Made by a program: the position numbers and the translations under genes | Shown here: piece by piece, positions 1-64,000 of the stretch | Position numbering within the stretch: position 1 is the first letter of the stretch | Layout: each line of letters opens with the position of its first letter | NCBI GenBank assembly: GCA_902385255.1 | Contig: CABMEV010000011.1 | Span: 1-64,000 of the forward strand | Origin: Candidatus Tiddalikarchaeum anstoanum | GTDB taxonomy: Archaea > Nanobdellota > Nanobdellia > Tiddalikarchaeales > Tiddalikarchaeaceae | Direction: 5' to 3' | Length of the DNA stretch: 64,000 nt | Notes under the pieces: model-generated | What the model was told of the DNA's origin: nothing | The model's database searches: none | What the model saw: the letters and a program-made list of their open reading frames with translations, nothing else

Positions 1-213
1 CGTGGCTGAATCTTCATTCGTCCATGTTACAGTATCACCAACATGCACTACAAGTGTTTGAGGGCTGAAAGCAAAACTTCTAATAATAACAGTCTGCGTT
101 GTCGCAACAGGAATCCCCTGGCTTAAATTATTACTGCCTGAATTAGTGTTAGTATTCTGCGTGCATCCTGATAATAAAAGCAATAATAATGTTAAACTGA
201 TTAATTTATTCAT
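1..213 (-). CDS. Cupredoxin-like lipoprotein, C-terminal part truncated by window start
   Basis: Own translation of minus strand from ATG at 213: MNKLISLTLLLLLLSGCTQNTNTNSGSNNLSQGIPVATTQTVIIRSFAFSPQTLVVHVGDTVTWTNEDSAT; lipobox LLSGC and cupredoxin motif FxFxPxxLxVxVGDTVTWTNxD. Not in the ORF track because it runs off the window. Confidence 0.8.
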   Translation of the reverse strand, partial: MNKLISLTLLLLLLSGCTQNTNTNSGSNNLSQGIPVATTQTVIIRSFAFSPQTLVVHVGDTVTWTNEDSAT

Positions 214-288
214 GAAAAAATTAAAGCGCCTAAACTTTTAAACTATTTCGGTGAATGACCCAACTTAACCTGAAAAAAAAGAAAAAAA

Positions 289-588
289 TTACATGTAAAA
301 GCTTGCGTCGTTTTTCCCGTCTTTTCTGCGCTTCATAGCTTCATACAAGCCTTCCAAGAACTGGTCCGCGTACTCTCTTTCCTCATCATCCATGAAGCAG
401 TAACTGCCCAGGGAGTTGCAAAGAGTAAAATACTTGCATTTCTTGGCATCAGAGTTTGACTCTAACTGCGGGTCGCAGTCCTCATTTGGGCATACTTCAC
501 TTAACACGCGTTCAAAACTTGATTTGTCTTCTTTTATGTCGTTTAATAACTCGTTAATTATTTCCAGTTTTACTTTTGTAAATTCCAT
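289..588 (-). CDS. Hypothetical small Cys-containing protein (99 aa)
   Basis: ORF; preceded by GGTGA-type SD; 36 nt from the next same-strand gene. Confidence 0.55.
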   Translation of the reverse strand: MEFTKVKLEIINELLNDIKEDKSSFERVLSEVCPNEDCDPQLESNSDAKKCKYFTLCNSLGSYCFMDDEEREYADQFLEGLYEAMKRRKDGKNDASFYM

Positions 589-624
589 AAATTTTCACCT
601 CTTTTTTATTTTCAAAAAATAGTT

Positions 625-1536
625 TTATTGCATCAGTGCCTGTGCAGCCAAGCTGAATAACTCCTTCTTATGTTCAAAGTCTAATACTCCATTGCTGGCT
701 TTTGAGAACACATAATTTGCTGAGTCCACTACATCGCATGGAGCCAAGGCAGGGTTAAGCAGTATCTCGCCTGCTTTCTTTGCGTATTCGTAGCCGTTCT
801 TTGTCTCATGGGTTGCAACATAAGTTATAGTCTGTATAGTGCTCCAAAGTGTGTTATCCTGTGGTGCGTACTTGCCGAATGCTTTCTTAATCATGGAATC
901 AGTTTTTTCTAATCCTTGAACTATCATTGCAAGCTGCAGTCCTGAATCTAGTTTTATCTCGGATGCTGCGCTGATTTTTGACAGAACAAAACCCATACTA
1001 CTACTTATTTTTCTAATCTTGGCATCTATTTCATAATCCCTCATCCTGTGGATTATTCTCTGGCTTACAACATTATCAGCCATTATCATTCCGTTGCTGC
1101 AGACATACGCTTCGTGGTGCAGTCCTAATCTGACAGCCATGCTTCCAAGATTCGCAGGGTATATCACAAGAGGCGTGACTTTTCCTATTTTGTCTTCAAT
1201 GCCTGTATCATAAATTCTTGCTATTCCATCCCTGAAGCTTTTCTCCCTGTATTCACTGCCGAATGCCTTATCGCACGCATTAGATATTTCTGACACATTA
1301 ATTATCTTAAACTGGTCAGATACTACAGTTACAATACTGCCGCCGTTAATTCCAACATATTTCTGACCTTTCAACGAGTCATATTTTGTTTTAACCTCTT
1401 TAGGCATCGTATAACTGTCTATGTTTATTTCAGAGGCTTTCTGCCACTGTATGTTTTTCTCAAAATCTATCAGTTGATCTAAACTTCCAAATTTCATATT
1501 TTTCACCTTAAAACAATACAGGGCACTGCAAAACAT
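625..1536 (-). CDS. DUF932-like protein (phage/plasmid-type family)
   Basis: 303-aa ORF; sequence pattern around YVGINGGSIVTVVSDQFKIIN...YEAYVCSNGMIMADN resembles DUF932 proteins. Recalled family, not searched. Confidence 0.55.
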   Translation of the reverse strand: MFCSALYCFKVKNMKFGSLDQLIDFEKNIQWQKASEINIDSYTMPKEVKTKYDSLKGQKYVGINGGSIVTVVSDQFKIINVSEISNACDKAFGSEYREKSFRDGIARIYDTGIEDKIGKVTPLVIYPANLGSMAVRLGLHHEAYVCSNGMIMADNVVSQRIIHRMRDYEIDAKIRKISSSMGFVLSKISAASEIKLDSGLQLAMIVQGLEKTDSMIKKAFGKYAPQDNTLWSTIQTITYVATHETKNGYEYAKKAGEILLNPALAPCDVVDSANYVFSKASNGVLDFEHKKELFSLAAQALMQ

Positions 1537-1568
1537 TTATAAACTTAGCACAACTTTTCATAGTTGTA

Positions 1569-2294
1569 ATGAGTGATTTTTTACGAAGACTCGGATTAAA
1601 CAAGTACGAATCTGATGCGTACATGACACTTTTAAAACTCGGCTCTGAGAGCGCATTCAAGTTAAGCAGCAAAAGCAGTGTGCCTTTCGGCAGAATTTAT
1701 GACTCGCTTAAAAATTTGGAAAACAAGGGATTAGTCGAGATTGTTCCTACAAAGCCTAAAAAGTACAAGGCTGTAAAGCCGGACCTGGCATTAAACAGCT
1801 TCTTGGACGAGAAAAATAACGAAATTGAAAAATTAAGAACCGAACTCGGAGAGTTTGTAAAAACTGTATCAAAGGAGAATGAAACTGAAAGCAACATCAC
1901 TGTCACAAAAGGAAAGCATAATTTTGCAAAACTTGTCAGCGACCATTTTAATTACAAGGATGAGTTTTGGGCTACGAGTGAAGGTTTCAAGCTTGAAAAA
2001 TGGTTCCCTTCAATACAAAGGTATGCAAAGAGGCCTCCATCATCAAGATACATATTCGTTGATAAAACAAAAGCAGATGTTGGACGATTGAAAGAATTAA
2101 TTCATTTCGGGATGAATATTAAACATTTTCCCTTGGAGAATGTCAGAATACTCATCAGCGATGAAGAATTAGTGACTATATCAATTCAGGAACCAAACAG
2201 CGAATTCGTTAATATTAATTTAAGAAATAAGTATTTAGGAAAAGCGTTCATTAAAATGTTCAGGATAATATGGAAAGAAGCAGAAAAAATATAA
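1569..2294 (+). CDS. TrmB-family winged-helix transcriptional regulator
   Basis: LRRLGLNKYESDAYMTLLKLG...SKSSVPFGRIYDSLKNLENKGLVE is the TrmB wHTH signature. Confidence 0.85.
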   Translation: MSDFLRRLGLNKYESDAYMTLLKLGSESAFKLSSKSSVPFGRIYDSLKNLENKGLVEIVPTKPKKYKAVKPDLALNSFLDEKNNEIEKLRTELGEFVKTVSKENETESNITVTKGKHNFAKLVSDHFNYKDEFWATSEGFKLEKWFPSIQRYAKRPPSSRYIFVDKTKADVGRLKELIHFGMNIKHFPLENVRILISDEELVTISIQEPNSEFVNINLRNKYLGKAFIKMFRIIWKEAEKI

Positions 2295-2299
2295 AAAAA

Positions 2300-2327
2300 A
2301 AGAGTATTTTTTAAATTTAATACTCTT
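2300..2327. terminator. Convergent hairpin between 1569(+) and 2317(-) genes
   Basis: aagagtatt-tttaaattta-aatactctt: 9-bp perfect stem flanked by A/T tracts. Confidence 0.45.
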
Positions 2328-2628
2328 CCCCTGAGTCTTCATCTTCAGGCGCTGGCTCTTCTTCTTTTTCTGTCTCTATCTCGTCAGTTTCTTCAGAGTC
2401 TGTATGTTCAGGTTCAGGCTCTTTCTCTTCTTCTTCCGCCTCTTCCTCAACGTTAACTTCTTTCTCTTCTTCTTTAACCCATTTTGGTTCCTTGTTTATC
2501 TTAGGTTGTTTTATTTTCTTGCTAACTTGTTTTTTAGGTTTTACCTCTTTCTTGTGAGGTTGTTTTTTTGCCTTAGAAATGTTCTTAACAGGTTTAGATT
2601 TTTTAGTTTGTTTTTTTGCAGCGACCAT
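2317..2628 (-). CDS. Low-complexity Lys-rich N-term/Glu-rich C-term protein
   Basis: 103-aa ORF, KKQTKKSKPVK... then EEEEKEPEPEHTDSEETDEIETEKEEEP. Confidence 0.5.
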   Translation of the reverse strand: MVAAKKQTKKSKPVKNISKAKKQPHKKEVKPKKQVSKKIKQPKINKEPKWVKEEEKEVNVEEEAEEEEKEPEPEHTDSEETDEIETEKEEEPAPEDEDSGEEY

Positions 2629-2700
2629 ATTAGTAGTAGAATATGGCTAGGTATTAAAATATTACCAAAAAGGCAATTTTAAAAAAAGAAAACTGGTTTT

Positions 2701-3195
2701 TTAGGTGAAGAATGACCTAATCCAGTTAATTACGGATACTATATACCTTACTACGCTTCCTATAAAGCTCGGGTCTTTAACTATTAAGTATTCTCCTCCA
2801 AGAGCCCCGTTTATAGCATTAGCAACCATTTCCCCTTTAAACGAATTTGAATAACAGGTTATCTCATTTGGAAGTGCTGATTTTACTGATGCAAGCGAGT
2901 CTGCACTTAGAGCTCCCTGCAGGGAGACTGAGTCTATGCCGCAGGATAGTTCTGACGCGTTCGAAACCACTATATTCACTCCTGATGTAGTCACATTTAT
3001 AGGTATTACTTCGCTTGTATCTGTAACATTTATTATTAATATGAATGGCAGCACTGGATTTAGATAAGTTGAATAGTCAGTGAGGATTGGAGTAAGGTAT
3101 TGCAGTTTTGATTCTAATTCATCAGATAATGCTGCAAAGCCGGTGCTGGCTATTAATAAAAAAATTACAAAAATAGGTAATATTTTCATAAACAT
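2701..3195 (-). CDS. Secreted hypothetical protein
   Basis: N-terminal signal peptide MFMKILPIFVIFLLIASTGFAA; no family recognised. Confidence 0.55.
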   Translation of the reverse strand: MFMKILPIFVIFLLIASTGFAALSDELESKLQYLTPILTDYSTYLNPVLPFILIINVTDTSEVIPINVTTSGVNIVVSNASELSCGIDSVSLQGALSADSLASVKSALPNEITCYSNSFKGEMVANAINGALGGEYLIVKDPSFIGSVVRYIVSVINWIRSFFT

Positions 3196-3233
3196 TTAGT
3201 AATTGGTTATGATTTAAAAACATTAACTAAAAT

Positions 3234-3491
3234 ATGAACAAAAAGTTATTTAACCTGTGGTTTTCAAATCTTAGTGATATGGCAGAAAAGAAAAGTGAGT
3301 GCATATGTCCTAGTTGTCCTAGCTTTGTTAAAGGCAAGGAACCTGTAGGGTATTGTTTTCACGGGAAAAGCAAAGTCATAAAGGTAGAAAAAGGATGCAT
3401 CTGCATGACTTGCCCAATACACACTGAGAATAAATACAGACATGGATATTACTGCACTAAGGGAAGCGAAAAACAAATTAACAAGAACTAA
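3234..3491 (+). CDS. Cys-rich DUF2769-like protein
   Basis: CICPSCPSF...GYCFHGKSK...CICMTCPIHTENKYRHGYYCTKG; duplicated Cys-rich unit; true start may be internal Met. Confidence 0.65.
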   Translation: MNKKLFNLWFSNLSDMAEKKSECICPSCPSFVKGKEPVGYCFHGKSKVIKVEKGCICMTCPIHTENKYRHGYYCTKGSEKQINKN

Positions 3492-3529
3492 AAAAAAATT
3501 ATTTTTATTTCTTTTATCCTTTTTTTATT

Positions 3530-3546
3530 AAAACTAAACTAGTTTT
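3530..3546 (-). terminator. Short hairpin downstream of tRNA-Ala
   Basis: AAAACTA-AAC-TAGTTTT perfect 7-bp inverted repeat just 3' of the minus-strand tRNA. Confidence 0.35.
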
Positions 3547-3551
3547 TACTT

Positions 3552-3622
3552 TGGACTGACCGGGAATTGAACCCGGATCTCATGCCTGCCAGGCAAGCGC
3601 CCTACCGTTGGACCGTCAGCCC
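3552..3622 (-). tRNA. tRNA-Ala (GGC)
   Basis: Cloverleaf: GGGCTGA/TCAGTCC acceptor with G3:U70 (Ala identity element), T arm CCGGG-TTCAATT-CCCGG, anticodon loop CTGGCAG = GGC; anticodon stem has one T28:T42 mismatch. Confidence 0.85.
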
Positions 3623-3678
3623 TTGCTAAAAATTTTGATTATATTTATAGGAACAAAAGCGGTTTTTAAAATTTTACT

Positions 3679-3945
3679 TTAAGAGCTGCATCCGCCGTCA
3701 TAATTAGCCGGGTGAACCCTTACATAATCCTCAAAAAGCGAGTTTAAAGTCTCAATGTACGAACTTAAAGAGCGAACATTGCCATTAAGACCAAAATATT
3801 GTCTCTCAAATTTTACACTGTTAGCTGCTAACAAATTCTCTAAATGCAGAGCTTTATTCAATAAAACTTCAATATCCTCGCTTTTGACAATTTGAGCCTT
3901 AGGCTCTTCTTTCTCAGCCAGTATACGCGAACCCAAGATTTTCAT
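3679..3945 (-). CDS. Hypothetical protein (88 aa)
   Basis: ORF only. Confidence 0.45.
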   Translation of the reverse strand: MKILGSRILAEKEEPKAQIVKSEDIEVLLNKALHLENLLAANSVKFERQYFGLNGNVRSLSSYIETLNSLFEDYVRVHPANYDGGCSS

Positions 3946-3987
3946 AATTTTTTAATCACCCAAAAATTTAGTTCTTAGAATAAGTTA

Positions 3988-4233
3988 TTACTTAAAAAGA
4001 TAATTGTCACCTTTAACTAAGTCCGACATAGCACCACTTAAAATTTTACGGCTTTTATCGCCTAACAAGTTAGTCAACTGGGCGATGTATTTTTGCAGCT
4101 CCTCAGGATTAGTGTAAATACCACTGCTGAATGAGATTTTAATTGAAAGTTTGCCTTCATTTTCAAGCTGGCTTTCCAGCAGCGTTTTCTTATTCAACAA
4201 GTCAGAAAGAATCATATCATTAACCGAACCCAT
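3988..4233 (-). CDS. Hypothetical protein (81 aa)
   Basis: ORF only; helical. Confidence 0.45.
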   Translation of the reverse strand: MGSVNDMILSDLLNKKTLLESQLENEGKLSIKISFSSGIYTNPEELQKYIAQLTNLLGDKSRKILSGAMSDLVKGDNYLFK

Positions 4234-4387
4234 AATTTAAAGACTCCAATCTTCAAGATAGAACCTTATATTTTAAAAAGTATTTTATTAATATAATATA
4301 TAATTCTAAAAATTTTCAGCACCGAAGAGTAATAACAAAAAAGGAAAAACAAGATTTTAAATTATCAAACGCAATCTGATAAAAAAT

Positions 4388-5767
4388 ATGGAACGCATTG
4401 TTTACACTAATACATTAGATGATTCTGCAAAACCTGCAGATTTCAAAACTGCTTTGTTCAAAGGACAGCCTGAAAACGGGGAATTATACATACCAAACAG
4501 GTTCCCGAAAATGAAGCTTACAGACATATTAGATATGACAGACTGCGAGTATTACGAGATAGCAGCGAACGTGATGAAACAATTCATAACTGACATATCA
4601 TATGATGATTTAATCAGTATCTGCAAAAAAGTTTACAACTTCGAACACCCGATAGAGAAATTAGGCGAGAACCAGTACATTTTAAGACTTGACAGAGGAC
4701 CAACAGCCAGCTTCAAAGATAACGCTGCCGTATTAATGGCTGCGCTGATGAACCACTACATTGGAATATCCGAGAACAAGAAAAAATTACAAATATTAAC
4801 GGCAACAAGCGGTGACACAGGCAGTGCTGTAGCAAACGCTTATTACGGATTTGAGAACGTAAACGTAGTAGTATTATTCCCGGCAAAGGATATATCATTA
4901 AACCAGAGATTACAAATGACTACACTCGGGAAAAACATATACCCTATAGCCGTGAACGGCAACTTCGACGCTTGCCAGGACATGGTAACTAAAGCATTCT
5001 CGCACTTGGACGGGCAATTATTGCTCGGAAGCGCGAACTCAATCAATATAGGAAGACTGCTTCCGCAGATGATATACTACTTTGATTCCTTCTTAAGAAT
5101 GTATGGAAAACCTATAATATTCAGCGTGCCAAGCGGGAACTTTGGAAACTTAACAGCAGGACTAATGGCTGAAAGATTAGGACTCCCTGTAAGGTTCATA
5201 ACAGGAACGAATGCCAACTCGTACTTCCCGGAATTCTTACAAACTGAAAAAGTAGTTGTTAAAAACAGCGCAAGCTGCTCTTCAAGCGCCATGTCTGTAA
5301 CGAAGCCAAGCAATATGAGAAGAATATTCTACATGTACGGCGGAAAATTAAACAAGGAGCAGAAAATAGTACAGGCTCCTAACATGGAATCATTGCGCGA
5401 TGATATCTTATCAGCTGATGTTATCAATGAAAAAGAAGTTGATGAAACCATAAAATGGGTGTATAATAATTTTGACAAGAAATACATCGAGCCTCACGGC
5501 GCCGTTGCAATAGCGGAGATGCTGAGAGTAATTAAACAAGCTGAGAAAAATAATGGCAAAGAAGAAACAGACGGGTTCACAATAGTATGCCATGAAACAG
5601 CTCACCCTGCAAAGTTCCCTGATAAGATAAAGTCATTATTAGGAGTCGAGCCACAACCACTGCCTAACCTGCAGAAATTCCTCGACAATAAGGACAAGGA
5701 CTTCGCGTACGAAATGAGTTATAATCAGAACGAATTCGAAAACTTCTTGCTTAAAAATTTTAAGTGA
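4388..5767 (+). CDS. thrC: Threonine synthase (long, bacterial-type)
   Basis: PTASFKDNAAVLMAALM, TATSGDTGSAVANAYYG, PSGNFGNLTAGLMA; PLP fold-type II motifs. Confidence 0.93.
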   Translation: MERIVYTNTLDDSAKPADFKTALFKGQPENGELYIPNRFPKMKLTDILDMTDCEYYEIAANVMKQFITDISYDDLISICKKVYNFEHPIEKLGENQYILRLDRGPTASFKDNAAVLMAALMNHYIGISENKKKLQILTATSGDTGSAVANAYYGFENVNVVVLFPAKDISLNQRLQMTTLGKNIYPIAVNGNFDACQDMVTKAFSHLDGQLLLGSANSINIGRLLPQMIYYFDSFLRMYGKPIIFSVPSGNFGNLTAGLMAERLGLPVRFITGTNANSYFPEFLQTEKVVVKNSASCSSSAMSVTKPSNMRRIFYMYGGKLNKEQKIVQAPNMESLRDDILSADVINEKEVDETIKWVYNNFDKKYIEPHGAVAIAEMLRVIKQAEKNNGKEETDGFTIVCHETAHPAKFPDKIKSLLGVEPQPLPNLQKFLDNKDKDFAYEMSYNQNEFENFLLKNFK

Positions 5768-5838
5768 GCCCGGGGGGATTTGAACCCCTGACTCCTTGCT
5801 TAAGAGGCAAGTGCTCTACCAGGCTGAGCTACGGACCC
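5765..5838 (-). tRNA. tRNA-Lys (CTT)
   Basis: Revcomp GGGTCCGTAGCTCAGCCTGGTAGAGCACTTGCCTCTTAAGCAAGGAGTCAGGGGTTCAAATCCCCCCGGGCTCA; anticodon loop CTCTTAA. Confidence 0.93.
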
Positions 5839-5895
5839 TTAAAATTTAATTAATAAGAAATAAGGTTTTTTTCGAGTTTTAAAACTTTACTAAAA

Positions 5896-6888
5896 TTACG
5901 TTTTTAGTAATCTTGATACTTCCTTAATGAAAGAAAAAGGATGATGTTTAAGCATTGAGGAAACAATTGAAATCTCCCTATAACAAGATAAATGGCACTT
6001 ATTACAATCAACTTTTTTGACATTCCAGCCAGTACTCGCATCAAACTGTTTTGGAAGCAGCCAGCAAGTGTAAAAATCTGAACCCTTAATTCCGTAAACG
6101 CTGCTTCCAGCAAGGCAAGGATATTTTAACTTCTCCTCTTTTGCAAAACGGAGACACTCCTCAATGAAAGCGCGAGTATTTGCAAAAATAAAACCTGCCT
6201 CCTGCAGCTTCAATAAATCAGTCAAGGCATGCACTAACTGGGACTTTGATAAACGACTGGTATTATCCGTTGTGGTGCTAAAATCAGGATAAGGAAAACA
6301 TAAACCAAAAGGGATGCCTAAACCATTGACAAAACTAACAAGCTTCTCCATCTTATCCCAATTATAAGAATTAATCATGCTCGAAGAGTAAACATGAAAC
6401 CCCTCGCTTTTCAGAATATTAACAGCACTAACAGCCTTGTTAAACTCGCCCTTTAAACCGCGAATCTTATCCTGAACAGCTGAATTGAAATAATCAAACG
6501 AGATATTTATATGAGATAAACCCGCAGACCTTAATTCCTTGGCTGATTCATGAGTCATCGTGGTGCCGTTAGTAGCCAGGTTTAAAATGAAATTCTTACT
6601 ATTAAGATATTTAATCAGAGGAATTATGTCCTTATACAAAGTCGGCTCCCCTCCAGTCAACTGAACAAAGATTACGCCATTATCATGCATGAAGTCAACA
6701 ATCTTCTTAGCCTCATCCAAAGGCAAAAAAGCAGGCTTATCCTTCCATAAACTGCACATTGAACATTTACAGTTGCAAAGAGTCGTTATCTCCCAAAAAA
6801 CAGAACGAGTTCTATGATTTATGAAAATCTCCTTCAAAAAACTAAGAGTTTGAAGCATCTTAAAAAAATTAGTACTTTCTTGCCCCAT
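5896..6888 (-). CDS. Radical SAM protein with C-terminal SPASM-like Cys cluster
   Basis: [11 protein letters not shown] (CxxxCxxC), [11 protein letters not shown]-terminal [11 protein letters not shown]. Start may be downstream (MLQTL) because the ORF overlaps L37e. Confidence 0.85.
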
Positions 6889-7057
6889 TCACTTTCTTAT
6901 TAGAAAAGTTGTAATTGCGAATCTTAGTACTAGCTCCAAATCCACAATGGCTACATACTTTTAAGCGTTTATGAAATGAATGCTTGCCACAACGCCTGCA
7001 ACGCATGTGCGTAGTTCCTTTCGCTTTCTTACCCATGCTGTATGTTCCTTTAGTCAT
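6869..7057 (-). CDS. rpl37e: 50S ribosomal protein L37e
   Basis: [34 protein letters not shown]. Confidence 0.93.
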
Positions 7058-7077
7058 AACACATCAATCCCGTTTTA

Positions 7078-7311
7078 TTATTGGCCTTTTTGCGGTGACA
7101 ATAGTATTATAGTGTCTCCACGAAGAAGTATCCTTCCAAGGTTTCTTTTAGCTTCACCATCAACAATTTCCTGAGCATCATCGAGCACTGTGTTTAAGTG
7201 TACATCAAAAGCCTTCAATTTTCCGACAAATTGAGAGCCATTCTTCAACTCAACAAGTATTCTCTGATCTCGAGCCTGATTTAAAGCATCAAGTGGTTTT
7301 GTAAGTTCCAT
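7078..7311 (-). CDS. Archaeal LSm/Sm-like protein
   Basis: PLDALNQARDQRILVELKNGSQFVGKLKAFDVHLNTVLDDAQE...ILLRGDTIILLSP; adjacent to L37e as usual in archaea. Confidence 0.93.
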   Translation of the reverse strand: MELTKPLDALNQARDQRILVELKNGSQFVGKLKAFDVHLNTVLDDAQEIVDGEAKRNLGRILLRGDTIILLSPQKGQ

Positions 7312-7408
7312 GTTCAGTTAAGATATAACAGACTATTTAAAAACTTATTGATTTCAAAACGCAGTAAAGAAAAGATTTTTAAAACAAAGTGAAATTCTTA
7401 TTAACAAA

Positions 7409-7792
7409 ATGGCAACAAGTCAAAGAAGAGCATTCAAAAAAGAAAGCGGAAAAAGATACAAAAAAGACCGCGGCAAAAGAAAGTTTGAACTAGCAAGACC
7501 TCCAAGCTTAACACATGTAGGAGAAAAAGTCGTCAGGCCGTTCAGCGTCCGCGGAGGAAACATAAAACAAAGAGCAGTCCAATTAAATGAAGTAACTATT
7601 CTCGAAGGCAAAAAAAAGACCAAAGCAAAAATAACAAGCGTTACAGCCAACCCGGCAAACAGACACTTCATACGAATGGCAGTAATAACAAAAGGTGCAA
7701 TAGTAGAAACAGACAAAGGAAAAGTTAAAGTAACAAACAGGCCAGGACAAGAAGGACACGTGCAAGGAATACTAGTAAAAGAACAAAAGTAA
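7409..7792 (+). CDS. rps8e: 30S ribosomal protein S8e
   Basis: VRGGNIKQRAVQL, NPANRHFIRMAVITKGAIVETDKGKVKVTNRPGQEGHVQGIL. Confidence 0.93.
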   Translation: MATSQRRAFKKESGKRYKKDRGKRKFELARPPSLTHVGEKVVRPFSVRGGNIKQRAVQLNEVTILEGKKKTKAKITSVTANPANRHFIRMAVITKGAIVETDKGKVKVTNRPGQEGHVQGILVKEQK

Positions 7793-7897
7793 AACTCTTT
7801 TCTACTTCTATAATATTTTTTTAAGCTAATTCTAATATGTCTATATACGCAGCATAATGACATTCTCTTTGGGAGGATTTGTAATGTCTGGAAGCCA

Positions 7898-7925
7898 TAT
7901 TTATTTACCATATGGTAAATAAATA
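7898..7925. promoter_or_regulatory. Perfect 28-bp palindrome upstream of tfb
   Basis: TATTTATTTACCATATGGTAAATAAATA reads identically on both strands; 82 bp upstream of the TFB start. Confidence 0.6.
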
Positions 7926-8007
7926 ATCACTATATTAGGGATGAAAACCAGTTAAAGAAAATGTTTATAAAGATTTACATCGTAAAGTTTTTAATAGTTT
8001 TCATTCT

Positions 8008-8976
8008 ATGGGGGTTGAAATTGAGATGGTAGAAAGTAATAAAGAAATTAATCAGGCTAAAGAGTCTAATCCGGTTCGAAAATGTCCTTCCTGTAAAGGT
8101 ACGGAATTCATTATAGACCGTGAAGCTGGAGAGACTATTTGCAAGAAATGCGGCAGTGTTATAGAAGAAGATGTTATAGATTATGGCCAGGATTGGAGGG
8201 AGTTCTCCAGCGATGCCAATCAGAGCAAGAGAAGAACAGGAAACCCATTAACGTTCACAAAGCACGACAAGGGAATGAGCACCAAGATAGGTAAAAGCGG
8301 TGACATGTATAAGATTTCGAGCAGCGACAGGAAAAGGTTCTACAGATTAAAGAAGTGGCAGGCGCGTATAAGCACTGCAATTGAAAGGAATGTCAAATAC
8401 GCATTAGCTGAACTACGCCGTGTAGGAAGCTTCCTTAACGTGCCTCATATTGCTATGGAAGAGGCTGCCAAGATTTATAGAACAGCGGCTGAGAAAGGAC
8501 TTGTTCGTGGTAGAAGCATGGAGAGTGTAGTTGCAGGAGCATTATACGCTGCTTGCAGGAGACACAGATTCCCAAGAACTCTTGAGGAAATAAGTTCAGC
8601 ATTCGCATTAGACAAGAAGGAGATTGGAAAAACGTACAGGTTCATATGCAGAGAGATTGGTATCAGAATACTGCCTACTTTCCCGCTGGATTATGTGTAC
8701 AGGTTCGCCAGCGAGCTTAAGTTAAGCCCGAAAACAATCAGTAAAGCTGTAGAGATAATCAATAAGGCACAGGATGATGAGATTACAAGCGGCAAAGGAC
8801 CAATGGGTGTTGCTGCAGCAGCATTATATGTCGCTACGCTGATTTGTAATGAGAAGAAGACTCAGCGTGAAGTGGCGGATGTTGCAGGCGTAACGGAAGT
8901 AACTATAAGAAACAGGTATAAGGAATTAATAGACAAGCTCAACTTAAACGGCGAGATTACGGCGCCTCCTGCCTAA
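8008..8976 (+). CDS. tfb: Transcription initiation factor IIB
   Basis: Zn ribbon CPSCKGTEFIIDREAGETICKKCG plus two cyclin repeats (PHIAMEEAAKIYRTAAEKGLVRGRS; ...TSGKGPMGVAAAALYVA). Confidence 0.95.
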   Translation: MGVEIEMVESNKEINQAKESNPVRKCPSCKGTEFIIDREAGETICKKCGSVIEEDVIDYGQDWREFSSDANQSKRRTGNPLTFTKHDKGMSTKIGKSGDMYKISSSDRKRFYRLKKWQARISTAIERNVKYALAELRRVGSFLNVPHIAMEEAAKIYRTAAEKGLVRGRSMESVVAGALYAACRRHRFPRTLEEISSAFALDKKEIGKTYRFICREIGIRILPTFPLDYVYRFASELKLSPKTISKAVEIINKAQDDEITSGKGPMGVAAAALYVATLICNEKKTQREVADVAGVTEVTIRNRYKELIDKLNLNGEITAPPA

Positions 8977-8994
8977 ATTTTTTTTCCCTATTTT

Positions 8995-10062
8995 TTATTG
9001 CAGTTTTTTAAATTTTTCAACTATTTCTTTTATTGAATCTTTAGTTTTGAATCCTTTTGCATTAATATGGGTCCTGGCGTAAGGCAGTTTCGTGATTGGA
9101 GGCTCAGTTAGTTTGTAAACTCTGCTTACTCTATCAGTGGTGTAATGCCATGGAATGTCTATTTTGTTCTCTTCCTGCATCCTCTTTAACAGTTCAGTAT
9201 ATTCACTATTTTGTGATATCATATTTGTCAATAACTTGTCATCAAATATTTTTCCGGTAAATAATGGTCCAATTATTGTAGTGTTCTTTTTGCAGTTTGG
9301 GCAAATTTTTGCACTGCCTATCTCTCTGTGCAGGCAGTATGGGCAGTAGGATATTGACTGGATATTTTTTAACAAATTATCTGTTTGTTTTGCACCTCTT
9401 ATTTTCTTAAAGTATATCCTGAAATAGTGGCCGATGGCGTGCGAGAATATAGGTACAAGTGCGGTGTCGTATATACTTGCCTCCTCAATGGCGGACTTAG
9501 CGAGTATTCTTAACCCGCTCTCATAGTAGAATTCTGATAAGTAGCTTTTGCTGTGGTACCTTCTTGCGCATGCAGTTGGGAAGCTTCCGCTTAAACATCC
9601 AGTATCAGTTGAAGTTATGCTTAATATGCCTTCTTTCTCTACGTGCTGGACTGCATCTCTTATGAAGTATACCGGGCTTCCGAAAGGGTCAACGTCTATG
9701 TTGTCAAAGCTTTCTCTTAATTCACAGAATAAGTCCTGGCTGCTTTTGTTGTAAAACTCGGCTTTGATTTTATTTCTTTCCGCGTTTAATTTCATATTAT
9801 CATAAGCTGTTTTTTTAATGTCATTCATCACAATCCTGTTAAAAGACTTGGTCTCTTTAGCCAGTCTTATTGCTCTTATCCCGCTTGCTGCCATCAAGTC
9901 CAGGAATGATTTGGCCTTCCAGTCTAAACTGTTAATTAGTATTACGTGCAAGTCTCTGTCTAGTTTCTTATTCTCGTTCAGGAATACTTCATTCTTTTTC
10001 AATAATTTTTCAGAATCAGGAACTTCAATAGTAACTTTTCCTTCAGAATAAATCATAATCAA
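8995..10062 (-). CDS. trm1: tRNA (guanine26-N2)-dimethyltransferase
   Basis: DLMAASGIRAIRLAKE, DNIDVDPFGSPVYFIRDAV, TSTDTGCLSG; Zn motif CPYCLHREIGSAKICPNC. Confidence 0.93.
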   Translation of the reverse strand: MIMIYSEGKVTIEVPDSEKLLKKNEVFLNENKKLDRDLHVILINSLDWKAKSFLDLMAASGIRAIRLAKETKSFNRIVMNDIKKTAYDNMKLNAERNKIKAEFYNKSSQDLFCELRESFDNIDVDPFGSPVYFIRDAVQHVEKEGILSITSTDTGCLSGSFPTACARRYHSKSYLSEFYYESGLRILAKSAIEEASIYDTALVPIFSHAIGHYFRIYFKKIRGAKQTDNLLKNIQSISYCPYCLHREIGSAKICPNCKKNTTIIGPLFTGKIFDDKLLTNMISQNSEYTELLKRMQEENKIDIPWHYTTDRVSRVYKLTEPPITKLPYARTHINAKGFKTKDSIKEIVEKFKKLQ

Positions 10063-10139
10063 ATAATAGGTAGAAATAAAGAATTTAAATACTTTTTAAT
10101 AAAAAATTATTTAGTTTTTTGGTGACAGCTCTTTTGGGT

Positions 10140-10391
10140 CTACCATATTCTTCTCATGGCGTCTCGGCTATATTCATTTTTTCGAAGTCTATCTTCTAAT
10201 ATACCTATCTTTTTTTGTAATGTGATATATATTGTGGCCGCTGTTTTTTCAAAACTGCCTTCTTCTGCAGAGTTGTATTGCTCCATAAAATCATCTAAAT
10301 ATTTTTTGGCTGTATTTCTTTCAAAGATGTCTGTTGAGTATATAAATTGGTTCAACATTTTATCTAAAGTTTTTGCATCTATTTTTTCCAT
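10140..10391 (-). CDS. Hypothetical protein (83 aa)
   Basis: ORF only. Confidence 0.4.
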   Translation of the reverse strand: MEKIDAKTLDKMLNQFIYSTDIFERNTAKKYLDDFMEQYNSAEEGSFEKTAATIYITLQKKIGILEDRLRKNEYSRDAMRRIW

Positions 10392-10456
10392 AAACGATTA
10401 AGTAAAATCATTTTACCTATAAAGTTTTCTAAAAAAAGTTAGAAATTTTAGTTTTT

Positions 10457-10702
10457 TTATTCTATGATTACTTCTTTTCTAAGGCTTTGTCCCGGCATTC
10501 CTGTCTCGAATAATACCCTGACTACACCTTTGACTCCGTGAAGTTTGGTTACTTTACCTACTATCTCATGGGTCTTAGTCTTATAAACTACTTTTTTGCC
10601 TATTAAATCCTTTGATTTCTTAACATCCTCAGGCAGTACTAGCATTTGATTATTAGTCTGTGTGCACTTACCTCTTCGATAGCTTACTATTACTCCTTTC
10701 AT
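10457..10702 (-). CDS. rpl35ae: 50S ribosomal protein L35Ae
   Basis: VSYRRGKCTQTNNQMLVLPEDVKKSKDLIGKKVVYKT...GKVTKLHGVKGVVRVLFETGMPGQSL. Confidence 0.85.
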   Translation of the reverse strand: MKGVIVSYRRGKCTQTNNQMLVLPEDVKKSKDLIGKKVVYKTKTHEIVGKVTKLHGVKGVVRVLFETGMPGQSLRKEVIIE

Positions 10703-10745
10703 AATTACGAATCTAATTAAAGAATCTTTTATAAACTTTATTATT

Positions 10746-11078
10746 TCAATCTTTTAATCTGTCATTTTCTAAATCGTATATGTTTGATATGACATTTAAA
10801 GCTTCACCATATGTTATAAACGCCTTTTGAAGATACATCCTTCTTTCAGTATCATTGGATGATTTCTCAGACTTGTCTTCAAAACCACCTGCTTCCATAA
10901 TCTTATCACAATACTGGCTATAAACCCTTTTTTGGTAATTATTATTAAGGTTAAATCTGCAAGTATTAATGTTTATAACTTTATTCTTCTGCCCCAAGAT
11001 GTTTATTAATAATGATTCAATATCTGTTTTTTCAGATTTTCCAATTTTTAATTCAATAAGCAGTGAATTTAAATCCAT
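10746..11078 (-). CDS. Hypothetical protein (110 aa)
   Basis: ORF; same strand as the GTPase operon. Confidence 0.45.
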   Translation of the reverse strand: MDLNSLLIELKIGKSEKTDIESLLINILGQKNKVININTCRFNLNNNYQKRVYSQYCDKIMEAGGFEDKSEKSSNDTERRMYLQKAFITYGEALNVISNIYDLENDRLKD

Positions 11079-11129
11079 AATCAGTTAAAGAATTAGAAAA
11101 AAATGCGTTTTAAAGTCTTTCTATAAAAA

Positions 11130-11894
11130 TTACAAATTCTTATTTTTTCTAACATCAGTTAACACTTGTTCTACACGGTTTACGAATGTTTTAGTGTCAT
11201 TGTATAACTGCTGCAGTTCCTGGCCGCTCAAGTTTGGCCTCTTATTATGCTCTATATCCTTGAATGTCTGAATAACCTTTCTCGCAATATTATAATACTG
11301 CTCTTCAAGCACTTTCTTGGAGACTAAATAGTCCCTTATCGCATCAGGAATCTGCTTTGGCGCAGGAAGGTCTAATCCCATCTCTATTAGGAGACTCTGC
11401 GTGCTCGAGATTATTGCACCCTCAAGGTTTTGTATCAATCCCTTATTTACGCTGTGGTATGTCATATCCATTAATTGTTTTGCAATGAATAATTGGCGCT
11501 CAACCGATTCTTGTTTCAATTTAACCACTTTTTTTCTAACTAGTTTCTGCATCGTCGTGAAAAACCCTGTATCATAATATATTGAAGCATCCCTAAGTAT
11601 GGTGAATGTTACAGGGCTCCCGTTTTCAACATAGTTCCAGAACTCTGTGAGGCTGAAAGTCTGGCAGTGAATTTTAGGGCTCACCGCCTGAGCTATTCTC
11701 TTAATGACAGATTCGTAATACTCCTTGTTTACTTCCTCAGTGTCATCGAATATTACTACAATATCTATATCGCTGGCATCCTCATATCCAACTCCGGAGT
11801 TTGCAGAGCCAATAAGGCATACGCTTGAGATATTTATAACTCTGGAGATAAGATTCTTAACAAAGACGTCAACGATCTCAATCATTTTGATCAT
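11130..11894 (-). CDS. Pol-beta superfamily nucleotidyltransferase-domain protein (NTase-1)
   Basis: GSANSGVGYEDASDIDIVVIF (GS...DxD); paralogous to 22665..23459; overlaps the GTPase ORF by 17 nt. Confidence 0.8.
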   Translation of the reverse strand: MIKMIEIVDVFVKNLISRVINISSVCLIGSANSGVGYEDASDIDIVVIFDDTEEVNKEYYESVIKRIAQAVSPKIHCQTFSLTEFWNYVENGSPVTFTILRDASIYYDTGFFTTMQKLVRKKVVKLKQESVERQLFIAKQLMDMTYHSVNKGLIQNLEGAIISSTQSLLIEMGLDLPAPKQIPDAIRDYLVSKKVLEEQYYNIARKVIQTFKDIEHNKRPNLSGQELQQLYNDTKTFVNRVEQVLTDVRKNKNL

Positions 11895-12783
11895 TCTGAC
11901 ATACTTTTAAAAAAGATAAATACAGCGAATTAACAAGCAGGTAAAACAGATTCCATGGCCCTAATTTGCTTTTTTCGACTGTTGAATTAATGTCAGAATT
12001 CATTACTACTCTTTCATAAAACTTCAAGTATTCCAGCTCATCAGACAAGAATTCATTAAAAGTTAATGATTCTCGTGTTTTTAAGCTGCCTACTGCCCCA
12101 TCTAAGAAGAAGATGTTATAATTCCTATAACTGTTATCAATTGTGGCGTTCAATTGTTCTAACGCTAACAACGTGTTGTGTTTCAGGTTGCCGCGCCCTT
12201 GCATGTTTAATTCATCAAGCTTGTTTATGTAAAAGCCCATAACTATCGGCATTTTGGAATTAAATTCCTTCAAAGACATTTTTGCATCCATCGCTCTCTG
12301 GAAATAGGTTGGCAGCTGGTTTATATTATTATAATCAAACACCAGCATGGTTGTCGCACCTGCTGAACATATGTTCTGCTTTTTCTCGTAAAGGTTATCT
12401 CCATGGTTGCCTTCTTCATGTCCTGATGTGTCGACGAGTGTAATCCTGTTGGATGTTGTTTTTAAGTTAATGTCCGCATTCAAATCATGCAAAGGGTATG
12501 GCTTCACTGTACGAACATACATGTTCATAAAATCGTTAAAGACATTAATATCAACATCCTTCATGTTTTTAACGATAAGTTCAGGGTTATGTTCTAAGTA
12601 CATAAAGTAAGAATAGAAAGCGTACAGTGTTGTAGGCGTGTCATATAATGTGTTTGGTTTCGGTTTGTCTTTTGATATCAGACACATGTTGGATTTCCCT
12701 ACATAAGGCGGACCCATAAGGGTAACTTGCTCGGTATTTAGAATTTTTGAAAAATAAGAAAAAAATTCAACAGGAAGTGTCAA
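11878..12783 (-). CDS. Small GTPase-like protein (GTPase-B)
   Basis: G1 GPPYVGKS, G3 DTSGHE, G4 NKLD, G5-like GAVGSLK. Confidence 0.8.
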   Translation of the reverse strand: MTLPVEFFSYFSKILNTEQVTLMGPPYVGKSNMCLISKDKPKPNTLYDTPTTLYAFYSYFMYLEHNPELIVKNMKDVDINVFNDFMNMYVRTVKPYPLHDLNADINLKTTSNRITLVDTSGHEEGNHGDNLYEKKQNICSAGATTMLVFDYNNINQLPTYFQRAMDAKMSLKEFNSKMPIVMGFYINKLDELNMQGRGNLKHNTLLALEQLNATIDNSYRNYNIFFLDGAVGSLKTRESLTFNEFLSDELEYLKFYERVVMNSDINSTVEKSKLGPWNLFYLLVNSLYLSFLKVCQNDQND

Positions 12784-12797
12784 TATTTAACACCTCC

Positions 12798-13943
12798 TTA
12801 CAGTGCATTGATTACGTAGGCAGCTAAATATGCAGAGTACACAAGAGCTTTAGGAGTTTTAATGTTTAAATTCATTATTATATCTTCCTTAAACTGCATT
12901 ACACTTTCTTTATTATCGCCTACGAATGCGGTTAAAGGCTGGAATCTGTTAATTTCAGCCGGCTTATTTGCCTGCCCGAAATTCTTCAGACTGCAGACTG
13001 TGCCCTGTGTGAATTTAACATTCAAGTGAGGGAATTCAGTTTTCAATTCTTCTTTTTTCTCCATTAATTCTTTTAGTTGTGTATCCAACTTTGCTTTGTC
13101 ACCTGCTACAAGTGCTGTATTGGCAGATATCAAATCATATTTGTTGTATACTATTGTGAAAACTATGTTTCTTGGGTTAATCTTTTCTTCCTCTTCTGCA
13201 GATAACTTAAAATCATCCTTACGTTTATTGTATGTTTCCATTATTGCTCTTATTGTTCTTTCAAATAAGTAAGGTATAGCATTAGCTTGAAGAGTTTTAG
13301 TGCTGTCCTCTGGGTCGGTGTATTCAAAAAGCATGTGGTCCGGGGATACCATAAGTATCATTGAAATGCCTTTTTCACTAATCATAGTCTTTTGGCTTGA
13401 AGCATCAGATACAATACTTTCAAGTGAACCATTTTCTTTTTTGAGTTTACCTTTTGATGTTAAAACATCATGTCCAGGGAGGTCCCATAAAACAGGCATT
13501 TGTTTTGGTGTTGGCAGGATAAAATAATCATTAAGATTAGCTTCAGTTACAACTCCTGAGTCTACTTTAACGTTATCCCTGTCATACGCGATGAAATTAC
13601 GCACGCCCTTTCCGAATAAGTAAGATTTCAAACTAGCTGCATAGTCAGCAGTCAGGTTGGAATAAACCTCAGATGGGAGGATATGGTTGGTTGTTAAATC
13701 AGCAAAATTGATAAAGAACGTTCCTGCCACTGACTGTGTTGATGATGTAGACAGATTTGCGTTAGCAACAGTTAAAGACTGATCTGCAGACATACATAAA
13801 TAAGTTTTACCAACTTCGAATGGGCCTAATATAGGAATATCTGTAGCCCTTCCATAAGTTGTACAATCATTATTAAAAGCTTCACTTGACATTTTTTTTA
13901 TTTCACCTTGACCTCTGACCAAATAATTTATATTTAAAAACAT
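12798..13943 (-). CDS. Small GTPase-like protein (GTPase-A)
   Basis: G1 GPFEVGKT, G3 WDLPGHD, G4 NKYD, G5-like GTVCSLK. True start probably MSSEAF (SD GGTGAAAT upstream) rather than MFLNINY. Confidence 0.8.
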   Translation of the reverse strand: MFLNINYLVRGQGEIKKMSSEAFNNDCTTYGRATDIPILGPFEVGKTYLCMSADQSLTVANANLSTSSTQSVAGTFFINFADLTTNHILPSEVYSNLTADYAASLKSYLFGKGVRNFIAYDRDNVKVDSGVVTEANLNDYFILPTPKQMPVLWDLPGHDVLTSKGKLKKENGSLESIVSDASSQKTMISEKGISMILMVSPDHMLFEYTDPEDSTKTLQANAIPYLFERTIRAIMETYNKRKDDFKLSAEEEEKINPRNIVFTIVYNKYDLISANTALVAGDKAKLDTQLKELMEKKEELKTEFPHLNVKFTQGTVCSLKNFGQANKPAEINRFQPLTAFVGDNKESVMQFKEDIIMNLNIKTPKALVYSAYLAAYVINAL

Positions 13944-13966
13944 TTATGACTACTTAAAGGTTACAG

Positions 13967-15142
13967 TTATTCTTGAAATATCTCTGGCGGCAAAACCGTG
14001 GTGAAAAATGAAGCACCCAGGACGGATTTTAATATATCTGTATAAGATTTTACTTCCAAGCTCGATTTGAGGTAATTAGTTGTCAATTCATCTGTTGATT
14101 TAAAGCTGTTATTCTCATCCAGCATAACTGGCTGAGTCAGGAAGTAGAATAATCCTTCTTTTGACGGGTCATCTATCCTCTCTTCGAGGAAAGTTTTAAG
14201 GTTTTTAATATTATTCTGATTTGCTTCTTTAGAGTATGAGGCTAACTGTATCAGAGGAAGAGACATGCCGAACTGGCCTGTTTTATTGAGGTTGGTGTAA
14301 GTTCTGATTAAGTTCTTTATTGCTTCCACTTTGTTATTATCATTTATATCAAAGAAGAACAAGACTGCATCCTGGCCGGACAGTGCCGTTTCATCAAAAA
14401 AGCTCACACCCTTATTAAGATAATATGTTAAATCTAATATGCTAACCAAATCCTTCTTTTTAAGTTTGTTAAGTCTGTCTTCTCCGCTGGTAAGTCCGGA
14501 GAACATTATATTTCTTTCAGCAATGTCAGTAGTATAACTGTTAAATCTTAAATCAACCTTATTATTCTCCATATCTCTGCGAGTGATATAATTTGATATT
14601 GATGACAAAAAGTCAGTAAAAACCGAGTTATTGTCAAAATAGGCAAAAAAGTTCTTTCTGTGTATGTATGCATTTCCAAGATTGTTCTTCCTGTAGACAA
14701 AATCCTGTATTAACAAATTTATTTCATCACCCCAATTGGTTGATTCAAATGATGAAGCTTCTTTAAAGAGGCTGTCTAAGGATTCTTGGGAACAATCCTG
14801 ATTAAAAAATGTGAAAAAGAATGGGAAGACAAGCCTGTAAGGCAGGTCATATTTTTCTTTTATATTTATTTGGCCTGTAGAAATTTTTTCAACTAATTGT
14901 TTTTTAAAATAAGGCATGTTTATGGCGCCGTCTAATCTTTTTGGAGGGTTATACATGAAAAGTTCAACGTTTTGTATCAATTGGTCAATTACTTGGATGC
15001 AGCTTTGCAACGCTACATCACATTCCTGAATATCTGTTGATGTAGATATATAGTTTAAGATATTATTATACAAAATGGTCTTTTGCCCGTCATTTGCCCA
15101 TTTAAGGTACTTGCTGTTATTCATAAAATTTGCAATATTCAT
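13967..15142 (-). CDS. GTPase-operon protein with possible degenerate GTPase-like C-terminal domain
   Basis: 391-aa ORF; region NIMFSGLTSGEDRLNKL...DAVLFFFDINDNNKVEAIKNLI...LPLIQLASYSKE has GTPase-like spacing without G1/G4 residues. Confidence 0.6.
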   Translation of the reverse strand: MNIANFMNNSKYLKWANDGQKTILYNNILNYISTSTDIQECDVALQSCIQVIDQLIQNVELFMYNPPKRLDGAINMPYFKKQLVEKISTGQINIKEKYDLPYRLVFPFFFTFFNQDCSQESLDSLFKEASSFESTNWGDEINLLIQDFVYRKNNLGNAYIHRKNFFAYFDNNSVFTDFLSSISNYITRRDMENNKVDLRFNSYTTDIAERNIMFSGLTSGEDRLNKLKKKDLVSILDLTYYLNKGVSFFDETALSGQDAVLFFFDINDNNKVEAIKNLIRTYTNLNKTGQFGMSLPLIQLASYSKEANQNNIKNLKTFLEERIDDPSKEGLFYFLTQPVMLDENNSFKSTDELTTNYLKSSLEVKSYTDILKSVLGASFFTTVLPPEIFQE

Positions 15143-15144
15143 TT

Positions 15145-16161
15145 TTATATATCACCACCAAAAACTTTCAGTAAATCCAGATTGCTCCTCTTTTCCATCT
15201 GAGGCATTATTTTCTTAATATAGCATGTACCTGAATCGAAATACATTATGTATTTGAATAACTCATCGGAGAATCCGCAGAAGAACGGCTGAAATGCCAG
15301 GTTTTCTGTTAGTTCATTACATGAGACGTAAAGGGAGAAAGTTTCATTTCTAACAAAGTTTGCAATGGCTATCATTTTTTCTTTCAGTATTGGATTAACC
15401 CTCGGGCTGCCTTTTGGGCCTTTAAAAGAATCCTTGTTAATGCGTATTTGGTTGTTTTCCAGTTCATATTGGAAAGACAGGAAAGGTACAGAAGGCAGAT
15501 TGAATCCGTTAAAATTATGCTGGTCACATAACATATCTACAATATTAAACATGGCATCATCGATTGATTCGTCAAGTATGACTTCAAGGTTAGGTTTGTA
15601 AGGCTTATCCAGATTCTTATCAGTTATGTGCTGTTTGACAAGGGTGCTTTTTTTGTATTGCTCCAGTGCAGTATTTAAATGGATGTCAAACTGCTGTTTT
15701 ATTATTTTTAACATTGAGTTGTTAACGTAATAATTGCTGTCCAGCGGGACCTCGTTAGGCAAGAACCAGTTTTGAAAACAGCTTGATAACAGGTTAAAAT
15801 CAAATCGGTCCGATACAATTTGAAGATAAATATCTCTTGGGAAGTAGATGCAGTCTGTAAAATTTCGATTCCAATAATCTAATGAAGCCTGCTCATCCTC
15901 ATTTATTAATTTGCCTTTTGAATAAATTATTTTTTTCCCGTTAAGCCTGGAATAACAAAAGTTTAAGTCCAAAGTTTTATATTCAGACTGTATATTCTGC
16001 AAGTCACCTACATAGTGGCCCAGAACTGCAAAGTTTATTGAATTATCAATGGATTCATATTTAACAGGCCATGTATTAACAGGAGAAGATGGAAAACCTT
16101 TTTCGCCGCATTTTATTCCTTCTTCAATTTTCCAGAATCCAAAACGTTGGTGGTCTGTCAT
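15145..16161 (-). CDS. GTPase-operon protein of unknown family (338 aa), probable first gene
   Basis: ORF 2 nt upstream of 13967..15142; no family recognised. Confidence 0.6.
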   Translation of the reverse strand: MTDHQRFGFWKIEEGIKCGEKGFPSSPVNTWPVKYESIDNSINFAVLGHYVGDLQNIQSEYKTLDLNFCYSRLNGKKIIYSKGKLINEDEQASLDYWNRNFTDCIYFPRDIYLQIVSDRFDFNLLSSCFQNWFLPNEVPLDSNYYVNNSMLKIIKQQFDIHLNTALEQYKKSTLVKQHITDKNLDKPYKPNLEVILDESIDDAMFNIVDMLCDQHNFNGFNLPSVPFLSFQYELENNQIRINKDSFKGPKGSPRVNPILKEKMIAIANFVRNETFSLYVSCNELTENLAFQPFFCGFSDELFKYIMYFDSGTCYIKKIMPQMEKRSNLDLLKVFGGDI

Positions 16162-16256
16162 TTAACGAACTCATAATAATTCTAATTAAAAACATGATTT
16201 ACCACTAAAAAGTAGTAAAGCAATATTTTAAATGCATTTATTTGTTCAATTAGTGC

Positions 16257-19200
16257 ATGAGTTTAAACGAAAGCGAAAGTAAAATATTTGAATGCCTTAA
16301 AAACAAGATTGTCGAATATAGTGCGAACTTAAATATAAATTTTAACATGAATTCATTTAAGAATAAATTATTAGATTATATTATAAACCTGAAAGTCACT
16401 ACAACTGACCCTGACTTACCTTCTAAACTAACAAATAGCATATTACAGTACTTGGCAAATAATGACAAACCTTTTGAAGAGCTGAATGCAATTCAGTTCT
16501 TCGAAAATTATTTACATGTTGATAGTAATCCTGAAAATAAAAAGCAGATAGAATTCTTGAAGAAGTTTCAGACATTATATGGTGTGTCCAAAAACAAAGA
16601 AGGGATATTTATTGATAAAGCCCCAAAGCTGCAGGAGTTCTATAAGACATGCTATGAAGATGAGGATGAAAATAACTATTTAACATTCATAAAAAATTTC
16701 GAAGAAAACATAGTTCCTTTGTTTAAATCAATTGTAAGCATTGATAAGGAAGCAATAAAATCCGAAGTAGTAGATGATAGTTTGGAGAATATTAAAAAAT
16801 CAATTAAGCAAAACCCTGATAAAAGAAAGTATGCAAGCAATATTATAGAAATAACAAAACCGAAGTTTAATGAATTATTTAATATTTATACCGGTTTGGA
16901 TGACTGTAATAATTTAAATTCATCTGTTAAGGAAAATTTCAGCGAACTGGTTCAAAACCTTGAAGATATAATATATGAGAATGACAGCGACGGAAGAGGT
17001 GCAATTGATACTGATTTCTTTAAACTGATTCAGGATAAAAAAAATGTGGATGTTATTATAAAAAAGAATAATCTGGTTAAACCAACAACTAAGGCGGATT
17101 ATTTCAAAGAAACATTGAAGTTTTTGTCGCAAGAATTTGAAGAGTTCAGCAAGAAGAATTCAAAATTCATAAACGATTCCCAAATTTATGTTAAATGCGG
17201 CAAAGAGGAGTACAAGAATACAAAACAGGCGGATGTGTACAATAAAATTGCAGATAAAGAAACGATAGAATTCATATATAAGCTAATGGTTTATTTATCT
17301 AATTTTAAGAACATAATCCCATTACAGCAGATTTTCGAAAAAAAATATTTGGGAAATAATATCCTGCAGTTTAATATAACTGATGATATATTGTTGCCGG
17401 GCCATCAGAACAAGGGAGACTCGATAATACTGCAGGGTAAAACATTATATGATGATTGCTTAACAAAAATAGCCGCGCTAGATTTCATAAAAGCAAGCGA
17501 TAAAAATGAAAAATTAAAAGATTTTTTAGGCTTAATAGATAAAAACAGAATGTCAGATATTGACAGGACAAGCAGTATAAGCAAATTCAGGGAATTATTT
17601 GAAAAATTCTACACGCTGTTTAACGGAAAAACAAAAATCCAGCCTAGTGATGAAGAGCAGCCAAACAATGCTAACCCTGTTAATGACCAAAAATCCATTT
17701 TTAAAATTTACAAAATAGATAATGATTATAGGTTGATAAGGATAGAGAAGAGGCCTAGAATATTAGCCACTTTAGAAGTTGGATTATTCCTCCAAAACCT
17801 CTACCAGTTAATAAAGCAAATAAATCCAAATACTGATTTGGATGCGAAACTCTCGCTTGAAGACCAGAGAGCAATAGCTGCTGATTTCTTCTTAAGCAAG
17901 GATTATGACGGCCGTAAAAAGATATTGAATGATATTAAAGGCGATGTTCTTAATGTTAATGAAGCAAGAAATGAGATGCTTCAAGAGATAACTAATTTAA
18001 AAACTGAGAAAAAAAGCCAGAAAGCTAAATCACAATTCGAGACGTTTTTAGAGTTCGTTTCAAATCTGTCTTTTGCAGATGAGAAGGAGAAGAATGATGC
18101 AGTATCCAAATTGAGCACTGTAGCACAGCTAAAAAGAGATTCTCTTGATTCGATAACTATGGAATATAAGAAGAAGAATGATAAGCAAATCGAGGTTGTT
18201 ATAAATTACGGACCAGGAAGGACAACAAAGATTTATCTACCTGCAAATGTGCCTATAGAAACTTATCTTGGTGCGCCTCAGAAATTATCAAGCCCGCTTG
18301 CGAATACGCCTGTTCATATGAGAGCTAAAAAAGAAAATAACCAGTCTCCGGAAGAGGATAATTTAGAGACAACAATCTCGGATTTCAATCCTGATATGTT
18401 TATAGATCCAACTTCAGACTGGAGTGCCTGGCTTAAAAAGGTTAAACAAGCAAATCCTTCAATTAGCGTTGAAACCGTAATGAACGATTTAGTGACTAGT
18501 TATGAAGCTACTCAAATCTTAATAGGTTCAAAAATAAGAAAAAATAATTTATCAGACAAGTACCCAACAGACAATCCAAGTCTTACTATAAAAATTGAGA
18601 ATGGCAAATTAGTATACTCTTTATCTATAGGCGACAAGACGTATGAACAATTAAACAAGGAAGTTAACCAGTTCTTAAGTTTAAAAAAGAAAACCCAAAT
18701 GATGCAGGAGCCGGTAGAAACTGAAATACCTTCTCAAGAACCTATAATTGTTCAGCCATTAGTGCTGCCAAGATTCAAACATGGCAAAAAATATACGGAG
18801 ACTCCTGAATTAAGAACATGGCTGGATACAGCATTTGGCTGCTGTGATGGCAATGAGCAGAGAAGTAAAGACGGGATTTTTAATACTTTAATTTCTGAAC
18901 TTGATTTCGTTGAAAAAAACTGTAAGTTACCGACCAGGGAGACGCCAACAGTAATACTTTCAGTTGAGAATGGAAAAATAAATATTGATTTTGACAAAAT
19001 AGACAAGGAGAGATATGCAAGAAGGAGACAGAATCAGGCTAATACTCCAGAACCGAATGCTAACCAGAATAATGGGCCAAAATTAAATGAAGAGCCTGTT
19101 GATATGGATAATCTTCAAGAAATGATTCACAAAGCATCAAACGCCCCTGTTAAGCAGGAGTTAAACATACCTTCTGTTACGAACGGGTCAAAAATAGATG

Positions 19201-20597
19201 CTATAAAAGCTTCACTTCCAAAAAGATTAGATGGGACTAATTCACAAACTCAGAATAATAATCCGCCTGTAATAAAAAAAGATGCAAAAGAGCAGGATAT
19301 ACCATTCGGACCTCCGCCTCCATTTAGACCTCCTGTTAATGGGCCAAATAATACAAACCCTATAGATATATCAAAATTAACTCCGCCTAAAGGGGCAGCA
19401 CAGCAATCAAAACTCGCACCTTTGGGAACGCAAGTTAAATCAGAAAATAAGCAGGCACAACAAGAGTTGCCGAATCTTACAGCGCCAAAAGAGGCAAAAA
19501 AAGCAAATGAAACAATAATACCTATCTCAGCGGCGATAAAGAATTTGCCGGAGTATAGAAGATTACAGAATATATTTGATGCTTCTAAACCTGACACTAC
19601 TCCTGAAATGATGGAAGAAGAGCTCATTAAATATTGTTTAAAACAAAATCCAGAACAAACACGCGAGGGTATAGAAGCAAGTGTTCAATATTTTGTACAG
19701 TCATTCCAGACGCTTGGTAAAAAAGAAGTTAATAGAATAAATATTTTAGCTGCAATATCATCTGGGCTTTCACCTGAAGAGATGTTAACTGAGATGGAAG
19801 ATTCATTAAGTGATTCCAGCCACAGCCAGAAAGGCAATGATTTAAATGATTTGCAAGAAACAATAAACAAACTTAACCAAATATCTCCTCCAGAAAATAA
19901 TCAAAATCAGGATGCAGCACCTATATCTAATTTGCCTGAAGAATTACCTCAAGAGAAGATAGTAGTGAAAAGGAAGGCAACAATACTATCATTAGAACAA
20001 GTAGCTCTTGAAATTGGCACTACACCTGCTAATTTATCGAATATTAAAAACATCCCGGACTCTCAAAAAGAGGCTTACATAATAAAAACTGCAAAGGTTA
20101 AACAAAAACCTATACCTGACAAAGATAGATTGTCAGAAATGGTATCATCCATAAACGGAGGGGATACGGTTAAAGAACCAGTACTGCATCTGGAAACGCC
20201 AAACCAAGCCATAAAAGAGGCACAGGATTATATACCGTCAAAAGATTTACCTCAGCATCCGCCAAAGTTAATACAGCCTCAGAATAAGAGTCCGCCCGTA
20301 ATAAAACAGGATGCAAGCCAGAATGTCAAACCTATTATCAATCAGACACCAGTAAAACAGGATGCGAATCAGCAAAGTGTTAAACCATTAATTAATCAGG
20401 TGCAGCCTAATAACGGCGGTTTATCAATTAAGAACGCGGCAGACAGGATAGGTTCAACTCCTGAACAGTTGGCGAATATTAAGACTTTGTCAGAACAACA
20501 GATTAGGGCGTTCATAACAAATACTGCAACTAGAAAGCAGAAGAAGCAGCTTAGCAGTGATGAATTAAACGATATTGTGACTGCTATAAAAAAGTAA
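16257..20597 (+). CDS. Giant modular cytoplasmic protein (1446 aa)
   Basis: Long intact ORF; no signal peptide or TM segment; helical N-terminal half, repeated modules, P/Q/N-rich linkers, duplicated C-terminal module. Confidence 0.75.
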   Translation: MSLNESESKIFECLKNKIVEYSANLNINFNMNSFKNKLLDYIINLKVTTTDPDLPSKLTNSILQYLANNDKPFEELNAIQFFENYLHVDSNPENKKQIEFLKKFQTLYGVSKNKEGIFIDKAPKLQEFYKTCYEDEDENNYLTFIKNFEENIVPLFKSIVSIDKEAIKSEVVDDSLENIKKSIKQNPDKRKYASNIIEITKPKFNELFNIYTGLDDCNNLNSSVKENFSELVQNLEDIIYENDSDGRGAIDTDFFKLIQDKKNVDVIIKKNNLVKPTTKADYFKETLKFLSQEFEEFSKKNSKFINDSQIYVKCGKEEYKNTKQADVYNKIADKETIEFIYKLMVYLSNFKNIIPLQQIFEKKYLGNNILQFNITDDILLPGHQNKGDSIILQGKTLYDDCLTKIAALDFIKASDKNEKLKDFLGLIDKNRMSDIDRTSSISKFRELFEKFYTLFNGKTKIQPSDEEQPNNANPVNDQKSIFKIYKIDNDYRLIRIEKRPRILATLEVGLFLQNLYQLIKQINPNTDLDAKLSLEDQRAIAADFFLSKDYDGRKKILNDIKGDVLNVNEARNEMLQEITNLKTEKKSQKAKSQFETFLEFVSNLSFADEKEKNDAVSKLSTVAQLKRDSLDSITMEYKKKNDKQIEVVINYGPGRTTKIYLPANVPIETYLGAPQKLSSPLANTPVHMRAKKENNQSPEEDNLETTISDFNPDMFIDPTSDWSAWLKKVKQANPSISVETVMNDLVTSYEATQILIGSKIRKNNLSDKYPTDNPSLTIKIENGKLVYSLSIGDKTYEQLNKEVNQFLSLKKKTQMMQEPVETEIPSQEPIIVQPLVLPRFKHGKKYTETPELRTWLDTAFGCCDGNEQRSKDGIFNTLISELDFVEKNCKLPTRETPTVILSVENGKINIDFDKIDKERYARRRQNQANTPEPNANQNNGPKLNEEPVDMDNLQEMIHKASNAPVKQELNIPSVTNGSKIDAIKASLPKRLDGTNSQTQNNNPPVIKKDAKEQDIPFGPPPPFRPPVNGPNNTNPIDISKLTPPKGAAQQSKLAPLGTQVKSENKQAQQELPNLTAPKEAKKANETIIPISAAIKNLPEYRRLQNIFDASKPDTTPEMMEEELIKYCLKQNPEQTREGIEASVQYFVQSFQTLGKKEVNRINILAAISSGLSPEEMLTEMEDSLSDSSHSQKGNDLNDLQETINKLNQISPPENNQNQDAAPISNLPEELPQEKIVVKRKATILSLEQVALEIGTTPANLSNIKNIPDSQKEAYIIKTAKVKQKPIPDKDRLSEMVSSINGGDTVKEPVLHLETPNQAIKEAQDYIPSKDLPQHPPKLIQPQNKSPPVIKQDASQNVKPIINQTPVKQDANQQSVKPLINQVQPNNGGLSIKNAADRIGSTPEQLANIKTLSEQQIRAFITNTATRKQKKQLSSDELNDIVTAIKK
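20292..20399 (+). repeat. Two ~54-bp tandem repeat units inside the giant gene
   Basis: Units encode PPVIKQDASQNVKPIINQ and TPVKQDANQQSVKPLINQ; related PPVIKKDAKEQ at ~19262. Confidence 0.75.
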
Positions 20598-20646
20598 GTG
20601 TATAGTTATCTTTAAAAACAGGAAAAACTCTTCAAATTATTCAATT

Positions 20647-21504
20647 ATGATATTAACCAGTTCAGACCTTGTTTTTTATGCAACCAAGTTAACTAATATT
20701 CTCAGTAAAGAAACAGGTATAGAGGAATTTAGCACTGTGGGCAGCACAGTAAAATACTATATTTCTTATGTTAATAAGGAAAAAAATGCAAGGGAGGCAT
20801 TTAACAGAAACCCCCCAGCTCCGAATGCAGCATTCGATGCAGCAAGATTCAGGACTGAGCAGTTGGAAGAAGGATTAGGGAATTTAAGCCCTGAAGAAAA
20901 ACATGAAAAAATCAGCCTGAGAAAAAAAGCATTAGAGATCGGATTAGTGCTTTATAAAAACGAAGTCTCCAGAGAGTTATCAAAAACGTTTGAAGATGAA
21001 GAAAAGATAAAAAGCGACCCCTTAACACTTTATGCTTATATTGCTAACAAGGAAAACTGCTCCGTTAAAAATTTGTTCCAATACTATGCTAAGGTTAAAG
21101 CATTAAATAATTTAGAGGATATACCTGTGAAAAAATGGGGTTTCCATAAAAAGAAGGCGCAGACTGCAGTTGAAGACTCTAAAAATCTGCTTGACAAGTA
21201 CAAGGAAACGGATAATTTAATCACAGAAAACGGATTCAGCATCTTAGACGAAGTCAATAAAGTTAAGAAATTTTCAATGGATTATGCTAAGAAGATGATA
21301 ACTTGCAAAGAATACGTGTTAAGCCAGGTTAAGACTGATGAGGATGTATTGAAAACAATTGATTACTTGAGGATAATATCTAATAATTCAAAAAACAGGA
21401 ATAAGGATGTTGTTTTAAATGAAGAGTTTAAAAATATAGCAGGCAGAAGGGACTTTAAGAAGCTTGATTTTTCAAGTATTGAACCTTTTTATGCAGTGCA
21501 ATAA
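20647..21504 (+). CDS. Hypothetical helical protein (285 aa)
   Basis: ORF immediately downstream of giant gene. Confidence 0.6.
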   Translation: MILTSSDLVFYATKLTNILSKETGIEEFSTVGSTVKYYISYVNKEKNAREAFNRNPPAPNAAFDAARFRTEQLEEGLGNLSPEEKHEKISLRKKALEIGLVLYKNEVSRELSKTFEDEEKIKSDPLTLYAYIANKENCSVKNLFQYYAKVKALNNLEDIPVKKWGFHKKKAQTAVEDSKNLLDKYKETDNLITENGFSILDEVNKVKKFSMDYAKKMITCKEYVLSQVKTDEDVLKTIDYLRIISNNSKNRNKDVVLNEEFKNIAGRRDFKKLDFSSIEPFYAVQ

Positions 21505-21609
21505 AGAAGGTAGAAAAGCCGTATTTCCCTTAATTAACAGTTTTAGAGTCCTAGAGCAACATATTTAAAGAGAATTATTTCTAATTATTCACTAAGAGGT
21601 AGTAAAAAA

Positions 21610-22650
21610 ATGGCTGATGGTTTAATTGATGCAGTATTAAAAATGGAAGGACACTTCGATAATGGAATATATAGTAATAGTAAAAAGACTGAAGAAAAGC
21701 CAGCTATCATAGAAGTTCCGGATAATATATATTCTAAACCTAAGAGTACTATCAGCAAGTTTGGAGCAACATTCATTGTAGATCATGAAAATCCTGAAAA
21801 AAGCAAATATGAATCAAGGGAGAATGCCAGACTTGACAGTTTATTGAATTATAAAGATATTAGCAAAGTATCAAAGTATAAAACAGATAAAGACACAGCT
21901 GCAGGATTATTGAAAATCATAGGAAGCCTCAACCAGTTAATAGATGAGAATGGAAAACCTGTTTATATCCAGAAAAATAAAGCAGGGGAAGATGAGATTA
22001 ATAATAACGAATATGAAAAATTATTATTAAACAAGGATTTAACACAGACAAGGCTATTATATACGTTCTGTGAAAACTTAACTCACATTCAAATACCAGG
22101 AATGCCTTGTGATAAACAACATCACGTAGGAGACTTTATCACACTTGATAATATGAGTTTCAACAGGTCATTTGATGTAACAGGCAAAACGATTCCAAAT
22201 AATGAAATATTAATTTACATGTTTAAGGAAGTAACCGCTTTCCTAAAAGAAAGTAGCACTGGCAACTACAAATCGACAACCCTTCCTGGATTATTTGCAG
22301 ACGCATTAGGAGCCTTAAAGGAGAACATAAATGACAAGCAGTTTGAACAAATAATGACCAGCGTAAAAGAGGGTAATATTAAAACATTGACTGCTGCGTG
22401 CAGTTACCATTGTGAAAGGCTGCAGAAAGAGCAAAAAGCATCACCTGAAAAATATTATGACAGCTTAGTAAAAGGAGCTTTCAAAGACTTAAAGACATAT
22501 ATAACTAACTCAATAACTAATAAGGAACAAAAGCCTAACTTCACAAGATTAGAGCAATTATCTCGCGAGTATTTAGACATCAACAAAGATGCTAACACTT
22601 CAGACGAGGAAAAAGAGAAAAAGAAAAAGACATATCTTAGCTGGTTCTGA
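21610..22650 (+). CDS. Hypothetical protein (346 aa)
   Basis: ORF; no family recognised. Confidence 0.6.
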   Translation: MADGLIDAVLKMEGHFDNGIYSNSKKTEEKPAIIEVPDNIYSKPKSTISKFGATFIVDHENPEKSKYESRENARLDSLLNYKDISKVSKYKTDKDTAAGLLKIIGSLNQLIDENGKPVYIQKNKAGEDEINNNEYEKLLLNKDLTQTRLLYTFCENLTHIQIPGMPCDKQHHVGDFITLDNMSFNRSFDVTGKTIPNNEILIYMFKEVTAFLKESSTGNYKSTTLPGLFADALGALKENINDKQFEQIMTSVKEGNIKTLTAACSYHCERLQKEQKASPEKYYDSLVKGAFKDLKTYITNSITNKEQKPNFTRLEQLSREYLDINKDANTSDEEKEKKKKTYLSWF

Positions 22651-22664
22651 AAAAAAAAGAAAAA

Positions 22665-23459
22665 TTAGATTTTCTTTTTTAATTTATCTTCCATTACTTT
22701 GTTGAAACTTATAGTCTTCTTCAGGTACGCATCGTAATCTTTTCCTGTAATCTTTGTCAAGTCCCTGTGCTCTATCTTTTTGAACAATTTCTGCAAATCA
22801 ACGAATAATTTGACACTCTTAGCGTCCACTTTTATCCCTTTAAGCATTAAAGGCACTTTATCAGGGCTTGGAGGAACTTGTCCGTAAGCCATCAAAGTTG
22901 ACTGGCTGGCGTCTAATGCGCTCAGGTATAATTCCTGTGCCGCGGATAACAAGTTGATTAATCCTTTCAACTTATGAGTTTCCACTCTTGATGCTAAGTT
23001 AAGTATTGCTTCCGCGCTTGGCCTTAATCTTCCCTTAAGCAGCAATACCTTTAGTGGCGAAAAGAATCCTGTGTCAATAATAGGTATTCCATCCCTTAAT
23101 ACATTAAACACTACAGGTTCGCCGTTTATCAGGTTCTCCCAGAATACAGTCAGCGTCACTGTGTTTACGTGGAGTTTATCGCTTGTTTTCATTATTGACT
23201 CATTAATCTGTTTCTGGAAGTAGATTTTGAAATTATTGTCAGACACTACTTCTGCATCGTTGAAAACAATCAGTATATCTATATCTCCTCTGTGTTCTTT
23301 CTTTACTGCTCCGCTTCCGAAGAAGATTACGCTTTTTATCACTCCGCTAAATTCAGGGTAAACCCTGTTTGCGAATTTAAGAGCTAAGTCATAATCTTCG
23401 CCGTACATATTATCTAAATTATTTTTTTCTTTTTTCTCATCAACCATATTTTTTTTCAC
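22665..23459 (-). CDS. Pol-beta superfamily nucleotidyltransferase-domain protein (NTase-2)
   Basis: FGSGAVKKEHRGDIDILIVF; shared FWxxxxNGxPVxFxxLRDxxxxxDTGFF with NTase-1. Confidence 0.8.
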   Translation of the reverse strand: MKKNMVDEKKEKNNLDNMYGEDYDLALKFANRVYPEFSGVIKSVIFFGSGAVKKEHRGDIDILIVFNDAEVVSDNNFKIYFQKQINESIMKTSDKLHVNTVTLTVFWENLINGEPVVFNVLRDGIPIIDTGFFSPLKVLLLKGRLRPSAEAILNLASRVETHKLKGLINLLSAAQELYLSALDASQSTLMAYGQVPPSPDKVPLMLKGIKVDAKSVKLFVDLQKLFKKIEHRDLTKITGKDYDAYLKKTISFNKVMEDKLKKKI

Positions 23460-23476
23460 ACCTCAAATTTTTTCTT

Positions 23477-25207
23477 TTACTCAGTAGGGGTTTCTGTAAA
23501 CTCATCTTTAGGCTTTCCTCCGCCCGCTCCGAACGTGCTTTGCAATCCTGCAAAAGGTCCTCCCCAGCTTGACCAGTGCATTTGTGACAAGTTATGACCG
23601 TAGTTTACGTTGCGCATCGAGTAAGGCGTTGAAAAATCAAGCCCTATATCCCTTGATGTTGGACTTGCATAAGTTGAGTATATAGGCGAGCCAAGACCCA
23701 TAACATTTGATAACGACTGGAATGCTTTGTCAAACTCTCCTTCCTGGGCGAACGCTTCAAACTGCATAGTTCCCTTAAAACCATTCTCTTTTAGTATCTT
23801 CATGAATTCATCCATTTGGACGTCTCCTCTTCCTATCATCATGTGCGAGTCGACTCCGAATTCACCCATATTATCAGCCAAGTGTACTGCTTTAACTCCT
23901 TTCTTCGCCAATGTCGTTGCTAATTCCTGCAGGTCTTCATTAGTGTATTTCCTGTCAGTTCCCGGCTTAATCTGCTGCTTTAACGTGTTTAAGTGCCCGG
24001 TGTCAAAAGTTATTCCAATTAATTCTTCTGATTTCTTTTTAGCATCTTCTCTTGACAGTTTCTCATCTTTTTCCAGCATTTCTGCAAATTTTTTCCTCGA
24101 CTTGTCAACCCATCCTGTTAATAGTTCAGGATCGCTTCCAAGCTGCCATCCTGGCTCGTTCTCGAAAGCGAGCACTGGCTTAGTGTCTGTCTTGAATGCA
24201 GTCATTGCAAGTTTTGCAACCTGGTCAGGCACTATATCATTGCTGTAATCGGTTAATGATACGAATTGGCGTCTGTTTTCTTCCCCTGCCCCGAATGTTG
24301 CTTCAATCCTTTGTATTGCCCTAGTTTCAGAAAGTATAGTTAATTTTATGTCATCAGCTATTTTCGTGCCTTCAGGATAATTTCCTGTTTCTCTTAATTG
24401 TTTTAATCTTATCTGCGCATCAGCCAAGTTTTTGTAGTGCTCGCTGAGTGCTGTCCTGTTCTGCATGGCTATGCTTTTTTCAGGAGTAATTTTGAACATT
24501 ACATTGCCGTTTTTGTCCATCGTGTTTTGGACTTCTTCATATAATAGTGATGCTCCTTCTCCCATTCCTTTAGGCAGTCTTTCAAATCTTGTGTCAACAG
24601 GCATTATTTGTCCAGTGTCCTTGTTCACTACTGAATTTCTCTCGCCGAGTATTGGTTTTCCGTCATTGTCTCTAAATCCTGAATCGAATACTGTCTTTAC
24701 TGCTGCGGGACCGTTCGTAGTGTGCAGGCTTATTACTGGATTTTCTAACCCTGCCGCTTTTGCGATATTATCCGCCTGTTCGATGCTTGATTTTAATATG
24801 TTAAAATGTTCAGCTCTCTGCTGTCCTGATATCGCCTGCTGCTGGCCTTCCTTTCCTCCAAGCCCCATGATGTCAACTATCGGCGCGTGAAGCACGAAGT
24901 TAGTCTTGTTAATGTACATTAATTCACCGACTGCGTTCTGCTGCAGTTTGCTGAATCGTTCTATCTGTGAAGGCAATGCCTGGTCTCCTCTTGCCATGTT
25001 CGGCTCCATTAATGTTATCATGACACTTGGAAGTCCGTGGCGTATTGCTGCATCAACTCCCTGTAGCGGTGTCTTCTGGGGGTGGAAGCTTTCACCTAAT
25101 GTAACGTTTTGATAAATTGCTGGAGGCTGATTTCTTTTCTCCTCTTCAGCAAGAGTGAAATAACTGCTAGTATCTGTTACTGTGAAGTACTTATCATCAA
25201 ATACCAT
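23477..25207 (-). CDS. Xylose isomerase-like / AP endonuclease 2-type TIM-barrel protein
   Basis: NFVLHAP, PVISLHTTNG, PVLAFENEPG, TFDTGHLN, AVHLADN, MIGRGDVQ, MQFEAF: metal-ligand pattern of the TIM-barrel family. Confidence 0.75.
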   Translation of the reverse strand: MVFDDKYFTVTDTSSYFTLAEEEKRNQPPAIYQNVTLGESFHPQKTPLQGVDAAIRHGLPSVMITLMEPNMARGDQALPSQIERFSKLQQNAVGELMYINKTNFVLHAPIVDIMGLGGKEGQQQAISGQQRAEHFNILKSSIEQADNIAKAAGLENPVISLHTTNGPAAVKTVFDSGFRDNDGKPILGERNSVVNKDTGQIMPVDTRFERLPKGMGEGASLLYEEVQNTMDKNGNVMFKITPEKSIAMQNRTALSEHYKNLADAQIRLKQLRETGNYPEGTKIADDIKLTILSETRAIQRIEATFGAGEENRRQFVSLTDYSNDIVPDQVAKLAMTAFKTDTKPVLAFENEPGWQLGSDPELLTGWVDKSRKKFAEMLEKDEKLSREDAKKKSEELIGITFDTGHLNTLKQQIKPGTDRKYTNEDLQELATTLAKKGVKAVHLADNMGEFGVDSHMMIGRGDVQMDEFMKILKENGFKGTMQFEAFAQEGEFDKAFQSLSNVMGLGSPIYSTYASPTSRDIGLDFSTPYSMRNVNYGHNLSQMHWSSWGGPFAGLQSTFGAGGGKPKDEFTETPTE

Positions 25208-25240
25208 AATAGAATAAGGGGTAATTGTTTTTTATAACTC

Positions 25241-26656
25241 TTACGAGAGAGGTCCCGTCCAAGTCATCCAGCCGTTCTCATCCTTGAAATTCTCATAAGA
25301 TTCGAACGTGCTTTTTATCATATCACTTGTCATATTCTTCAGATCGTTTTCTAACTTGTACCTCTTCAATTCAGGGCCTGCTTCTTCCTCGCTTTTTTTC
25401 TCAGCTGGCTTGAATAATCCGCTAAATACGTTAAGCAACGGCTCGAAAGGGTATAATAGGAATTCGAAAGGTTTAGGTTCGTTAGGTTTAGGTTTCTCTG
25501 CCTCTTTAAACTGTCCTCCTGTCACGTACTTCTGGAGGTCGTCTTTTATGGCGTCCAGGCTGTTTCCAACTATATCTTTTAAGAAGTCAATATCCTCCAA
25601 TGTTTCAATTTGAACCATATCGTTGTATTGCTCGTTGGTCATTACGTAAGGCGTGTAAGTTACTTCAACTCTGAAAACGTGCTGGTAAGATTGTCCCTGT
25701 TCAGTCCTTGTGAGTATTGGTCTTGTTCTAAACTGGAAGTCGACATTTGCAAATCCTGTGACTAGCATGCTCTTCTGAGGTTTTGCTTTATTTATTCCTC
25801 CTTTGAATGCCCTGACTCGCGCGGTTATTAAGCTGCTGTCAAATCCAGGTATTAGTTCGGCGCTTGTTACTCCGCTGCTTATCTCCAATTGTTTCATAAG
25901 AATGTAATAAGGTTTTGCCCATTCGACCTGCATTTTCAAACTTTCAACCTGGCTTGTCAAGAACTGCATCTGGATTTTCTTTCGTCCTCTTATGTCTTTC
26001 TCGTACTCTTTACTCCAGTTTAAGTATTCGTTAAAGCGGTCTTTCAAAATACGCTTTATCCTGTCGTTAACTTTCAAATCATCAATGCTTTTTAAGTCGC
26101 TGACTACCATGAATGAGTCTCTTAACGCCACGAATTCTAATCCTTGGGTTGTGCTCATCTGGTGAATGCTTCCTCTTCCTTTCTTGATGTCAACCTCATC
26201 CAAATATATCCTTTTTAGGTTCTGCTCTGCTGCGAATTTCTTGATTGAATCCCCTCTTGATATATCATCAAATATGTGGATTATCAAATCAAACTCCCTT
26301 AATGAGTATATTAACTTAGTGACTGTTTGTATGATCCCTGTTATTATCTGCATTGACTTGTCAAACTGTTCTTTAGCGTAAGCTTTTCTCTGCGAGACGT
26401 CCCCGTAAAATCCGCTGGTGGGGCTTGCTGCCATAGTCTGGCTTACTTTGGCAAGGTCAAAATCACCTATTGCTCTTAACTCGTCAAGAATCATGAGATA
26501 ATATTTTGATAAAGATTGAAAAGGTGTGTTTACTTGGATATAATATTTTACAGGCCAGCCGTCAATATCTTTAGCTTGGAAGTCTTTTAAGTGGTCTTTC
26601 CACCATTCCTTTTTAACCTTCTTCTCGGCGTCTGTTAATTTTTTCGTTTCAGCCAT
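25241..26656 (-). CDS. Hypothetical protein (471 aa)
   Basis: ORF, first gene of the 26656->22665 run. Confidence 0.6.
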   Translation of the reverse strand: MAETKKLTDAEKKVKKEWWKDHLKDFQAKDIDGWPVKYYIQVNTPFQSLSKYYLMILDELRAIGDFDLAKVSQTMAASPTSGFYGDVSQRKAYAKEQFDKSMQIITGIIQTVTKLIYSLREFDLIIHIFDDISRGDSIKKFAAEQNLKRIYLDEVDIKKGRGSIHQMSTTQGLEFVALRDSFMVVSDLKSIDDLKVNDRIKRILKDRFNEYLNWSKEYEKDIRGRKKIQMQFLTSQVESLKMQVEWAKPYYILMKQLEISSGVTSAELIPGFDSSLITARVRAFKGGINKAKPQKSMLVTGFANVDFQFRTRPILTRTEQGQSYQHVFRVEVTYTPYVMTNEQYNDMVQIETLEDIDFLKDIVGNSLDAIKDDLQKYVTGGQFKEAEKPKPNEPKPFEFLLYPFEPLLNVFSGLFKPAEKKSEEEAGPELKRYKLENDLKNMTSDMIKSTFESYENFKDENGWMTWTGPLS

Positions 26657-26724
26657 TTATTAGTTAAAACGTACTCTTTTTTATTATTAAAATCTTTTTA
26701 AAATAAGAAAATCTCTTCTAAGTC

Positions 26725-27087
26725 ATGGCTATTTTCGGGTTGGGTAAGAAAAAAGCGGATAAATCCCCAATTAGCGACAAGAATCTTAAAAATCCTTATG
26801 AGAACTTAAAGGGGGAGGATTTGGTTAAGAAGAGTGTTACTGAGGAAGAAGTGGGCAGTGAGGAAGTAACTGGGATAAAATTCGACTCGAGAATGAATGG
26901 GGAAGACCCTTTTTCAATACCTTTACCTAATGTCACATCAAAAGGTGAACCGTTCAAAGCTGACATCCTTACAGTTAATGACGAAATATCGGATATTAAG
27001 GTGCAGTTAAAGAGCATGAGTGTGCAGTTAAATAATGTTATAAAACTCGTTGAAGACTTGGAGAAGAAAAGGTTGAAGAATTCATGA
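26725..27087 (+). CDS. Small hypothetical protein with C-terminal coiled coil
   Basis: TVNDEISDIKVQLKSMSVQLNNVIKLVEDLEKKRLK; overlaps the DUF63 start. Confidence 0.55.
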   Translation: MAIFGLGKKKADKSPISDKNLKNPYENLKGEDLVKKSVTEEEVGSEEVTGIKFDSRMNGEDPFSIPLPNVTSKGEPFKADILTVNDEISDIKVQLKSMSVQLNNVIKLVEDLEKKRLKNS

Positions 27088-27860
27088 ATTGGTCAAGTTT
27101 CTTTTATGATAATTTCATTAGCGGCTGGAATAATCCTGAACATTACAACTGGTTCAGCACTTTAGCTTACGCAGTTATTGCGTTATTATTGGTCACGTTG
27201 TCTTACCGGGTGATGCGCAAGAAAATAGTTTTCTCGTACGCTACTGTTTTTGAGGTACTGCCTTTCATAATACTTGGCTGCATAGTCAGAGTGTTTGCTG
27301 ATTACGGCGTTTATCCCAGGTTCTTCTGGACTGTCACTCCCGGAGTATGGATTATATTTTTGGTGCTGATAGTTTGCACTCTGCTTTTGGATGCCGCATT
27401 TAAGACTAAAGGCTTAATTACAATTATACTGCCAACGATAGGCATCATCCCTCATCTTTTTTATTTCAGGATAATTAATCCTACAGCCGCGTTATACTTT
27501 GCATTCTTCTACGTACTCTCATTAATACCGTTTATCCTTCTTCGCAAGAAGTTTAAGTTGTTAAATGACGAGTTCAACTTCGCTGCTATAGCAAGCCAGT
27601 TGTTTGATGCGACGAGCAGTTTCGTCAACGTTGACTTCTTCCACTATGTTGAGATTCACGTAATAGGCGGATTCTTCGCTGACGTGTTCAACACCGGGTT
27701 CGTAATGTACCCTTTGAAACTGATTGTATTACTTCCTGTTCTTTACTATCTTGACAAGGAAACTGATATTAATTTCAAGAATTATCTTAAACTGATTATC
27801 TGCGTCTTAGGGCTTGGTCCCGGAATCAGGAATTTGATAACTGTCCTTCTTGGAGTCTAA
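27084..27860 (+). CDS. DUF63 family membrane protein
   Basis: Multi-TM; FEVLPFIILGCIVRVFADYGVYPRFFWTVTPGVW and AIASQLFDATSSFVNVDFFHYVEIHVIGG are DUF63-like. Confidence 0.85.
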   Translation: MNWSSFFYDNFISGWNNPEHYNWFSTLAYAVIALLLVTLSYRVMRKKIVFSYATVFEVLPFIILGCIVRVFADYGVYPRFFWTVTPGVWIIFLVLIVCTLLLDAAFKTKGLITIILPTIGIIPHLFYFRIINPTAALYFAFFYVLSLIPFILLRKKFKLLNDEFNFAAIASQLFDATSSFVNVDFFHYVEIHVIGGFFADVFNTGFVMYPLKLIVLLPVLYYLDKETDINFKNYLKLIICVLGLGPGIRNLITVLLGV

Positions 27861-29593
27861 GCGTAGTAGTATTCCCCTTTAGTTTTCTGTTCAGTGTCCA
27901 TCTGGCTGTCTTTCTTGTTTGCTCTTGGGCGCTTTGAATCCTTATCTCTTCTGAATGTGATGTCCAAATCTTTCAGGAATATGTTCATTCCTTCTCTCAT
28001 CTCAACAGGCCCTTTTGTAAAACAGTCGAGTCCAGGGTTGCCTAAGAATACAAGCAGTCTGTCGCTCAAGTAGTCTATGAATAATATGTCATGGTCAATA
28101 ACTAAAGCGCTGGCCTGTTTTTCCTTGATTATATCCCTTAATATTTTTGCAACGTTTAATCTCTGCTCAACATCTAAGTGCGCGCTGGGTTCGTCAAGTA
28201 AGTAAATATCAGCTTCCCTGCTTAGACAGTCAGCTATTGCTACCCGTTGGAGTTCTCCTCCTGAGAGTTCTGATAATTTCCTGTTCATTAAGTGCATAAT
28301 GTTTAATCTTTCAAGCAGGTTAACATGGGTTTTCATAAGTAATAGCCTTACAATAGTGTCTTCTTCAAACTTGATATACTGAGGCTTGTAGCTTATCTTT
28401 AGTGCAGTGCTTAATTCTCCGCTGTCAGGCGTGATTAGCCCCGCAACCATTTTTGCAAAAGTAGTCTTTCCAGTCCCGTTCTCCCCGACAATTCCCACTA
28501 TCTCATTCATCATTAATTTCCCTGGGCTTACTGTAATATTGAAATTGCCTAAACTTTTCTTAATCTCATTCCATGAAACTAATGGGAATCTTGCAAAGCT
28601 TTTAGTCGGAGCCCTCACTTCGAACTTAATCTCCGTCTCCCTAAATCGCATATTATCCTCCCTTATGTATCCTTCAAGGTAAGTGTTAATGCATTCCCTT
28701 ATGCTTAACGCCTTGCTTACGATTCCGTAAGACCCGCTTTGTCCATATAATATGTGGCCTACATCCGACAAGTAATCTAATAATATTAAGTCGTGCTCCA
28801 CAACTATTGTGCAGTCCTTATTCTCACTTTCAGCCCGAAGCAGTTTTGAAATCTTCAATCTCTGCTTGATATCCAAGTAACTGCTTGGTTCATCGACGAA
28901 TAAGAATTCGCTGTTCTTCAAAAGTGATGCAGCTATTGCAACCCTTTGGAGTTCTCCTCCGCTTATGTCAGTTATATTCCTATCAAGTATGTATGAAATG
29001 TTTAATTCTGACACGATTCTGTCAATGTTAGGTTTTATTTTTTCAAGCATTGCCCTCACTGTTCCTTTGTATAATTTCGGAATCTCTTCGATATACTGGG
29101 GCTTGTAAGCTGTGCTTAAACCGTTGGCGTACAATTTTTCGAAATAACTTTGGGCTTCCGTGCCTTTGAAGTAGTCTATAACTTTTTGCGGGTTGAAGGG
29201 ATCGTTTATTTTTCCAAGGTTGGGTTTTAAATGCCCTGCTAATACGTTGAGGCATGTGCTTTTTCCAATACCGTTTACGCCGATTAATCCTATTACCTGC
29301 TTCTTCTGGGGGATGACTAAGTTGAACAGTCTGAAACCATTGACTCCGTACCTTTGTATTTCCTGCGTGTCAAGCTCTTTTGGTATGTTGACTACTTTTA
29401 CCGCGTCAAAAGGGCATCGTTTAACGCATAAGCCGCAGCCTATGCATAATGATTCATCAATTATTATTTTTTTGTCAGGCCCGGCTATTATGCAGTCCTT
29501 GCCTGTCCTGTTTATTGGGCAGACTTTTATGCAGGCATACTCGCATCCTTTTCCTCCGGTGCACTTTTTCTTGTCAACTACTATTACACGCAT
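27857..29593 (-). CDS. Ribosome recycling ATPase ABCE1/RLI
   Basis: N-terminal Fe-S domain (CIGCGLCVKRCPFDAV), two ABC domains with LSGGELQR/ISGGELQR and GVNGIGKST/GENGTGKTT. Confidence 0.95.
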   Translation of the reverse strand: MRVIVVDKKKCTGGKGCEYACIKVCPINRTGKDCIIAGPDKKIIIDESLCIGCGLCVKRCPFDAVKVVNIPKELDTQEIQRYGVNGFRLFNLVIPQKKQVIGLIGVNGIGKSTCLNVLAGHLKPNLGKINDPFNPQKVIDYFKGTEAQSYFEKLYANGLSTAYKPQYIEEIPKLYKGTVRAMLEKIKPNIDRIVSELNISYILDRNITDISGGELQRVAIAASLLKNSEFLFVDEPSSYLDIKQRLKISKLLRAESENKDCTIVVEHDLILLDYLSDVGHILYGQSGSYGIVSKALSIRECINTYLEGYIREDNMRFRETEIKFEVRAPTKSFARFPLVSWNEIKKSLGNFNITVSPGKLMMNEIVGIVGENGTGKTTFAKMVAGLITPDSGELSTALKISYKPQYIKFEEDTIVRLLLMKTHVNLLERLNIMHLMNRKLSELSGGELQRVAIADCLSREADIYLLDEPSAHLDVEQRLNVAKILRDIIKEKQASALVIDHDILFIDYLSDRLLVFLGNPGLDCFTKGPVEMREGMNIFLKDLDITFRRDKDSKRPRANKKDSQMDTEQKTKGEYYYA

Positions 29594-29651
29594 ACTCTTT
29601 GATTAGTAAAAGAATATTTTAAATACTTTGCACTGATATGTTTTCTCTAAT

Positions 29652-30830
29652 ATGATTATAGGAATTGTAGGTAAGCCGTCAAGCGGTAAAAGCACGTTTT
29701 TCAAGGCTTGTACAATGAGCAATGTTGAAATTACAGGCCACCCGTTCACTACTATTAAGCCAAATCAGGGAGTTGGTTATGTTAGGGTTGAATGTCCTTG
29801 TAAGAAGGCTAAGGTTAAATGCGACCCTCAAAACTCGTACTGCAGGGGAGGTGAGCGCTTTGTTCCAGTGAGATTATTGGATGTTGCAGGCCTAGTTCCC
29901 GGAGCTCATGAGGGCAAGGGTCTTGGAAACCAGTTCTTGGATGATTTAAGGAATGCTGACTGTTTAATTCACGTAATTGACGCTTCAGGAATGACTAATG
30001 CTGTTGGTGATAAGACAATGAATCACGACCCTTATTTTGATATTAACTTCTTGGATGCTGAGATTCACCAGTGGTTTAAGGGTATAATAATTAAGAATTT
30101 CTCCATGCTTACGAAGAAAGCAACCCATTTTGGCGACTCTATTATACAAGTATTTTCTGAACCTTTAACAGGTTTGAAGATATCATCTGAGGATTTGAAA
30201 AAAGCGCTTGTTAAATCTAACTTGAATCTTGAAAAAGTTCAGAGTTGGACTTTGGAGGATTATGCTAAATTATCAGTCGAGTTGAAGAATATTAGTAAGC
30301 CTATGCTTATAGTTGCCAATAAAGCTGATGTCCCTGCTAGTGACGAGTTCATTAAGAATAATAAGGATATTATTCCTTGCAGCGCGTTGGCTGAGACTGT
30401 GCTTAGGGATTTGAATGAGAAAGGTATTATTGAGTACGTTCCGGGTGATTCGAGTTTTAAGGTTTTGAAAAAGGATGAACTTGATGATAAGTTAACCACT
30501 GCGCTGGACATGATTAAGAAGAGATTATTTGATGTTTATAACGGGACTGGTGTTCAGAAAGCATTGAATAATGCAGTATTCAACCTTATGCATATGAAAG
30601 TCGCGTACCCTGTTGAGGATGAGCATAAACTTTCAGACTCGAAAGGCCACGTGCTTCCTACAGCGATACTGCTTGATGAAAATGCTACTGCTGAAGATTT
30701 GGCTTACAAGATTCACTCTGATATCGGCAAGAATTTCATCAGGGCTATAGACTGCAAAACCAAGATGGTTATTGGGAAGAATCACGTATTAAAAAACGGC
30801 GACATTGTAAAAATATACGCGAGGACATAA
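29652..30830 (+). CDS. YchF/OLA1-related GTPase with TGS domain
   Basis: GIVGKPSSGKSTFFKACTMSNVEITGHPFTTIKPNQGVGYVR, LLDVAGLVPGAHEGKGLGNQFLDDLR, NKAD. Confidence 0.92.
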   Translation: MIIGIVGKPSSGKSTFFKACTMSNVEITGHPFTTIKPNQGVGYVRVECPCKKAKVKCDPQNSYCRGGERFVPVRLLDVAGLVPGAHEGKGLGNQFLDDLRNADCLIHVIDASGMTNAVGDKTMNHDPYFDINFLDAEIHQWFKGIIIKNFSMLTKKATHFGDSIIQVFSEPLTGLKISSEDLKKALVKSNLNLEKVQSWTLEDYAKLSVELKNISKPMLIVANKADVPASDEFIKNNKDIIPCSALAETVLRDLNEKGIIEYVPGDSSFKVLKKDELDDKLTTALDMIKKRLFDVYNGTGVQKALNNAVFNLMHMKVAYPVEDEHKLSDSKGHVLPTAILLDENATAEDLAYKIHSDIGKNFIRAIDCKTKMVIGKNHVLKNGDIVKIYART

Positions 30831-30845
30831 AAAAAAATATTTTTT

Positions 30846-31400
30846 TCATGCTCTTATTGATGTGAATTTTACGCAGTATAATGTTTCCAGTGCAAGTCCG
30901 AGCTCTTCAAGTATTTCGTATTCGTAGCCCATGTTTTTTGCCTCGTTGAAAGTTCCGAAAGGGTTGCTTATTGAGGAGCATATTACTAATAAGAATCCGC
31001 TTCTAGTGAGGAACTTCTTGGCCTCTTTCAAGAAGCGAATGGTTAATTCATTGCCTGTCTCCCCTCCTGTGAGGTCAATATCTCCTTGTAATCGTTCATC
31101 AGCAGGAAGATATGGAGGGTTAAATATTATTATGTCAAAAGTTTCACCTTCGAATAATCCTGAGAATAAATCACTAACTCGAAAATCTACATTAACACCT
31201 TTTAATTTGGCAGCTATGCTTGCCTGTTCTATTGCATTCTTGTCAATGTCCAATCCGACAACTCTTCTCGCGCCGCTTTTTGCAGCTGCCACTGCTTGGA
31301 TTCCTGTCCCAGTGCCCATGTCAAGAACTGATTTTCCCGGGCATAAACGTTCAACCCATTTCTGTAATAGGAAAGAATCCTCTGAAGCTTCATAAACCAT
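30846..31400 (-). CDS. HemK2/Mtq2-like protein N5-glutamine methyltransferase
   Basis: [36 protein letters not shown]. Confidence 0.85.
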
Positions 31401-31436
31401 AAATAATTAAAAAGGCTAAGTTATTTTATTAATTTA

Positions 31437-31958
31437 ATGGTTGACGCTTCAATTGTACTAATTAGCCTTCCAGTGCTCACTTACTACGCAGGATTAGCGG
31501 TGAATTATTATACGAAGGAGGAGTTGGCTAAGTGGGGTAAGAGTATAAAGTTAGTGCTAACTTACATACCCATTCTGATATTAATTGCTTCATCAATGAT
31601 TATCACTGTTGTAAATCCTGTTTATGCCTTATTCGCATCCACAATATCTATTTTAGTGTTTGTGCTGATTCCAAAACAGTTCTTAAATAAAAATGACGGA
31701 TGGTTAAGCAGTGCATTGTCAGGTATTATTATTGGAATATCATTGAATAATTATGCGTTAATAATAGCTTTATGCGCTTATTATTATTTCAAGGCGAATT
31801 ATGATTTTTATTCTAAGGATAAAAAATTGTTTTCTAAAAGATTAATGGAGAATGTGTTATATTTATTGACTGGTGCAGTTATTGTGTTATTAGGCGTGCC
31901 TGAATTTTTACCTCTTGGAGTCTTTGGGCTTTTGATATTAAGGCTCAGATTAAGATGA
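31437..31958 (+). CDS. Membrane protein, hypothetical
   Basis: Multiple TM segments. Confidence 0.6.
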   Translation: MVDASIVLISLPVLTYYAGLAVNYYTKEELAKWGKSIKLVLTYIPILILIASSMIITVVNPVYALFASTISILVFVLIPKQFLNKNDGWLSSALSGIIIGISLNNYALIIALCAYYYFKANYDFYSKDKKLFSKRLMENVLYLLTGAVIVLLGVPEFLPLGVFGLLILRLRLR

Positions 31959-32161
31959 TAATCAGCGTTAAGGTTAAGACTAACAGTCCTGTGGAAAACG
32001 TGGAGAGGATTGATGATTATTATAAAGTATGTTTAACCAATAAGCCTGTTAATGGCAGGGCTAATTCTGAACTGGTGAAACTGCTTAAGCGCCATTTTAA
32101 GAAGAATGTCGAGATAGTGAGCGGGGAATTCAGTAATAAAAAACTTATTAAAATAGAATAA
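31955..32161 (+). CDS. DUF167 (YggU) family protein
   Basis: KVKTNSPVENVE...YKVCLTNKPVNGRANSELVKLLKRHF. Confidence 0.85.
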   Translation: MIISVKVKTNSPVENVERIDDYYKVCLTNKPVNGRANSELVKLLKRHFKKNVEIVSGEFSNKKLIKIE

Positions 32162-32185
32162 CAAGTTTCTGTTAGGAAAGTAATC

Positions 32186-33412
32186 ATGAAAGTTTATTTT
32201 GAAACGTATGGCTGCAGTCTCAACCAGGCTGATACGCTGTTTATGCAGGGATTGGTTAAAGGTGCAGGATACATAATAGTTGATAATTTGGATGCTGCGG
32301 ACATTGTAGTAGTTAATACATGCACTGTTAAACAGAAAACTGAAATTAAGATATTAAAGAGGATTAAATCAATCAAGGATAAGAAGGTGGTGGTGACTGG
32401 CTGCCTGGTCCAGGTTTATCCTGAACTTTTCAAGGATTTGAGTGTTATAGGGTGCGAAGCTGTCAATGATATAGTTAATGCGTGCAGGGGCAGTGTAAGG
32501 AATCTTGATAAGAATTATTGTGAAAAACTTAATGTTGTGCCTTTAAGGAAGAATAAGGTTGTTGAGATAATACCCATCTCGCAGGGATGCTTGGGTGACT
32601 GCCATTACTGCCAGACTAAGTTCGCAAGGGGCGTCCTTCACTCTTACAATAAAGAAGATATAGTAAGACACGCTCATGATGCTCTGGAAAAAGGTGCAAA
32701 AGAATTATGGCTTACCAGCCAGGATACTGGTTGTTACGGATTTGACATTAATACTAATCTTGCAAGGCTAATTAATGACTTGGTGAAACTTGATTACGAT
32801 TTTCGGATAAGGGTTGGGATGATGAATCCGAATCACGCATTGAAAATGCTTCCAGAACTGGTAAAATCATTCAATAGCGAAAAAGTTTACAAATTCCTTC
32901 ACATACCCATCCAGTCAGGCAGTGATTCTGTATTAAAGAGCATGAACCGTTATTATTCAATATCTGATTTCAAGCACGTGATTGATAGTTTTAAGAAAGA
33001 GTTTCCGGATATTACGATAGGCACTGACATAATATGCGGTTATCCTACAGAGTCAGAGGAGGATTTCAAAAAGTCTTTGGAGCTTATTAAATGGTTAAAG
33101 CCTACGGTGCTTAATATTTCAAGGTTCTGGGCCAGGCCTAAAACTAAGGCTTTTCTGTTAAAGCCTCTTAATGGCAGGATTACTAAGGAGAGGAGCAGGG
33201 TATTATATGAATTATTCAAGAAGGTGAGCCATGACACTTATGCTGGTTATGTGAATAAGAGTTTTAAGGTGTTAATTGATGAGGAGGACTGCTTAGGGAG
33301 GACTGGCAATTATTCATTGGTTGCAGTTAAGGGTAAAACGGTGCTTGGCAAGTTCTATAACGTTAAAATCACAAAAATTTCAGCCATACACTTAATAGGT
33401 GAAAGGGTTTAA
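32186..33412 (+). CDS. Threonylcarbamoyladenosine tRNA methylthiotransferase (MiaB-like, MtaB/CDKAL1 type)
   Basis: FETYGCSLNQADTLFMQGL, VVTGCLVQVYPE, ISQGCLGDCHYCQTKFARG, HIPIQSGSDSVLKSMNRYY. Confidence 0.92.
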   Translation: MKVYFETYGCSLNQADTLFMQGLVKGAGYIIVDNLDAADIVVVNTCTVKQKTEIKILKRIKSIKDKKVVVTGCLVQVYPELFKDLSVIGCEAVNDIVNACRGSVRNLDKNYCEKLNVVPLRKNKVVEIIPISQGCLGDCHYCQTKFARGVLHSYNKEDIVRHAHDALEKGAKELWLTSQDTGCYGFDINTNLARLINDLVKLDYDFRIRVGMMNPNHALKMLPELVKSFNSEKVYKFLHIPIQSGSDSVLKSMNRYYSISDFKHVIDSFKKEFPDITIGTDIICGYPTESEEDFKKSLELIKWLKPTVLNISRFWARPKTKAFLLKPLNGRITKERSRVLYELFKKVSHDTYAGYVNKSFKVLIDEEDCLGRTGNYSLVAVKGKTVLGKFYNVKITKISAIHLIGERV

Positions 33413-33466
33413 AAAAAGCGGGAAAGGAAAACAATTATAAAAACTCGGTTTATTAGTTTCTAGATT

Positions 33467-34132
33467 ATGAATGTAAATAACCCTTTCCTGTTCATAACTC
33501 CAAGAAACAGCGACGTACTGGTTGGAAGGCACAGTTTTCTTGAAACTCTTGAAAAGAAAGTGCTGGAAAGCCTGGACACTCATGCTATCATAGCTGTAAA
33601 CGGGCCTTTTGGCATTGGAAAATCACAGTTCATATACAAGATAATTGAGGATTTGAAGACCAGGAAGAATATTAAGATTTTCAATTTCGACTTTAACTTA
33701 AACACGTTGAATGATTTAAGAAGCGTTCCTCACGAGAAGGATTTGAAGAAACAGATAATAATAGTCATTGACAGGTTCGAGCTTATAGAATCATTAACGA
33801 AGGAGATACAGCATAAAGTCCTGAATGTCATGGCTGAATTATGCGATGCAAAAGACACATTCATACTTGAAACGAGCAGTGATTTAATAAAAAAAGTTGC
33901 AGATGTTGAGCCGAATGTTAAAAAATATTTCAATATAATCAATGTTCCCCAAATGAATTATGACGAAGTAAAGAAGCTTATTTATACTAGGCTGAATGAA
34001 GTAAGGAAAGACAAGTCTGAAAGCATTAACCCGTTCACTGAAGAAGAAGTTAAGATGATACACAAGCAGTCAAAAGGCAACCCCAGGATGGTTCTGATGC
34101 TGTGCGCCTCGCTTTACGAAAAAAAGAATTGA
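33467..34132 (+). CDS. Small AAA/STAND-like ATPase
   Basis: Walker A GPFGIGKS, Walker B IIIVIDRFE, KQSKGNPRMVLMLC. Confidence 0.75.
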   Translation: MNVNNPFLFITPRNSDVLVGRHSFLETLEKKVLESLDTHAIIAVNGPFGIGKSQFIYKIIEDLKTRKNIKIFNFDFNLNTLNDLRSVPHEKDLKKQIIIVIDRFELIESLTKEIQHKVLNVMAELCDAKDTFILETSSDLIKKVADVEPNVKKYFNIINVPQMNYDEVKKLIYTRLNEVRKDKSESINPFTEEEVKMIHKQSKGNPRMVLMLCASLYEKKN

Positions 34133-34160
34133 AAAAAAATGTGGGATTAGTGATTAAATA

Positions 34161-34943
34161 TTGAAATATGAATTAAAGACTGCACTGATAATATTATCGC
34201 TCTTCTTCCTGTCTCAAGTAATAGGTTTGTTCGTAATTGGCCAGAATATTAAAGTATCCGGTGTTGAGTCACTGACTCCTTCAGAGAATACCATTGACGC
34301 ATTATATGTTCTTCCTTTTTCAATAGTCATAATCACTGTTGTATTCCTTATATTGTACAAATTAAAATTGGACAAGTTCTTGATAATCTGGTATTCATTG
34401 GCGTTCATTACCTGCGTCAGCGTAACACTGGCTTCTTTCATCAATGAAATTTATGCCTTAATCATAGCTGTCGTATTATTGGTCATAAGATTCGATGCTA
34501 AGGATGATAACATATTCCATAATATGACTGAGTTATTAGTCTATGCCGGACTATCAGTGCTGCTTCTGCCGTCGCTCGGAATGGAATCAATGATAATCCT
34601 CTTGATATTAATCAGCGCTTACGATGTCTTCGCAGTTAACTTTTCAAAACATATGATTGTTCTAGCCAAGACACAGCTCTCGCTTAACATATTTTCAGGC
34701 TTTAAAGTAAAAGTTAATAATAATATTGCTGCACTCGGAGGCGGGGATGTTGTATTGCCGTTAATACTTGCAGGTATAATGCTAAGGGACGTATCGCCTC
34801 TTTCTGCAATACTCGTCGTCTACGGGAGCTTCTTGGGGTTATTAGTCCTTATACTAACTGGTGATGAGAATAAAGTTTATCCTGCAATGCCTTATATCAC
34901 TGCAGGCTGCATATTAGGTCTTATTATAAACTCATTTTTGTAG
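34161..34943 (+). CDS. Presenilin/SPP-like intramembrane aspartyl protease
   Basis: Multi-TM with ISAYDVFAVN (YD) and ALGGGDVVLPLILAG (GxGD), and PAMPYI in the PAL position. Confidence 0.85.
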   Translation: MKYELKTALIILSLFFLSQVIGLFVIGQNIKVSGVESLTPSENTIDALYVLPFSIVIITVVFLILYKLKLDKFLIIWYSLAFITCVSVTLASFINEIYALIIAVVLLVIRFDAKDDNIFHNMTELLVYAGLSVLLLPSLGMESMIILLILISAYDVFAVNFSKHMIVLAKTQLSLNIFSGFKVKVNNNIAALGGGDVVLPLILAGIMLRDVSPLSAILVVYGSFLGLLVLILTGDENKVYPAMPYITAGCILGLIINSFL

Positions 34944-35132
34944 TTGCAGCACTTTCTTCAGTAATAGTTCCTGTTTCTCTTCCTGTTTTATCTGCTGCTT
35001 CTCCAGTCTCTCTACTGTTTTTAACAATGATTCCTGTGATTTAACCAGGTTAATCAATAGTTTAACAGCAACTATTAGTCCTATTACCATTCCTGTAAGT
35101 ACGCCGTAAATGATTAATGTTATCGCATCCAT
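34932..35132 (-). CDS. Small membrane-anchored coiled-coil protein
   Basis: One TM then KSQESLLKTVERLEKQQIKQEEKQELLLKKVLQL. Confidence 0.5.
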   Translation of the reverse strand: MDAITLIIYGVLTGMVIGLIVAVKLLINLVKSQESLLKTVERLEKQQIKQEEKQELLLKKVLQLQK

Positions 35133-35231
35133 AGTTTAAAATTAGTATCCGGCTATTTTTAATGGTTTTGCATTTATCCAAAATTTTACAATTTGTAAAA
35201 AAATAAAATAGAAAGTTTCTAAAAAAAAAAT

Positions 35232-35624
35232 TTATTGTTCTATATCTTCTTTTGAAACTTTTACGAATCCAGGTATTACTAGCAGGAAATCTTCATCAAT
35301 TCCAACTACGTCTCCGCCGACTGCTTCGCATGTCTTTTTAATCTTGAGAATTGCACGTTTCAGTTCTGTTACATCCTTGCTTCTTAATTCTTTTATTTTT
35401 GCGAATATTATATAATAACCCTCTCTTACATAGTCCAGTATTGGTTTTATATCTGCGAAGTCAGTTATAACCATGTATTTTATCTGCACTTTTGCTTTGC
35501 CAGTATCTTTCTGGGGTGTTACTTCAACGTAGTCTTCTTCAGGTGATTCCTGTGTCTCATTATATGATAAATGTGTCGTGCCTGAAAGTTTTTCAGCAAT
35601 ATTTTTTAAAAAATCAAACGCCAT
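35232..35624 (-). CDS. sepF: SepF-like cell division protein
   Basis: N-terminal amphipathic FDFLKNIAEKL, then KVQIKYMVITDFADIKPILDYVREGYYIIFAKIKELRSKDVTELKRAILKIKKTCEAVGGDVVGIDEDFLLVIPGFVKV. Confidence 0.85.
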   Translation of the reverse strand: MAFDFLKNIAEKLSGTTHLSYNETQESPEEDYVEVTPQKDTGKAKVQIKYMVITDFADIKPILDYVREGYYIIFAKIKELRSKDVTELKRAILKIKKTCEAVGGDVVGIDEDFLLVIPGFVKVSKEDIEQ

Positions 35625-35678
35625 AGTTACAACACTACTTCCCTATTTTATAAATTATTTGCTCCCTTTTTATATATT

Positions 35679-35936
35679 TTATGCTGACTCTAATAATGAC
35701 ACAATATTCCAAATCTGCATTCTAGTGTATGTTGGAACGTTTAAATTGTCAGATAATAAGTCCAGATTCTGTATTGCAGCGTCTATTTTTATCTTCTTGT
35801 CGCCTTCTTCGAGCAATACGTCCTTAGTCTTCTCGCATACTATCCTTATATTCTTGGGTATGTTTTTATCAGTTATTATCTCGTCTAGAAGCTCTACTGA
35901 GGATTTGATATTTTCTTCAATTTGCGACTGTTTCAT
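35679..35936 (-). CDS. UPF0147 family protein
   Basis: SVELLDEIITDKNIPKNIRIVCEKTKDVLLEEGDKKIKIDAAIQNLDLLSDNLNVPTYTRMQIWNIVSLLES. Confidence 0.85.
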   Translation of the reverse strand: MKQSQIEENIKSSVELLDEIITDKNIPKNIRIVCEKTKDVLLEEGDKKIKIDAAIQNLDLLSDNLNVPTYTRMQIWNIVSLLESA

Positions 35937-35940
35937 GCTT

Positions 35941-36288
35941 CTATTTGCCCCCTTTTACCATTTTCATTACTTTTTCCTGTATCTCGTTCACTTTGGCGGT
36001 TACTTTGTCTATCTGTTTCTCAACAGCGTTCTGCCTTAAGTCCAGTGTCCTTTTCTTTTCAATTAAATCGTTAATTAATAAGTCTTTGTCCCTTTTAATC
36101 ATTACTGCACCGACTATTTCGAAAACGTCCTCTTTCACTACTTTTTTTAATTCTTCTGTTGAGTGTTCAAGTTCTAACGATTGGGTCTGGAGTGTTTGTT
36201 TTTGCATTGATAAGAATTGTAATTGCTGCTGTAATTGCTGCATTTTTAATACGTCATTCTCTGCTTCTTTGGGTACTTCTATTGCCAT
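35941..36288 (-). CDS. pfdB: Prefoldin subunit beta
   Basis: LQQQLQFLSMQKQTLQTQSLELEHSTEELKKV..DVFEIVGAVMIKRDKDLLINDLIEKKRTLDLR. Confidence 0.9.
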   Translation of the reverse strand: MAIEVPKEAENDVLKMQQLQQQLQFLSMQKQTLQTQSLELEHSTEELKKVVKEDVFEIVGAVMIKRDKDLLINDLIEKKRTLDLRQNAVEKQIDKVTAKVNEIQEKVMKMVKGGK

Positions 36289-36292
36289 ATTT

Positions 36293-36514
36293 TTACTTCA
36301 CCGTTTTCATCTTGTCAAATACTGTTATTATCCTAAAAACAGTATTAGCACCCGCTCTCTGACTTGCCGCGTCATTTGAGTTTATGATTATTCTTATTTT
36401 ATTGTCTGATAATTCTATTTTAAATCCCGTCTGGCTGTCTATTTCGCCTTTTATGTTTTTGTATAATTGTTTTGCATCTTCAGCGTTTACTGTTATTATT
36501 GTTTCGTATTTCAT
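36293..36514 (-). CDS. pcc1: KEOPS complex Pcc1-like subunit
   Basis: FKIELSDNKIRIIINSNDAASQRAGANTVFRIITVFDKM; located in rpoP/rpl37ae cluster. Confidence 0.75.
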   Translation of the reverse strand: MKYETIITVNAEDAKQLYKNIKGEIDSQTGFKIELSDNKIRIIINSNDAASQRAGANTVFRIITVFDKMKTVK

Positions 36515-36648
36515 AACGCTTTTACTTTTCTCTCTATGTTAGTTATCTTCTTAAGTATTATTTTTGAGCCGCAAAAAGGGCAGCGTATTCTCTTATCCAC
36601 CTGTTCGGGGTCTACGTTTTTTTTACATTGAAAGCATATATATTCCAT
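36511..36648 (-). CDS. rpoP: DNA-directed RNA polymerase subunit P
   Basis: Own translation: MEYICFQCKKNVDPEQVDKRIRCPFCGSKIILKKITNIERKVKAL*; CxxC...CxxC Rpb12 ribbon; ATGA overlap with pcc1; below ORF-track size cut-off. Confidence 0.92.
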   Translation of the reverse strand: MEYICFQCKKNVDPEQVDKRIRCPFCGSKIILKKITNIERKVKAL

Positions 36649-36667
36649 TTTAAATCACTTCTTTTTT

Positions 36668-36883
36668 TTATTTTAATGTGTAGGCTCTGCCTGCAATTTT
36701 TGAATTGCATTTCTTGCATACGAATATGCCTTTTGAGATGCGTTTTACGTTTCCTGTTTTACAGACAGGACAATGTTGTTTTGCTTTCTCTAAGACTTCT
36801 ATGTCCATTACTCTTCTTCTTATTTTAAGTCCGTATCTTGCGCCGAACCTTCCTGTTGAACCAACTTTCTTCGTCTTTGCCAT
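36668..36883 (-). CDS. rpl37ae: 50S ribosomal protein L37Ae
   Basis: GSTGRFGARYGLKIRRRVMDIEVLEKAKQHCPVCKTGNVKRISKGIFVCKKCNSKIAGRAYTL. Confidence 0.93.
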   Translation of the reverse strand: MAKTKKVGSTGRFGARYGLKIRRRVMDIEVLEKAKQHCPVCKTGNVKRISKGIFVCKKCNSKIAGRAYTLK

Positions 36884-36903
36884 AAATCTATTCCCTCACA
36901 TTC

Positions 36904-37098
36904 TTATGCGTTTTTATATCTTCCTATTACATCTATCGCGTCTACGTGTCCTAGAAAGACAGCTCTGCAGCAGAATCTTTTAAGCCCTAACTCATCTAGA
37001 GCTAATTTTACTCCTTTTTCTTCTTTCATTGCGTTAAATTTTTCCCATAAGTGTCCTATTGGTTTTCCGCATGTGAAACAACGAACTGGAACTATCAT
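36904..37098 (-). CDS. rpoN: DNA-directed RNA polymerase subunit N
   Basis: MIVPVRCFTCGKPIGHLWEKF...LGLKRFCCRAVFLGHVD. Confidence 0.95.
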   Translation of the reverse strand: MIVPVRCFTCGKPIGHLWEKFNAMKEEKGVKLALDELGLKRFCCRAVFLGHVDAIDVIGRYKNA

Positions 37099-37105
37099 TT
37101 TTCAT

Positions 37106-37522
37106 TCACCTCTTACTCATCTGTTCAACGCTTCTTGCTGCTGAACGGTTAGGTTTTTGAGGTTCTGTCCTTCTCTTGTCTGCTACTAATAATCTTCTGT
37201 CATACTCTAAGAATTTGGTTTTTAATGCATCTTTCTTGGTGTACGCGATTATTGCTTTTGCGAGTGCGAGTCTTGCAGCTTCTGCCTGGCCCTGGAAACC
37301 TCCACCTTCTACTTTTATAGAAACATCAACTGGTTCTAAAGCGTCGCCTGCTAGCATTACCGGCTCTTTTATTCTCATCCTGCTTATAATGTCTCCGTAT
37401 ACTTCCAGGTTTATTCCGTTGATTCTTATGACGCCTTTTCCTTTTTTTAATTTCGCATATGCTATGCTTCTTTTTCTCTTGCCTATTGTTTGAATTATTT
37501 TGTTAACCATGATTTTCACCAC
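37106..37522 (-). CDS. rps9: 30S ribosomal protein S9
   Basis: TIGKRKRSIAYAKLKKGKGVIRING...GGGFQGQAEAARLALAKAI...RRTEPQKPNRSAARSVEQMSKR. Confidence 0.95.
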   Translation of the reverse strand: MVKIMVNKIIQTIGKRKRSIAYAKLKKGKGVIRINGINLEVYGDIISRMRIKEPVMLAGDALEPVDVSIKVEGGGFQGQAEAARLALAKAIIAYTKKDALKTKFLEYDRRLLVADKRRTEPQKPNRSAARSVEQMSKR

Positions 37523-37944
37523 TTAGCTCCTATTTGTCTGCACATATCGCCTAGTTTGACATACCTGTTATGTACTAAGTCGCCGCTTTTCTTAAACTTA
37601 TACTCTTTGCTTATCTCTTTTGCGTATTCTTCAGGCACGCCTATGAATGTTTTAATTCTTTTGTAGTCTTTGTTTCCGTGGACGCTTTTATAATCAACCA
37701 TGTTTCTTACCATTCGTCTTACTACTCTGTCTGGTCTGACTGGAGGATAAGGTCCCCATTCTGGAGTTCCTCTGTGAAATACCTGCAAAGTTTCTTTCAG
37801 TACGTTTTCCCTGCTGCCTGATAATACTCCTTCTTCGCAGTTTACGATTATTATTTCATTGCCCATCCTTGCAAGCTTGGCTATTGTAGTCAGCATCCTG
37901 CCTAATATTACATCTTTTGCGTCTATTACTATTCGTTTAACCAA
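37516..37944 (-). CDS. rpl13: 50S ribosomal protein L13
   Basis: IDAKDVILGRMLTTIAKLA...NCEEGVLSG...PDRVVRRMVRNMV. Confidence 0.93.
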   Translation of the reverse strand: MVKRIVIDAKDVILGRMLTTIAKLARMGNEIIIVNCEEGVLSGSRENVLKETLQVFHRGTPEWGPYPPVRPDRVVRRMVRNMVDYKSVHGNKDYKRIKTFIGVPEEYAKEISKEYKFKKSGDLVHNRYVKLGDMCRQIGAKW

Positions 37945-38299
37945 GGATTATCACCTTTGATGGAGCTACGGGTTTACTTGCCCAGTCTTTTAATGTCTTT
38001 ATTGTAGATTTTGAAGATTTCAATTTTGCCACTGCGCTTTTGCTGTATTTGAATGCGACTATATTAACTTTATGGTCTAATGTTCCGGCGCTTAATACTT
38101 TGCCGAATACGAATACATTTGAACCTTCAGGCGTGTACCTGTTGATTTTTGAAATATTAACTTCGCTCTTCTTGCGAGTCGGTCTTTTTAATTCTTTTAT
38201 TACTCTAGCCAGGAAAGGCTTCTTGCTCTTTCTGTATTCTTTTTCAAGACTATTAATAATACCTCTAACTACGTAGTTTGTCGGGCCTGTACTTATCAT
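37937..38299 (-). CDS. rpl18e: 50S ribosomal protein L18e
   Basis: SEVNISKINRYTPEGSNVFVFGKVLSAGTLDHKVNIVAFKYSKSAVAKL. Confidence 0.93.
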   Translation of the reverse strand: MISTGPTNYVVRGIINSLEKEYRKSKKPFLARVIKELKRPTRKKSEVNISKINRYTPEGSNVFVFGKVLSAGTLDHKVNIVAFKYSKSAVAKLKSSKSTIKTLKDWASKPVAPSKVIILG

Positions 38300-38417
38300 A
38301 GTAGAACTAAAAAATAACGATTGATTTAAAAAGATTACGCTTCTAAAGTTTGATTAATGGCGTTAAAAAGCAGTTTTTTGATTTATTTACTCATTTTTTT
38401 AAGTTTTTATAAATTAA

Positions 38418-39194
38418 TTAAATGTCTCTTATAATAATTATGGGTTTTCCTTGTTTTATTGCAATAATATCCCCTGTCTTTAGCCTGTGAGGTTTTGTAA
38501 AAATGTGTTTTTTATTAGTCGTGCTCTTGTCATACTCGTATAAATCCTTGCAGTCAACGGATAAGTGAGGCATCGGCTTATGGTGGTTAAGTATCTCCAT
38601 CTTAATTTCGTGTTCTGTTTCGAAGCTGTTGTTCCTGATTTTTTTAACGCCGTTTTCTTTCATTTCAAAAATGCAGAATGCACCGATATTATTATTTTTT
38701 ACTTTTATTGCGTCGCAGTTGGAAGCGTAGCCGCTCCAGCCGTTAGCAGTGTAAAACATGAACCCTGTGCTTTTAATCCGCATTTTAACTAATTTTTCCC
38801 CTGTTTCCTGAAATTCTAAATTGCAGTCTAATATGTGCTCCAGGTTAGGTGATATTATTACTTCGTTTAATGAGAATTCCTTCAATATTTTATTATTGAT
38901 GGATACGCTGAGAGTGTAATACTCTTTTTCGAATAAGGTTTTATTTTCAGACTTTGCATAATTTGTCAGAAAGTCTCTATAATTGTCCAGCCTGCATGAT
39001 GAGTAGAATCCGAAACTTTTATTTGAACTGATAAGAAATGTAGGCAGTGATGTATTATCATAAAAGTTGGGCAGGTATACAAGGAGTGAACCGTCGCCGC
39101 CCACTATAAAATTGGCTGTTAGCCCCAAGTCATCAATTAATACTCTTATCTTTTTGGCTTCCTCCGCCAATTTAGGATGGTAGCTAAAGTTCAT
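38418..39194 (-). CDS. NAD kinase-like protein
   Basis: FIVGGDGSLLVYLPNF (GGDG), NEVIISPN, TANGWSGYASNCDA (GSTAY-like). Confidence 0.7.
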   Translation of the reverse strand: MNFSYHPKLAEEAKKIRVLIDDLGLTANFIVGGDGSLLVYLPNFYDNTSLPTFLISSNKSFGFYSSCRLDNYRDFLTNYAKSENKTLFEKEYYTLSVSINNKILKEFSLNEVIISPNLEHILDCNLEFQETGEKLVKMRIKSTGFMFYTANGWSGYASNCDAIKVKNNNIGAFCIFEMKENGVKKIRNNSFETEHEIKMEILNHHKPMPHLSVDCKDLYEYDKSTTNKKHIFTKPHRLKTGDIIAIKQGKPIIIIRDI

Positions 39195-39259
39195 CTATAA
39201 TTGTTTGAAAAAAAGTTATCGTTTAAAAAAGTTATTTACTCTTTGGCAGTTAATGTTTT

Positions 39260-39496
39260 CTATTGGATGGGTATGCAGTTTGCCCCCCTGCTGTTGTAAT
39301 ACAGCCATGCTTCGCAAACCCTGTCGCCTAAATCGCAATATGAATCATTTCCCTGAATGTTATATATCCCTCCCTGAGCATCACAATAAGAGGAAGCCGG
39401 ATTTGGAGGTAAAGAACTATTATTATACTGCTGCTCTTTTGCTGAACACCCGGATAATAATATTAGTAATATCAATCCCAAAATTATTATATTCAT
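39260..39496 (-). CDS. DUF333-type small lipoprotein (internal start)
   Basis: MNIIILGLILLILLSGCSAKEQQ...NPASSYCDAQGGIYNIQGNDSYCDLGDRVCEAWLYYNSRGANCIPIQ; start is internal to listed ORF 39260..39721. Confidence 0.8.
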   Translation of the reverse strand: MNIIILGLILLILLSGCSAKEQQYNNSSLPPNPASSYCDAQGGIYNIQGNDSYCDLGDRVCEAWLYYNSRGANCIPIQ

Positions 39497-39572
39497 AAAA
39501 AAATTATCTTCTGTTAATATAAAACCTTTTTCGATTTTAAACCTTAGGGAAATCTTTATTATGAAATAATAC

Positions 39573-40130
39573 GTGCTTATTTTGTTTATGAATTGGATTA
39601 AGGAGATATTCAAGGATGAGATAGTGCGCAGGTATTTTGTAGTTAATATTTTTGACGGCGTGTTAAGTGTTGTTGGAATATTAATAGCTTTGATGATGGG
39701 AGGAGTGTTTAATTCCCGCATAGTGATTATTTCATGCGTAGGTGCAGGCGTTGCAATGGGTATATCCGGGTTATGGGGTGCTTATTTAATAGAGCGCGCC
39801 GAAAGAAGATACAGCGCTTTAAACAAAGGATTAGAGTACACAAAAGAATTATTGGCTGAGCATTTGGAGAAATCAGTTATTATAGGGTTAGTTGACGGAT
39901 TATCACCAGTAATTGTCATGCTGTTCTTGGTTGCGCCTTTCTTCCTATTCTCAGTGATGACAGCGTTCTATGTAAGTTTTATCATTTCCATAATTATTAT
40001 AATACTGCTTGGAATTTTCATAGCCAAGATAGGAAGAGACAACGTATTCCATGGCATTCTAAAAATATTATCCGCTGCTGTCACTATCGTAATAGTCATT
40101 TACGTATTAGAATACCTGAAACTAGTCTAA
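39573..40130 (+). CDS. VIT1/CCC1-like membrane protein
   Basis: YFVVNIFDGVLSVVGILIALMMGG...GAGVAMGISGLWGAYLIERAERR; hydrophobic helices; real start likely MNWIKE. Confidence 0.75.
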   Translation: MLILFMNWIKEIFKDEIVRRYFVVNIFDGVLSVVGILIALMMGGVFNSRIVIISCVGAGVAMGISGLWGAYLIERAERRYSALNKGLEYTKELLAEHLEKSVIIGLVDGLSPVIVMLFLVAPFFLFSVMTAFYVSFIISIIIIILLGIFIAKIGRDNVFHGILKILSAAVTIVIVIYVLEYLKLV

Positions 40131-40131
40131 G

Positions 40132-41283
40132 TTAGGTGTTTATTACGATTAATGGGACAAACATTTCTTCTTTCGTTAATCCCGAATGGTTTGCCTTAAA
40201 ATTAGGATATTTTTGTCCGTTTAATTCATCAAACAAGGCATAACCATCTTTTGAAATCAGGGTATAATCCCCTATTCTGTCTATTAATTTGGGATTTATT
40301 TCGTATAATCCAAAAAATCCTTTTTTAATTAAGTCTTCACTTTTGTAAATTTCACAATATTTTCTTAATTTTGTTTTAACATATTTTACAAAATTATTCT
40401 TTTCCTTGTTTTTTACATAACAATACGTTACTCTGGAATCCCCTGATAATGGCTGGGATAACATATTATACAGATTAGGGTGTTTTTTGCTTAAATTTAT
40501 ACAATTCGATTTTTTTATATTTGCCAGTCCGTGGTCTGCGGTTATTATTAGTGTAGTATTAGTGTTTTGTATTGATTTAATGAAGGATTTTAATCGTTTG
40601 TCAAATTCTTTTAAATGTTCTTTCACTTTCCTGCTGTTCACTCCTTCATTATGCTGGTACGTGTCAAATTTGGTCCAATATGAGTAGACATATGTTTTGT
40701 TATTGTTTGATTTTATTATCTTAGTATTTTCATCGAAGAATTCTTTTAATGAATTATATGGATGGATTTTTGTTTTTCCTAAAGTTGTTTTTATGTATTC
40801 CCTAGTTATCATCTCTTTTGGGATTACAGTGTATTTTTTTATTTGAATATTGTCAAAAAAAGGTTTCATATTATATAGATTATTGGGGTTAATTTGTCCG
40901 TCTAGTTTTATATGTCCTGCTCTTGTCGCAAAAAGCAATATTTGGGTTGTCATCCCTATTTCTTTTAAATAAACAAACCATCCTGTAAAAGCGTGTTGCT
41001 GGGGTGCGAGTCCTGTAATGAATGAATTAAATGCTGCTGATGTTGTTGATGGGAATACGGAAGTAATTTTGTTTGTTACATATTTTTTAAGTTCTATGTC
41101 ATTATTCATTAATAATTCATAGCCGAGTCCGTCTACTACCATTAGGATTATATGCCTGGATTTTTTTAGTTTTTGAATGTCCAAGCCTTTTAACGGTTTA
41201 TATAATGTTTTTCTGCCTAATGCAATCTTTATTGAACTCATCAGGTTTACAATGCTTCCATCATTATAGTTAGGCAAATACAT
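40132..41283 (-). CDS. Alkaline-phosphatase/phosphodiesterase superfamily protein
   Basis: HIILMVVDGLGYELL, TSVFPSTTSAAFNSFITGLAPQQHAFTGWF, TLIITADHGLANI, NHSGLTKEEMFVPLIV. Confidence 0.88.
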   Translation of the reverse strand: MYLPNYNDGSIVNLMSSIKIALGRKTLYKPLKGLDIQKLKKSRHIILMVVDGLGYELLMNNDIELKKYVTNKITSVFPSTTSAAFNSFITGLAPQQHAFTGWFVYLKEIGMTTQILLFATRAGHIKLDGQINPNNLYNMKPFFDNIQIKKYTVIPKEMITREYIKTTLGKTKIHPYNSLKEFFDENTKIIKSNNNKTYVYSYWTKFDTYQHNEGVNSRKVKEHLKEFDKRLKSFIKSIQNTNTTLIITADHGLANIKKSNCINLSKKHPNLYNMLSQPLSGDSRVTYCYVKNKEKNNFVKYVKTKLRKYCEIYKSEDLIKKGFFGLYEINPKLIDRIGDYTLISKDGYALFDELNGQKYPNFKANHSGLTKEEMFVPLIVINT

Positions 41284-41342
41284 TTTTTGAAAACATTACA
41301 GACAATGTTATTATAAAAATATATGGGGCTAATTGTTTGAAT

Positions 41343-41930
41343 CTATGGTCCTGCTTTTTTCGGTTTTTCATATGAGAAAACGCCAAGTTCGGCGGACAAA
41401 GGGCAGTTTTTGAATTGAAAAATCTTGGTCAAGTCCTGGAGTACTCTCTTTGATTTAATCAGTTTAAATCCCTCTTTTTCCAACTCTTTTTTACTCCAAA
41501 GAGACTTGTGCGTTTCATAGGGGTTTTTGAATGCTTCACCCTGCGGGAAATAAGTGATAGGTGTGGATACGAGTATCGAATCACCATACTTTTTTATCAG
41601 ATTTATTATCTTAAACCCTTTAGCCTTGTCAAAATGCTCTATAACATCTATTAACAAAATTAAGTCATATTTTTTCTTGTTCTTTAATAAGAAGTCTTCA
41701 ATATTTTCCTCATAAACTTTGTCATAATTTTTCCATAAAAAGTTTTTGTATTTTTTCCACACTTCAACGCCGTCAATCCATAAATTATTCTTAAATTTTT
41801 TTCGGAGCAACTCTCCAAAAAGCCCTAACCCTGCACCTAAATCAAGCACCCTAAATTTCTTTTTATTATTAATCTTGCTGCTTACAAAATCAAGCACTGG
41901 TTTTCTGTTAAAAAGATCACTATAAGGCAT
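41343..41930 (-). CDS. Class I SAM-dependent methyltransferase
   Basis: FRVLDLGAGLGLFGELL, LILLIDVIEHFDKAKG. Confidence 0.85.
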   Translation of the reverse strand: MPYSDLFNRKPVLDFVSSKINNKKKFRVLDLGAGLGLFGELLRKKFKNNLWIDGVEVWKKYKNFLWKNYDKVYEENIEDFLLKNKKKYDLILLIDVIEHFDKAKGFKIINLIKKYGDSILVSTPITYFPQGEAFKNPYETHKSLWSKKELEKEGFKLIKSKRVLQDLTKIFQFKNCPLSAELGVFSYEKPKKAGP

Positions 41931-42010
41931 AATAATTAATTAAAAAAGGCTTATTTAAAAAATAGTTTGTCATTTAAAGTGTTCATAAGTAAAAAATAAA
42001 AAAAATATGT

Positions 42011-42094
42011 TGCGGGGGAAGGGTTTCGAACCCTCGTAGACACTAAGTCACAGGATCTTAAGTCCTGCGCGTTTGACCACTCCGCCACCCCCGC
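42011..42094 (-). tRNA. tRNA-Leu (TAA)
   Basis: Revcomp GCGGGGGTGGCGGAGTGGTCAAACGCGCAGGACTTAAGATCCTGTGACTTAGTGTCTACGAGGGTTCGAAACCCTTCCCCCGCA; long variable arm; anticodon loop CTTAAGA. Confidence 0.95.
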
Positions 42095-42151
42095 AAAAGA
42101 GGTTTGATAATAATTAAATAGATTAATTAGGTTTTAAAAATGTTTATTTAT

Positions 42152-42730
42152 TTAGAACTTTAAACCAACTTCGTCGGCAACTTTTTTAACTGCATCTATT
42201 GAAATTGCAAAAAATTCATCAAGACTCAACCCTAAACTTTCGCATTCCAAAATTATCTTCCTGTCTATCTTGGCCGCGAAAGACTTATTCTTAAATTTCT
42301 CCTTTAAGCCTGAAACTTTCATATCCGCCATTCCTCTTCTCATCAGCGCATAAGCGTGTATTAAGCCGGATATCGTTTCTGCCGCAGCTAAGGCATGCTC
42401 AAGCTTTTTCTCCCTTTTCCTGTCTTTTATGCCTTCAAGGTCAAAGCCGTAGCCGTGGGATATTATGATATCAATGAATTCGTCATCAAAACCTTCTCTT
42501 TTCAGGATGTCCCTTGTTTTTGTTAAATGCTTCCCTGCCTCGTTCTTTGTTATTCCCCAGTCCACATCATGCAATAATCCGAGCATCCTCCAATAAGTTA
42601 CATCCTCTTTTAAGCGCTCTGCCAACGCGCCCATTATGGCTTCACTTTCCAGGAAATGATTCATGTCAGACTTATCTTGATTATACTTCTTAATAAGCTC
42701 CAAAGCTTTTTCTCGGGTTATAGGAATCAT
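42152..42730 (-). CDS. HD-domain (HDIG-type) hydrolase
   Basis: MNHFLESEAIMGALAERL, MLGLLHDVDWG, IISHGYG. Confidence 0.85.
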   Translation of the reverse strand: MIPITREKALELIKKYNQDKSDMNHFLESEAIMGALAERLKEDVTYWRMLGLLHDVDWGITKNEAGKHLTKTRDILKREGFDDEFIDIIISHGYGFDLEGIKDRKREKKLEHALAAAETISGLIHAYALMRRGMADMKVSGLKEKFKNKSFAAKIDRKIILECESLGLSLDEFFAISIDAVKKVADEVGLKF

Positions 42731-42753
42731 TTTTTTAGAAAAAAAATAGTTTT

Positions 42754-43542
42754 TTATTTAACTTGTTTTGCGAATTCGCCTATGCTTTCCATCAGTGTCT
42801 CTATTGCCTTATTATATATTTCTTTAGGCTTTAGTTGTCCCCAGCTTTCAATATATAACAGCATATTCTCATCTGTGCTTTCAACTTTTATTATGTCAGG
42901 GAATGTTTCCTGACATGCTAGGCATAAGTTGCAGTCAAGTATCTTGTCAGAATCCACCTCTACTTTGCCGCCATTCTGTTTGAATACGTGCCTTGGGCAG
43001 ACGGCTATTATTTCGCCTGCTTTCTTTGATGCCTTGGCTGAATCAATGGATATGACTGGATAATATTTATGGTAAGCGAAACATGGGGCAAACTTGCTGT
43101 GGTACGTGCTTGTTCCAAGCTCTGCAGTTCCTGTGAGTTTTACTTCCTGGCCTTCGAATAATTTAACTATAGGAATATCATCAAATACTGGTTTAACACT
43201 CTTATCTGTTGACACTAAATCTTTACTGTAAACAGTACATGGACCTTTTGCTTCAAGTGATAATTGCACTGTGCATCTTGCGCAGCCGACACCTTTACAC
43301 TTGCAGTCTTCTTTTTTAACGTAAGTTTTCAAGTCTGTTGTTAAAGGTATTAATCCTAACCTGTGGGCTAATACTTCATCGTATAATGCGCTGTTATTTA
43401 TTAGTATACTCACATCTTCTATTGCGAGTGTTGGAACGTTGTTTATGCAGTTTCTCCTGATGCTGTTTACTATTTCAAAATTAGTTTTATTAATATTAAG
43501 CAATAACTGATCTTTTGATTCGCTTACGATTTTAACATTCAT
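42754..43542 (-). CDS. rpoD: DNA-directed RNA polymerase subunit D
   Basis: [42 protein letters not shown]; Fe-S-type Cys cluster CPRHVF...CNLCLACQE. Confidence 0.95.
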
Positions 43543-43937
43543 AATCTTCTACCCTTTTTACCGCCCTTCTTTCTGCATCCGTCGTGAGGCTTTGGTGTTA
43601 CATCCTCGATGTTTCCAATCCTTAATCCTGCTCTTGATAATGCTCTAAGTGCTGCTTGTGCACCTTTTCCCGGAGTTCTTGGGCCGTTATGGCCTCCTGG
43701 TGCTCTGATTCTGACATGTACTCCTGTTATTCCCTTGTTTAATGCTTCTTCTGCAGCTATTCTGACAATCATCATTGCAGTGTTTGGGCTCGCTTCCTGA
43801 CGGCCTTGTTTTACTACCCTGCCTCCTGAAACGAAGCTTATAGTTTCAGAACCTGTTATGTCTGTTATATGTATGAGTGTATTGTTGTAACTGGAAAAGA
43901 TATGCGCTATTCCCCAACGAGTATTGTCTTTATTCAT
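43539..43937 (-). CDS. rps11: 30S ribosomal protein S11
   Basis: [27 protein letters not shown]...[48 protein letters not shown]. Confidence 0.96.
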
Positions 43938-43942
43938 ATTTT

Positions 43943-44617
43943 TTAATTACCTTTTATTTTTTTTTCTTCCTTTTTAGGAGCCTCTTTTTGCTCTTCCTTT
44001 TTGTGCTCCTCTTTCTTAGGCGCTTCTTTCTTTGCTTCCTTGTGCTCTTCCTTCTTAGGAGCCTCTGTGCTTTCTTCTTTCCTTCCTTTTTTTCCGACAT
44101 TTTTCATCTGTTCTATAAGAGGATGATCTTTATTGTTGAAAGGGCTGTTGCCTGAAAATGATATTTTTCCTTCTTCATCTTTTAACACCAGATAATTTGG
44201 ACTTGTTACTTTTCTGTCTCCGACGCTGATATGTCTGTGAGTGATAAATTGCCTTGCTTGTTTTGGTGTTCTCGCTATTCCTTTCTTCATAACCTGGGTT
44301 AATAATCTTCTTTCGCTGATATTATCAATAGTTAAATCAAGAACGTCATCCAAGTTGCTGTCCTTCTCTAAAAGGCCTAATTTTAACAGTCTTTTAATTA
44401 AATTCTCTCCTTCTTTTTTTGCCTGCTCGTTGGCTAATGCAGTTATCCTTCTTGCCTGTGCCCTGAATCCTCTAAGCAGTGAACTCATTCTCCAAATCTC
44501 TTTCTTATTCTTATAACCATATTTTTTGGTTAATTCTTTTTCAACGAGTATCCTGTTCTTCTCCCAAGGCTTTCCAGGCCTTAAGAATTTCTTTCTTGGT
44601 AATTTTGGCTGTCCCAT
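43943..44617 (-). CDS. rps4: 30S ribosomal protein S4 with repeated charged C-terminal tail
   Basis: [57 protein letters not shown]; tail of EAPKKEEHK repeats. Confidence 0.95.
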
Positions 44618-45189
44618 TACTTCTTCACCACTGTCTTCTTTTTAGCAACTGCAGGTCCGCCATGTCTTCCAGTACTCTTTGTTCTCTGACCACGTACTTT
44701 TAATCCCCAACCATGGCGTAATCCCTTGTATGAGCGTAAGCGCTTCATTCTTCTTATGTCGAATTCGTTCTGCAGCTTTAAGTCGTTTCCGAGAACGTGC
44801 CTGTCTTGTCCTGTATCCAAGTCTCCCTGCCTGTTTATTAAAAATGCAGGTATTCCGTTCTGTACAGGGTTTTTCAATACTGTTTCAATCTTAGCTATAT
44901 CTGCCTCTTTCAAATCGCTTGTTAATTTATTCTCAGGTATTCCTGAAACGTGTAATACTGCGTGAGCGAAAGTTGTTCCGATTCCTCTAATTTTTGATAA
45001 TCCTATAAGTATTTGTTTTTTACCGTTTAAGTCTGTGTTATAAATTCTGACTATTGAACCGTAATCTTCTCTTTTTTCCTTTTCAGGCTTTCCCTGGTGT
45101 ACGACTTTCTGCTTATTCTCTGCCTTTTCAGGTTTCGCACCTTTCTCATTTTTAGGTTCAGTTTTTTCAGGACTCATATTGGATAACAT
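44617..45189 (-). CDS. rps13: 30S ribosomal protein S13 with charged N-terminal extension
   Basis: VRIYNTDLNGKKQILIGLSKIRGIGTTFAHAV...RRMKRLRSYKGLRHGWGLKVRGQRTKSTGR. Confidence 0.95.
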   Translation of the reverse strand: MLSNMSPEKTEPKNEKGAKPEKAENKQKVVHQGKPEKEKREDYGSIVRIYNTDLNGKKQILIGLSKIRGIGTTFAHAVLHVSGIPENKLTSDLKEADIAKIETVLKNPVQNGIPAFLINRQGDLDTGQDRHVLGNDLKLQNEFDIRRMKRLRSYKGLRHGWGLKVRGQRTKSTGRHGGPAVAKKKTVVKK

Positions 45190-45279
45190 AAAAAACAGTG
45201 ATGCATTTAAAAACGTTGCGGTTTTAAAACGCGTTAGAATAAAACTGCTAAACTCCCTGTGTCATTCGTCAATTTTCGA

Positions 45280-48200
45280 TTATTGAGGGTAGTATCGCCT
45301 GTATTTTACAACTCTATTGCTTGATTGTGTGGCTCTTTCAGTCCAAATAAAGTACATCTTATCATTATAAACAGCCATGGCAGGAGAAGCTACATCACCA
45401 TTAGAGTTGCTGACATCTCCATAATATACTTGTGTCATACCTCCTTCAGGAAGTTTAGTGTAATAAACAGATCTGCTGCAGCGGTATGTAACATGTACAT
45501 CAGTCCCTGCTGCAACCATATAAGGAGTGTCACAGTACCCTTCGCTTTGTGTAAACGTCTGGTTAGCGCTCCAAGTTGCACCATTGTCTGAAGACTTGCT
45601 GTAAAATAATATAGACCTGTACTCATCTCTATCTTGATTCACAATGATATATTGTTCACTCCAGGAGATGTATACATCATTATTATCTAAGACTGTTATT
45701 GCTGGATTTGTCTGGTTCATATTATTATAGAATAAGTTTACGGGAACAGTCCAGTTTAATCCTTTGTCTGAAGATTTCATAAAATAAAATTTTTTAGGAT
45801 ACGTGTTATAATCAGTGCTGAAAACAACATATACGTTGTCCCCTTTTGCTGCAATATTCGGATTATTAACTAAAATGTTTGTTGTATTAGACAGCGTGCC
45901 CCAAGTTACTCCATTATTTGAAGAGTTTTCTACAAAAAGAGTGTAAAAATTTCCCCATGGTATGTAAATATTGTTTCCGTCAGCGAATAAGTCTGAACCT
46001 CCTCCTATGTTAAAATATGGATTCCAGTTTATTCCATTTGAAGAGTTCATATACGCTGATGCCATTAAAAGGTGAATCCTGTTGCCGCTCATTAACATCT
46101 CTGTAGGATTCCAATAATTTGCCCCGCTTACATTAGTGACGGATTGATTAAAAGTTCCTCCTGAGTCAAGTGAGTTTTCAAAATAAGTTTTAGTGTTTCC
46201 ATCCCTATTATCCGCCCATGTTAAATATACATTGCTATCATTTGCTGCTACAAAAGCATTATTCGATGCGTGATATGCGTCGCTTGTTATTGTTTTAATG
46301 TCATCCCAGTTTGAAGTTTCAAAAGCTAAGGTGGAGCTGTTGTATGAAAATCCCTGGCTGGTGCAGCTTATTTTAGCCTCGTAAACTCCGGATGATATCT
46401 TTCCTGAAAAAGTGACATTTTCAGGGTTAATAGTCATTGAATAACTTGTATCATTCAGGTATAAATTGCATGAATCAAGTGGAGGAATACTGAGATAGTT
46501 CGCGCTGAATGTTGCAGTATTATTCCAGAAAGACTGCAAAGGTACAGAAATTCCTGTGAAAACATAAGGCCTGCACAATCCTGTGTTGCAGACTCCGTCT
46601 GCCAAGCTGTTGCTGTTAGAGTCGCAGTATTTTCCGTTGCTTGACTCTCCTATGAATACGTCGTCAATTAAGAAGTCAGTGTTTATGACGCCAATGTATA
46701 ACCTTTTGCTGTAAAGGGATGGGTTTATTCCTAGTCTTGTCTCAGCTTCAGCGTCAGGATGAAGTGTGACTTCATTCCAGTCATTATCAGTTAATCCGTC
46801 AATGCAGATAATATTGCTTGATGGAGTGCACATGCTGCTAAGCCCGTTCTGGTATATAGCATAATATAATGATGTTGCTCCGGGGTCAGAAGTAAGATAT
46901 TGAACAATCGTTAATGCTGCTGTCATAGGCCCGGCTAGTGCTCCTTTAATCCAGAATTTTATTTCATCACCTGTAATGTTTTGTCCAGCACCTACTGGCG
47001 GCGATCCGCTAAAACTAAAGCCGCTGTCTGCCAAGTGTAACGCTTTCCCTGTATGTCCTCCGCTTACAGTTTCAAGTGTAGCTGGTGCAGGTATTTCTCC
47101 TGTCTGTCCCCAGTCTGTTAGTCCATTCTCGAATCCTGGATTTAAAACAGTGTTTTGTGAAGGCTCGCTGCATCCACAGGTGTAAGTATCTGTTGGTTGA
47201 AAACTAGCACTGCCGCTCCAGTCGACCATGTAGCCTGATGAACATTTTGAATCAAAATTCACACAAGAACCGCTTACACACCAGCCGTCAGCAACACTGT
47301 CACTGTTACTGTCACAATAAGATTGAGGTGTCTGGGTTGAAAGTCTTATATCATCCAAATACGCTGAGCCTCCCTTCATAGCACCTATATAAATAGTTGA
47401 AGGCATTCCTGTCGCATCATATCCTGTATAGTCAAACAAGTCCTGCAAAGGATTAAATTCGTAAGTGTTCCATGAGTTCTCATTTGCTTTAATGCATCTC
47501 GCATAACTGTTCGGACCGTTAGGGTGTTCTCCGCATAAAGCAAAACTTGGATTTGTATAAAAAACGTAAAACATAGCGTTCTGGTCTTGCCCATCAGTCA
47601 TATTATAGAATACGTCTACAAACACAGCTGAATCACTTGCTGTTATATTCTTAGCGCCGAATATGCTGAATGATAAGTAGCTTGCCGTGTCAGGAATTCC
47701 CTCCTTTCCAATTATGACTGGTTCATTCTCACTAAGATTAAATGCAGCTAAATAAACTGAATTGCTGCCTGATTTTGAAAATGTAGTGTTAATCATAATA
47801 ATATCACCCACTGTCTTATTATTATAATTCCATCCTGTAAATCCGTCTTCAAATCCGGGATTGGATACTAAGTTTCCAGGTTCTTCTATTGACATTAAGT
47901 TAGTGCAAGTCGTTGCTCCGTAGCCGCTTTCCTGCGTGTTCCTTAGTGCTGAACTGCATGTCTGGCTGCTAGTCCCGTCATTTAGTAATGCTTTTACGCA
48001 GTGGGACTCGCTTGGAGCAAGTGAAGTATAAGTTATTGTTGTCGCACTTCCTGGAAGAAGAGGAGTTGTCAAGTCATAACTGGTTAACTGGCCGTCGATT
48101 ATTAGTGTGACTTTCTGAATCGCTTCGCATCCGGAATTTTGGACTACGATGCCGTCTCCTCTCATGCTTATAATATTAAGCCTTGAACAAGCACTTATCC

Positions 48201-48345
48201 CTGAAGAAGTAGTTAATGCCGAACCTGCTGATTCCTGAAGCCTTGTCTGCACATTATTAATCCATAAAAAAGAAGCTGCAAAAGCAATAATAGTCATTAG
48301 AACAAGCAAGGATGTTGCAATAATAGGAGTAATCGCTTTACGCAT
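45280..48345 (-). CDS. Pilin-like N-terminus surface protein with two lectin-like modules and BNR/Asp-box propeller-like region
   Basis: MRKAITPIIATSLLVLMTIIAFAASFLWINNVQ (archaeal pilin/archaellin-type N-term); NPGFEDGFTGW and NPGFENGLTDW modules; four Asp-boxes. Confidence 0.8.
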   Translation of the reverse strand: MRKAITPIIATSLLVLMTIIAFAASFLWINNVQTRLQESAGSALTTSSGISACSRLNIISMRGDGIVVQNSGCEAIQKVTLIIDGQLTSYDLTTPLLPGSATTITYTSLAPSESHCVKALLNDGTSSQTCSSALRNTQESGYGATTCTNLMSIEEPGNLVSNPGFEDGFTGWNYNNKTVGDIIMINTTFSKSGSNSVYLAAFNLSENEPVIIGKEGIPDTASYLSFSIFGAKNITASDSAVFVDVFYNMTDGQDQNAMFYVFYTNPSFALCGEHPNGPNSYARCIKANENSWNTYEFNPLQDLFDYTGYDATGMPSTIYIGAMKGGSAYLDDIRLSTQTPQSYCDSNSDSVADGWCVSGSCVNFDSKCSSGYMVDWSGSASFQPTDTYTCGCSEPSQNTVLNPGFENGLTDWGQTGEIPAPATLETVSGGHTGKALHLADSGFSFSGSPPVGAGQNITGDEIKFWIKGALAGPMTAALTIVQYLTSDPGATSLYYAIYQNGLSSMCTPSSNIICIDGLTDNDWNEVTLHPDAEAETRLGINPSLYSKRLYIGVINTDFLIDDVFIGESSNGKYCDSNSNSLADGVCNTGLCRPYVFTGISVPLQSFWNNTATFSANYLSIPPLDSCNLYLNDTSYSMTINPENVTFSGKISSGVYEAKISCTSQGFSYNSSTLAFETSNWDDIKTITSDAYHASNNAFVAANDSNVYLTWADNRDGNTKTYFENSLDSGGTFNQSVTNVSGANYWNPTEMLMSGNRIHLLMASAYMNSSNGINWNPYFNIGGGSDLFADGNNIYIPWGNFYTLFVENSSNNGVTWGTLSNTTNILVNNPNIAAKGDNVYVVFSTDYNTYPKKFYFMKSSDKGLNWTVPVNLFYNNMNQTNPAITVLDNNDVYISWSEQYIIVNQDRDEYRSILFYSKSSDNGATWSANQTFTQSEGYCDTPYMVAAGTDVHVTYRCSRSVYYTKLPEGGMTQVYYGDVSNSNGDVASPAMAVYNDKMYFIWTERATQSSNRVVKYRRYYPQ

Positions 48346-48387
48346 GATAAATTATTAAATTTTTCAACAATTTAAAAACTTTAAGTT

Positions 48388-49290
48388 TTATTTTTTAATC
48401 ACGCCAACCAGTCTTAATCCTTTGGATTCAGGGTATAATATTAATGTCTTATCCTCAGGGAATACTGTTTTCTTTCCTAACTTGACTGTGAATGGGTTAA
48501 GTGATGTTATTTCACCGTTTATTATCCTGAGGCCGTTTGCAATCATTATATTCATTCCGGTTTTTATCTCATCCTTGAAGTACTCCGCTTTCGAAAAAGT
48601 TCCTGATATAATATCGCTCTCTTCAAGTGTGGAATCTGTTATTATTGAGCCTCTGACTAAATCTTCAGGCGTGCAGTTTGCGAGCGCGAGACCCACCCTG
48701 TTCTTCGCATTTAAGACTTTATAATCAACATCCATGCATTGTATGCTCTTTATGTTTACAAGCCTCTTATTCGGGTATAATGAGTACTGCATTCTTGCTT
48801 TTATTTCTCCTCCTGTAACGAATCCGAGGACTACTAATCCTACTCCTTTCACGTTAAAGTAAGTGTCAATCTCAACCATTGTCTTGTCTAATATTTTCGG
48901 CTTCTCAGTCATTAATCTCTCTTTCAGTGTGACTAAATCCTGCGTTGATGAGTAATGTATTATTTCAAAGCCAGTGTTTAACTTGTTAACTTGGTCTAGT
49001 AATAATGGGTCGTTTTTCACTAGCAGTAACCCTTTACGCTCCAATAATTTCGTGCCGATTATCAGTTCTCCAAGCTCTTTGCTGATAGCTGCAACTTCAA
49101 TTACCACTATGTCAGATAAGTGTATTACTGCTGTTATTGTCTGAATCTTATTATTCAAAGGCATTATAGTTGTTAACACCATGTCCCCCTTAGTGTAATG
49201 GTTAAACGCTAGGTCTGACTCTGCAGCGCCTGTTCCAAGCATCTTAAATGTTTCTTTTGTTCCGAAAAATCCGCAGTTTACATTATTCAT
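48388..49290 (-). CDS. EF-Tu/SelB-like translational GTPase homologue with degenerate G domain
   Basis: Domain-II-like region VEIDTYFNVKGVGLVVLGFVTGGEIKARMQYSLYPNKRLVNIKSIQCMDVDYKVLNAKNRVGLALANCTPEDLVRGSII; N-terminus GFFGTKETFKML lacks GxxxxGK[ST]. Confidence 0.7.
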   Translation of the reverse strand: MNNVNCGFFGTKETFKMLGTGAAESDLAFNHYTKGDMVLTTIMPLNNKIQTITAVIHLSDIVVIEVAAISKELGELIIGTKLLERKGLLLVKNDPLLLDQVNKLNTGFEIIHYSSTQDLVTLKERLMTEKPKILDKTMVEIDTYFNVKGVGLVVLGFVTGGEIKARMQYSLYPNKRLVNIKSIQCMDVDYKVLNAKNRVGLALANCTPEDLVRGSIITDSTLEESDIISGTFSKAEYFKDEIKTGMNIMIANGLRIINGEITSLNPFTVKLGKKTVFPEDKTLILYPESKGLRLVGVIKK

Positions 49291-49297
49291 TTTTTTT

Positions 49298-50266
49298 TCA
49301 CGGCCTTAATCTTTTTTTCAAGTCTTCAACTATTGGCACGTTCATCGGGTCAACACCTGTCTTTTTTGCATACAAGTAAGACACCCAATCTGCCAATAAC
49401 ATGCCATATACTAGTTTTGCTAATCTGTTTTTTCCTTCAAGTTTTAATTCTATTATGTTTAATCCTTTTTCCCTGAATATGTCAGTAACTACTGCGAATC
49501 TTTTCTTGACTCGGATATAGTCTTCGCTGTCAGTCACCATTATTATTGTAAACTTGTTGGAGGTGTTTCCGAACCCGTTTATCTCATTATGGTTGAATTC
49601 AGGATATACATTATAGAATGCAGGTGTTTTCGCGTTCTCGTTGAAGCTTATCTTCCACTTATACCCTACTGCGTCATTCCTGCTGGATACGTAGATTATC
49701 GGAGTCCCTTCCAAGTTCTCCATTGTTTTATTCGCTTCTTTTTCAAAGTCAGTCCATACTATATTATCCACTTGTTTTCCTTCCTTCTCAATGTCGAATT
49801 TTACAATGTTAGAATTTGTCAGGATATTTATTATCGGCAGCGCCTGGTACGCGAATGCAAGCCTTGGCTGAAGACCTGTCGGCACAATGATTAATTGGTT
49901 GTTGTTCTTTTTTGACAATTCTGCAAGTTTCCCGCCTGAACATATTACTGCAACGTTCTTCGTCTTCTTTACTGCCTGCTCGTATGCGGATATTGTTTCT
50001 TCAGTGTTTCCTGAATATGATATGCATATGCACAGCCACGTATTGTCAACGTAGTCTGGCAGCAAGTAATCCTTTAATACTGTAATTCTGAGATTTGGGT
50101 AGAATATAGTCCTGACAAAGTCGCCTGCAAGTGCGCTTCCTCCCATGCCGCAGACTATGACATTTTTAATGTCCTCGAATTTTATGTTTGCGCCTAATTT
50201 TTTTGCCTCATTGAATTGTTTGTCAAAATCTAATAGTATTTTTTTGAATTCGTCAGGTTTTTCCAT
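49298..50266 (-). CDS. Bifunctional phosphoglucose/phosphomannose isomerase
   Basis: VCGMGGSALAGDFVRTIF, CISYSGNTEETISAYEQA, EFNHNEINGF. Confidence 0.92.
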   Translation of the reverse strand: MEKPDEFKKILLDFDKQFNEAKKLGANIKFEDIKNVIVCGMGGSALAGDFVRTIFYPNLRITVLKDYLLPDYVDNTWLCICISYSGNTEETISAYEQAVKKTKNVAVICSGGKLAELSKKNNNQLIIVPTGLQPRLAFAYQALPIINILTNSNIVKFDIEKEGKQVDNIVWTDFEKEANKTMENLEGTPIIYVSSRNDAVGYKWKISFNENAKTPAFYNVYPEFNHNEINGFGNTSNKFTIIMVTDSEDYIRVKKRFAVVTDIFREKGLNIIELKLEGKNRLAKLVYGMLLADWVSYLYAKKTGVDPMNVPIVEDLKKRLRP

Positions 50267-50294
50267 AAAGTGGTATTTGAATTAGTTGCTTATT

Positions 50295-52478
50295 TTAAAT
50301 TCTTGCTTTTCTGATAAGCAGGCTGTTTGTTACAACAGTAACACTTGACAGGCTCATTGCTATTCCTGCAATTACAGGGTTTAATAATATCCCAAATGAA
50401 GGGTATAGTATGCCTCCTGCTAGGGGGATGCATAGTATATTGTAAAAGAATGCCCAGAATAAGTTCTGTCTTATCTTGTTGAATGTAATCTCTCCAAGGT
50501 GTAATGCTCTCACGACATCGAATACGCTGCTTTTAACCAATACGATATTTCCAGCTTCTATTGCCACGTCAGTGCCGCTTCCAAGCGCTATTCCTATGTC
50601 TGACTGCGTTAATGCCACTGCGTCATTTACTCCGTCGCCAACCATTATTACAGTACTGCCTTCTTTTTGCAGTCTCTTTATTGCTTCGCCTTTCTTGTCA
50701 GGCAAAACATGGGCGAGTACGTGGTTTATGCCGAGATTGTTAGCTACGGCTTTTGCGCTTCTCTCATTATCACCTGTTATCATATAAATAGTGTAGCCTG
50801 CTCTTTTCAGAACGGATATTGCTTCTTTGCTTTCGCTTTTTATCTCGTCGCTCACGCTTATTAGTCCGGCTATTTTTTTGTCAACCGCTACGTATATTAT
50901 AGTTTCACCTTTATGCTCCGCCGTCATTGCATCATTATCAATTATGGATGTGTCAGCATTATTAATCTGCATGAGTGCAGCGTTTCCGAGCGTAAGTTTC
51001 TGCGTCTTGTATAATGCTATTATTCCCATGCCTGGAACATTTTCAAAATGAGTTACGGTGAATAATTCTATTTTTTCTTCCTTGCATTTTTTAATTATGG
51101 CTTTTGCTATTGGGTGTTCGCTGTTATGCTCTAAGCTTCCTGCAATTCTAAGAATGTCGCCCTCGCTAAATCCTGCGTAGGAGTATACTTTGTTCACGAT
51201 AGGCTCCCCTTTTGTTAACGTGCCTGTCTTGTCGAATACTATAATTTTTGCCTTGTTTATTTTCTCGAGGCTTTCAGCGTCCTTGATTAAGATTCCGTTT
51301 TCTGCACCTTTTCCTGTTCCAACCATTATAGCAGTCGGCGTTGCAAGGCCAAGGGCGCACGGGCATGAGATGACTAGTACTGTTATGAATATCTTTGTTG
51401 CAAAGTATAATGATTGTCCAAGCACGAGCCATATTATTGCACTAAATAGTCCGGCTATTAATACGGAAGGGACGAATATTGAGCTTATCTTGTCTGCCAT
51501 TCTTTGAATTGGTGCTTTACTGGCCTGCGCTTCGCCAACCATCCTGACTATCTGGTTTAACAATGTCTCGCTGCCTATTTTTACGGCTTTGAATGTGAAT
51601 GTTCCGCTCTTGTTTATTGTGCCGCCGATGACTGAATCCCCTTTTTTCTTGTCTATAGGAAGGCTTTCTCCTGTTATCATTGATTCATCAATGCTGCTGT
51701 ATCCGTCAATTATTACTCCGTCAACAGGCAGTTTCTGCCCTGGCTTTATGATTATTAATTCTCCTTTTTTGATTTCTCCAATTTTGATTGTTATTTCTTT
51801 GCCGTTTCTTATCACGACTGCTTTTGACGGCTGAAGTTCTAATAATTTTTTGATTGCGTCTCCGCTTCTTCTTTTGGCAACGGCTTCGAAGTATTCTCCA
51901 AGCGCTATGAAGAATAATAATAAGCCTGCAGTTTCGAAATAAGATTCCTCTGATAATTTCAAGAATATGTTGAGGACGCTGTAAATGTATGCAGCCCCTG
52001 TTCCTAACGCAACAAGAGTTTCCATGCTTGCACTTTTTGCCTTGACTACTGAATTGAACCCGTTTATGTAAAAGTTTCTGTTAAATGCCACTATAAATGT
52101 TGCGAGTATTAGTTGAAGGTAGGAGTTTGTCAAGAAGTCTGGCAGTTTAAGGCCAAGCATTGGACCCATTGTTATTACTGCAAGGGGTATTGCGAGTATG
52201 CCTGTATAGATGAGGCTTTGCTGCATTTTTTGAATGTTATCTTCGTGCATATGCATGTGGTCTTCATTGGACATCTCTTGCATTACGTGATATCCCAAAC
52301 TTGTTATTATTTCATATGCTTTTTTCAGGTCAGCTTCATTGTTATATTCTATTATTGCATTATCTCCTGCGAAGTTAACATTTATTTTGATGCCGCTGCC
52401 TAATTTGTTTATTGATTTTTCTATGTTTAATGCGCAGCTTGCACAGTGCATTCCGCTTATTTTCACATTAATTTTCAT
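50295..52478 (-). CDS. copA: Copper-type P1B ATPase
   Basis: HMA GMHCASC; CPCALGLATPTA; DKTGTLTKG; GDGVNDAVAL. Confidence 0.94.
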   Translation of the reverse strand: MKINVKISGMHCASCALNIEKSINKLGSGIKINVNFAGDNAIIEYNNEADLKKAYEIITSLGYHVMQEMSNEDHMHMHEDNIQKMQQSLIYTGILAIPLAVITMGPMLGLKLPDFLTNSYLQLILATFIVAFNRNFYINGFNSVVKAKSASMETLVALGTGAAYIYSVLNIFLKLSEESYFETAGLLLFFIALGEYFEAVAKRRSGDAIKKLLELQPSKAVVIRNGKEITIKIGEIKKGELIIIKPGQKLPVDGVIIDGYSSIDESMITGESLPIDKKKGDSVIGGTINKSGTFTFKAVKIGSETLLNQIVRMVGEAQASKAPIQRMADKISSIFVPSVLIAGLFSAIIWLVLGQSLYFATKIFITVLVISCPCALGLATPTAIMVGTGKGAENGILIKDAESLEKINKAKIIVFDKTGTLTKGEPIVNKVYSYAGFSEGDILRIAGSLEHNSEHPIAKAIIKKCKEEKIELFTVTHFENVPGMGIIALYKTQKLTLGNAALMQINNADTSIIDNDAMTAEHKGETIIYVAVDKKIAGLISVSDEIKSESKEAISVLKRAGYTIYMITGDNERSAKAVANNLGINHVLAHVLPDKKGEAIKRLQKEGSTVIMVGDGVNDAVALTQSDIGIALGSGTDVAIEAGNIVLVKSSVFDVVRALHLGEITFNKIRQNLFWAFFYNILCIPLAGGILYPSFGILLNPVIAGIAMSLSSVTVVTNSLLIRKARI

Positions 52479-52481
52479 AGT

Positions 52482-53132
52482 TTAGCCTTGTATTATATTC
52501 GCTTCATACGTATTAAATATGTCTAAATTCAGTATTTCACTTGTAGATGTCATATTGGTTTCGTACTGTATTTGAAAAATATTCGGGGATACGAAATAAA
52601 CATTATCCACGCCGTTAATTGCTTTTAATTCATCCATTATTAAAGACGCGTGGCCGGAGCATGGAATCTCGACTTTTAATGTTATATTTTGAGCATTAAC
52701 CAAATAGCCTGCTTTTACGCTGTTAATATTGGCTGCAAAGGGGAATACGACATTGAACATCAAAAAGTTGACTAAAATCGTTATTGAATACAATATTGCA
52801 AGGTATTTCCATGAGCTTTTAATCCCGGCAAAGGACAGTGAATCATTTCTTTTCAGGTATAATGCTGCGGATAGTGTTGCAAACCCGAATGATATTATTA
52901 TCAGGCTGTTAAAGAATATTGGCGATGACATTATTGGCTTTAGGAGAGCTGTGGCGGTAGTTATGCCCAGAATGCTGAAAATTAGGAAAGCTATGCATCC
53001 AGTGTGGGGAAGGAGCCCGTAAAGTACTCCTTCAATTATTCCTGCCTTTTTATGCAGTTTTACTTTTTTATTATTGCAGCAGGCTGGTTTTTTTTTCATC
53101 CACATATTATAGCTATTCATTCTTATAAACAT
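52482..53132 (-). CDS. Membrane protein with C-terminal HMA-like domain (metal-handling partner of CopA)
   Basis: Four TM-like segments; C-terminal VEIPCSGHASLIMDELKAINGVDNVYFVSPNIFQIQYETN resembles an HMA fold; 3 nt upstream of copA. Confidence 0.6.
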   Translation of the reverse strand: MFIRMNSYNMWMKKKPACCNNKKVKLHKKAGIIEGVLYGLLPHTGCIAFLIFSILGITTATALLKPIMSSPIFFNSLIIISFGFATLSAALYLKRNDSLSFAGIKSSWKYLAILYSITILVNFLMFNVVFPFAANINSVKAGYLVNAQNITLKVEIPCSGHASLIMDELKAINGVDNVYFVSPNIFQIQYETNMTSTSEILNLDIFNTYEANIIQG

Positions 53133-53148
53133 TGCTCAAAAAGTTTAT

Positions 53149-53166
53149 AATTAACGATTGTTAATT
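53149..53166. promoter_or_regulatory. Inverted repeat over TATA-like element in the copA/isc divergent promoter
   Basis: AATTAAC-GATT-GTTAATT, 7-bp arms, overlapping TTTATAAT; 11 nt before the ORF start at 53177. Confidence 0.55.
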
Positions 53167-53176
53167 TTAAGCTGTT

Positions 53177-53479
53177 ATGTTTAGGACTCATTGCGAGAAA
53201 GCATTATGGAAGACTCTGCCTTCTATCAGAAGGGAATTAGTGTCATACTTGGTTAAGGATAAGGGGATTGAAAGGAAAAAAGTTGCCAGGATAATGGGTC
53301 TTACAGAGCCTGCGCTCTGCCAGTATTTGAAAAACAAGAGGGGAAGTGTTAGATTCTCAAAAGAGCAGAAAAAGGCGATAATGAAAGTTGGGGAGGAATT
53401 GTCAAAAGAGAAAATTGGGAAAAATGTTTTCATGAACAGGATTTGCGATTTGTGCAAAATTATGAGGATGGGATGCTAG
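53177..53479 (+). CDS. HTH transcriptional regulator with C-terminal Cys motif
   Basis: LPSIRRELVSYLVKDKGIERKKVARIMGLTEPALCQYLKNKRG HTH; C-terminal CDLCKIMRMGC; abuts iscS. Confidence 0.8.
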   Translation: MFRTHCEKALWKTLPSIRRELVSYLVKDKGIERKKVARIMGLTEPALCQYLKNKRGSVRFSKEQKKAIMKVGEELSKEKIGKNVFMNRICDLCKIMRMGC

Positions 53480-54622
53480 ATGGAAGTTTACCTGGATAAC
53501 GGGGCGTCGACAAAAACAGATATTAAAGTAGTCAAGGCTATGAATCCTTATTTTACAAAGTATTATGGCAATGCGTCATCAGCCCACAGTTTCGGTTTGG
53601 CTGCAAGAAAAGCGGTTGAAAAAAGCAGGAGTATAATTTCTAAAAAAATAGGTGCAGAACCCAATGAGTTAATATTCACTTCAGGAGGGACGGAATCGGA
53701 CAATGCCGCAATTATAGGCGCTGCATTAGCAAATATTGACAAGGGGAATCATATAATTTCATCGAATATAGAGCATCCTGCAGTAATGAATACGTTAAAA
53801 TATCTGGAATCAAAAGGTTTCAAAGTTTCGTATCTTAATGTTGATAGTGACGGATTAGTTAATATTAAGGAGCTTGAATCCGCCATTACGAATAAGACTA
53901 TCCTGATTACTATTATGCATGCGAATAATGAAATAGGGTCAGTGCAGGATATTCAGAAAATAGGCAGGATTGCACGAAGCCGCGGAGTATTATTTCATAC
54001 CGACTCTGTGCAGTCATTCACGAAGGAGGAGATTGATGTTAAAAAACAATTTATTGACCTTGCAAGTTTTTCCAGCCATAAAATACACGGACCTAAAGGA
54101 GTAGGTGCGATGTTTATACGAAAAGGGGTGAATATACTTCCTTTGCTGCATGGCGGAGGCCACGAGTTCAATAAAAGGGCCGGGACTGAGAATGTGTCTG
54201 GAATAGTCGGCTTTGCTAAAGCTGTTGAATTATCCAATGAGAAATATAATACGATTATGAGGAGATTAAGGGATTACGCAATTAATAATATTTTAAAAAT
54301 TAAAAACAGCAGGTTAAACGGTTCTTTTGAAAAAAGGCTGGTTAATAATATTAATGTTTCATTCAAGGGCATAGAGGGAGAAGCAGTATTATCTAGGCTT
54401 GATAACGCGGGAATAATGGTCAGCACTGGCTCTGCGTGTTCTTCTAAGAGCCTTGAGCTAAGCCATGTGCTTAAAGCGATTAATGTGCCTTCGGATTATA
54501 TTCAGGGTTCGATAAGGGTTACGCTCTCCAGGTTTACTTCAAAGAAAGAGATTGATTATTTCATTAATGTTTTGCAAAAAGTTGTGAAAGAGTTGTCGGA
54601 GATGAGTCCTTATGGAGTATAA
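53480..54622 (+). CDS. iscS: Cysteine desulfurase
   Basis: MEVYLDNGASTKTD, TSGGTESDNAAI, SSHKIHGPKGVGAMFI, STGSACSS. Confidence 0.94.
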   Translation: MEVYLDNGASTKTDIKVVKAMNPYFTKYYGNASSAHSFGLAARKAVEKSRSIISKKIGAEPNELIFTSGGTESDNAAIIGAALANIDKGNHIISSNIEHPAVMNTLKYLESKGFKVSYLNVDSDGLVNIKELESAITNKTILITIMHANNEIGSVQDIQKIGRIARSRGVLFHTDSVQSFTKEEIDVKKQFIDLASFSSHKIHGPKGVGAMFIRKGVNILPLLHGGGHEFNKRAGTENVSGIVGFAKAVELSNEKYNTIMRRLRDYAINNILKIKNSRLNGSFEKRLVNNINVSFKGIEGEAVLSRLDNAGIMVSTGSACSSKSLELSHVLKAINVPSDYIQGSIRVTLSRFTSKKEIDYFINVLQKVVKELSEMSPYGV

Positions 54623-54995
54623 TAAGAAGGTTATGAATTTATTTAATCACCCGAAAAACGTCGGCGAGGTTGTTGGTGCGAGCGGTGTCGGACAGGTTGG
54701 AAACCCAGTTTGCGGTGATGTTATGAGAATCTCGATAAAAGTCAAGGATGACCGGATTATTGATATAAAATTTAAGACTATGGGTTGCGTTGCTGCAATA
54801 GCTACGTCCAGTATGGTTACAGAGATGGTTAAAGGAAAGACGATAAAGTATGCTCTTAAGGTTACGAATCTTGATGTTGCAAAAGAATTAGGCGGGCTTC
54901 CTCTTATTAAGATGCATTGTTCCAACTTAGCTGCTGATGCGCTTAAAGAGGCAGTAAAGGATTATCAAAGCAGGAAAGTAAAAATTGATAAATAA
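54612..54995 (+). CDS. iscU: Fe-S cluster scaffold IscU
   Basis: NPVCGDVMRI, GCVAAIATSSMVTEMVKGK, LPLIKMHCSNLAADAL. Confidence 0.94.
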   Translation: MEYNKKVMNLFNHPKNVGEVVGASGVGQVGNPVCGDVMRISIKVKDDRIIDIKFKTMGCVAAIATSSMVTEMVKGKTIKYALKVTNLDVAKELGGLPLIKMHCSNLAADALKEAVKDYQSRKVKIDK

Positions 54996-55017
54996 ACATT
55001 AATTTGCTATTTTAAAC

Positions 55018-55914
55018 ATGGCAGTTTATGATTTTCTAATAATTGGCGGAGGACCTGGTGGTTTATCAGCGTCTATTTATGCCAGCAGGTTTAGGATGAA
55101 TGCTGCTGTCATAACCGAACAATTTGGTGGAGTAATTGTTAATACGCATATTATTGAGAATTATCCTGGATTCTATAACGGTACAGGTATGGAGTTAATG
55201 GCTGTGTTTAAGAAGCAGGTTGAGTTTTACAAAGTGCCGATTATTGAAGAGAGAGTTTTGAATATTTCAAGAGATAATTCTTTGTTTATAGTCAAGACTG
55301 CGGCTAATTCGTATCAGGCAAAAAGTGTCTTAATCGCCACAGGTACGAGCTGGCGCAAATTGGATGTCAAAGGCGCCAAAGAGTTTGAGCATAAAGGTGT
55401 TTCTTACTGCGCATTATGTGATGCTCCGCTTTTCAAGGATAAGGTTGTCGGGGTAGTGGGTGGAAGTGATAGTGCTGCGAAAGAGGCTTTATTGCTGTCT
55501 GAGTATGCCAAGAAAGTCTACATAATCTATCGCGGTGAGAATGTAAGGGCGGAGCCTATTAATGCTGAAAGGGTTAGGAAGAATAAGAAGATAGAGATAA
55601 TAACTAAAACGAACGTTGTCGAAGTCAAGGGCGATGATGTTATTAGAGAGGTAGTTTTCGATACGGGTAAAAGCCTGAAGCTTAACGGGTTATTCATAGA
55701 GATAGGCAGCATTCCTAACAGTTTATTATTGAAGGATCTTGGAGTCAAGGTTGATGACAAGGACCAGATAGTAATAGGTGATGATATGCAGACTAATATT
55801 CCTGGGGTTTTTGCCGCAGGGGATGTTACAATTAATCCTTTCAAGCAGGTAATTACTGCCGCTTATCAGGGTTCTAAGGCTGCGAACAGCGCTTACCAGT
55901 ACTTAAAGAGATAA
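55018..55914 (+). CDS. trxB: Thioredoxin-disulfide reductase
   Basis: IIGGGPGGLSASIYASR, CALCDAPLFKDK (CxxC), VFAAGDVT. Confidence 0.93.
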   Translation: MAVYDFLIIGGGPGGLSASIYASRFRMNAAVITEQFGGVIVNTHIIENYPGFYNGTGMELMAVFKKQVEFYKVPIIEERVLNISRDNSLFIVKTAANSYQAKSVLIATGTSWRKLDVKGAKEFEHKGVSYCALCDAPLFKDKVVGVVGGSDSAAKEALLLSEYAKKVYIIYRGENVRAEPINAERVRKNKKIEIITKTNVVEVKGDDVIREVVFDTGKSLKLNGLFIEIGSIPNSLLLKDLGVKVDDKDQIVIGDDMQTNIPGVFAAGDVTINPFKQVITAAYQGSKAANSAYQYLKR

Positions 55915-55916
55915 GT

Positions 55917-56933
55917 TTAAGGCATGAATTGCAAGCCTAGCTCTTTAAGTGTGTCTATGTGTTTTTCGAAATATTCTCTTGCAGGCTTAAACAGGATTAT
56001 TAATTCTTTTGTTAAAGCGTTCTTTAAATCCAAGGGGTGTAATTTTTTTGACTGGAATACTTTTTCCAGTTCTGCATAATTAGTGAATTCTATGTCTCCT
56101 CCGAACTTTGCCGGCCTCTCTATTTTCATCTTTCCTCTTATTGGGAATATTATTCTCTGGCAAAGCTGCAGTATAGGATTATCTTTAATATCTCCTTCTG
56201 GGCAGTAAGAATTTCTTATCTTGTCAGTGACTGATTTTTCAGAGTCATACACTTTTATGATAGAATCAGGTATTGATGAACTCATCTTTACTTCAGGTCC
56301 TTTGAGCGAGCATATTAAAGGCAGCATTAATTCAGTTCTGGGTTTATAGCCTATTTTAGGCAGATATTCTCTTGCGAGCGCCATTATATGCCTTTGGTCA
56401 ACTCCGCCCCATTGCATATCAACTTCCAAGTATTGTTCATCAAGAGCCTGCATTATTGGATAGATTAGTTCTGAAACTTTCGGGTCTTTCATTCGTGTAA
56501 CTTCACTTGCCGCCCTTGTTGCCCTCGTTATTGTTACCATCGTGCTTATCTTAAGGAGGTCTAATTCGTAATTCTTGCTTAACTGGTAGCTTGAACCTGT
56601 TATGAAATTAGGTTTTTCACTCCATGGAAGGGCGAGTTCTATGCATTTCTTAGTGAACTCTGCTCTCTTATCTATCTGCTCCCAGGGCGCTTTCTGGTCG
56701 TCCAGTGCAGCGTGAATATCAGCTATTAAGATTACAGGCTTCACTCCTGCTTTTTGCAGGTCGAATATTTTAGATAATGACATGGCATGGCCCATATGAA
56801 GGGCTCCTGTCGGTGCTCTTCCCCAGTAAGCTTTTATTGCTTTGCCTGAGTCTATTTTCTGCCTTAATTCGTCCTCGCCGATTATTTCAATAGTATTTTT
56901 TTTGATTAATTCTAGTTTTTGATCAGTATTCAT
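55917..56933 (-). CDS. tyrS: Tyrosyl-tRNA synthetase (archaeal type)
   Basis: AYWGRAPTGALHMGHAMSLSKI, QALDEQYLEVDMQWGGVDQRHIMALA, KMSSS. Confidence 0.94.
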   Translation of the reverse strand: MNTDQKLELIKKNTIEIIGEDELRQKIDSGKAIKAYWGRAPTGALHMGHAMSLSKIFDLQKAGVKPVILIADIHAALDDQKAPWEQIDKRAEFTKKCIELALPWSEKPNFITGSSYQLSKNYELDLLKISTMVTITRATRAASEVTRMKDPKVSELIYPIMQALDEQYLEVDMQWGGVDQRHIMALAREYLPKIGYKPRTELMLPLICSLKGPEVKMSSSIPDSIIKVYDSEKSVTDKIRNSYCPEGDIKDNPILQLCQRIIFPIRGKMKIERPAKFGGDIEFTNYAELEKVFQSKKLHPLDLKNALTKELIILFKPAREYFEKHIDTLKELGLQFMP

Positions 56934-57008
56934 GAATAGATTGAAAACTGGCTGATATTTATTAAGCTTTAGTACTATTTTTAAATATTGAATAAGTAGT
57001 ATATTCTT

Positions 57009-57209
57009 ATGTTTGAGACTGTTTTGCTGGCTAGGCTGTTTGGTTTGCCTCTCATCGTATACGGCGGATTATTCACATTCCTTCTTTTCACTACTACTTT
57101 AATTTTAGGAATCAGGCACGCACCTATTAAGATTCATGCTGCTTTCGCAATTGCGTCAATGGTTATAGGATTAATCCACGGCACATTAGCCATAATCGCT
57201 TTTATTTGA
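57009..57209 (+). CDS. Small membrane protein
   Basis: Two TM segments. Confidence 0.55.
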   Translation: MFETVLLARLFGLPLIVYGGLFTFLLFTTTLILGIRHAPIKIHAAFAIASMVIGLIHGTLAIIAFI

Positions 57210-57831
57210 GCACTTCCCCTGCTTTCATATACCACATGTAAAGGTCCAGTTCTGCGCAGCTCATATTCATTTCTTTCGCCAATTTCTGGAATATCTTCTC
57301 AATTTCAAAGTAGTTCTTCTTAGTTAATGGTTTTGGGACTTTGGTTATGTAATTATTTTCGTATAATAAGTTGAGTATGTGGCGGTCCAGTATTGAGACA
57401 TTCTTGAATCCGACGTTGCGGAGGAAGTGCGATGCTTCCTTATATCCTAATCCTTTCACGTTCTTTACAAGCCATTCGCGCATCATAAACTCATCCTTAA
57501 ACTGTGACAAAATGGTTTTAATATTTTTAAATTGTCTTGCTTCGATTATGAATCTGGATTTGTTGTTGTGGAACCTGTGCTTGTTTCTCTGAATGCATTT
57601 GCTGATATCTTCGCGGTTTAAATTGCAGAATCCTTTAGGCCCTAGTTCTTTCTGGATGGCTAGTGCAGTCCTTGCTTTGGAATTCGCAGTTAGTATGCAG
57701 AAGCATAATTCGCTGAACCAGTCATCATTATTTTTTTTCCCTAACTCTTCAAACTCTTTCAGCCTAGTATCTACTGTTTTTTTTATAACTGTCCTCTTTA
57801 AGTCATTAATATCCGAAACTAGTTTATTCAT
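57202..57831 (-). CDS. N-glycosylase/DNA lyase (Ogg2-like HhH-GPD)
   Basis: WFSELCFCILTANSKARTALAIQKEL, VKGLGYKEASHFLRNVGFKNVSILDRHIL. Confidence 0.88.
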   Translation of the reverse strand: MNKLVSDINDLKRTVIKKTVDTRLKEFEELGKKNNDDWFSELCFCILTANSKARTALAIQKELGPKGFCNLNREDISKCIQRNKHRFHNNKSRFIIEARQFKNIKTILSQFKDEFMMREWLVKNVKGLGYKEASHFLRNVGFKNVSILDRHILNLLYENNYITKVPKPLTKKNYFEIEKIFQKLAKEMNMSCAELDLYMWYMKAGEVLK

Positions 57832-57838
57832 AATTTTT

Positions 57839-58150
57839 TCAGTTTAATTCTATGACTGAATCATCCGTTAATATATTTGTTATGCTTGTTCTTTTATTAT
57901 TTACCTTCACGAAAGGTTCTGGTATTGACGCGTTTACTATATATTCCTGGTATAATTCTATTAAGTGCTGCAATAATACTCTCAGTTTTCCCTGCACTGT
58001 TTCGTCAATTGCGCATGCTGCTATTTGTGCAATGTTCAATCCTTTCGGAACCCTGAATTTTCTGTATTTGAAGTCCGCGATTATTGAGGGTTTCCCGTCG
58101 CTTTTATCAATGACGTTCATGAAAATTTCACCTTTTTGTCTTAACACCAA
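57839..58150 (-). CDS. Hypothetical protein between two glycosylase genes
   Basis: ORF overlapping nth end by 23 nt; true start likely MNVIDK. Confidence 0.55.
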   Translation of the reverse strand: MVLRQKGEIFMNVIDKSDGKPSIIADFKYRKFRVPKGLNIAQIAACAIDETVQGKLRVLLQHLIELYQEYIVNASIPEPFVKVNNKRTSITNILTDDSVIELN

Positions 58151-58784
58151 CCCTGTTGCAGTACTTTCTTATAAAACACGCGCTGCAGTGCGGCGAGACT
58201 GGCGTGCATATGTTTTGTCCGAAGGGAACGAATAAATAATTTATTTTTTTCCAGTACTTCACCAAAACTTTGCGTCTCAGTTCTTTTTCAGTCTCTTCCG
58301 GATTACTTGTCTTAACGTAGCCTAACCTGTTCATTATTGTATGGACGTGCGTGTCAACTCCAATTGCATCGAGTCCGAAGGCGATTGCTGAGACGATATT
58401 CGCCGTTTTTCTGCCTACGCCGGGAAGCTTCACCAGGGAGTCAACGTCTTTTGGTATCTTATTGTTAAATTCATCTTTGAGGAGTTTAGGCAGTTCTTTA
58501 AGGTGTCTTGCCTTGGTTTTGTAAAAATTGACGGGCTTGATTAATTGTTCAAGTTTGGACAGGCTAATTTTTTCCAAAGAGTTCAAACTCTTAACATGCT
58601 TAAACAAAATGTTGCAGACTTTCTCTGTCAGGCTGTCTTTTGTTCTCGCAGACAAAATGGTTGACACAAGGATGAAAAAAGGATTCCTGTAATTCTCGCT
58701 GACTGATTCAATAAGAGGGGGATTAAATTCTTTAACGTGGTTACTTAATATTCTGATAATTATTGAAATATTCACTTTCTTCAT
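58128..58784 (-). CDS. nth: Endonuclease III
   Basis: NPFFILVSTILSARTKD, LVKLPGVGRKTANIVSAIAFG..GVDTHVHTIMNRLG; C-x6-C-x2-C-x5-C Fe-S loop. Confidence 0.94.
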   Translation of the reverse strand: MKKVNISIIIRILSNHVKEFNPPLIESVSENYRNPFFILVSTILSARTKDSLTEKVCNILFKHVKSLNSLEKISLSKLEQLIKPVNFYKTKARHLKELPKLLKDEFNNKIPKDVDSLVKLPGVGRKTANIVSAIAFGLDAIGVDTHVHTIMNRLGYVKTSNPEETEKELRRKVLVKYWKKINYLFVPFGQNICTPVSPHCSACFIRKYCNRVGVKTKR

Positions 58785-59071
58785 AAGTAATAATTGCTGG
58801 TTTTGATTAACTCTTTTCCTCTTTTAGTAATTAACACTCTGTCTTTTTTAATCTCGATTAATCCAGCTTCCAAATAAGTTCTTATTGTATTCGTAGAGTC
58901 TTGAAATATGAAGTCTTCTTCGTAGCACTCAGTTAAGTATGTAGTAATCTCGCTGGGAGAGGCCATACCATTATTTTCTTTTAAGACCTGCAGGAATCTT
59001 ATGGAACCCCAGCTTGTTATGTTTAATCTGTCATTTCGTGACAGCGCGTTTATCACATCTGTTAAACTCAT
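58781..59071 (-). CDS. Small winged-helix-like protein
   Basis: SWGSIRFLQVLKENNGMASPSEITTYLTE...NTIRTYLEAGLIEIKKDRVLITKRGKELI. Confidence 0.6.
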   Translation of the reverse strand: MSLTDVINALSRNDRLNITSWGSIRFLQVLKENNGMASPSEITTYLTECYEEDFIFQDSTNTIRTYLEAGLIEIKKDRVLITKRGKELIKTSNYYL

Positions 59072-59134
59072 AAGTGTTATGTTTAATTTCAGATTTTAAA
59101 TAAATTTGTTTACAATTAAAAAATATAAAAAAAT

Positions 59135-59512
59135 TTAGTTCTTCCAGAGTCCGTGCACGTTGCAGTAAATCTTGGCGTTTATCATCTTTGCCATTTTCGC
59201 AGGGAATTTAGCTTCAGGCTTATCTCCTGGTTTTAGGAATTTCCTGTAAATTACGCCGTCTGCTATTAGCTGTATCCATTCTATATAATGCGTTTCTTCC
59301 ATTGGGTGAGGTATTGAACCTACTTTGACTTTGATTCCTGTCTTCATTTTTTCTATTATTGGCACGTGTTTTTCAAGACCTGCTTCTTCGTGTTTCTCTT
59401 TTAATAATTCCATGGGTTGTCCGCAGCATACTAGTGTCCCGTCACTTGCATGCAGTACTTGTATTATGTGCCTGCAAACATTGCACTTGTATACGTCTCC
59501 AATCTTATCCAT
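59135..59512 (-). CDS. Desulfoferrodoxin / superoxide reductase (with desulforedoxin domain)
   Basis: YKCNVCRHI...LVCCGQPMELLKE, EKHVPIIEK, HPMEETHYIEWI, YCNVHGLW. Confidence 0.94.
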   Translation of the reverse strand: MDKIGDVYKCNVCRHIIQVLHASDGTLVCCGQPMELLKEKHEEAGLEKHVPIIEKMKTGIKVKVGSIPHPMEETHYIEWIQLIADGVIYRKFLKPGDKPEAKFPAKMAKMINAKIYCNVHGLWKN

Positions 59513-59531
59513 ATTTTTTTCACTCGCTCCT

Positions 59532-59810
59532 TTATTTTAGGTCTGCAACTTCCTTCTTGCCATTCTCTAATTCCTTAACCTGTTCTGAATCGTTCTGTAA
59601 CAGCATAGCTTGGAATTCTCCCATATGGGTCTTTTCTTCTTTTGCAATATTCAAAAACAGTTTTTTAATCTTAGGTTCTTTTGCATTAGCTGATAATTGC
59701 TCGTATAAATTTATGGCGTCAAGTTCAGCTATAATTCCTGTTCTTAACACTTCTTTATCGATTTCTTTGCCTGAAACAGGATCTAATCTGTTTGGTATAT
59801 TAGACATCAT
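59532..59810 (-). CDS. Encapsulated-ferritin-like (EncFtn/FLP) small protein
   Basis: LRTGIIAELDAINLYEQLSANAKEPKIKKLFLNIAKEEKTHMGEFQAMLLQNDSEQVKELENG; E...ExxH motif of ferritin-like fold. Confidence 0.82.
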   Translation of the reverse strand: MMSNIPNRLDPVSGKEIDKEVLRTGIIAELDAINLYEQLSANAKEPKIKKLFLNIAKEEKTHMGEFQAMLLQNDSEQVKELENGKKEVADLK

Positions 59811-59847
59811 AATGTTTTCAATAAGTAAAGGTTAGATTTAACACTTT

Positions 59848-60084
59848 TCATTTCAATTCTTGCTGTAAAAAATCTGTGTTAGAATTAGTCGTCTTTTCTA
59901 TCTTGTTATTAATTGTTGTTATCTTCAGGAATTTGTATATTGTGCAATAACTTGTTGCAGCTGTAATCGAACATATAAGCGCTAAAATATAGAATAACGG
60001 GTTTATAGTAAGCCCTAAGTAGAAGAATATGAATGCGAGTATTAATCTAATTATCCTGTCTATTATGCCAACGTTTTTTTCCAT
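59848..60084 (-). CDS. DUF2892-like inner membrane protein
   Basis: NVGIIDRIIRLILAFIFFYLGLTINPLFYILALICSITAATSYCTIYKFL. Confidence 0.8.
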   Translation of the reverse strand: MEKNVGIIDRIIRLILAFIFFYLGLTINPLFYILALICSITAATSYCTIYKFLKITTINNKIEKTTNSNTDFLQQELK

Positions 60085-60089
60085 AATGT

Positions 60090-60935
60090 TTATTTCAGCT
60101 CTTTCAGTAATTGTTTGATATCAGTCTTAGGCTCCTCTTCTATTAAAGATTTTTCCTTTAATTGCGGAAGTTTATCTTCATAAGTTTCCTCATCAGAGTC
60201 AAAAAATACGCCTACAGGTATTTTTTCACCCCACTCTGCTGCTTTACTAATCGCTTCATTCCTTGTTTTGAGAGGTGTTTCTAATTCGTATACCCTTTTA
60301 GAATACCATTCGTAAGTGTTTTTATGGTTGAAAGTCACGCACGGCTGCAGTATGTCAAGAAGAGCTGAACCTTTATGCATTATTGCTTTCTTCATCAACT
60401 CCTTTAATTGTGAGACGTTGCCTGCGTAGCCTCTTGCTGCAAATGTTGCGCCAGCGCTTAATGCCATAATTAAGGGGTTTAATGCTTTTTCAACGCTCCC
60501 GAAAGGTGTTGTTTTCGTTACGAATCCTTCATCGCTTGTTGGGGAAACTTGTCCTTTGGTTAATCCGTAAACTTGGTTGTCGTGCACGAAGTATTTTATA
60601 TTCATGTTATATCTTGAAAAGTGTATGAAGTGAGCCGTGCCTTCAGCATAGCCGTCGCCGTCACCGCCGCAGGTAATCACTGTTAATTTATTGTTTGCTA
60701 ATCTTATACCTTCAGCTAAAGGGAGCGCTCTACCGTGCAGTCCGTTGTAAGCGTACACTCTCACCCAGTGAGGTATCTTGCTCGAGCATCCTATTCCTGA
60801 AGTTAGCACTATATCTTTTTGCGGGATGTCAAGTTCGCTCAATGCCTGTTTTAGTGCAGTTAGTATCCCGTAATTCCCGCATCCGGGGCACCAGTTGGGC
60901 AACCCTTTTGTTTCTAATTCGATTGATGGAATCAT
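60090..60935 (-). CDS. korB: 2-oxoacid:ferredoxin oxidoreductase beta subunit
   Basis: GLPNWCPGCGNYGILTALKQAL, GIGCSSKIPHWV, GGDGDGYAEGTAHFIH. Confidence 0.92.
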   Translation of the reverse strand: MIPSIELETKGLPNWCPGCGNYGILTALKQALSELDIPQKDIVLTSGIGCSSKIPHWVRVYAYNGLHGRALPLAEGIRLANNKLTVITCGGDGDGYAEGTAHFIHFSRYNMNIKYFVHDNQVYGLTKGQVSPTSDEGFVTKTTPFGSVEKALNPLIMALSAGATFAARGYAGNVSQLKELMKKAIMHKGSALLDILQPCVTFNHKNTYEWYSKRVYELETPLKTRNEAISKAAEWGEKIPVGVFFDSDEETYEDKLPQLKEKSLIEEEPKTDIKQLLKELK

Positions 60936-62659
60936 TTTTTCCTCCTCATATGGTTTATTATCTCTTCTGGTGTGAATGCTCTGCCGTCGTATTTCAGAAG
61001 GTAATCACTGATTTTTAAGCTAGTATTTTGTTTTATTAACTGGCCAAGCTGTGAAGTCCCGTTTTGTTCAACTATGATTATTTTAGACCTTCCTACCTTC
61101 TTGGCTAACTCAGCTCCAGGGAATGGATGCAATATTTTTACTTGTATTAATTTGCAGTTCTTTAATGATTTAAGGGCTTCAAGTATTATTCCTTTATTCG
61201 AACCCCAGCTTATTATTGCAGTCTTAGCATTCTTATTGCCGAATACTTCGATGCACTTATTGTTTAATGATTTAATTATTCCTTTGTTTTTATTTGCACG
61301 TTTTTCATACATTCTTTTCCTGCCAACTGCATCCTCTATTATGTATCCTTCCTCGTCATGCTCGTCGCCTATGCTGCATTGCATTCCATTTGATACGCCA
61401 GGTATGGTTCTTGGCGACACCCCTGTTTTTGTGAATGCATAGCGTTTGAATTTCTCTTTTAGTCTTAATTTCGTGTTAACTTTTAATAATAATTCTCCCC
61501 TGTCTATTTTGTAATTATCACTTTTGAACTCGGTTGTTGTTTCAACAGATGCGGCTATATGCTTGTCTGTCAGTATGATAATTGGTATCTGGTACTTGTC
61601 AGCCATGTTGAAAGCGTCTAATGTCATATTGAAGCATTCAGTAACGTCCCCTGGAGCCATTACTATTCTTGGAAACTCTCCGTGTCCTCCGTGCACCGCA
61701 TATAATAAGTCTCCCTGTTCTGTTCTTGTAGGAAGCCCTGTTGCAGGCCCTGGTCTTTGCCCGAGCACTATTACTATTGGCATCTCTGAACTTCCTGATA
61801 GGCTTAATGCCTCGTTCATTAATGCGAATCCTCCTCCGCTTGTTGCAGTCATTGAGCGGATGCCTGCGTAAGAAGCTCCGAGGCAGGAATTTATGGCGGA
61901 TATTTCATCTTCAGCCTGGTGCATAATCATATTATGCTTTTCCTGATTTTTAGCTACGTATTCCATTATGCTTGTTGAGGGGGTCATCGGGTATGCTGAG
62001 AAGTACTTGCATCCTGAACGTATCGCGCCTAGTGCGATAGCTGTGTTGCCGTCAATTAGTATTAAATCTTCACGCTTCTTTTTTGGTTTCATCTCTATTT
62101 TGAAAGCTGCAGTTTTCAACTCGTTATAGCCATTGTTTAATGCTTCAAAGTTTGAATTCAACACGTCTTGGCCTTTGGTTGATAACTGCATTGTTATTAC
62201 CTGCTCTGCAACTTGGGTGCTTATTCCTAATAATTTAATCGTTGCACCTATTGCGAATGTTGCCATCATGACTTTAAAGTCTGCACCATACTGTTTAGAA
62301 AATTCAAGTATTGGTAATGGCAGCAATCGTATGTCTTTCCTGATTTTTTTCGCTTTTACATTTAAGGCATTGTCATAGATTATTGCGCCATCCTTTGTTA
62401 ATTCATCCTTGTGAAGATTGAGTGTGGCCTCATCAAGGCAGACTAGTATGTCTACGGGCAGGATTTCGGATGTTATCCTGTCATTATCCGCTCTTACTGT
62501 GAACGTATTATGGCCTCCTCTTATCAGGCTCGGGTATTCTAAAGTTGCAAAAACGTATAATCCTAATTCTTTGAATATTTTAGAAACAGTCATTCCTGCG
62601 TTTTGTATTCCATACCCTGCTTCCCCTCCGATTTTCCAGACTAATCTGTTCACAAGCAT
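60932..62659 (-). CDS. korA: 2-oxoacid:ferredoxin oxidoreductase gamma-alpha fused subunit
   Basis: N-terminal gamma-type GGEAGYGIQNAGMTVSKIF; alpha YPMTPSTSIMEY, QAEDEISAINSCLGASYAG. Confidence 0.92.
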   Translation of the reverse strand: MLVNRLVWKIGGEAGYGIQNAGMTVSKIFKELGLYVFATLEYPSLIRGGHNTFTVRADNDRITSEILPVDILVCLDEATLNLHKDELTKDGAIIYDNALNVKAKKIRKDIRLLPLPILEFSKQYGADFKVMMATFAIGATIKLLGISTQVAEQVITMQLSTKGQDVLNSNFEALNNGYNELKTAAFKIEMKPKKKREDLILIDGNTAIALGAIRSGCKYFSAYPMTPSTSIMEYVAKNQEKHNMIMHQAEDEISAINSCLGASYAGIRSMTATSGGGFALMNEALSLSGSSEMPIVIVLGQRPGPATGLPTRTEQGDLLYAVHGGHGEFPRIVMAPGDVTECFNMTLDAFNMADKYQIPIIILTDKHIAASVETTTEFKSDNYKIDRGELLLKVNTKLRLKEKFKRYAFTKTGVSPRTIPGVSNGMQCSIGDEHDEEGYIIEDAVGRKRMYEKRANKNKGIIKSLNNKCIEVFGNKNAKTAIISWGSNKGIILEALKSLKNCKLIQVKILHPFPGAELAKKVGRSKIIIVEQNGTSQLGQLIKQNTSLKISDYLLKYDGRAFTPEEIINHMRRKK

Positions 62660-62745
62660 GGGTTTTTAGGTAGTTATTGAAATAATATAAACATTTTCTA
62701 AAATGGGATATTTTATTAATCATGTTCGAATTCTAAATTTTTAAA

Positions 62746-63312
62746 ATGAGGGAATTCTTATTATTGGCGTCGAAGGCTAAAACCACACCTGATTTCGATG
62801 TCAATAACTTGGTGGGTGCGGGCCGCATGGATTTGGTGTGCAGGGTTGTTTCTAACTCTTTATGCGTGTCTAATAATATCAGGAAAGACACGATTATTCA
62901 CGTGTCATTAAACGGTGCCAGGGACCCGCCTAAGTTACTAAGCGTATATGGTGATAAAATAATAGGCATCCAGCCTGACGAGAAAACAATAGGCATATTG
63001 ATACGCGACGCTTTATCGAAGAAGGAGAAGACTGGGATTACTGTTTCAAAAATTAGCTTTGAAGCTTTCCTTAAAGAAAAAATTAAGACTCACCAATTGG
63101 TGTATTTGGAAAAAAGCGGCAAGGATATACGCACTAATAGCTTCAAAAAAGATGTCTTGTTCATTCTTGGAGACTACGCTGGACTTCCGGATAAGACCGA
63201 GTTGTTTTTGGATAACTTAGGTGCTGAAAGAATTAGCTTGGGTCCTGCTATGCTTCTTGCTTCGCAGTGCGTTACTATAATTCATAACGAGTTAGACAGA
63301 AAAATAGTTTAA
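62746..63312 (+). CDS. trmY: tRNA (pseudouridine54-N1)-methyltransferase
   Basis: MREFLLLASKAKTTPDFDVNNLVGAGRMDLVCRVVSNSLCVSNNIRKDT; FILGDYAGLP, SLGPAMLLASQCVTIIHNELD. Confidence 0.92.
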   Translation: MREFLLLASKAKTTPDFDVNNLVGAGRMDLVCRVVSNSLCVSNNIRKDTIIHVSLNGARDPPKLLSVYGDKIIGIQPDEKTIGILIRDALSKKEKTGITVSKISFEAFLKEKIKTHQLVYLEKSGKDIRTNSFKKDVLFILGDYAGLPDKTELFLDNLGAERISLGPAMLLASQCVTIIHNELDRKIV

Positions 63313-63428
63313 TTTTTTTTTGATATTCTTCTATTAATTCAACATAGTTAATATTTAACTTGTGGATATTAAATAATTTAAGTGTTCAATATGTTTATAA
63401 AATTTGGAAAAATATATTTTTCTTAATT

Positions 63429-64000
63429 ATGGTAAAGCAAGTTGTCAAAAAAATAATTGATGATAAAAAAGGCGATGAAACTCAGATGGAAGGGCCTATG
63501 AGTAGAAGCGCAGTAATAAAGGAAGCTAAATCTAATCTCATTACAGGTGAAGCTTGGCATAAAAAAGTCAATATTAAAGAGATAATCTTCGGAGTACAGG
63601 ATAATTCAATAGCAGTATTAGCAACGCTGGCAGGTGTGGTTGGTGGCTCTATGGCTAGAGGACAGATAATATTAGCAGGTGTTGCTGCTGACTTAGCAGG
63701 AGGAATAGCTGTTGCTATTGGAGACTTCGTATCAACAAAGTCTGAAATAGACTATTTCAATAGTAATATTTCCAAAGAGAGCACTGAGGAAGTAACCAAA
63801 CCTGATGTCGAACGTGAAGAGATAAGACAGATTTACAAACATAAGGCGCCGTTCACAACTGAAGAGTTAAAAATGATTGTTAACAGAATCACCCATAATA
63901 AAAATGTATGGTTGGATGTCATGATGAAAGAAGAACTTGGACTTTTCAAAGAGCGTTTTGACAATCCGTGGACAGTGTCACTTATTATGATGGCTGCTGA
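63429..64000 (+). CDS. VIT1/CCC1 family iron/manganese transporter-like protein, truncated by window end
   Basis: Own translation from ATG 63429: MVKQVVKKIIDDKKGD...IIFGVQDNSIAVLATLAGVVGGSMARGQIILAGVAADLAGGIAVAIGDFVSTKSE; open to window end. Confidence 0.85.
   Translation, partial: MVKQVVKKIIDDKKGDETQMEGPMSRSAVIKEAKSNLITGEAWHKKVNIKEIIFGVQDNSIAVLATLAGVVGGSMARGQIILAGVAADLAGGIAVAIGDFVSTKSEIDYFNSNISKESTEEVTKPDVEREEIRQIYKHKAPFTTEELKMIVNRITHNKNVWLDVMMKEELGLFKERFDNPWTVSLIMMAA

Follow-up and report, generated by a model that had tools for sequence, protein, structure and literature searches.

The question raised by this locus is what kind of protein is encoded by the longest gene of the window (the whole 64,000-nucleotide stretch analysed, from Candidatus Tiddalikarchaeum anstoanum), and why this gene stands back to back with an operon that carries two GTPase genes (Table 1). 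The nucleotidyltransferase nt2, one of two nearby, places the window among Nanoarchaeota/Woesearchaeota MAGs of the class Nanoarchaeia, which are tiny, probably symbiotic archaea.

The 1446-residue gene and its neighbours

The reading frame encoding the 1446-aa protein is a genuine gene. As originally predicted, it is the longest open reading frame in the window; the chance of an open frame of this length at window composition is ~1e-42, and its synonymous-codon use fits the neighbouring host genes as well as that of any gene in the window. The divergent region of ~95 bp ascribed to it is indeed the gap that separates it from the 338-aa gene. By eye, a TATA-like TTTTAAAT at 16226-16233 would serve the plus-strand gene and a TATA-like TTTTTAAT on the minus strand, at about 16185-16192, would serve the 338-aa gene; both boxes lie ~25-30 nt from the respective start codons, a leaderless layout. 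The protein has neither signal peptide nor transmembrane helix, again as claimed (maximum 19-residue Kyte-Doolittle value 1.07), and the two same-strand unknowns expected downstream are present, with products of 285 and 346 aa that are both soluble.

Table 1. Positions of the genes, domains and protein parts discussed in the text
Feature	Position in window	Strand	Remarks
nt1, nucleotidyltransferase of DPANN MNT-HEPN kind	11130..11894	-	PF01909; inner slot flank
GTPase B	11878..12783	-	G1 GPPYVGKS, G3 DTSGH, G4 NKLD; orphan
GTPase A	12798..13943	-	G1 GPFEVGKT, G3 DLPGH, G4 NKYD; orphan
391-aa orphan	13967..15142	-	GTPase operon
338-aa orphan	15145..16161	-	first gene of GTPase operon
Divergent intergenic region, 95 bp	16162..16256	.	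between 1446-aa and 338-aa genes
1446-aa modular orphan protein gene	16257..20597	+	starts at ATG; subject of this analysis
C1 domain	19974..20165	+	first copy of duplicated 4-helix domain
C2 domain	20409..20594	+	second copy of duplicated domain; 41% identity to C1
285-aa soluble orphan	20647..21504	+	second slot gene, family X2 position
346-aa protein	21610..22650	+	family X1; relatives in G002, G004, L062
nt2, nucleotidyltransferase paralogous to nt1	22665..23459	-	outer slot flank
Xylose-isomerase-like/AP_endonuc_2 TIM barrel	23477..25207	-	conserved operon
471-aa protein	25241..26656	-	conserved operon
1446-aa protein, parts			N-terminal region 1-460; 481-560; M1 561-690; M2 713-815; M3 839-925
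1446-aa protein, parts (continued)			linker 926-1085; D 1086-1190; C1 1241-1302; linker 1303-1387; C2 1388-1446

No homolog of the 1446-aa protein was found in Nanoarchaeia (382 class genomes, with none in the 381 other than its own), among the 143 nearest relatives, in GTDB contigs searched by peptide patterns, in the Pfam, NCBIfam, PADLOC and PHROGs profile libraries, or in the PDB and phage records. A marginal phmmer score against a slot protein (X1, see below) of G023 (E 0.004-0.009) disappeared in a profile search. GTPase A, GTPase B and the 338-, 391- and 285-aa proteins were likewise not found in the other genomes searched. Neither GTPase has a significant Pfam or PDB match; GTPase B, which overlaps nt1 by 17 nt, gives weak small_GTP/MMR_HSR1 profile matches. 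Three weak matches to GTPase B in the class resembled AAA ATPases with a winged-helix-like tail and were rejected.

The flanks are of a different kind. The two nucleotidyltransferases are 29-30% identical to each other, both with intact GS...DxD motifs, and at least one nt1/nt2 match occurs in 94 of 95 relatives. An MNT-type nucleotidyltransferase domain is found in them, and the HEPN-like part is a reading by eye. They look to be of the same kind as the DPANN MNT-HEPN fusion family cls.004259 (NEQ050), whose members are widely conserved in DPANN archaea in a housekeeping context (Makarova et al., 2019; PMC6393860), a setting shared by nt1 and nt2 with their near-universal presence in the class. 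That account covers the enzyme only and does not include a hypervariable slot between paralogs. As side observations, Nanoarchaeia retain nt1 and nt2 together throughout the class, and the TIM barrel next to nt2 is co-conserved with it across the class and has conserved His/Glu/Asp positions; to judge from its sequence, this enzyme looks catalytically competent. The 471-aa protein of the same operon has no PDB or Pfam match.

The gene occupies an enlarged hypervariable slot

The surroundings of the gene become intelligible when compared with those in relatives, where the conserved order is 471-aa protein, a protein of about 190 aa, TIM barrel, nt2, X, nt1 and usually L35Ae and Trm1. We compared 26 genomes that carry nt1 and nt2 together on the examined contig, a non-random sample in which several share families. 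The longest open reading frames in the slot were counted as X genes, with starts set mechanically in the relatives. The slot is occupied in 23 of the 26 informative relatives, by one or two soluble X genes of 115-621 aa. In every occupied slot (23/23) X is transcribed against the direction of both nucleotidyltransferase genes, diverging from nt1 across a gap of 28-314 bp and converging with nt2. Slot products are nearly all soluble, with 19-residue Kyte-Doolittle maxima below 1.3; the sole exception, an ORF of 82 aa in G067, was left out as an occupant.

The 1446-aa gene sits between nt2 and nt1 on the strand opposite to both, convergent with nt2, and its product is soluble like those of the other slot genes. 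It thus occupies an enlarged version of the hypervariable slot, with the slot's direction of transcription kept. The slot measures 17-2231 bp in relatives (median 892) and 10770 bp in the window, where the GTPase operon separates the divergent promoter region from nt1. Three genomes of the window's family (G002, G003 and G004) have two slot genes, X1 adjoining nt2 and X2 toward nt1. The 346-aa gene is recognisably X1, with 31-34% identity to the G002 protein over 61-70 aa (E 9e-7 in a small set, 9e-6 per genome) and further relatives in L062 and, weakly, in G004. Where X2 would be expected, the window has the 1446- and 285-aa genes, and no similarity to X was found for either; specifically, no homology of the 285-aa protein to the family X2 was found, and the similarity of the 1446-aa protein to X proteins is at chance level.

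This geometry bears directly on the GTPases. The shared divergent region had been read as linking the 1446-aa protein functionally to the GTPase operon, and this argument is not supported: the slot gene is divergent from the nt1 unit in all 23 occupied slots, where GTPase genes are absent. Divergence is an inherited slot layout seen without GTPases and is therefore weak evidence for a partnership. For the 346-aa gene, co-occurrence speaks against a GTPase link: on the contigs examined, the slots that carry its relatives (G002, G004 and L062) contain no GTPase genes. The 1446-aa gene and the GTPases are neighbours found only in one and the same genome, and a partnership between their products is possible.

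The products of the slot change much faster than their surroundings. Within families, flanking genes are 50-93% identical and X 18-57%. We compared substitution rates in the two pairs of genomes with unsaturated synonymous sites. For G047/G060, X has a dN of 0.27 against 0.04-0.06 in its neighbours, with a dS of 0.71 against 0.57-0.68; for G007/G021, the corresponding values are 0.38 against 0.09-0.12 and 1.29 against 1.18-1.36. In both of these close pairs, X thus exceeds its neighbours in dN by a factor of 3-7, with dS equal. Since X shares the dS of its neighbours and has the higher dN, it changes in place in both pairs: amino acids are substituted faster, and the gene is not replaced. X proteins of different families show a similarity of 22.9%, near the 21.5% of shuffled sequence, and X may therefore have been replaced between families. 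The gene-wide dN/dS of X is about 0.3-0.4, which alone is no proof of positive selection, and the slot genes behave as ordinary residents under reduced constraint.

The open-licence literature searched yielded no description of an opposite-strand, hypervariable slot that is retained between two paralogs, and the class-wide slot location of the 1446-aa gene is new here. Fixed position, strand and flanks combined with a fast-changing product point to a protein under unusual selection in hard-to-culture archaea; the slot is also a tangible way into a conserved DPANN operon that has so far lacked an explanation, and the 1446-aa protein illustrates the size that a slot product can reach. Among smaller observations, the slot gene of G048 (L080 9778-10923) encodes 381 aa with a P/Q/A-rich N-terminal low-complexity stretch, and that of G015 (L056 5091-6956) encodes 621 aa with a K/P-rich low-complexity linker. 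The nt2-nt1 slot of G010 is empty; a weak match to the 346-aa protein in this genome (L097, G010:C36:10640-10963; E 0.001, two internal stops) is possibly due to chance or a decayed copy.

Modules, linkers and a duplicated C-terminal domain

The P/Q/N-rich linkers predicted between the modules are borne out by composition, with a P+Q+N fraction of 0.32-0.50 in the linkers (461-480, 691-712, 816-838, 926-1085, 1191-1240 and 1303-1387) and 0.11-0.18 in the modules. The linker motif PPVIK[K/Q]DA recurs within a 44-nt direct DNA repeat that is 84% identical. The C-terminal module is duplicated: residues 1244-1299 and 1389-1444 align over ~56 aa with 41% identity (z about 15-18). The central modules 713-815 and 839-925 are probably repeats as well (z 4-4.7), each being modelled, at low confidence, as helices, a beta hairpin and a helix. 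AlphaFold (AF2) gives C1 (64 aa) a confident four-helix fold (pLDDT 89.4; helices 7-14, 18-23, 29-42 and 50-60), and C2 reaches a pLDDT of ~77-81 inside a 962-aa model of residues 485-1446, which as a whole is mostly of low confidence and uninformative (mean pLDDT 40.6). A C1/C2 profile run against 95 genomes gave, apart from the window itself, nothing beyond short and weak matches, the best with E 4e-4 over 26 positions.

The duplicated domains bear on one further explanation, in which they would be helix-turn-helix-like and tether an architectural protein to DNA or RNA. C1 (to HTH_19/HTH_3, covering LSLEQVALEIGTTPANLSNIKN) and C2 (Xre-like) independently match Xre/HTH_3 types below threshold (E 0.07-0.18), and many of the weak PDB fold matches are Cro/C1 or LacI HTH domains. 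However, no Xre/HTH profile score reached its curated cutoff, as that of a canonical Cro/C1 HTH domain would, no PDB fold match falls below E 0.77, query-normalised TM-scores are mostly <0.5, and both domains are nearly neutral (C1 +1, C2 +4); a nucleic-acid tether is the least probable of the roles considered here.

Candidate roles of the slot product

We lean, tentatively, toward the 1446-aa protein being a flexible, soluble, cytoplasmic, multivalent scaffold, the overgrown slot product of this lineage. In such a protein, flexible P/Q/N-rich linkers would connect the N-terminal region and a series of small modules, and the duplicated terminal domains C1 and C2 would provide multivalent binding. 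It could assemble the products of the conserved operon, namely the nucleotidyltransferases, the TIM barrel and the 471-aa protein, and perhaps also the two GTPases; the assembly could then be switched by their GTP cycle. The points that we count for a scaffold are the slot geometry in 26 relatives, the X1 homology of the 346-aa protein, the dN excess of X, the solubility of slot products, the module/linker pattern, the duplicated domain, the repeated motif, the host-like codon use and the low-complexity linkers in G015 and G048. Linker-rich architecture is also found in proteins that are not scaffolds. The scaffold or adaptor originally proposed is supported as regards a soluble, modular, linker-rich protein with duplicated domains and a repeated linker motif, and loses the argument for GTPase partnership drawn from divergence. 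The 1446-aa gene may also be new to the slot and unrelated to its usual occupants, since the similarity of its product to X is at chance level.

It is possible, though we consider it unlikely, that the locus is a conflict system in which a defence-like MNT-HEPN complex relies on the slot product as a rapidly evolving sensor or specificity factor and has gained GTPases and a large adaptor in this lineage. The classical roles of MNT-HEPN modules are in toxin-antitoxin or defence systems (PMC3710099), X varies strongly between conserved neighbours, and the two GTPases with their helical partner are reminiscent of the bacterial GTPase-centric conflict systems of the DO-GTPase/GAP1/GASH type (Kaur et al., 2020; PMC7159879), which share an adjacent TRAFAC-type GTPase pair, helical partners and highly variable components. 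The window differs from the latter in its archaeal host and in lacking a recognised effector, and Pfam gives no match to DO-GTPase, GAP1 or GASH at E<=1, a level that very divergent members could escape. Moreover, the nucleotidyltransferases have the near-universal distribution and reported housekeeping context described above; in PADLOC, nt1 and nt2 have only weak matches to generic nucleotidyltransferases, and none was obtained for the 1446-aa protein, the plus-strand genes beside it or the GTPase operon; and the gene-wide dN/dS of X is also expected from relaxed constraint. Polarity systems of the MglA/MglB/RomR type (a Ras-like switch with an adaptor) share with the window only the idea of a small GTPase with a large adaptor, and differ in that the GTPases here lack significant Pfam or PDB matches and no Roadblock protein is recognised in the operon.

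Joint arrival of the GTPase operon and the 1446-aa gene, on a mobile element or virus inserting into the slot, appears improbable. Both are absent from all relatives searched, and their GC of about 0.34-0.36 compares with about 0.39 in most flanking genes. Against this, integrase, capsid, terminase and PHROG signals are all lacking, there is no tRNA at the borders, and the 1446-aa protein has no match in phage records. Gene order and strands match the resident slot, in which the 346-aa gene is the resident X1. A recent import is also made less likely by the host-typical codon use and by the lack of genes of mobile elements.

A long shot that would extend the scaffold reading is that Nanoarchaeia harbour an unrecognised diversity locus, in which a conserved nucleotidyltransferase/TIM-barrel complex would be paired with a hypervariable cytoplasmic subunit, represented here by the 1446-aa scaffold with a dedicated GTPase pair, gained in this lineage and encoded in the nt1 operon, and nt1 might nucleotidylate the GTPases or the scaffold.

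Two genes elsewhere in the window stand out: a phosphodiesterase-like gene at 40132-41283, whose GC of 0.296 is unusually low for the window, and the second longest open reading frame, at 45280-48345, which encodes a 1021-aa protein with a weak BNR-repeat match.
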